Virus record (IMG/VR): IMGVR_UViG_3300043548_000130
Coordinates: 1-21,614 of that record
Strand: one strand, 5' to 3'
DNA from: a virus
Length of the DNA: 21,614 bases
Positions 1-21,614 of the stretch are shown here, piece after piece; within the stretch, counting starts at the first letter, position 1; every line of letters starts with the position of its first letter. The notes below the pieces were generated by a model. It searched no databases, was not told the DNA's origin, and saw only the letters and a list, made by a program, of their open reading frames with translations. The translations under genes were made by a program, and so were the position numbers.

Positions 1-89
1 AACGATGTATCGTTATTGGAGTAGCATAACCCCTTGAATTCATCTGCGCCTTGTGCGGTCAGTCCTGTTAATGCTGTACTATATCCCAT
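1..89 (-). CDS. Partial phage protein, N-terminal 29 residues only
   Basis: The first 29 codons of a minus-strand gene that runs off the left edge of the window. The protein begins MGYSTALTGLTAQGADEF. Its ATG shares bases with the TAA stop of the upstream gp10-like gene (TAATG), a translational coupling typical of phage late operons. The position just after a neck/tail completion gene makes another tail gene likely, for example a tail tube protein, but 29 residues are too few to assign a family. The start is chosen because of the stop/start overlap and because the frame stays open to the edge. Confidence 0.6.
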   Translation of the reverse strand, partial: MGYSTALTGLTAQGADEFKGLCYSNNDTS

Positions 90-628
90 TATACTTTTAT
101 TTTACCTTGTAAATTTTCCTCAATCGCTATTGTTATCTCACCCTTTAATGCAGCTAAAAATCTATCATTAAAATCCACTACCGTCTCGTTGACTGCATCT
201 CTAAAATAGAACAGTGGTTTGATTCCCCTTCTACCAATTGCCCTACTGATATTAAATGCTATCCCTTCCATCGCATTTTCTTTGGCCTTTGGAGTAGCAA
301 ACTTTTTGAACGAACCATTCTCATTGCGTGGTTGAATTCTTTTGATCTTCATCCATTCCAATATCTTATCCGTTGGTGGTCGCTTTCCTGCTTTCCTTCC
401 TTCCTCTACATAGTATGCGTATTCACTCGCTGTACCTTTCGCAAAGAAATCAATGCGCTTGTACTTATTGTCATAACGATAAGTCAATGACTTACGCAAG
501 TTATCACTCGCCACCGCCCTTCTTTTCTTTCCGTTCACCGTACGATATACCCCAAGATTGAGCATTGCACGTTCAACAACCTCCTGCCCAAACTCGTTCA
601 TCAATGCAGTGATTGGATTAGTAGCCAT
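89..628 (-). CDS. HK97 gp10-like neck / tail completion protein
   Basis: A 179-residue soluble basic protein. The central part contains YYVEEGRKAGKRPP followed by a predicted amphipathic helix (DKILEWMKIKRI), a pattern I associate with the gp10-like head-tail joining or tail completion family. The C-terminal third has the usual helix plus acidic end. Proteins of this type sit at the head-tail interface of long-tailed phages. The gene starts 11 bases inside the end of the small gene upstream and its stop overlaps the next ATG, so it belongs to one tail operon reading leftward. The length fits the family (about 130-180). The family call comes from motif recognition, not from an alignment. Confidence 0.6.
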   Translation of the reverse strand: MATNPITALMNEFGQEVVERAMLNLGVYRTVNGKKRRAVASDNLRKSLTYRYDNKYKRIDFFAKGTASEYAYYVEEGRKAGKRPPTDKILEWMKIKRIQPRNENGSFKKFATPKAKENAMEGIAFNISRAIGRRGIKPLFYFRDAVNETVVDFNDRFLAALKGEITIAIEENLQGKIKV

Positions 629-815
629 TGGTAAAGATTAAAAATGCGGTGTTACTATCGGCGATAAGTAGATCAACAAAGGCATCCACTCCTTTTTCAA
701 TTAGTGCGTTGCGGAATGGTGCGTAATCATCGCTCGAATCGAATCCAAATAAGATATTGTTCTCCAAAACGTGGATGATTGTGATGCCATTATTTTCAGT
801 TATTGTATATCTCAT
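618..815 (-). CDS. Small conserved-looking virion-operon protein, 65 aa
   Basis: A 65-residue protein starting MRYTITENNG. A longer frame starts at 845, but that start lies inside the preceding fibre gene; the ATG at 815 falls six bases after the fibre stop and is preferred. The sequence is a compact alternation of beta-like segments (TIIHVLENNILFGF, TAFLIFTNGY) with an acidic middle, with no cysteines, signal peptide or membrane helix. It lies between the fibre and the gp10-like gene, and overlaps the latter by 11 bases. I do not recognise a family. It may be a small structural or assembly factor, judged only by its place in the operon. Confidence 0.6.
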   Translation of the reverse strand: MRYTITENNGITIIHVLENNILFGFDSSDDYAPFRNALIEKGVDAFVDLLIADSNTAFLIFTNGY

Positions 816-820
816 ATTAT

Positions 821-2182
821 TTATATAGTCATTACACAAGACCACGCACCAAGTCCACCACTGTTTGCGGTTGCATTATTGTTAAAGCGAATAGCCATTA
901 AATCACCTGCTGCAAATGTGGCGCTATTTGTTGTATTTGAATAATTACCAGCTACACTACCTGCTGCCACGGTAATAACCAACGCAGTATCAGCACCATT
1001 TTTACGAATAGTCAAAACTAAACTACCACTTGCAGGTTGGTTAGTTGTCATCAAAAAATAAAAATTGTTCAGCGTACACGCAGTAGGCATTGGCAATCTT
1101 CTTGCAGATTCTCCTGCACTACCAGCCAAATTGCTAAAATTCGCAAAAGTTATTTGACTTGCGCTCAATACAGCACCTCCAAAAGTCACTTGCAAAATAG
1201 ATGCACCTGTACCACTACCTGCATATTGCGGAATGTTCAAAGTGCTACCTACCAAAGTTGCTGCGCCACTCGTTCCCGTTGTGGTTAAAGTGATGTTATC
1301 TTGTTTCGTTGATAGGACATTACTTTTCTCCCATAGTGAAGTTGAAGTATTATATTTTAGAATGTCATTATTTGCAGGAGATACCGCACTCACGTTATGC
1401 AACTCATGCATTTCATAACCATTCTGCACCCTTACATACATTCGACCAGCACTGCCATTACTCGCAGTGGTCACGAATCCAAGATATACAAGATGATTTG
1501 GTGCTAATGGTTTGGTCTTGCTGAATGATCCTGCTGTCGCTCCAAGATATACAGCATCACCATCCGCCCACGTTGAAGTAGGGAATAAACTGAGGCCATC
1601 AATTTGGCCTTGCATTATTATCAATCCCTTTTGATTTGCTGCAATGGAAGTAGACAATACCACACCAATGGTCTGCGCCGATGTCGCATCGGTTAAATTG
1701 TTAGCCAGCTTCACGGTTAATCTATCTCCCGTTCCACCAAATGCGTAGACCGCCTGTCCTTTTGTTATGGTTGTGCTTTCCGCATTGGTCACATAACTGA
1801 GCAATGTATTGGGTGCAGTTCCAATAACTTGGAATCGGTTAGTTGTGGAGTTGTAAACGCATAGCATTTCAGCACCATCAACAATATCTCCACCTATTAA
1901 CTCACCATCATTATTTCTGTACAATGGAATCGCACCAAGTGAATTGATATTCAAGGTGCATTGTGTTGTATTGCCAGTGGTGAATCGTATCAAGAAGGCA
2001 TCTCCATCATTATAAGCAGTCACCCCACTAATTGTGGTTGTGTATGTATCCGTTCCCGATGTTGTTCCTTTTGGAATGCCACTACCACCCCCACCACCTG
2101 GTATTGTTTTCCAAGTGTTATCCGCAGCCAAATAGTCAGTGGTTGCAGACGGATCATTGGTTGTGTATTGCAGCTTTTTCAT
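821..2182 (-). CDS. Tail fibre / receptor-binding-like protein
   Basis: A 453-residue protein rich in Thr, Ser, Gly, Asn and Ala, with almost no charged patches, as expected of a fibrous phage adhesin. A short N-terminal segment is followed by a GGGGGSG linker (about residues 31-37), then beta-rich repeats. Around 257-290 is a segment of the type often seen in phage fibres (HELHNVSAVSPANNDILKYN). A motif near residues 300-320 (TTTGTSGAATLVGSTLNIPQ) is one I associate with fibres of Bacteroidota phages. The last ~115 residues look like a separate beta-sandwich head, a candidate receptor-binding domain. No enzymatic motif is visible. The start codon overlaps the stop of the upstream gene (2182). 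Confidence 0.65.
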   Translation of the reverse strand: MKKLQYTTNDPSATTDYLAADNTWKTIPGGGGGSGIPKGTTSGTDTYTTTISGVTAYNDGDAFLIRFTTGNTTQCTLNINSLGAIPLYRNNDGELIGGDIVDGAEMLCVYNSTTNRFQVIGTAPNTLLSYVTNAESTTITKGQAVYAFGGTGDRLTVKLANNLTDATSAQTIGVVLSTSIAANQKGLIIMQGQIDGLSLFPTSTWADGDAVYLGATAGSFSKTKPLAPNHLVYLGFVTTASNGSAGRMYVRVQNGYEMHELHNVSAVSPANNDILKYNTSTSLWEKSNVLSTKQDNITLTTTGTSGAATLVGSTLNIPQYAGSGTGASILQVTFGGAVLSASQITFANFSNLAGSAGESARRLPMPTACTLNNFYFLMTTNQPASGSLVLTIRKNGADTALVITVAAGSVAGNYSNTTNSATFAAGDLMAIRFNNNATANSGGLGAWSCVMTI

Positions 2183-2652
2183 TAATCTCCAATGTAAGGA
2201 ATTTCACAAGCGTTCCACTGATAGTCAACTGTGATGTCAATTGACAATTGCACACCTGTTAAGACGTGAGAAAATTCTTCTATAAAAGGCTGTGCGCTGA
2301 TTGGTTTACCCAATACCACAGACTCATCGAATATAGAGCCATTCTCCAACATAGCGACAAAGTCACCTGCCAACTGGATACATTCGCTCATTGACTGTCT
2401 TTGATATTCCGTCTTATCATCTTTGTCACGTGGTAGGTCTGCAAAATAGACATCAAATGAATAGGTCAAGGATCCTGCATCAAAACTAAATGATGTTGGT
2501 GTAACGTGCATCCAAGGCCACTCGCCCTCCTTTTCAAGGTCAGCTTGTGATATTTGTCCGTGTGTGAACCTTCTTAATAGTGCGTGGCTGTTGGCGAATT
2601 CTTGGAATTTACCAATCACTACGTTGTAAGTATATAAAGATGAATCGCTCAT
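2182..2652 (-). CDS. Virion protein, possible tail terminator
   Basis: A 156-residue soluble protein. It contains WPWMHVTPTSFSFDAGSLTY near residues 45-65, followed by SFDVYFADLPRDKDD and then a helical SECIQLAGDFVAML. A well-mixed alpha/beta small protein with a 'YP(L/W)MHVTP' phrase followed by a 'YSF.(I/V).F.D' strand is common in tail modules of Bacteroidota phages. By size and place (between the chaperone and fibre genes) it could be a tail terminator, which caps the tail tube at the neck. That function is inference only. It begins 15 bases after the frameshifted chaperone stop, and its stop overlaps the fibre start. Confidence 0.5.
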   Translation of the reverse strand: MSDSSLYTYNVVIGKFQEFANSHALLRRFTHGQISQADLEKEGEWPWMHVTPTSFSFDAGSLTYSFDVYFADLPRDKDDKTEYQRQSMSECIQLAGDFVAMLENGSIFDESVVLGKPISAQPFIEEFSHVLTGVQLSIDITVDYQWNACEIPYIGD

Positions 2653-2666
2653 ATTAGTTAGTAGCT

Positions 2667-3412
2667 TTAATGGTCATTTTTAGATATCAATTGCTTTTGA
2701 TAGTTGTAATAATCTAATCTATACGATAGATGAGCGAATATAGTTGACGCTTGTGTCTCTGTGATGGCATCGAATTTAGTCACATCTCTATCTGCAAGTT
2801 CTTCGATTACGTGAAACCATCCGTAACGCTCGGCTAATTCGCTTGTTGCAACTCCTCCTCCATCATCGTCATCGCCTTCGTCAAGTTGGTCTGTATCTGT
2901 TGTTCTAAATACGAGAGGGAAGTGGTCACTAATTCGCTTTCGATAGTCGAAAAAAAAAGCAGTGCGCCATTGGCAATGGATAGAGGCATTTGCTCAAAGT
3001 CCTTTGCATTGGATAGATGGTCAGCAGTGTACTGCTCAATCTTGTATTTCGTTCCAATTTCCGATGAGATGGGGCGGTAAAGGATGGACAATAGCTTTGG
3101 TAAGTTCTTTGGAAAGTCCTTACAATTAGTATCAAGGTCAAGCCACTCACCAAATGAAATCTTATTGATGTCAGGAATGAATCCGTATCCCTTCCACTTG
3201 TGTTGATGGTTAGCTAATGGATTGGTGATAACCTCACGAAAGGCAGTAATTGCTTTCTCCATATCTTCGGGAGTCAATTGCCTCACGAAATCTTTGGACT
3301 GTCCGAGAATAGCGGACACTTGACCAATGTCATTGCCTTCATTATTAAGGAAGTCAACATACTGCTTGACAGTTATTGTCGAATAGTCAAGGGATACTTT
3401 AATCTTTTGCAT
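2667..3412 (-). CDS. Tail assembly chaperone, -1 frameshift (GT-like) product
   Basis: Predicted 248-residue fusion made when reading shifts -1 at a run of nine T on the coding strand (2950-2958). After the shift the frame stays open through an Asp/Gly-rich linker (DEGDDDDGGG), then ELAERYGWFHVIEELADRD, and ends ISKNDH before TAA at 2667-2669. The -1 frame contains no ATG from the T run to its stop, so it can hardly be translated alone. The length is arithmetically exact: 743 bases plus one re-read base make 248 codons. This is the G/GT arrangement of long-tailed phages, in which the frameshifted form helps the tape measure protein assemble the tail tube. The shift could be ribosomal (T TTT TTT) or caused by polymerase slippage on the homopolymer. 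Confidence 0.7.
2834..3412 (-). CDS. Tail assembly chaperone, zero-frame (G-like) product
   Basis: A 192-residue mostly helical protein starting MQKIKVSLDY. Residues 100-125 (FPKNLPKLLSILYRPIS) and 142-155 (MPLSIANGALLFFS) resemble the conserved core I know from Bacteroidota phage tail chaperones. After the T9 slippery run at residues 152-155, the zero frame adds a helical tail ending MMEEELQQAN and a TAG at 2834. This would be the abundant short form, with the -1 product as the minor form. The start codon lies 14 bases inside the end of the 58-residue gene upstream. In the usual model the chaperone coats the tape measure during tail assembly; the tape measure gene itself is not in the window. 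Confidence 0.7.
   Translation of the reverse strand: MQKIKVSLDYSTITVKQYVDFLNNEGNDIGQVSAILGQSKDFVRQLTPEDMEKAITAFREVITNPLANHQHKWKGYGFIPDINKISFGEWLDLDTNCKDFPKNLPKLLSILYRPISSEIGTKYKIEQYTADHLSNAKDFEQMPLSIANGALLFFSTIESELVTTSLSYLEQQIQTNLTKAMTMMEEELQQAN
2950..2959 (-). other. Slippery homopolymer (T9) for -1 frameshift
   Basis: The coding strand reads CTT TTT TTT TCG in the zero frame, which contains the heptamer T TTT TTT. The +1 frame closes after about six codons (TAG). The -1 frame stays open for about 95 codons and encodes a plausible chaperone C-terminus. No strong stem-loop was seen just downstream, so the homopolymer itself is the main signal. Confidence 0.65.
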
Positions 3413-3575
3413 TGTTCACCTCCTCCAAAACTTTATTGAGCCATTCGTCAAAGAGTCTTATCATTTCAGTTTTTGCCAGTCGCTTACGTTGCTCCTTTTG
3501 TTGTAGCCATAAGCCGAATAACACACACATAGTGTAAGTGTGTTTGGCTTGGTCTTTTGATTGTTCTTGATCCAT
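3399..3575 (-). CDS. Small hypothetical protein, 58 aa, highly charged
   Basis: A short gene recognised from its overlaps: its ATG shares the A of the upstream TGA stop (TGATG), and its own TAA lies 14 bases inside the tail chaperone gene. The protein starts MDQEQSKDQAKHTYTM, has a helix with CVLFGLWLQQKEQRKRLAKT, and ends in another helix (MIRLFDEWLNKVLEEVNN). The size, charge and position directly before the chaperone suggest a small assembly factor, but no family is recognised. GTG-GAG-rich sequence near its end (GGAGGAGGTG) would also serve as a strong ribosome binding site for the chaperone start at 3412, one of the few good Shine-Dalgarno sequences here. Confidence 0.65.
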   Translation of the reverse strand: MDQEQSKDQAKHTYTMCVLFGLWLQQKEQRKRLAKTEMIRLFDEWLNKVLEEVNNAKD

Positions 3576-3805
3576 CAATCTATTTTTACGTTATTGTCAT
3601 TTAGAATTTCATAAAACTTTGAGCGCAGCTTATCAATCGCATCCACCTGCTCACCTGTATAGTTTTCGCTGTTGTACTTTATTTGTCTTCTCATCTCTTG
3701 GTCGAACTCCCATAGTGCAATATACACCCCATTCAAATTGGTGAATCTTTTGTGAGCCTCAATATCTGTAGGCTCATCTAAATCAAATTCAATGATTGCT
3801 CTCAT
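3575..3805 (-). CDS. Small conserved phage protein, 76 aa
   Basis: A 76-residue protein starting MRAIIEFDLDEPTDIEAHKR. A longer reading starts at 3838, but the ATG at 3805 overlaps the stop of the gene upstream by four bases (ATGA type), so it is preferred. The pattern of a short strand (IIEFDLDEP), an acidic turn, then helices with ALWEFDQEMRRQIKY is one I have seen in small phage proteins of unknown role. It shows no metal site, signal or membrane helix. It is translationally coupled on both sides: its TGA overlaps the next ATG. The function is unknown; it may act in gene expression or assembly. Confidence 0.65.
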   Translation of the reverse strand: MRAIIEFDLDEPTDIEAHKRFTNLNGVYIALWEFDQEMRRQIKYNSENYTGEQVDAIDKLRSKFYEILNDNNVKID

Positions 3806-4011
3806 AATTTGTTTATTTCGTTTTTTACTTCTTTCCAATAATCATAACTACCTTCAGCATACTCAATATCAGTAAATATAAAATCTCCTTCTAATCTTAA
3901 ATCAATCGCAATCAATGCACATTCTTTACAATGAATAGGCTCTGCGTTAGTATGCCAAAGAATTTTATACATCTGGTGAAATATACTCTCAGCTTTTTCT
4001 TTTGGTGTCAT
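3802..4011 (-). CDS. Small conserved Bacteroidota-phage protein, 69 aa
   Basis: A 69-residue protein starting MTPKEKAESIFHQMYKIL. It has a central KECALIAIDLRLEG and ends YWKEVKNEINKL. The combination of an N-terminal MTPKEKA helix, a 'CALIAVDE'-type helix and a 'YW..VK.EI.KL' end is a pattern I recognise from many small proteins of Bacteroidota phages, where no function has been assigned. A single cysteine pair (HCKEC, about residues 27-31) could bind a metal, but two ligands are too few to claim it. It overlaps the next gene by four bases and follows the small-terminase-like gene. Confidence 0.7.
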   Translation of the reverse strand: MTPKEKAESIFHQMYKILWHTNAEPIHCKECALIAIDLRLEGDFIFTDIEYAEGSYDYWKEVKNEINKL

Positions 4012-4030
4012 AATTTGTTCAGTGAATTGC

Positions 4031-4321
4031 TTACAATTTGTCAGATATGATTATTTGGACTGGGTTGTCGGTATCTCCGACAATGGTATTTCTTGCCTGC
4101 TTAGGTTTGAAGTATTCCAAAGTCTTTAGGTAGAGTTCACTCGCTATCATCTTGTCTTCATCATTGCGTGAGTTCCAAAGCTTATCCAAGAAGGCATTGA
4201 ATTGCTCCGCCTGTTGACCTGTGATAGACTCTCCGAGTGCCTCCCATTGCAAAGTCTTTTGACCTTTTGCACCTACTGGCTTTCCGTTTGGATTGCCCGA
4301 TTTTCCTTTTTCAAATGGCAT
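4031..4321 (-). CDS. DUF5681-type protein, possible small terminase subunit
   Basis: A 96-residue protein whose N-terminus (KGKSGNPNGKPVGAKG, residues 5-20) matches the DUF5681 signature, a basic Gly/Asn-rich start found in many phage and prophage proteins. A helical part follows (EQFNAFLDKLWNS, KMIASELYLKTLEYFKPKQA), like the DNA-binding/oligomerising part of small terminase subunits that end in 'LEYFKPK'. In that role it would recognise the packaging site and hand DNA to the large subunit (12074-13360). It is oddly placed on the other strand and about 8 kb from the large subunit. The call is tentative; another DNA-binding role is possible. Confidence 0.5.
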   Translation of the reverse strand: MPFEKGKSGNPNGKPVGAKGQKTLQWEALGESITGQQAEQFNAFLDKLWNSRNDEDKMIASELYLKTLEYFKPKQARNTIVGDTDNPVQIIISDKL

Positions 4322-4342
4322 AAATATTGAAATTTGTTGATA

Positions 4343-5008
4343 TTAACAATTAAATCCTTGATAAAATACAACTTCATTAGATTTCTTTTTACCACCCCAA
4401 TGTTCTTTTAAATGTTGGAATGGAAGCCAGTTAGCATTATCATTTTCACACACAATAACTTCTCCTTTTCTTTCTTTACACCATTGACCTAACTGATTAA
4501 AATCTAAATTTTTATTTGAGAATGGATAATGTTCACCACCTTTAAAATAAGGTGGATCAATGAACCAAGTTGCATCAATATTTTCAATTGATTCATAACT
4601 ACCCAATTTAATATTCCAATGTTTAATTTGATTCAATTTTTCAATTGTTTTTTTTATCTTAAAATCTAAGGAATCACCTGCCCATTTCGTCAATACATTT
4701 CTTGGGTTAGCACTACCCTCATTAACACAAAAACCAAGAAAACATTTTTCACCTTCGCTTAAATCAAAATTTCTTAAATCATCTCCTATCTTCAATTTTG
4801 GTAAAGATAATATATCTTGCTCACTGGCACTTTGAAGATAATGCCACATCTTAATCACATTTGGGTTAAGGTCGAATAGTCTTACATCTTTCTCCCAATA
4901 CATTAACGAATACCGAGCAGTCCCTGCAAATGGTTCAATGATTACATCTTTTGTTGGTGGCAGATATAACTTGACTATTTTTGATTTGCTTCCGTAGTAA
5001 CTTACCAT
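4343..5008 (-). CDS. DNA adenine-N6 methyltransferase, D12/Dam class
   Basis: A 221-residue methylase of the D12 (Dam-like) class, which transfers a methyl group from S-adenosylmethionine to adenine in DNA. The expected motifs are in order: YYGSK at residues 4-8; the SAM-binding EPFAGTA at 25-31; FDLNP at 45-49, where the acidic residue binds SAM; and the catalytic DPPY at 151-154, followed by YFKGGEHYPFSN. The C-terminus carries a basic WGGKKKSNEV. The length is on the short side for the family (about 220-280). No restriction endonuclease gene stands next to it, so it is probably an orphan phage methylase, for example to evade host restriction. The start overlaps the preceding stop (TAATG). 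Confidence 0.88.
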   Translation of the reverse strand: MVSYYGSKSKIVKLYLPPTKDVIIEPFAGTARYSLMYWEKDVRLFDLNPNVIKMWHYLQSASEQDILSLPKLKIGDDLRNFDLSEGEKCFLGFCVNEGSANPRNVLTKWAGDSLDFKIKKTIEKLNQIKHWNIKLGSYESIENIDATWFIDPPYFKGGEHYPFSNKNLDFNQLGQWCKERKGEVIVCENDNANWLPFQHLKEHWGGKKKSNEVVFYQGFNC

Positions 5009-5364
5009 TACAATTCTAACTTAGTTTTGAAATGGTTGATTAACTGCTCCATCTTGTGGTCATAATATTTGGTGAAGGTCAAGAATCCCTCTTTGTCTTG
5101 TTCATATAACTTGTAAAGGACATTCCTTAACCTTTGACCATTCGATTTCTTTTCAATCTCAAAGTCAGCCTTTAAGTCATTCAAGATGTCCCTTTCATTA
5201 GTAGCAAACTCCTCTTCTTTTAGAGCGCAATAAACGAACGAATTTTGCAGGGAGAATATTTGCCCTGCTTGATCAGGAGTTAATTCATTAGTGCCAATGA
5301 CAATGGCGGTAGTCCTATCCTTGCGAGACTTTATACTTTCAATTTGAGCAGGTAGTATAATCAT
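5008..5364 (-). CDS. Conserved phage protein, 118 aa, function unknown
   Basis: A 118-residue protein. The first part has short strands (RTTAIVIGTNELTPDQAGQI), then FSLQNSFVYCALKEEEF. The second half is helical, with NGQRLRNVLYKLYEQDKEGF and ending YYDHKMEQLINHFKTKLEL. The phrases 'LTP.QAG..F.LQ' and 'QRLRNVL..L..Q...GF..F..YY..KME' are familiar from a widespread family of short phage proteins found near replication, recombination or nuclease genes. I do not know a demonstrated function. It starts with a four-base ATGA overlap on the preceding 55-residue gene and is coupled to the methylase after it. Confidence 0.65.
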   Translation of the reverse strand: MIILPAQIESIKSRKDRTTAIVIGTNELTPDQAGQIFSLQNSFVYCALKEEEFATNERDILNDLKADFEIEKKSNGQRLRNVLYKLYEQDKEGFLTFTKYYDHKMEQLINHFKTKLEL

Positions 5365-5528
5365 ATTTTACCAATAAAATATTTATCATATTTCAAGACA
5401 AATTTTGCTTCATCATTCACATCAAAAAAAATAACTACATCTTTATCATATGCAATTTTTTTCACATTATGAATCTCAACTTGTGATTCTCTATCACCTC
5501 GAAAATATGTTACGATATAATTATTCAT
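5361..5528 (-). CDS. Small hypothetical protein, 55 aa
   Basis: A short gene with ATGA overlaps at both ends: its ATG overlaps the TGA of the 66-residue gene upstream, and its own TGA overlaps the ATG of the 118-residue gene. The protein starts MNNYIVTYFRGDRESQVEIH, then has VKKIAYDKDVVIFFDVNDEA and ends KYDKYFIGKI. Alternating hydrophobic residues point to a small all-beta fold. No motif is recognised. The double overlap and protein-like composition make it a credible gene, though the region is AT-rich. Confidence 0.6.
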   Translation of the reverse strand: MNNYIVTYFRGDRESQVEIHNVKKIAYDKDVVIFFDVNDEAKFVLKYDKYFIGKI

Positions 5529-5725
5529 ACTGGAAAGGCTCTATATTTATTTGCGCTATCTTTTGTAAATTCAGGATTCGATGCCAAATGAAGTTCAAAT
5601 TCAATTTCTTGGGCAGTTTCAAAAGATGAAGTATCAATGCTTTCATCAATCATTTGCAATGATCCACCACCATTGAATCTCACCCACCAATCATTGTATT
5701 TACTTTTTTCTAATTTACCTAACAT
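5525..5725 (-). CDS. Small hypothetical protein, 66 aa, first gene after the RNA island
   Basis: A 66-residue protein starting MLGKLEKSKYNDWWVRFNGG, followed by a loop and an acidic helix (SSFETAQEIEFELHLASNPE). A longer frame begins at 5824, but that reading runs through the structured RNA island and an AT-rich leader, so the ATG at 5725 is chosen. A TATATTTG box lies about 32 bases upstream, so this is probably the first gene of the leftward operon. The protein is soluble, without cysteines or a signal. The family is unknown. Confidence 0.6.
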   Translation of the reverse strand: MLGKLEKSKYNDWWVRFNGGGSLQMIDESIDTSSFETAQEIEFELHLASNPEFTKDSANKYRAFPV

Positions 5726-5756
5726 ATTTATGGATTTATTAATTAATATACAATAA

Positions 5757-5764
5757 CAAATATA
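5757..5764 (-). promoter_or_regulatory. Candidate Bacteroidota-type -7 box for leftward operon
   Basis: On the minus strand the sequence is TATATTTG, an exact match to the Bacteroidota -7 consensus TAnnTTTG. It sits in a strongly AT-rich stretch, 32 bases before the ATG at 5725. No clear TTG-type -33 box is seen at the usual distance, so the promoter call rests on one element plus its position. Confidence 0.4.
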
Positions 5765-5799
5765 AGTAATAATATTTAATCCAGAGAATAGATCCTGAG

Positions 5800-6280
5800 C
5801 TAAAAGAGAATGAGAATATCCCACTGATAGTTACATCAGTTGTCATTCACTCTCTTTGCTTAAAAGTTCATTCAATCCGTCGAATGAGTCCTTTCGCTTT
5901 CAAGTTTCAAAGTATCACCGTTGACCTTTGACCTGGACACTACTTTAACGAGATAATCGGCTCTCGTGATGGTCTTGCGGCTTTGTCCTTAATGCTACCG
6001 CTGCGCTTCGCCATCATCCCCTTGTAACGCATACTCCTTTTAACCAAGCGTATTCACACCGCCATTAAAAGAATGCCGTCTATTCCGAGCTGTCAATTGA
6101 ATTCGAGTATTCAATCAGTAGCATACCACTACACTATCCACCGAGGGCGGTGATACCCCGCAGACATTGTGGCTTCTATTCCACCCATACCACAACAGTA
6201 TCAAAAAAAAGTTCCCCAATGATTTAAACGTGTTCAGCGCATTAAATCAAAGGGGAAAAATCACAATGCTGACTGAACAC
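5800..6280 (-). ncRNA. Candidate large structured non-coding RNA
   Basis: A gene-free stretch of about 590 bases (5726-6319) in which 5881-6180 is about 47% G+C by count, against roughly 25% just to its left. It is filled with hairpins. Stems (plus coordinates) include 5805-5813/5847-5855 enclosing 5823-5828/5835-5840, 5868-5873/5882-5887, 5948-5953/5962-5967, 6037-6043/6065-6071, 6096-6102/6109-6115, 6118-6121/6129-6132, 6139-6143/6148-6152 and 6167-6172/6190-6195. Two stems contain pairs that are G-U only if the minus strand is transcribed, which favours a leftward RNA. A TAnnTTTG box lies just upstream at 6283-6290. I could not match it to tmRNA, RNase P, an intron or a tRNA. Large ornate phage RNAs such as GOLLD and ROOL are precedents in kind only. 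The ends are approximate. Confidence 0.5.
6203..6257 (-). terminator. Intrinsic terminator / pseudoknot, leftward
   Basis: On the minus strand a 14-pair stem (6212-6217 with 6252-6257, and 6220-6227 with 6242-6249, interrupted by a 2x2 T mismatch) is followed at once by eight T (6203-6210). That is a textbook Rho-independent terminator for leftward transcripts coming from 6320-7857. Its loop carries one arm of a second perfect 8-base stem (6230-6237/6273-6280, extended by 6239-6243/6265-6269), so the two helices are either mutually exclusive or form a pseudoknot. Confidence 0.6.
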
Positions 6281-6282
6281 TA

Positions 6283-6290
6283 CAAAGATA
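6283..6290 (-). promoter_or_regulatory. Candidate -7 box (TATCTTTG) before the RNA island
   Basis: Minus-strand TATCTTTG matches the Bacteroidota -7 consensus TAnnTTTG. A start a few bases downstream would begin the transcript at the first strand of the 6273-6280 stem. A TTGAC lies only 8 bases upstream, too close for a normal -33 box. Moderate evidence only. Confidence 0.35.
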
Positions 6291-6319
6291 GTAATTCAGG
6301 TCAATGGTTGCCTTGTTAA

Positions 6320-6517
6320 TTACTCACCACTTTTGAACAATTCGACTATTGTCATTGCAAGGACTACTGGCCAACAAATAGCAGTAAAGATTACTCCCAA
6401 AATGTTTTCACGAGTAAAAGGTAGGGAGTGGTATCGGATTATTACCAGCATCAAGCCAGTAAGTAATAAGGCGATCAGTGAATGCCACATAAAAAAAGAA
6501 GCTACAAGGTTGCTCAT
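6320..6517 (-). CDS. Small two-helix membrane protein, 65 aa
   Basis: A 65-residue protein starting MSNLVASFFMWHS. Two hydrophobic segments, about residues 3-26 (SLIALLLTGLMLVIIRY) and 38-60 (LGVIFTAICWPVVLAMTIV), flank a short polar loop RYHSLPFTREN, so it should span the inner membrane twice. A GTG at 6520 lies just before, but the ATG at 6517, two bases after the upstream TAG, is preferred. It is the last gene before the leftward terminator. Its small size and topology would allow a holin- or antiholin-like or superinfection role, but the likely holin is elsewhere (16252-16659) and no family is recognised. Confidence 0.6.
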   Translation of the reverse strand: MSNLVASFFMWHSLIALLLTGLMLVIIRYHSLPFTRENILGVIFTAICWPVVLAMTIVELFKSGE

Positions 6518-6519
6518 CA

Positions 6520-7008
6520 CTATTGAGATTTAGATTTTCTTCCACGTTTTTTCTTTTTGGGTTGCTCCTCCTCCATAAGTAGCACCTCCTCGCTTTTGAG
6601 TTGGTTGTGAAGGTCATCCACCATCTTTTTTACACAAGGAATACAACTGCTCACCTTGCCTTTGCTACCCTTCATCATCTCGTCGAATTCTGCAAGAAGT
6701 CTGCGCTGTGGATCAGTTAGCACATTGGTTGCCTTAACTGATTCAACTAACTCCTTTGCTTGTGCTTTCTTTTCAGCATCCACCACAATGGGCCATTTAC
6801 CCGCAGGGCAATCTTGGAAGGTCATCTTTGTTTTCAAATCCAAGAAACAACCGCAGGGCTTAAAGGTCACTCCATCAAGTGTAACTGGTTGCGCAAATGG
6901 ATTAAGTTTGTTTAGTGGAGTGCCACACGTTCGGGTTGTCGAATTGTAAACTGGACACTCGCGACAAATAGCCATTCGCATATTGGCCATTTCGATTATC
7001 TTATTCAT
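6520..7008 (-). CDS. Cys-rich, probably zinc-binding phage protein
   Basis: A 162-residue protein with an N-terminal cysteine cluster: C15-x2-C18, C28, C52-G-C54 and C67, in the pattern of a zinc-binding module (…MAICRECPVYN…, PCGCFLD, DCPAGKW). A second CxxC pair (C122, C125) lies in a predicted helix-rich C-terminal half. The very end is strongly basic (KKKKRGRKSKSQ), suggesting nucleic acid binding. Proteins with 'C..C…C…CGC…CP.GKW' are familiar in Bacteroidota phages without a known function. The stop lies two bases before the membrane protein start. The start at 7008 overlaps the sigma-like gene stop by four bases. Confidence 0.65.
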   Translation of the reverse strand: MNKIIEMANMRMAICRECPVYNSTTRTCGTPLNKLNPFAQPVTLDGVTFKPCGCFLDLKTKMTFQDCPAGKWPIVVDAEKKAQAKELVESVKATNVLTDPQRRLLAEFDEMMKGSKGKVSSCIPCVKKMVDDLHNQLKSEEVLLMEEEQPKKKKRGRKSKSQ

Positions 7009-7487
7009 ATGACTATTGCTTTTTTAATTTCGTTTTTAGCGTATTTAACCGCGTTGTAAAGGACTTTCTTTGGTATACCTGTATCAATGCTAAGGTCATT
7101 GTAAGAAAAGTCATTTAAGGCATATAAATAAAAGACCTCACGTTCAAAGAATGGAAGGCGAGAAATCAATATATCAAGCTGCTCATTGGTTATCCTATCC
7201 CCAAGCCATACCGTTACCGATTCATAATCTCGCAATTGTGATTCGGTAGGCTCATCACTCATCTGGTTGAATTTCCTGATTGTGTTATGGTAGTGACTGC
7301 GATTAGACCAGTGCGCAATCTTTAATGCGTGGTTGATGTAATGCTCACTATTACGTATCTCATTTCCATTTTCAAAGATGCAAAGTAATGTATCGTGCAG
7401 CAAATCATCTGCCTCATAGACATTGCCACTGCACAAGTTAATGGCTAACCTGCGGTGTTGGTCATATTGTACCTTTGAAATATGCAT
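7005..7487 (-). CDS. Sigma-70 family-like RNA polymerase factor
   Basis: A 160-residue protein with the two-domain layout of ECF-type sigma factors. An N-terminal helix contains YEADDLLHDTLLCIFEN (about residues 25-42), which matches the region 2 'A.DL.qdtfl' core. The C-terminal LPFFEREVFYLYALNDFSYN followed by LSIDTGIPKKVLYNAVKYAK matches a region 4 helix-turn-helix that would read a -33/-35 promoter element. The ATG at 7487 is used; a TTG just before is less likely. It overlaps the nuclease gene by 26 bases. It could redirect host RNA polymerase to phage promoters, perhaps the late ones. Conservation is weak enough that a sigma-like regulator without promoter-opening activity is possible. 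Confidence 0.65.
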   Translation of the reverse strand: MHISKVQYDQHRRLAINLCSGNVYEADDLLHDTLLCIFENGNEIRNSEHYINHALKIAHWSNRSHYHNTIRKFNQMSDEPTESQLRDYESVTVWLGDRITNEQLDILISRLPFFEREVFYLYALNDFSYNDLSIDTGIPKKVLYNAVKYAKNEIKKAIVI

Positions 7488-7857
7488 CAATTACTTTTAT
7501 TGCCTCTTCGGATCCTTTTACATAAGTAGCATAATAGCCACGTTTGTTCAGTTGTTTAATCCATTCCTTCTGTTCCTTGCTCACAACTCCTTTCTCAGTC
7601 TTGACCTCAATGAATAACCCGTGATATTTATCATTGGGTTCGCATATTTGGAGATCAGGAAATCCCTTCACGTATCCAGTCATTTTCATTTTGATTGCCT
7701 GTTTCATTGACGTGAACATTCCCCCTGCTGAGGCGCAATACAACGCATTTGGATACATCACTTTGATATATTGAACGATTGCAAACTGCACTCCTGCCTC
7801 TCCTGCCAATGGTTTTTTGGCTCTTGGCTTCAAACTATGTAGGATTTTCCCTTTCAT
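7462..7857 (-). CDS. VRR-NUC domain nuclease
   Basis: A 131-residue single-domain nuclease of the VRR-NUC type in the PD-(D/E)xK superfamily. The active-site pattern is clear: GFPDLQI with D68, then GLFIEVKTEKGVVSKEQKEW with E84 and K86. A preceding ASAGGMFTSMKQAIKMK (about residues 42-58) is typical of phage members. Such stand-alone enzymes cleave branched or structured DNA, probably during replication, recombination or packaging. It is the first gene of the leftward early-side operon, diverging from the plus-strand block across 7858-8014. The start is the first ATG of the frame and fits the family length of about 100-140. Confidence 0.85.
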   Translation of the reverse strand: MKGKILHSLKPRAKKPLAGEAGVQFAIVQYIKVMYPNALYCASAGGMFTSMKQAIKMKMTGYVKGFPDLQICEPNDKYHGLFIEVKTEKGVVSKEQKEWIKQLNKRGYYATYVKGSEEAIKVIDAYFKGTI

Positions 7858-7956
7858 TGGACTAAATTAAACACAATTTTGATACCATCCACAAAAAAAA
7901 ATGCATCTTGAAACCCGCATAAACATTGAAAAACTAAAAATATTTTAATTTTTTTC

Positions 7957-7986
7957 TTGACACATTAAAATTTATTTCTATATTTG
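7957..7986 (+). promoter_or_regulatory. Bacteroidota-type promoter for the rightward early block
   Basis: TTGACA at 7957-7962 and TATATTTG at 7979-7986, separated by 16 bases, in a very AT-rich divergent intergenic region (7858-8014). TATATTTG fits the Bacteroidota -7 consensus TAnnTTTG exactly. The first gene starts 29 bases downstream at 8015 and has an A-rich leader, not a Shine-Dalgarno sequence. Apart from this, the intergenic region holds an A9 run (about 7892-7900) and no other clear element. Confidence 0.65.
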
Positions 7987-8014
7987 CCAAACAAACAACG
8001 AAACAATTAAACAA

Positions 8015-8167
8015 ATGAAAAACGAAACACAATCAAAAATTCAATTTGGAACTGGAGAAGATGCTGTAATTCACATTGTTGACACTTCTCAAGTTGATTC
8101 ATATTTAAAGCATTTAAGCATCTTAGGTTGGAATATGCATGAAATAACATCAATTTCTGTAATATAA
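8015..8167 (+). CDS. Small hypothetical protein, 50 aa, first early gene
   Basis: A 50-residue gene directly behind the promoter at 7957-7986. The protein starts MKNETQSKIQFGTGEDAVIH, continues through a hydrophobic strand and a helix (SQVDSYLKHLSILGWN) and ends EITSISVI before TAA. It is acidic-to-neutral, with no cysteines. The size and first-in-operon position are typical of phage early host-takeover proteins, which is only an analogy. The codon use resembles its neighbours. It is followed by a 55-base gap with a GTGCG/CGCAC hairpin (8179-8197). Confidence 0.6.
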   Translation: MKNETQSKIQFGTGEDAVIHIVDTSQVDSYLKHLSILGWNMHEITSISVI

Positions 8168-8222
8168 AAAAATGGGGGGTGCGCATCCACAACGCACAAA
8201 TAAACAAACAAAACAAAAAACT

Positions 8223-8423
8223 ATGTATCAAGTTCACATTTTCAAAGGCTTTCATCAACAAGCCATCAATTGCGAATCATTGGAGCAGGCGAACGCAACA
8301 GTGATTGATTACGCTCACACTCGTGGTATTAAGTATCACAAAGATGAACACGGTTACTGCCACGCTTATTCAGGCACGTATCACGTTAATGGAGTTGAAG
8401 CATTCATCTTTCAAGTTATCTAA
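8223..8423 (+). CDS. Small hypothetical protein, 66 aa
   Basis: A 66-residue protein starting MYQVHIFKGFHQQAINCESL. An upstream ATG at 8172 is in frame but would translate a G-rich hairpin leader, so the ATG at 8223, after an A/C-rich leader like that of the first gene, is chosen. Features: a strand, a helix (EQANATVIDYAH), then a His/Tyr-rich stretch (KYHKDEHGYCHAYSGTYHV) and the end FIFQVI. Several His and Cys residues could bind a metal, but no known motif is formed. The family is unknown. Confidence 0.6.
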   Translation: MYQVHIFKGFHQQAINCESLEQANATVIDYAHTRGIKYHKDEHGYCHAYSGTYHVNGVEAFIFQVI

Positions 8424-8425
8424 TT

Positions 8426-8689
8426 ATGGGTAAGTTGCAATTCAAAAAAATCGAAATCTATGGCACTGATTTGAGCCAATTCGATCGAGATAGAAACTCA
8501 TTGACATCTGGTGTATTTGTGCTGAATCATAATGAGTCACTTGCAATGAAAACATTATTGACCAATTGGATCAATGCTCGTCAAGATGACAATTACAAAT
8601 TATCTAAAATTGATTTCTGCATAAATGTAGATGAGGCAAAGCAATTAATCGAAAAACTAAAAACCATTATTAGTTATGAAAAGTGTTAA
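8426..8689 (+). CDS. Hypothetical protein, 87 aa
   Basis: An 87-residue protein starting two bases after the previous stop: MGKLQFKKIEIYGTDLSQFD, then an N-terminal beta-like part, a helix (SLAMKTLLTNWINARQDDN) and a C-terminal helix (DEAKQLIEKLKTIISYEKC). The composition is ordinary and soluble. Its end overlaps the start of the next gene by 14 bases. No family is recognised. It belongs to the string of short, tightly packed rightward genes between the early promoter and the SSB-like gene. Confidence 0.65.
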   Translation: MGKLQFKKIEIYGTDLSQFDRDRNSLTSGVFVLNHNESLAMKTLLTNWINARQDDNYKLSKIDFCINVDEAKQLIEKLKTIISYEKC

Positions 8690-8849
8690 CCTAACCTACC
8701 CACGCAAATTCATCTGCGTTCAATCATCAAGTTATCCAACTGAGCAACTTGACTTTAACGCAATCGCTCAGCACATAGCGGACAGTTCACCACGCAAACC
8801 ATTTGAAAGGATGGAGGCATTGTTAACCGAAAAAACCTACAAACGATGA
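8676..8849 (+). CDS. Small hypothetical protein, 57 aa
   Basis: A 57-residue gene whose ATG lies 14 bases inside the previous gene and whose TGA overlaps the next ATG (ATGA). The protein starts MKSVNLTYPRKFICVQSSSY, has a helix with QLDFNAIAQHIADSS, and ends in a basic segment (KPFERMEALLTEKTYKR). The coupling on both sides is the main evidence that it is translated. No known motif. Confidence 0.6.
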   Translation: MKSVNLTYPRKFICVQSSSYPTEQLDFNAIAQHIADSSPRKPFERMEALLTEKTYKR

Positions 8850-9184
8850 GAGATTGGAAAGAAATGGATGAGCAGGACTGCATTCAAAGGATGGATGCGC
8901 TCAATGTCAAAGGCAGTTATGGAGGTGCAACGTACATAGTTAATTCCATCAATGGTGAATTTTGGGAATGGGTTATGCCAATTGCACAGGTACACGGCCA
9001 CAAATTAGATAACAAGTTTGTTGTGTGGTACGATTGCCAAGACAAATTTATGCGATTGAGAGGGATCAATAAGGACAAAACCGCATCCTCATCAATGAAA
9101 ATTTGGGAAGGTATTATGCCGCCGCAGTTGTTATCAGTTTACAACGAATTAAAACAAGTAAAAATCAAAACCATAGAAATATGA
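8846..9184 (+). CDS. Hypothetical phage protein, 112 aa
   Basis: A 112-residue protein starting MRDWKEMDEQDCIQRMDAL. It is rich in Trp and acidic residues, with a strand-rich middle (GGATYIVNSINGEFWEWVMP, KFVVWYDCQDKFMRLRG) and a C-terminal helix (PPQLLSVYNELKQVKIK). It starts and ends in ATGA overlaps, the last with the SSB-like gene, so the two are translationally coupled and may work together at the replication fork. That is inference from position only. No family is recognised. Confidence 0.6.
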   Translation: MRDWKEMDEQDCIQRMDALNVKGSYGGATYIVNSINGEFWEWVMPIAQVHGHKLDNKFVVWYDCQDKFMRLRGINKDKTASSSMKIWEGIMPPQLLSVYNELKQVKIKTIEI

Positions 9185-9633
9185 AAACAAGTAAAATCAA
9201 GTCCATTCAAAACAATGGCACCTGGAAAGACCTCTTTAAGTTCGAGGTCGAAATGGAAAACGGAGATGTCGGCGGTTGCTTCGCTGCATCACAAGAACCT
9301 CCCTTCAAAGTTGGAGATGAAAAACAGTATGACTATACTCAAAATGGTAGGTACTGGAATATTAAATTTGCGAAGGAGCAGAAACCAGCGTGGAATGGTG
9401 GTGGTGGAAAGTCCTTTGTCAAAGAAGATAAGTCAGCAGACATCGCTCGTGCTGTTGCGTTGAAGGCAGCAGTTGACCTCCATAAAGGAGAAGGCGAACC
9501 CATCAACCAACAGATTGGGATGATATGCGCCACTGCTCAGGCTTTTGAAATCTATTTAACATCAGGCGAAAATCCGTACAAAGATGCGATCGCTGATGGC
9601 AAATCTAACAACGCTGATGACCTCCCTTTTTAA
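9181..9633 (+). CDS. Putative single-stranded DNA-binding (OB-fold-like) protein
   Basis: A 150-residue protein starting MKTSKIKSIQNNGTWKDLFK. The N-terminal half (residues 1-65) is a run of strands with GDVGGCFAASQEPPFKVGDE, consistent with an OB fold. A Gly-rich linker (WNGGGGKSF, about 78-86) precedes a helical segment. The last residues (NNADDLPF) end in an acidic tail with a terminal Phe, like the DDIPF tail by which bacterial SSB recruits replication partners. A longer frame begins at 9103 but lies within the previous gene; the ATG at 9181 overlaps the preceding stop (ATGA). The SSB function is inferred from the tail and context, not from a clear sequence match to SSB. Confidence 0.5.
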   Translation: MKTSKIKSIQNNGTWKDLFKFEVEMENGDVGGCFAASQEPPFKVGDEKQYDYTQNGRYWNIKFAKEQKPAWNGGGGKSFVKEDKSADIARAVALKAAVDLHKGEGEPINQQIGMICATAQAFEIYLTSGENPYKDAIADGKSNNADDLPF

Positions 9634-9691
9634 GGGGGGTTATCAATTTTGATAGCCCGAAAGATTTAATTGATTACTTAAAAAAGTTAAA

Positions 9692-9919
9692 ATGAAATTT
9701 AGAACCTTAATAAGAACGCACTACCCATCCACCTACGAATTTGCAAAGGCGATGGGAGTGACTTGGCCAACTGGTCGCAAGTATGAAACGTACCCAATCA
9801 CAATGAGTATCCATCACATTGATAAGTTATCCAAGTTGATTGGAGTTGACAAATGCGAATTGATCTCATTGGCGGTTGATGAAAATACAAACGAACACGA
9901 ACCTGTAAATTATTTGTAA
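9692..9919 (+). CDS. Small helix-turn-helix DNA-binding protein
   Basis: A 75-residue protein in the style of Cro/CI-like regulators. MKFRTLIRTHYPSTYEFAKA begins with a recognition-type helix pair (EFAKAMGVTWPTGRKY), with GV-turn and an arginine in the second helix. This is followed by HHIDKLSKLIGVDKCELISL, the usual third and fourth helices. It probably binds DNA as a small regulator of the early/late switch or of the replication region. It follows a 58-base gap with a stem (9638-9645/9650-9657) and no T run. No partner repressor or integrase is seen, so lysogeny cannot be inferred. Confidence 0.6.
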   Translation: MKFRTLIRTHYPSTYEFAKAMGVTWPTGRKYETYPITMSIHHIDKLSKLIGVDKCELISLAVDENTNEHEPVNYL

Positions 9920-9920
9920 G

Positions 9921-10148
9921 ATGAGTAAACAAACAGCAACGCAGTATCTTATTAAAGAGATAAAAAATGATTCATTAGTACAAGCTAAAAGTACTGAAGA
10001 ATGGAATAAGGTATTTCAAATAGCACTACAAATGGAACGTGAGCAGATTTTAAATACATTTAAAGTTGCGCAAGTCTTTGAAATTATGAAATATCCAACA
10101 ATCGCTGCTCAATACTACGAACAAACATACGGAGGTCAAGATGAATGA
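9921..10148 (+). CDS. Small conserved phage protein, 75 aa
   Basis: A 75-residue helical protein starting MSKQTATQYLIKEIKNDSLV. A helix with EEWNKVFQIALQMEREQILN is followed by EIMKYPTIAAQYYEQTYGG. The phrase 'A..ME.EQI..' followed by 'A.QYY..TYGG' is familiar from small proteins of Bacteroidota phages (also echoed at 13877-14101). The role is unknown. It starts one base after the HTH gene stop and overlaps the DnaA-like gene start by eight bases. Confidence 0.65.
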   Translation: MSKQTATQYLIKEIKNDSLVQAKSTEEWNKVFQIALQMEREQILNTFKVAQVFEIMKYPTIAAQYYEQTYGGQDE

Positions 10149-10734
10149 TATGCTATTAAAAGTGGTTGACAATATGTACGTACAATCACGTAAGCAATTC
10201 ATATTATTGCGTGAATTGTTATCAAACACCACACCTGAAATAATTGAGCAATTAGATGCGCTCATCGTGCATTTTGATTCCAAGAAAACATTAGATGAGA
10301 TTTTATTTGAATGTGCAGAAGATTATTTTGGAGTGAGCAGGGAAGAAATAATCTCACGCACACGCAAAAGAGCGATTGCCGATGCTCGTTCAATGTGCAT
10401 TTCATTTATGGCCTTTGCCGATTATAAGATAACGTGGCAGGACATTGGTCGCAAGTTCGGTATGGATCACTCCAGTGCGTTACATTCAGCAAAAAAGTTC
10501 TGCGACCTCTACAAATGTGACGATCAATGGAGGCATTCCGCTAATGATTTTTTTGCGACTCTTGAAAAATATGGCTATAATTGCGAACAAACTAAACAAA
10601 AACTACGTAATGGATGCGAATACTTTGTACTTAAAGGTTCAATTACTCGAGCAGAGGATAACCTTACTCGAAAGTCAATTGAACAACCAACAAATAAAAT
10701 CGAAAGGATGTCATTTCATTGCGCCATCTCTTGA
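10141..10734 (+). CDS. DnaA domain IV-like (Bac_DnaA_C) replication protein
   Basis: A 197-residue protein. Residues 57-125 match the C-terminal DNA-binding domain of DnaA: CAEDYFGVSREEIISRTRKR (first helix and basic loop), ITWQDIGRKFG, and the DnaA signature-like DHSSALHSAKKF at 109-120, where DH and the small residues contact the origin box. There is no AAA+ ATPase domain, so it could mark the phage origin or regulate but not melt DNA alone. The last ~40 codons (10610-10734) overlap the next gene in another frame and look less protein-like there. A T7 run lies at 10549-10555 (codons NDFF). Confidence 0.75.
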   Translation: MNDMLLKVVDNMYVQSRKQFILLRELLSNTTPEIIEQLDALIVHFDSKKTLDEILFECAEDYFGVSREEIISRTRKRAIADARSMCISFMAFADYKITWQDIGRKFGMDHSSALHSAKKFCDLYKCDDQWRHSANDFFATLEKYGYNCEQTKQKLRNGCEYFVLKGSITRAEDNLTRKSIEQPTNKIERMSFHCAIS

Positions 10735-10984
10735 AGAAGTCGCTGATTATTTCCTTGAAAGAATGCCAAATTCCAACTCCGAAGATGCTTTACACTTTGC
10801 TGATGTCTTTATCTCCCATTACATCAACACAGGATGGAAGTATGGCAAGAATAAGATGAAAGACTGGAAGGCAGCAGTAAGATCCGCTTGGGATTTAAGT
10901 AAATTTGTAACAACTAAAAACAATCACAATGACACAATTGGTCGAATTCAAAGAGACACAATACAACAGTGGGTTAACTCATAA
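10610..10984 (+). CDS. Phage replication-type protein with 'KMKDWKAAVR' motif
   Basis: A 124-residue protein starting MDANTLYLKVQLLEQRITLL. An N-terminal coiled coil is followed by FIAPSLEEVADYFLERMPN and, at about residues 84-100, YGKNKMKDWKAAVRSAWDLS. The 'P.LEEV..YF' and 'GW..GKNKMKDWKAAVR.W' segments are a well-known C-terminal module in phage replication or transcription-factor-like proteins, whose molecular role is uncertain. The start at 10610 is set by the coiled coil; ATG codons at 10445 or 10571 are possible but lie deeper inside the DnaA-like gene. It overlaps that gene by 125 bases, which is large, and the next gene by 56. Confidence 0.6.
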   Translation: MDANTLYLKVQLLEQRITLLESQLNNQQIKSKGCHFIAPSLEEVADYFLERMPNSNSEDALHFADVFISHYINTGWKYGKNKMKDWKAAVRSAWDLSKFVTTKNNHNDTIGRIQRDTIQQWVNS

Positions 10985-11696
10985 CGAAAAAGCCTACATA
11001 ACCAGTCTGGAATCCCCACGAATTAATGAGATTACGCTCTCAATTTTTAAGCAATCAATAGCGTACGGGATAGTCCTTTATGGCATCAAGAACCTTCCCT
11101 CCGATGAAGAAACTAATCTTCTTTATGTAACTATGCAGACGCACTACCCATACCTCACAACAGGAGAGATGGCATTGGCCTTCCAACTGAATGCAGTGGG
11201 TAGCGAATGGACACGAGTGGAATGTTTCGGGATGATGTCGGTAGCGTTCCTTTCCGATGTCTTGAAATCGTACAATGAGTTTAAGATGAAAACGAATTTA
11301 GCACTCGATAAAAAGAAAGCTAAAATTGAATTGCCATCCAACACAAGTGATGAGCCAGTAGATTGGACTGAGACCTTCAATGAGGACATTAGACTTTGGA
11401 GAGAAAACAAAAGAGATTTTGTCCTGATGTTAGCACCAATGAAGGTGCGGACATTCTACGATAAGAAGATTTTGAGAGATGAGATGTGGAGTGAAGATGA
11501 ATGGAAAAAGTGGCAATTTATGGCATACAAAAAGACGCTTGATGCTCAATCAATGAGTGCTTTCAAGGCCAAAAGATTGGATAAAATTACTCGGCAAAGA
11601 TTCAAAGATGATTACCAGTGTGAATTGTCTCGACTCATCTACGCTGACATTATGGACAGTCATATATTGCAACAAAAAATAAAGGATGGGTTATGA
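10929..11696 (+). CDS. Conserved phage protein, 255 aa, replication block
   Basis: A 255-residue helical protein. Residues 67-120 carry a phrase typical of a conserved family in Bacteroidota phages (YVTMQTHYPYLTTGEMALAF, VECFGMMSVAFLSDVLKSY), followed by a charged linker with WTETFNEDIRLW and a C-terminal helix-rich segment with DEMWSEDEWKKWQFMAYKKT. Its location between a DnaA-like protein and the large terminase, and a helical two-part layout, would suit a helicase loader or replisome organiser. That is inference; no ATP-binding motif is present. It starts inside the previous gene and ends with an ATGA overlap onto the next. Confidence 0.6.
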   Translation: MTQLVEFKETQYNSGLTHNEKAYITSLESPRINEITLSIFKQSIAYGIVLYGIKNLPSDEETNLLYVTMQTHYPYLTTGEMALAFQLNAVGSEWTRVECFGMMSVAFLSDVLKSYNEFKMKTNLALDKKKAKIELPSNTSDEPVDWTETFNEDIRLWRENKRDFVLMLAPMKVRTFYDKKILRDEMWSEDEWKKWQFMAYKKTLDAQSMSAFKAKRLDKITRQRFKDDYQCELSRLIYADIMDSHILQQKIKDGL

Positions 11697-12073
11697 TTGA
11701 AGAAGAAGATTTTGAAGAAGATTTGAATGTTCAAAGTGATTTTGAATGGAACGATCATGGTGTTTGCAAAAATGAAAAGTTGTGTACTTTCAAATGCATC
11801 AAAAAATTTACTGCGCAAGTTAAATGGGCTAAGAATATGAATAACCGTTGGGTGTATGGATTAACTTTTCAAGGTCTAAATCAAGGATGGAGTGAGCCAG
11901 TATTGAATCACGCTTACGGATATGATACCGAAGATGAGGCATATTTTGCAAGTGTGAATCGATTGGTTTATTTGATTGGTAACAACAATGACCACTGCAA
12001 ATATGATGGAATTTTACGGATGCTATGTGATGAATTGCCTGATGAAACAACTAACCAACTAACTCTTTTCTAA
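11693..12073 (+). CDS. Hypothetical protein, 126 aa
   Basis: A 126-residue acidic protein starting MIEEEDFEEDLNVQSDFEWN. The middle is strand-rich (KCIKKFTAQVKWAKNMNNRW, VYGLTFQGLNQGWSEPV), followed by an acidic helix (DTEDEAYFASVNRLVYLIG) and an acidic end with LPDETTNQLTLF. The acidic N- and C-termini might mimic DNA or recruit partners, but nothing specific is recognised. It overlaps the previous gene by four bases (ATGA) and its TAA abuts the ATG of the large terminase, so it may be produced with the packaging enzyme. Confidence 0.6.
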   Translation: MIEEEDFEEDLNVQSDFEWNDHGVCKNEKLCTFKCIKKFTAQVKWAKNMNNRWVYGLTFQGLNQGWSEPVLNHAYGYDTEDEAYFASVNRLVYLIGNNNDHCKYDGILRMLCDELPDETTNQLTLF

Positions 12074-13360
12074 ATGATTCAGTTCCACGATAAGCAAAAA
12101 GAGGCATTATCCTATCTTGCCATTGACAATGATTGTAGACAGTTGTTATATGGCGGAAGTGCAGGTTCTGGAAAATCTTTTCTTGGATGCGATTGGCAAA
12201 TTAAAAGACGGTTAAAGTATCCTGGTACACGTGGACTTATTGGCCGTGCTGAATTAAAAAAGTTGCGACTATCCACACTGGCTACGTTCTTTGAATTGTG
12301 TACCAAATACAATCTCATTGCAGGAAAACATTTCACATACAATGGTCAAGACCACGTAATCAATTGGTATAATGGAAGTCAAATTATATTGATGGACTTG
12401 GCTGATATGCCAAGTGATCCCGACTTTGGGCGGTTTGGTTCGCTTGAAATTACTGATTACTTTGTAGATGAGGCAAGTGAGGTGAGCGAAAAATGCGTTA
12501 ATATCTTGAATTCACGTGTGCGCTATAAATTGGTCAATGATAAACCGAAAGGACTACTTACCTGCAATCCACATAAGGGATGGCTATACAGAGAGTTCTT
12601 TGATGCGCAGCGTAATGGCTCAATAAGAAAGGACAGACGCTTTATTCAAGCACTGCCAACTGATAATCCGCACACATTACCAGCCTACATTGAGTCGCTT
12701 CAAATGTTGCCCGATATTGACCGCAAAAGATTATTGGAGGGGGATTGGGATTACGATGAAACGAAAGACCGCCTTTACGAATACGATGATTTACTGCGAT
12801 GCTTTCGCCCATCTACTAATTTGGGAGACAAATTTATCACTGCGGACATCGCACGGATGGGTGACGATAGGACAGTGATTGTGGTGTGGAATAACTTACA
12901 CGCTGAAAAGTTCGTGGTGTTAAAACACAAGCCTATTAACGAGGTGGTAGACACTATCAATGACCTGATTAAAAATCACTCCGTAAGATTATCTAACGTA
13001 CTGGTGGATGAGGATGGGATTGGTGGGGGAGTGGTTGACTTTATCAGGTGCAAAGGATTCTTGAATGGATCAAAGGCAGTGCGTGACAATTATATGAATC
13101 TCAAAAGTGATTGTTATTTCAAGTTAGGCGAATTGATTTCAAGTAACGCTATCACATTTGAGTCCACTCACAAGGACACAATTGTAAAGGAATTGGAAAT
13201 GATACGCAGGGAGAAAATAGATAGTGATGGAAAGTTGAGAGTGACCAATAAAGAAGATTTGAAAAAGAGACACGGAATAAGTCCTGACTTTGCTGATGCA
13301 ATAATGATGAGGGCATTCTATGAACTCAAAAAGAATTTTGGTAAATACGCATTCGCATAA
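12074..13360 (+). CDS. Large terminase subunit (TerL)
   Basis: A 428-residue packaging motor. The N-terminal ATPase has Walker A GGSAGSGKS at residues 27-35, an extended acidic strand TDYFVDEASE (Walker B with the catalytic D/E at about 132-133) and a coupling motif LLTCNP at about 161-166. The C-terminal RNase H-like nuclease has its acidic residues in TADIARMGDD (D258), VDEDGIGGG (D312/D314) and DFADAIMM (D405/D408). The length is normal for TerL (about 420-500). It pumps DNA into the prohead and cuts the concatemer. It is on the plus strand with the replication genes, not with portal and capsid, which read from the opposite strand. The start directly follows the previous stop. Confidence 0.9.
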   Translation: MIQFHDKQKEALSYLAIDNDCRQLLYGGSAGSGKSFLGCDWQIKRRLKYPGTRGLIGRAELKKLRLSTLATFFELCTKYNLIAGKHFTYNGQDHVINWYNGSQIILMDLADMPSDPDFGRFGSLEITDYFVDEASEVSEKCVNILNSRVRYKLVNDKPKGLLTCNPHKGWLYREFFDAQRNGSIRKDRRFIQALPTDNPHTLPAYIESLQMLPDIDRKRLLEGDWDYDETKDRLYEYDDLLRCFRPSTNLGDKFITADIARMGDDRTVIVVWNNLHAEKFVVLKHKPINEVVDTINDLIKNHSVRLSNVLVDEDGIGGGVVDFIRCKGFLNGSKAVRDNYMNLKSDCYFKLGELISSNAITFESTHKDTIVKELEMIRREKIDSDGKLRVTNKEDLKKRHGISPDFADAIMMRAFYELKKNFGKYAFA

Positions 13361-13372
13361 TAAATTAGCACT

Positions 13373-13531
13373 ATGGCAGACATCACAAAATGTAAGGGTA
13401 CAAATTGCCCGATGAAAGAATCTTGTTATCGTTACACTGCAAAGGATGGGATGATGCAGTCTTATTTTCTTAATGTTCCACTCAAAAATGATGAGTGCGA
13501 TATGTACTGGCACACAACTAAAAACAAATAA
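13373..13531 (+). CDS. Small Cys-rich (zinc-ribbon-like) phage protein, 52 aa
   Basis: A 52-residue protein starting MADITKCKGTNCPMKESCYR. It has four cysteines, C7-x4-C12 and C18 near the start and C43 near the end (DECDMYW), with conserved-looking Trp and Tyr, as in a small zinc-binding fold. The pattern 'ITKCKGT.CP.K..CYR.TA' is one I recognise from many Bacteroidota phage genomes, where the function is unknown. It follows the large terminase after 12 bases. It is too short to be certain, but the cysteine spacing and composition support it. Confidence 0.7.
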   Translation: MADITKCKGTNCPMKESCYRYTAKDGMMQSYFLNVPLKNDECDMYWHTTKNK

Positions 13532-13532
13532 A

Positions 13533-13880
13533 ATGAAAACAGAGATTACTCAGGACGAGTTAGAAAAAATCAAGGTGCTAAACCTACTAATGTGGTTACA
13601 GGCATCCATCTATGCAGGTGATGAATGCGAGGAAATCAAATGGTTTTACAACCACCAAACAAAGATGCTATTAAAGAGGCTCAATGAGTCTATCCAACGT
13701 GAACACGGAAAGACTATCACTGCGCTTTGGGATGCAGATGGTGCGACCTTACCCGAAATCACTAAACACCTTGATGATTTTACTTATGAAATGGCAACCT
13801 ATGGATATTGGATGCTGCCAGAACTCATCAAGTTAATTCAAGATGCAAAAGAAAATCAACCTAAATTACAAGTGAAATGA
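13533..13880 (+). CDS. Hypothetical protein, 115 aa
   Basis: A 115-residue helical protein starting MKTEITQDELEKIKVLNLLM. A longer frame starts at 13473 but runs through the preceding small gene; the ATG at 13533 falls directly after that stop. The first half has WLQASIYAGDECEEIKWFYN, the second LNESIQREHGKTITALWDAD and then a long amphipathic helix to the end (MLPELIKLIQDAKENQPKLQ). No catalytic or metal motif is seen. It is coupled to the following gene (ATGA). Its role is unknown. Confidence 0.6.
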   Translation: MKTEITQDELEKIKVLNLLMWLQASIYAGDECEEIKWFYNHQTKMLLKRLNESIQREHGKTITALWDADGATLPEITKHLDDFTYEMATYGYWMLPELIKLIQDAKENQPKLQVK

Positions 13881-14101
13881 ATGAAAATTGTATAGAATGG
13901 CTTATTGAAACATTAAAGAAAAATGAATTTATACCTAATCCAGATTGTATTTTGGATTTAAGAAGTAAAATCATTAACGAAGCAGAAAAGATGCATCAAA
14001 AAGAAATTTATGATGCGTATGTATATGGTGCTGCCTACGGAATAGATATTGAAAATGGATTAAGTCCTATAAATTATTACAAAGAAAAATTTGAAAAATG
14101 A
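13877..14101 (+). CDS. Small conserved phage protein, 74 aa
   Basis: A 74-residue protein starting MNENCIEWLIETLKKNEFIP. Its second half contains IINEAEKMHQKEIYDAYVYG, a helix like those in small phage proteins that read 'EWL...L ... A..ME..QI.DAY..G', a motif family related to that at 9921-10148. It probably acts with the neighbouring genes in the early or middle block. ATGA overlaps at both ends mark it as coupled. No known function. Confidence 0.65.
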   Translation: MNENCIEWLIETLKKNEFIPNPDCILDLRSKIINEAEKMHQKEIYDAYVYGAAYGIDIENGLSPINYYKEKFEK

Positions 14102-14307
14102 ATATAACGCACGATTTTGACAACTGCCAGTCCGATGTCTACAAAGAGGTCATTACTGATCTAATATCAAGGGAGAAAATGGGGCGCATTAAGTATGGCA
14201 CAACAGTGGATAAGGCTAACTTATCGGAACGTGAATGGATGCAACACGCATACGAGGAGGCTCTTGATTTTGCTATCTACTTAAAACGAATGATGTCAAA
14301 AAAATGA
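14098..14307 (+). CDS. Small helical protein, MazG-like NTP-PPase candidate
   Basis: A 69-residue protein starting MNITHDFDNCQSDVYKEVIT. The centre reads MGRIKYGTTVDKANLSEREW and the end QHAYEEALDFAIYLKRMM. The sequence '…KYGTTV…..REW.QHAYEEALD.A.YLKR' is a form I associate with very small all-alpha NTP-pyrophosphatase-like (MazG-related) proteins of phages, in which acidic residues of the helix (E53, E54, D57) would bind magnesium. Such enzymes remove modified or surplus nucleotides. The protein is shorter than typical MazG domains, so the call is cautious. It is the last rightward gene, before the terminator at 14330-14355. Confidence 0.5.
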   Translation: MNITHDFDNCQSDVYKEVITDLISREKMGRIKYGTTVDKANLSEREWMQHAYEEALDFAIYLKRMMSKK

Positions 14308-14668
14308 CATTAGCACCAACAATCAAAAGAGTGGCATTGCGCCACTTTTTTTTTTGCCTTAATCCCTCATTTAATTCCTCACTTAATCCCTCATTAACTT
14401 GTTTTAAATGGGACAAATCACGCTGTAATTGTCCGATATATGACTCATTAAGTTCATTCATCTTGGTTAGTGACTGATTCTCCTTACTTAAATTTGAGTT
14501 GACTACAATATAGTAGTCAAGTGAACGTACACCTAACACAACTAACCTGCGTTCAGTTCGCAAAGAATCCAGTTTTCTCCATCTCAATGAGTCGCTCAAT
14601 TGCCTTTGCGTATGCGCTATCAATGGCAGTAGTATCCATAAGATAGATAGTATCAATGTCCTTTTCAT
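14273..14668 (-). CDS. Signal-peptide coiled-coil protein, possible spanin partner
   Basis: A 131-residue protein with an N-terminal signal (MKRTLILSILWILLPLIAHT), a long charged coiled-coil region (about 25-105, for example NQSLTKMNELNESYIGQLQR) and a hydrophobic C-terminal helix (NATLLIVGANVIFLTSFVLS). It begins in the +1 frame inside the 3' end of the 105-residue gene, overlapping by 116 bases, like Rz1 within Rz. It lacks a lipobox cysteine and has a C-terminal membrane helix, so it is not a classic outer-membrane spanin lipoprotein. Its last codons overlap the plus-strand gene end (35 bases), and it contains the hairpin and T10 that terminate the rightward block. Spanin role is inference. 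Confidence 0.45.
   Translation of the reverse strand: MKRTLILSILWILLPLIAHTQRQLSDSLRWRKLDSLRTERRLVVLGVRSLDYYIVVNSNLSKENQSLTKMNELNESYIGQLQRDLSHLKQVNEGLSEELNEGLRQKKKWRNATLLIVGANVIFLTSFVLSR
14330..14355 (+). terminator. Intrinsic terminator ending the rightward block
   Basis: A 6-pair stem AGTGGC/GCCACT (14330-14335 with 14341-14346), loop ATTGC, followed directly by ten T (14346-14355). This is a strong Rho-independent terminator for transcripts from 8015-14307. It sits inside the coding sequence of the leftward 131-residue gene, where the same bases encode QKKKWRNATL. Confidence 0.8.
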
Positions 14669-14870
14669 ATATGGTCTTTAATTTAATGCGTTCAAGTTTC
14701 AGCGTGTCAATACGTGCTTTTAATACTACGATTGTATCGTTTTTCGTAACATTTTTATATGTGGAATTGTTACGAGAATTGCATGAATTTTGCCACAAAT
14801 TCAATGCATAAAAACTAATAAACAACCCCGCAATTAATGCGATAGTTTTTAACGTGAAATTCTTTTCCAT
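14553..14870 (-). CDS. Inner-membrane spanin-like (Rz-type) protein
   Basis: A 105-residue protein with a short cytoplasmic start (MEKNFTLK), one N-terminal membrane helix (TIALIAGLFISFYALNLW, about residues 8-25) and then a periplasmic, helical, charged segment (RIDTLKLERIKLKTIYEKDI, ...AKAIERLIEMEKTG). This is the topology of i-spanins such as lambda Rz, which help disrupt the outer membrane in the final lysis step. The context supports it: holin and endolysin lie just upstream on the same strand, and a second membrane protein is nested in its 3' end. It overlaps the phosphoesterase gene by 56 bases. The call rests on topology and place, as spanins share little sequence. Confidence 0.5.
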   Translation of the reverse strand: MEKNFTLKTIALIAGLFISFYALNLWQNSCNSRNNSTYKNVTKNDTIVVLKARIDTLKLERIKLKTIYEKDIDTIYLMDTTAIDSAYAKAIERLIEMEKTGFFAN

Positions 14871-15801
14871 TGCCTTTGGTTATTATTGCAAATCCGTGAT
14901 TGTATTTTGAATATGGGTTGTAGTCAGGACTTAACTCACTCAAACAACCGACCCCCCAGCACGTGATAACTTTTCCGTTAACATCTCTTTCGGTATGCTC
15001 AGCAGTTTGATGATGATGTCCGCACATTGCGTTCGCTTTTGTCTTTAAGAATAGACCTCTCGCCACGTTTACAGATGGGATAAATTGCTTACCAAATTCG
15101 TGACCGTGAAAGATAGATAGACCTCCGACATTCAATTTATTCTTACCTTCAATCCATTGTACGTTGTGCTTATCCAAATGACAAAGACTTGCGAAATCAA
15201 AGGCATCAATGTCGAATAACTCAGGTGCTTTCACACGCATATACCTCCAATACCTTTCCTCGTGGTTGCCTTCCTTGTAGATGATTTCAGCGTTTGGGAA
15301 TGTTTGTCGCAACTCATAAATGAAAGTACGCATCGCATACAACTCATCCTTGAATTTTCTTTTCTTTGGATCTTTCACAAAGTCGGAAATCATATGGCAG
15401 TCCAATGCATCTCCATTCAGCACCACTGTATCAACTCCCTCATCCAATCCGCACTGGATAGCAGTTGAAAGTGCATCAATATCGTGATATGGAATGTGGA
15501 TATCGGAAAGGATGAGAATCTTTTTGCCTTTTATGTCAATGTGTTTGCGACCTTTTGCGTATGACTTTGGTAACTTGAAAGGATTGCGAGGTCTTTCTTC
15601 GGTGCGATATAGTGATTTATCTTTGGAATTTTTCCTGCCTATCTTACCTTCAATTCTCCGAAGAGAATCTCTCGCATCTTCAACTCCCAAGAAGGTCTCA
15701 AAATGTTCTTTGCTTAACTTCTTTGCGAGAGTTAAAGTTGGTGTATCAGGAAAACGCTCACGCAATTCTCTTGCGATTTTTGTTTTTTGACTTTCTGCCA
15801 T
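14815..15801 (-). CDS. Calcineurin-like metallophosphoesterase
   Basis: A 328-residue two-part protein. The C-terminal domain has all motifs of the calcineurin-like metallophosphoesterase fold in order: SDIH (D100, H102), NGDALD (D131), GNHE at 178-181, HGHE at 232-235 and GHHH at 261-264; these hold two metal ions that cleave phosphodiester or phosphomonoester bonds. The N-terminal ~90 residues contain a helical part with LGVEDARDSLRRIEGKIG, a phrase common in phage DNA-binding or regulatory N-termini. It is likely active on nucleic acid or nucleotides, but the substrate is not visible. It is unusual inside a lysis gene cluster, between endolysin and spanin-like genes. The start comes five bases before the M15 stop. 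Confidence 0.85.
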   Translation of the reverse strand: MAESQKTKIARELRERFPDTPTLTLAKKLSKEHFETFLGVEDARDSLRRIEGKIGRKNSKDKSLYRTEERPRNPFKLPKSYAKGRKHIDIKGKKILILSDIHIPYHDIDALSTAIQCGLDEGVDTVVLNGDALDCHMISDFVKDPKKRKFKDELYAMRTFIYELRQTFPNAEIIYKEGNHEERYWRYMRVKAPELFDIDAFDFASLCHLDKHNVQWIEGKNKLNVGGLSIFHGHEFGKQFIPSVNVARGLFLKTKANAMCGHHHQTAEHTERDVNGKVITCWGVGCLSELSPDYNPYSKYNHGFAIITKGNGKEFHVKNYRINCGVVY

Positions 15802-15806
15802 ATATT

Positions 15807-16268
15807 TTAGAATGGTTGGTATACTGTTCTACCACCACTCTTGACCGCACGTAACACTTGACCTCTGTTGCCCTCTCTGTTGTAACTTACGTGAACCCAA
15901 GATGGTGCATTCTCACTTCCGAATTCCCATATCAGTTGGTCAAATATACAATTCTTTCTTATCCAATCAAATATCTCTTTGTTATTTATGCCACCATGAA
16001 TATCAGCATCAATATCCAATGCTTTGCCTTCCATGTGTTGACTGGACTTACTACCGCCAATTCGTGTATTAAGTTCGTGACTGCGGAATCCTGATGAGAT
16101 ACCGATTGGTTTGCCGAAATGCTCACGCACTTTATCAAAGATGTTGGTGCAAACCAGTTTAAGATTTCCAAGTTGTTCAGCATTTGGAATATTGCTAATC
16201 CTTAATGCCTTCGCTTGATTGCTGTGCGTTACCTCAAAGTAACTCACGTATTTACTTACCTTTTCCAT
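15807..16268 (-). CDS. M15-family peptidase, endolysin
   Basis: A 153-residue D-Ala-D-Ala carboxypeptidase-like enzyme (M15_3 type) that would cut the peptide of host peptidoglycan. The zinc site is complete: SQHMEGKALDID carries H78 and D85, and WVHVS carries H126. SGFRS (59-63) is the usual substrate-side motif. There is no signal peptide, so it would depend on the holin encoded just upstream to reach the periplasm. The C-terminal region (GNRGQVLRAVKSGGRTVYQP) is typical of phage members. It starts 17 bases inside the holin gene end, a classic holin-endolysin overlap. Confidence 0.85.
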   Translation of the reverse strand: MEKVSKYVSYFEVTHSNQAKALRISNIPNAEQLGNLKLVCTNIFDKVREHFGKPIGISSGFRSHELNTRIGGSKSSQHMEGKALDIDADIHGGINNKEIFDWIRKNCIFDQLIWEFGSENAPSWVHVSYNREGNRGQVLRAVKSGGRTVYQPF

Positions 16269-16659
16269 CGGTCATTGCATCGGTTATATCTTCGCTTTTT
16301 CTACCTATGATTGCTTTTATCTTTGACCACAAATCTTTGCCAGTCACTGACTCAATTGATTCAATGATTGATTTGAATTCAATGATTGCTACAACAGTTG
16401 CTATCAACTTAGTGATGGGGATAAGTTCAGTAATGATGTAGGTCTCAATAAGGAATCCACTCACAATTGCAATTTGATACAACATCAACTTTGTAATCGT
16501 ATCACTCATCCTGCGTGAGCGAATTCTTTGGCCTAACTTAATAGCTTTCCATATACCCACTACCATATCCATCGCCACCAAAAAACCGATTGTTATCATC
16601 AATTCTTTGATGGGTAAAAAGACCGTTGCAATACCTAACAGCCACAATTTAATCTTCAT
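16252..16659 (-). CDS. Holin, Phage_holin_4_1 (TcdE-like) family
   Basis: A 135-residue membrane protein with several hydrophobic helices in the first 100 residues (KLWLLGIATVFLPIKELMIT; GFLVAMDMVVGIWKAIK; MLYQIAIVSGFLIETYIITE; KLIATVVAIIEFKSIIES) and a polar charged tail. The sequence 'AMDMVVGIWKAIK … RRMSDTITKLMLY … EFKSIIE' is typical of holin family 4-1, which opens the inner membrane for the endolysin. The next gene is the M15 endolysin, in overlap. The start at 16659 overlaps the stop of the 35-residue gene before it (ATGA). Confidence 0.82.
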   Translation of the reverse strand: MKIKLWLLGIATVFLPIKELMITIGFLVAMDMVVGIWKAIKLGQRIRSRRMSDTITKLMLYQIAIVSGFLIETYIITELIPITKLIATVVAIIEFKSIIESIESVTGKDLWSKIKAIIGRKSEDITDAMTDGKGK

Positions 16660-16763
16660 ATTTTCTCTTGCTTTTTTAAGTATTGTTTCAATAGCTTTTC
16701 GTACTCCTTTCGCTTTAATACGATGGGGGCAGAAAGTCTTTTATTGACCACTTGTTTCTCCAT
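16656..16763 (-). CDS. Micro-gene upstream of the holin, 35 aa
   Basis: A 35-residue frame: it starts MEKQVVNKRLSAPIVLKRKE inside the end of the connector gene (49-base overlap) and stops with a TGA that overlaps the holin ATG by four bases (ATGA). The second half is a basic amphipathic helix (YEKLLKQYLKKQEK). It could be a small lysis regulator or a leader peptide that couples holin translation. The coupling and the protein-like composition support it, but at this length a chance frame cannot be excluded. Confidence 0.5.
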   Translation of the reverse strand: MEKQVVNKRLSAPIVLKRKEYEKLLKQYLKKQEKI

Positions 16764-17290
16764 TCCTTGTATGAATTTGATATAAGAAAATTGCTCTTTC
16801 CGTATGGGTTACGATCAGGGAAAATATTGTTATCAGTGTTGTTGGTGTACTCGGGGAACAACTCACTATTGTAACACAAATAGTCTACCATTCTTTTGGT
16901 GTACCATCTTGCGTTTTGTCTTGCAGCCTCTTTGAGTGACTCCATTTCTAACTTGGTCACTGGTGTAGTATCTTCACTTTGTCTACTCACCAAGTTTCCA
17001 TTATCGTGCTTGTACAAAAGAGATGGATATAACTCAACCATAGTCCACCACAACACAACTTTTAACACGTACTCATTGAGCAATGTTTCATAGTCGCCTG
17101 TTAAAGTCGCATTTGCTACATCATCCTTCAATTTCACCGTCAAATTTGTACCCAAAAAGTTGGTCAAATACTTATCCTGCGCAAGATAGATGGCAGGGCG
17201 AATAAGATTGGGATCAACTGCATCGGTTAAAGGAGTGAACTTCTTTATATAATCCTCATTGATGAGTAATATCTCTTGTGGTATTGGCAT
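16715..17290 (-). CDS. Head-tail connector-like protein
   Basis: A 191-residue mostly helical protein. The N-terminal part (LLINEDYIKKFTPLTDAVDP) and the following AIYLAQDKYLTNFLGTNL resemble conserved parts of a connector-type family common in Bacteroidota phages directly behind the portal gene. A middle segment has ETLLNEYVLKVVLWWTMVEL. Gp6-like connectors form a ring under the portal to prepare the tail joint. The location, three bases after the portal stop, agrees. The last 49 bases overlap the micro-gene. The identity rests on recognition of the pattern and on place. Confidence 0.6.
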   Translation of the reverse strand: MPIPQEILLINEDYIKKFTPLTDAVDPNLIRPAIYLAQDKYLTNFLGTNLTVKLKDDVANATLTGDYETLLNEYVLKVVLWWTMVELYPSLLYKHDNGNLVSRQSEDTTPVTKLEMESLKEAARQNARWYTKRMVDYLCYNSELFPEYTNNTDNNIFPDRNPYGKSNFLISNSYKEWRNKWSIKDFLPPSY

Positions 17291-17293
17291 TTT

Positions 17294-19408
17294 TTAGGCG
17301 TATTTAATTGATCCTCTTGATGGTGTATTTATTGGAGCTACACCTTCAACTCCTTTTCTTGGAACGAATGGGTTATTACCTACTCTTTTATCATTTTCAA
17401 GACCTTCATTGGGTAGAATTCTACCTTTCGAATCTCTCTTTCGCATATATATTTGACGCTTCCAAAAATGGTGACAAAATGCGCCACCTTTGTAAACGAA
17501 TATATCGTATGTGCTTTGTCCAGTTGGTGCGAAATCTCCATTCACTCCTTTGTCACTCATTCTCTTTATATCTTCATATCTAAATACCGCACCTGATGCC
17601 GACATTCCCACCATATCAATGCAGAATTCACGTGAGTTAGCAGATAGATTTTGAGAATATGCATAACGCAACTTATACAATCCTGCATCACCCCATTGTG
17701 ATTTCTCCCCACCATTTGCATCACTCATTGAAGGCATCTTGTTAAAGAGTTGTGAGGTGTAATTCAATTCGTTCTCAGGATCCAATACATCTTCCTCACT
17801 TATCAATTCCCATTCTTCTTTATCAATATATTCAGCTTTCGATTTCAACTCATCAATGAAGATTCTCCCCTCTTCATCCGTGAAATCATTTGAAGATTGA
17901 CATACGTGAATTGATTGGTTCTCATTTATACGTTCAACTATTCTCTTTGCCCAATCTCTTCCTGCATCACCTCCCCACAATTGCCAAGCTATTCGACCTG
18001 CTGTTGGAAATCCATCTTCACCTTGATTCCATCCCATTGCCTCTTTGTCTACTTCGTGACGTGAAAAGTAACTATTCATCCTTTGCACGGTATCAAAGGA
18101 AAGATTGCGTTTATTGCTAATGTCTCTTGCACGTGCAACACCTACTTCCGTTCCACCCCTTCCATATTCATCTCGCCACTTTAATCCAAGTTCTGCTTCA
18201 CCTGCCATTTCATCGGTAGGTTCGTAACTTTCTAAATTAACTTTTTTTTTTACTGCTGATTGTTGCGCTTCAACTGGTGTAGGCTCCAAAATTTCATTTG
18301 AAATAATCTTTGGAGTTGCTACCACATTGGATGCTTCACAAATGATGGATATTCCTTCCTCAATCAATCTTTGGAAAGGCTCAATGACCTGCTTTTGGAA
18401 TATGAATAAAGCAGTTTTCATTTCATCGGTATTGCTACCCAATCCACCCCCATCTCTCACACCAAATAACAAAGGTGATGTCACACGGTGTGCAATCATT
18501 ATCTGCTTGGTGCATTCCTCACTCAAAAATTGATATTGCTTATCAGCATCGTGAATAGGAAATGATGTGAATTCAACACCTCTATCTCTTTCTTCATTAA
18601 AGAATGTCAAGACCTTCCCTGCGTTCTCTGCGCTACCCAATGACATCTGCAATTGATTTTTAATCATATGCTGTTCTTCGAGTGAAGGGATGCCATTATT
18701 GAAAGATGCGATTAATGAAGGGAAAAATCCATTGAGAATATTGTTAACGTGGTACTCACCTATTTGGCGAGTTAATTCAATGTAGTTAACACTACCAATG
18801 TAATCAGGTTTAGGGTAGTATTCGCTACCCATCTTTAACGTATGTATGAAAAGGACTTGCTTAGGCAATGCCTCTTTATTTTCTTCGTCAAACATCGCAA
18901 TAAAATGCGGTGTGTTCTTCTTTTTGCGTGTATCACTCCAATCACGTGAATACCAAATACCAATCACATCATCATTTTCATCACTACAAGCTAACCTGCA
19001 ATTCTCGAAAGGTAGATGATTTACTTGCGCAATGGTTGTTCTATCCATTGACCAAATAACTTCCAAATAATAACCTCCAAAAAGTTTTAGGTCTCTTGAT
19101 ACACTTGGAATGATTGAATCGATTTTTAAGCCACTTAAATACGCATTAGCGGTATCATTTCCACCACTCACTCCCTTCCCTGCAATCATTTGACTGATTG
19201 AGTTCACAATTGATCCGTGTACTGGGGATTCACTTTGCAATTCAATCAAATATTGCGGATACATATTGCCCTCACCAAAATTAACCCATCCTTTTGATAC
19301 GTTTTCTCTCTCAATAGGTGCAATCTTAACGTATTTAGCCATTTCGACTTTTTCGCCGATTCTTGACTTTATATTTGAAAGGAGATTATCCATTGTATTC
19401 GATGTCAT
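17294..19408 (-). CDS. Portal protein fused to extra head-morphogenesis modules
   Basis: A 704-residue protein, far longer than usual portals (about 400-500). Residues 1-385 look like a portal: IVNSISQMIAGKG near 67-79, the wing/clip region, and ECTKQIMIAHRVTSPLLFGV at 298-317, followed by FIFQKQVIEPFQRLIEE at 335-351. A lysine run (387-389, coded by ten A at 18242-18251) marks a linker. Residues 402-495 carry ARDISNKRNLSFDTVQRMNS, YFSRHEV and GRIAWQLWGGDAGRDWAKRI, a phrase known from phage prohead or protease-type proteins. Residues 555-655 hold NSREFCIDMVG, YEDIKRMS and YKGGAFCHHFWKRQIY, similar to the C-terminal core of Mu F/SPP1 gp7-like minor head proteins. Starts at 19393 and 19342 are also possible. 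Confidence 0.75.
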   Translation of the reverse strand: MTSNTMDNLLSNIKSRIGEKVEMAKYVKIAPIERENVSKGWVNFGEGNMYPQYLIELQSESPVHGSIVNSISQMIAGKGVSGGNDTANAYLSGLKIDSIIPSVSRDLKLFGGYYLEVIWSMDRTTIAQVNHLPFENCRLACSDENDDVIGIWYSRDWSDTRKKKNTPHFIAMFDEENKEALPKQVLFIHTLKMGSEYYPKPDYIGSVNYIELTRQIGEYHVNNILNGFFPSLIASFNNGIPSLEEQHMIKNQLQMSLGSAENAGKVLTFFNEERDRGVEFTSFPIHDADKQYQFLSEECTKQIMIAHRVTSPLLFGVRDGGGLGSNTDEMKTALFIFQKQVIEPFQRLIEEGISIICEASNVVATPKIISNEILEPTPVEAQQSAVKKKVNLESYEPTDEMAGEAELGLKWRDEYGRGGTEVGVARARDISNKRNLSFDTVQRMNSYFSRHEVDKEAMGWNQGEDGFPTAGRIAWQLWGGDAGRDWAKRIVERINENQSIHVCQSSNDFTDEEGRIFIDELKSKAEYIDKEEWELISEEDVLDPENELNYTSQLFNKMPSMSDANGGEKSQWGDAGLYKLRYAYSQNLSANSREFCIDMVGMSASGAVFRYEDIKRMSDKGVNGDFAPTGQSTYDIFVYKGGAFCHHFWKRQIYMRKRDSKGRILPNEGLENDKRVGNNPFVPRKGVEGVAPINTPSRGSIKYA

Positions 19409-19790
19409 TAGGTATGGTTAGCGTTGGTTGGTCAAAGTATTGCGTCAGCGTAGTGAATTCGATATAACCTCTTTTAATCTCACCAACCACATCAGCATCA
19501 GCAGGATCCAAGTTAGTAGACGAATTTTGACCATAAATAATATAATTGTAACGGCCACCATCAACAATAAGAATACTACCATTGACACCATCATCTGCGT
19601 CAGTGCTAATGGATAGCGTAGTGATTCTTTCATTTGTATCAATAACCGATGGAATAACCGCAAATAATTTTAGTGTAATCTCATTTTGTAAGATTAACAG
19701 ATAGTCCGTAAAGGAAGGTAAAAGCAAAACCCCTTCCTCTAATGAAAGAAGAAGGGTTTGCGATGCGGTATTAGTCTGTAAGTAATTCAC
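19386..19790 (-). CDS. Conserved virion-block protein, 134 aa
   Basis: A 134-residue protein starting MNYLQTNTASQTLLLSLEEG. The N-terminal half is hydrophobic and strand-rich (VLLLPSFTDYLLILQNEITL), the second half a beta-type segment with SILIVDGGRYNYIIYGQNSS and an acidic region ending VGEIKRGYIEFTTL. A leading 'NYL..NT..Q.L.LSL.EG..L…F..YLL.L..E' is familiar in capsid modules of Bacteroidota phages, between capsid and portal genes, but no function is known. It may be a decoration or joining protein. Its end overlaps the portal start by 23 bases. A hairpin lies within its first codons (19724-19761). Confidence 0.6.
   Translation of the reverse strand: MNYLQTNTASQTLLLSLEEGVLLLPSFTDYLLILQNEITLKLFAVIPSVIDTNERITTLSISTDADDGVNGSILIVDGGRYNYIIYGQNSSTNLDPADADVVGEIKRGYIEFTTLTQYFDQPTLTIPNDIEYNG
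19724..19761 (-). other. Hairpin inside the 5' end of the 134-aa gene
   Basis: On the minus strand GCAAACCCTTC (19751-19761) can pair with GAAGGGGTTTTGC (19724-19736) with two bulged bases, giving an 11-pair stem. A modest T-rich stretch (TTTTACC) follows. It may act as a partial terminator or mRNA stability element between the capsid gene and the portal; the evidence is only structural. Confidence 0.35.
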
Positions 19791-19806
19791 TACCTACAAA
19801 TATAAA

Positions 19807-20352
19807 TTAAATAGTTGGGGATACAACAGTGATAGAAGCAAAGTTATCGAAAGGAGTACTTGTGAAAGATTCCAAACGGTATGCTTTGTGCGCTTCTTCT
19901 GCGGTGAATGTAATAGTGTAACCATTCAAATCACCTTTTGCAGTTCCGGTTGATGTAGTCATTGCGGTAACTTCTGCACCATCCATTCTACCAACCATCC
20001 AAATGTTGTTGTTGTTATCTTGAACAAAAACAATAAGACGATTTTTAGCAACCAATTCCAATTGCTTTCTACGTGCAGCACTCAAAGCAAAGAAGGTAGC
20101 AGCAACAGTTTGCGTGTAGAATATTGTGCCATTCTCAACGCTTGAAGCTACTTCCTCATTGAAGCTACCAGTGTGCTTAGGGCAAGTATATTTGTAGATG
20201 GATGCGGTAGGCAATCCATCAACTTCCTCACTTGATGCATCAATAGTTACACCACTCAAAAAGTCAGCGTGTTGTTGCAAGTAGATTGCTTTGATTCCAC
20301 CAATGGTATCTTTGCAATCAAGTGTAAATCCTGCGGTTAATTCACAAGCCAT
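19807..20352 (-). CDS. Virion protein downstream of capsid, 181 aa
   Basis: A 181-residue soluble protein starting MACELTAGFTLDCKDTIGGI. It has an early Cys pair (C3, C13), a beta-rich body (SIYKYTCPKHTGSFNEEVAS; GTIFYTQTVAATFFALSA) and a C-terminal strand segment with LNGYTITFTAEEAHKAYRLE. 'AC.LT.GF.LDCKD.IGGIK.IY' is a start I recognise from Bacteroidota phage structural genes next to the capsid gene, of uncertain role: a tail tube or a decoration protein would both fit the size and beta-rich content. It follows the capsid gene after a 74-base gap with a terminator-like hairpin. Confidence 0.6.
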   Translation of the reverse strand: MACELTAGFTLDCKDTIGGIKAIYLQQHADFLSGVTIDASSEEVDGLPTASIYKYTCPKHTGSFNEEVASSVENGTIFYTQTVAATFFALSAARRKQLELVAKNRLIVFVQDNNNNIWMVGRMDGAEVTAMTTSTGTAKGDLNGYTITFTAEEAHKAYRLESFTSTPFDNFASITVVSPTI

Positions 20353-20379
20353 ATTTTTATTTTTTTAGTTAGTTAAAAT

Positions 20380-20412
20380 AAAGGGAAGGCAGAGTTAACC
20401 ACCTTCCCCTTT
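20380..20412 (-). terminator. Terminator-like hairpin after the capsid gene
   Basis: On the minus strand AAAGGGGAAGG (20402-20412) pairs with CCTTCCCTTT (20380-20389) with one bulged G. It is followed by ATTTT and then a mixed AT-rich stretch, so the T run is short. It lies in the 74-base gap between the major capsid gene and the next virion gene. It is probably a partial terminator or a 3' stabilising structure that keeps capsid mRNA more abundant than the portal message. Confidence 0.5.
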
Positions 20413-20426
20413 ACTTGTGGTTAATA

Positions 20427-21344
20427 TTAGTTGTGACCGATTACGCAGTCAGTCAACACTCCAACTTGAACACCTACACGGTATCTCATTGCCATACGTA
20501 CGTTATCGGATGCGTCAGTCAAAGACATATCTACAACTTTTACCTCAGCAAAATCGGAGTTAGCATCAACACCTACAAACAAGTTAGATGGTTGAGCAGC
20601 TACGATTGTTCCAGTTGAGATTCCAGGACATACATAGATATCATATCCGTTGAACTGCAAGTTGAATTCATCACCAGCTTGATACATTTGCATATAACCA
20701 AGAGCTGTGATTGCTTGACGATAGAACTGAGCAGTAGCACGGTTCATATACAACTTAGTCTCAGGCGAACCAATCAAGGCAGCCGGCAACGCATTGATAA
20801 CAGCATTCAAATTAGCGATAACAGTTGATGCGCTCAAAGTAGCAGCCCAAGTTTGATCAGCAGAACCACTTAATCCAGCTATTAACTTCTTTTCAAATCC
20901 ATCAAAAGAGGTATATGTACCTGCTGTATCACCCTGCCAAATAGTGTACTCAATAGTTTCACCTACTTTAGCAGCAGCGTAACCGATTAAGAAATCAGTA
21001 AAGTTAGCAGGGACAACATCATTGATGAATCCGCGACCTGTTTGTGCAGCTTCCCAATCTTGTGTGAATTCCTTTTTGCAAAGTTCAAGGTTAGTCATCA
21101 AATCGGAAACAGTCAATACAGACTCAGTCAAGGACAATGTGCCTTGCTCGTTAAAGTTACAAGCAGCAGATTGTACCAATGAAGCTGCGTTGGCCAACTT
21201 CTTCAATACTGCCTTGTATTTTACACCCTCTTTAAGAGTTACATAATTTTTTGCCAAAGTGTCTCCTGACAAGATAGCAGCGTTGATGTATGGCAACGCT
21301 AATTCACCTGCGTAGGTGCTTGTGATGGTCAATGAATCAGCCAT
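20427..21344 (-). CDS. Major capsid protein, HK97-like
   Basis: A 305-residue capsid protein. Typical features are an N-terminal GELALPYINAAILSGDTLAK, a peripheral region (KCGVKYKAVLKKL-like, about 40-60), strand/helix runs with ELCKKEFTQDWEAAQTGRGF, and a C-terminal domain with NLFVGVDANSDFAEVKVVDM and ENVRMAMRYRVGVQV-like ending (read here as DNVRMAMRYRVGVQVGVLTD). The alternation and length fit an HK97-fold shell protein without a long scaffold delta domain in its own frame, which is probably supplied by the gene upstream. It starts at an ATG after an A-rich leader. It would form the icosahedral shell with hundreds of copies. Confidence 0.72.
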   Translation of the reverse strand: MADSLTITSTYAGELALPYINAAILSGDTLAKNYVTLKEGVKYKAVLKKLANAASLVQSAACNFNEQGTLSLTESVLTVSDLMTNLELCKKEFTQDWEAAQTGRGFINDVVPANFTDFLIGYAAAKVGETIEYTIWQGDTAGTYTSFDGFEKKLIAGLSGSADQTWAATLSASTVIANLNAVINALPAALIGSPETKLYMNRATAQFYRQAITALGYMQMYQAGDEFNLQFNGYDIYVCPGISTGTIVAAQPSNLFVGVDANSDFAEVKVVDMSLTDASDNVRMAMRYRVGVQVGVLTDCVIGHN

Positions 21345-21363
21345 TTTTTTTCTTTTTTATTTA

Positions 21364-21614
21364 TTATTTGTATTTGTTTATGATTGAGAAGATTCTATTT
21401 TTAGAATCCATTTTAGCCAAGTCAAGAGGTGCGCTCTTTTGTGCAACTGCAACAGACTTCTTTACTGAATCTACTGCAGGTTGCTTTGACATCTTTTCGA
21501 TGGTTGCAGAAAGAGTTTCTTTCTCTGCGTTCAAAGAAGCAATCTTAGCCTCGAATGCCTCAACCAAAGAGTTGATTGTTGATTCGAATTCTTCGCGACT
21601 TACTCCATCAAAGG
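21364..21614 (-). CDS. Partial: C-terminal part of a protease/scaffold-like gene
   Basis: A minus-strand frame open through the right window edge, so its start is outside. The visible 82 residues read FDGVSREEFESTINSLVEAF, then a coiled coil (KIASLNAEKETLSATIEKMS), a short Ala/Lys-rich linker (KKSVAVAQKSAP) and the end KMDSKNRIFSIINKYK. A coiled-coil C-terminus directly before the major capsid gene is the usual place for a scaffold or for the scaffold tail of a head maturation protease (S14 or S49 type). The enzyme domain would lie outside the window, so the type cannot be stated. A TTG at 21567 is not taken as the start. Confidence 0.55.
   Translation of the reverse strand, partial: FDGVSREEFESTINSLVEAFEAKIASLNAEKETLSATIEKMSKQPAVDSVKKSVAVAQKSAPLDLAKMDSKNRIFSIINKYK

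Follow-up and report, generated by a model that had tools for sequence, protein, structure and literature searches.

The stretch of DNA analysed here (hereafter the window) is an entire virus record of 21,614 bases. Its source is an uncultivated Bacteroidetes phage, whose TerL shares 45% identity with its counterpart in Flavobacterium phage 11b and whose promoters are of the Bacteroidetes type. Between a small membrane-protein gene and the next minus-strand gene lies an island in which positions 6290 to 5778, read on the minus strand, encode a structured noncoding RNA of about 0.5 kb. Its parts follow each other in the order -7 box, 5' H-type pseudoknot, variable insert (or tRNA-like part) and a structured element that we call C:

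6520-7008: p162 protein gene, the neighbouring protein used as search query
6320-6520, minus strand: small membrane-protein gene, upstream neighbour of the RNA island
6283-6290, minus strand: -7 promoter box TATCTTTG (Bacteroidetes type TAnnTTTG), identified by sequence and conservation
6214-6280, minus strand: 5' H-type pseudoknot, supported by covariation in alignment A3
6280-6273 with 6237-6230, minus strand: pseudoknot stem S1, GTGTTCAG/CTGAACAC
6255-6242 with 6228-6214, minus strand: pseudoknot stem S2, containing a tandem U-U mismatch
6203-6210, minus strand: U-run after the pseudoknot, read from sequences
6075-6202, minus strand: variable insert, a stem closed by GATAC..GTATC plus a D-arm-like stem-loop
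5778-6074, minus strand: element C, a structured RNA of about 297 nt, supported by covariation in alignments A2, A6 and A7
5757-5764, minus strand: -7 box of the next gene, TATATTTG, identified by sequence

An earlier sequence-only reading had placed an RNA island at 5800-6280, with no plausible protein, a G+C content above that of its AT-rich surroundings and -7 boxes at 6283-6290 and 5757-5764, and these three claims held. The sole long frame across the island (5525-5824) arises when the downstream gene is extended to a GTG start, and in relatives the frame able to start at C is interrupted by 1-nt indels and stop codons; G+C is 0.465 at 5900-6099 and 0.480 at 6000-6199, against 0.28-0.33 immediately to the left; and both boxes are present on the minus strand. 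The boundaries fared less well at one end, since 5800 truncates the 3' end, while 6280 is close to the expected transcription start; the element most likely extends from about 6280 to at least 5778. As for the at least eight short stems that had been listed, folding the sequence alone gives only a moderate advantage over shuffles (z -2.1 on the minus strand, z -3.7 on the plus strand). Such stems are weak proof, and it is the comparative test that carries the case.

Known families offered no help at this level: the whole window contains no Rfam family at gathering score and no tRNA was found in it, while a permissive Rfam scan (E<=10) returned four weak matches, all nonsensical. C is better conserved than the neighbouring genes. 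The identity of the p162 protein drops to 45-58%, whereas 25 C sequences (alignment A2) hold 84% mean column identity, and the genes downstream of C vary among phages (p5525, p5008 and others) with C unchanged.

A common 5' unit: promoter box and pseudoknot

The motif TAnnTTTG stands at the 5' start of the pseudoknot, at the same distance, in 58 of 69 related loci, against a background of 0.6% of 12-nt windows. Many of these 58 loci are related, hence they are not 58 independent events, and 34 were originally collected by a pattern demanding most of TTTG. From the usual spacing of such boxes, the first pseudoknot stem is inferred to begin at about the first transcribed base.

The pseudoknot itself, defined as two crossing helices with compensatory changes, is well supported. 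Across the 34 sequences of A3, its 16 pairs are formed in 98.9% of cells and six are changed on both sides (hereafter double-changed); covariation is 0.265 compared to 0.080 +- 0.011 in shuffles (0/500 as high), and controls with slid partners do not exceed 0.028. A pseudoknot profile matches 69 of the 73 loci that could be assessed (see below), and L161 has no pseudoknot at the slot. The tandem U-U mismatch of S2 recurs, by eye, in phages with quite different stem sequences, such as L165 (GUCCCC-UU-GAG/CUC-UU-GGGGAC) and L225 (CCCCC-UU-UUGUUU/AAAACAA-UU-GGGGG). Three loci beyond the 69, L149, L154 and L158, have by eye a variant pseudoknot with the S2 strands swapped (ATTCCG-TT-GGGG/CCCC-TT-CGGAAT) and the tandem mismatch kept. 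In L009, imperfect AT-rich repeats (acagaaattagt..aactata) form an array of about 0.5 kb between mem66 and the pseudoknot.

What follows the pseudoknot is variable. The insert of the window is shared with L009, its place being taken in other phages by a tRNA-like element or by nothing, and in relatives without an insert the U-run provides the 5' strand of C helix P1 or the start of one of two other elements, A and D. The tRNA-like elements retain acceptor, D and T arms and have an altered anticodon arm; ARAGORN accepts a single canonical tRNA at this place, a tRNA-Leu(taa) in L025. We noted tRNA-like elements between the pseudoknot and C or A in L002, L005, L007, L010, L017, L018, L022, L062 and L065.

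An exchangeable slot

A search with p162 gave 31 related phage loci and a p162 profile 79, which makes 80 loci including the window; seven stop short of the region, leaving 73. The slot after the pseudoknot holds C in 30 of them, A in 25 and D in 18, and none holds two. Profile search identified the C and A loci, and D was recognised from the sequences themselves, two of the D being truncated by the contig end. The stretch after p162 is thus modular, and C, A and D are unrelated RNAs present one per locus.

D shows five helices in 14 sequences, with 100% pairing, 13 of 25 pairs double-changed and 0/500 shuffles reaching its covariation. Covariation in A is less certain (six pairs are double-changed and several are broken), and its hairpin loop comes in lengths one base apart, an argument against a reading frame. 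No convincing Rfam match was obtained for A or D. When D was sought in other viruses, most extra pattern matches were due to chance and lay inside protein genes; one was true, in L201, which belongs to the same phage group.

The following describe the two alternative occupants. D is a structured RNA of about 330 nt with strong covariation, filling the first ~340 nt after the pseudoknot (L106, L107, L112, L117, L121, L124, L126, L131, L133, L136, L137, L148, L151-L153 and L159). A, the third RNA, measures about 110 nt and is followed by a long pyrimidine-rich run (CTTTTTCTTTTCTTTC...); it was seen in L004, L011, L014, L017-L020, L022, L023, L025 and L028-L031.

Element C is a folded RNA under selection

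The helices of C, all on the minus strand, are:

6035-6073, minus strand: P1 hairpin, 6073-6064 with 6044-6035; 7/10 pairs double-changed (A7); conserved loop 6063-6045, invariant U-G pair on the loop side
6003-6030, minus strand: P2, GCGUU 6030-6026 with AGCGC 6007-6003; 100% paired, one pair double-changed and one with a one-sided change (A7)
5968-6015, minus strand: P3, 6015-6011 with 5972-5968; 3/5 pairs double-changed, 100% paired
5977-6001, minus strand: P4, 6001-5997 with 5981-5977; 2/5 pairs double-changed
5935-5988, minus strand: loop-tail pseudoknot, GGACA 5988-5984 (P4 loop) with UGUCC 5939-5935; 3/5 pairs double-changed
5948-5967, minus strand: P5, 5967-5962 with 5953-5948; 4/6 pairs double-changed
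5907-5931, minus strand: P6, 5931-5922 with 5917-5907; 6/10 pairs double-changed
5803-5857, minus strand: P7 long hairpin, AAAGAGA 5857-5851 with UCUCUUU 5809-5803, read from sequences
5839-5836 with 5827-5824, minus strand: P7 inner stem, CUGA/UCAG

The 5' strand of P3 sits in the P2 loop, so that P2 and P3 form a pseudoknot. Several helices exist in alternative versions: P2 is GCACU/AGUGC in a second phage group, and the loop-tail pseudoknot occurs as GGACA/TGTCC, GGGTA/TACCC and GGAGT/ACTCC, to which GGAAT/ATTCC (L225) and GGTAT/ATACC (L224) can be added by eye. P7, whose variants CTGA/TCAG, CCAAC/GTTGG, AAGAGAG/CTCTCTT and others were read from sequences, was left out of the formal pair counts because MAFFT misaligns that part.

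Compensatory changes in homologous loci had been set beforehand as the test, and C passes it strongly. RNAalifold on A2 revealed P1, and the helix count in this alignment gave 99.5% paired cells and 16 double-changed pairs, with covariation reached in 0/500 shuffles. A second phage group also carries C (L162, L164-L168, L170 and L173-L175), as do the divergent members L155 and L161. With second-group and divergent members added (A6, 29 sequences), pairing reaches 99.8% in P3 to P6 plus the loop-tail pseudoknot, double changes affect 18 of the 31 pairs, and covariation is 0.355 against 0.134 +- 0.010 in shuffles (0/500) and at most 0.078 in slid controls. For P1 and P2 (A7), covariation is 0.489 and that of shuffles 0.214 +- 0.021 (0/500), and the slid controls fail here as well. 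Two reservations apply: the helices were drawn from the same sequences and their variation, which makes the slid controls somewhat favourable, and the shuffle tests are inflated by kinship of the sequences, the safer evidence being the number of distinct compensated pairs. There are also U-G pairs, some of them invariant, that are possible only in the minus-strand sense. Compensatory changes thus prove that C is a real folded RNA under selection; the broader claim of a self-standing, leftward structured RNA is supported, its structure being proven and its own transcript inferred. One candidate helix, an extension of P1 (GGCG/CGCU), was dropped, since its pairing fails in L067 and the Rfam class Betaproteobacteria-1 shows no evident counterpart.

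Twin sites that change in lockstep

C contains two copies of a short site:

5874-5885, minus strand: internal twin, ATTC-GAC-GGATT, its pentamer identical to that of the terminal twin
5778-5789, minus strand: terminal twin, ATTC-TCT-GGATT, at the 3' border of C

The general form is ATTC-GAC-XGAWT inside and ATTC-TCT-XGAWT at the 3' end. The pentamers, 96 nt apart, come in eight versions among phages, yet they match within each element, and the three variable letters (the second T of ATTC, X and W) are equal in both copies in 32/32 distinct elements. On a tree built without the twin letters, these positions changed two, five and two times, and all nine changes fall on the same branches in both copies. 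The pentamers also agree in 20 additional contigs with both sites (near-identical ones included), which bring the new versions AGAGT, GGAGT and AAGCA; in eight of these 20, the triplet before the pentamer differs (TTC vs ATC). The copies are identical, not complementary, and mutual information disclosed no third site pairing with both twins. We see no better explanation for this lockstep than one partner reading both copies, which remains an inference. In L260, which has a more distant RNA, the twin appears by eye to be longer (AGGGGTATTTA).

A remote branch of the Betaproteobacteria-1 class

The nearest described relative of C, not named by the sequence-only reading, is Betaproteobacteria-1 (RF02932), a class whose function is unknown. 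RF02932 gives no useful score against the window's own C (the gathering cut-off of 49.4 bits is not met). In a permissive Rfam scan of L164, however, it matched over its full length (1-120) on the right strand with 34.8 bits (E 6.7e-05), and in three second-group phage records it was the sole match, at C, with 32.6-35.2 bits, compared to a background reaching 25.8 bits in a 3.4-Mb genome. The relationship was further tested on the P1 and P2 hairpins, which keep the conserved loop letters and agree with RF02932 in order and strand. Among 398 Pseudomonadota genomes, RF02932 matched in four.

The reverse test used R2, a model built from C only, with filters off over 31 kb comprising six RF02932 matches and control pieces. 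The top four hits were all RF02932 matches in register, namely L214 (29.7 bits, E 4.7e-06), L212 (21.0 bits, E 7.5e-04), L211 (13.4 bits, E 0.062) and L215 (10.4 bits, E 0.36), two of which are significant alone; R2 missed L213 and L216 at their RNA.

The gap is bridged by intermediates. A pattern scan for Betaproteobacteria-1 returned 65 viral contigs, about ten of which we estimate to be expected by chance, and RF02932 scored above cut-off in 7/16 viral loci tested (87-97 bits), which makes this a phage-borne class with a misleading name. (The members above cut-off are L227, L230, L238, L247, L252, L256 and L263.) Intermediate groups (L225-type and L224-type) have the gene order of the window, with p5008 at ~53% and p162 at 27-40% identity, and a pseudoknot of the same kind at least in L225; R2 detects the intermediate phages L224, L266, L225 and L237. 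C is therefore, via these intermediates, a remote, longer branch of the Betaproteobacteria-1 class, which we do not file as an RF02932 member since it is below the Rfam cut-off.

Outside uncultivated viruses, C was elusive. Among 395 Bacteroidota genomes there were 0 matches with model R1 and 0 with RF02932; eight pattern matches turned up in bacterial genome contigs, in none of which a profile search found C; and searches of named phages and plasmids gave no C either, with none in 50,697 phage records. On a bacterial chromosome, L217 carries a Betaproteobacteria-1-like RNA (7941-8030) near an integrase-like gene (9182-10423, named by eye).

What the RNA may do

The explanation that we favour, with moderate confidence and with both transcription and function inferred, is a self-transcribed, trans-acting phage RNA with twin-site recognition and effectors exchanged in a slot. 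In this view, (i) the island RNA would be transcribed on its own during infection, for which there are no RNA-seq data, (ii) the pseudoknot at its first transcribed bases would hide the 5' end from end-dependent decay and yield a stable RNA, (iii) C would fold into a compact multi-pseudoknot body working in trans, (iv) the twins would be a duplicated recognition site read by one partner (RNA, DNA strand or protein), which would differ between phages or hosts, and (v) C, A and D would be alternative effector RNAs swapped by recombination behind a common 5' unit. Such exchange would fit a host-specific job (host take-over or counter-defence) better than housekeeping. However, no partner, defence system or protein has been linked to the RNA, and exchange and variability are the only grounds for inferring action in trans and counter-defence.

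Several rivals deserve consideration. A scaffold resembling the phage RNAs GOLLD and ROOL, in which C would self-assemble without protein into a homo-oligomer, perhaps around the tRNA-like part, remains possible: phage location, several pseudoknots, very high conservation and tRNA-like elements in the transcript all fit, cage-forming GOLLD and ROOL are themselves phage RNAs near tRNAs (PMC12286853), and identity-locked twins could make intermolecular contacts. Against it, C is at most half as long as GOLLD/ROOL and resembles them neither in sequence nor by model. We have less sympathy for a cis-acting leader or attenuator, in which pseudoknot and U-run would stop or pass transcription of the next gene. 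The U-run does resemble an intrinsic terminator and C ends directly before a gene, but that gene has its own -7 box and varies while C is constant, and the U-run doubles as a P1 strand of C in relatives.

A ribozyme or intron-like mobile RNA, with P1 pairing the 5' flank via the invariant U-G and the internal twin copying the 3' flank, seems more improbable still. It would account for a P1 whose 5' strand is contributed by the flank and covaries with the interior, for the terminal twin at the 3' border of C and for the one Betaproteobacteria-1-like copy near an integrase-like gene. However, there is no match to a group I/II intron or known ribozyme at E<=10, no empty site turned up, the order of the P4-loop pseudoknot is not that of group I, and the twins are identical rather than complementary, without a covarying third pairing site. 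Finally, a protein-gene remnant with chance stems, the outcome that would have refuted the sequence-only reading, can be virtually ruled out: some relatives have a short frame with an ATG at P1, but others have a stop at codon 4 and 1-nt indels, and what is seen is base-pair compensation rather than codon constraint.

Returning to the trans-acting RNA, a bolder version is a cassette slot in which a common promoter and pseudoknot would drive one of at least three unrelated effector RNAs swapped between phages, C having programmable twin recognition. We advance it tentatively, being more inclined to doubt than to accept it; if true, the twin sequence would let C single out an RNA, DNA or protein target specific to the phage or host. 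For Betaproteobacteria-1, the findings add a place in phages, further structural elements and a well-defined gene neighbourhood; the slot shows phages exchanging whole structured RNAs; and through the identity-locked twin pentamers, what the RNA recognises can be tested directly.

Comparison with known systems

The sequence-only reading had invoked GOLLD and ROOL, a comparison that was right in kind and wrong in family. Like the window RNA, these are large pseudoknotted noncoding RNAs of phages with tRNAs nearby or inside (PMC12286853), but C has ~300 nt versus 600-800 and different helices, and the Rfam models of GOLLD and ROOL gave no covariance-model match to the window RNA. The covariance searches proposed at the outset (GOLLD, ROOL, tmRNA and introns) were likewise without a match. 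tmRNA shares with the window RNA the presence of a tRNA-like element and pseudoknots in one transcript; unlike tmRNA, the window RNA has no tag frame, its tRNA-like part is optional, and neither ARAGORN nor Rfam reported a tmRNA match. A group I intron was considered and rejected, with no match at E<=10 and the core order P3-P4-P6-P7-P8 not met; a group I reading of P1 is unsupported, and the GGACA/UGUCC helix starts inside the P4 loop.

The likeness to Betaproteobacteria-1 is closer. Both have a P1 loop GG(U)CGG..RAA.ACG.CAG followed by a P2 hairpin loop with ACU..GGGAU, in the same order and on the same strand, and typical Betaproteobacteria-1 members, like C, are found in phage contigs. The best C homologs reach 35 bits against a cut-off of 49.4, and C differs from that class in being longer (P5-P7 and the twin sites), in residing in Bacteroidetes-type phages, and in having a 5' pseudoknot ahead of it and a place in an exchangeable slot.
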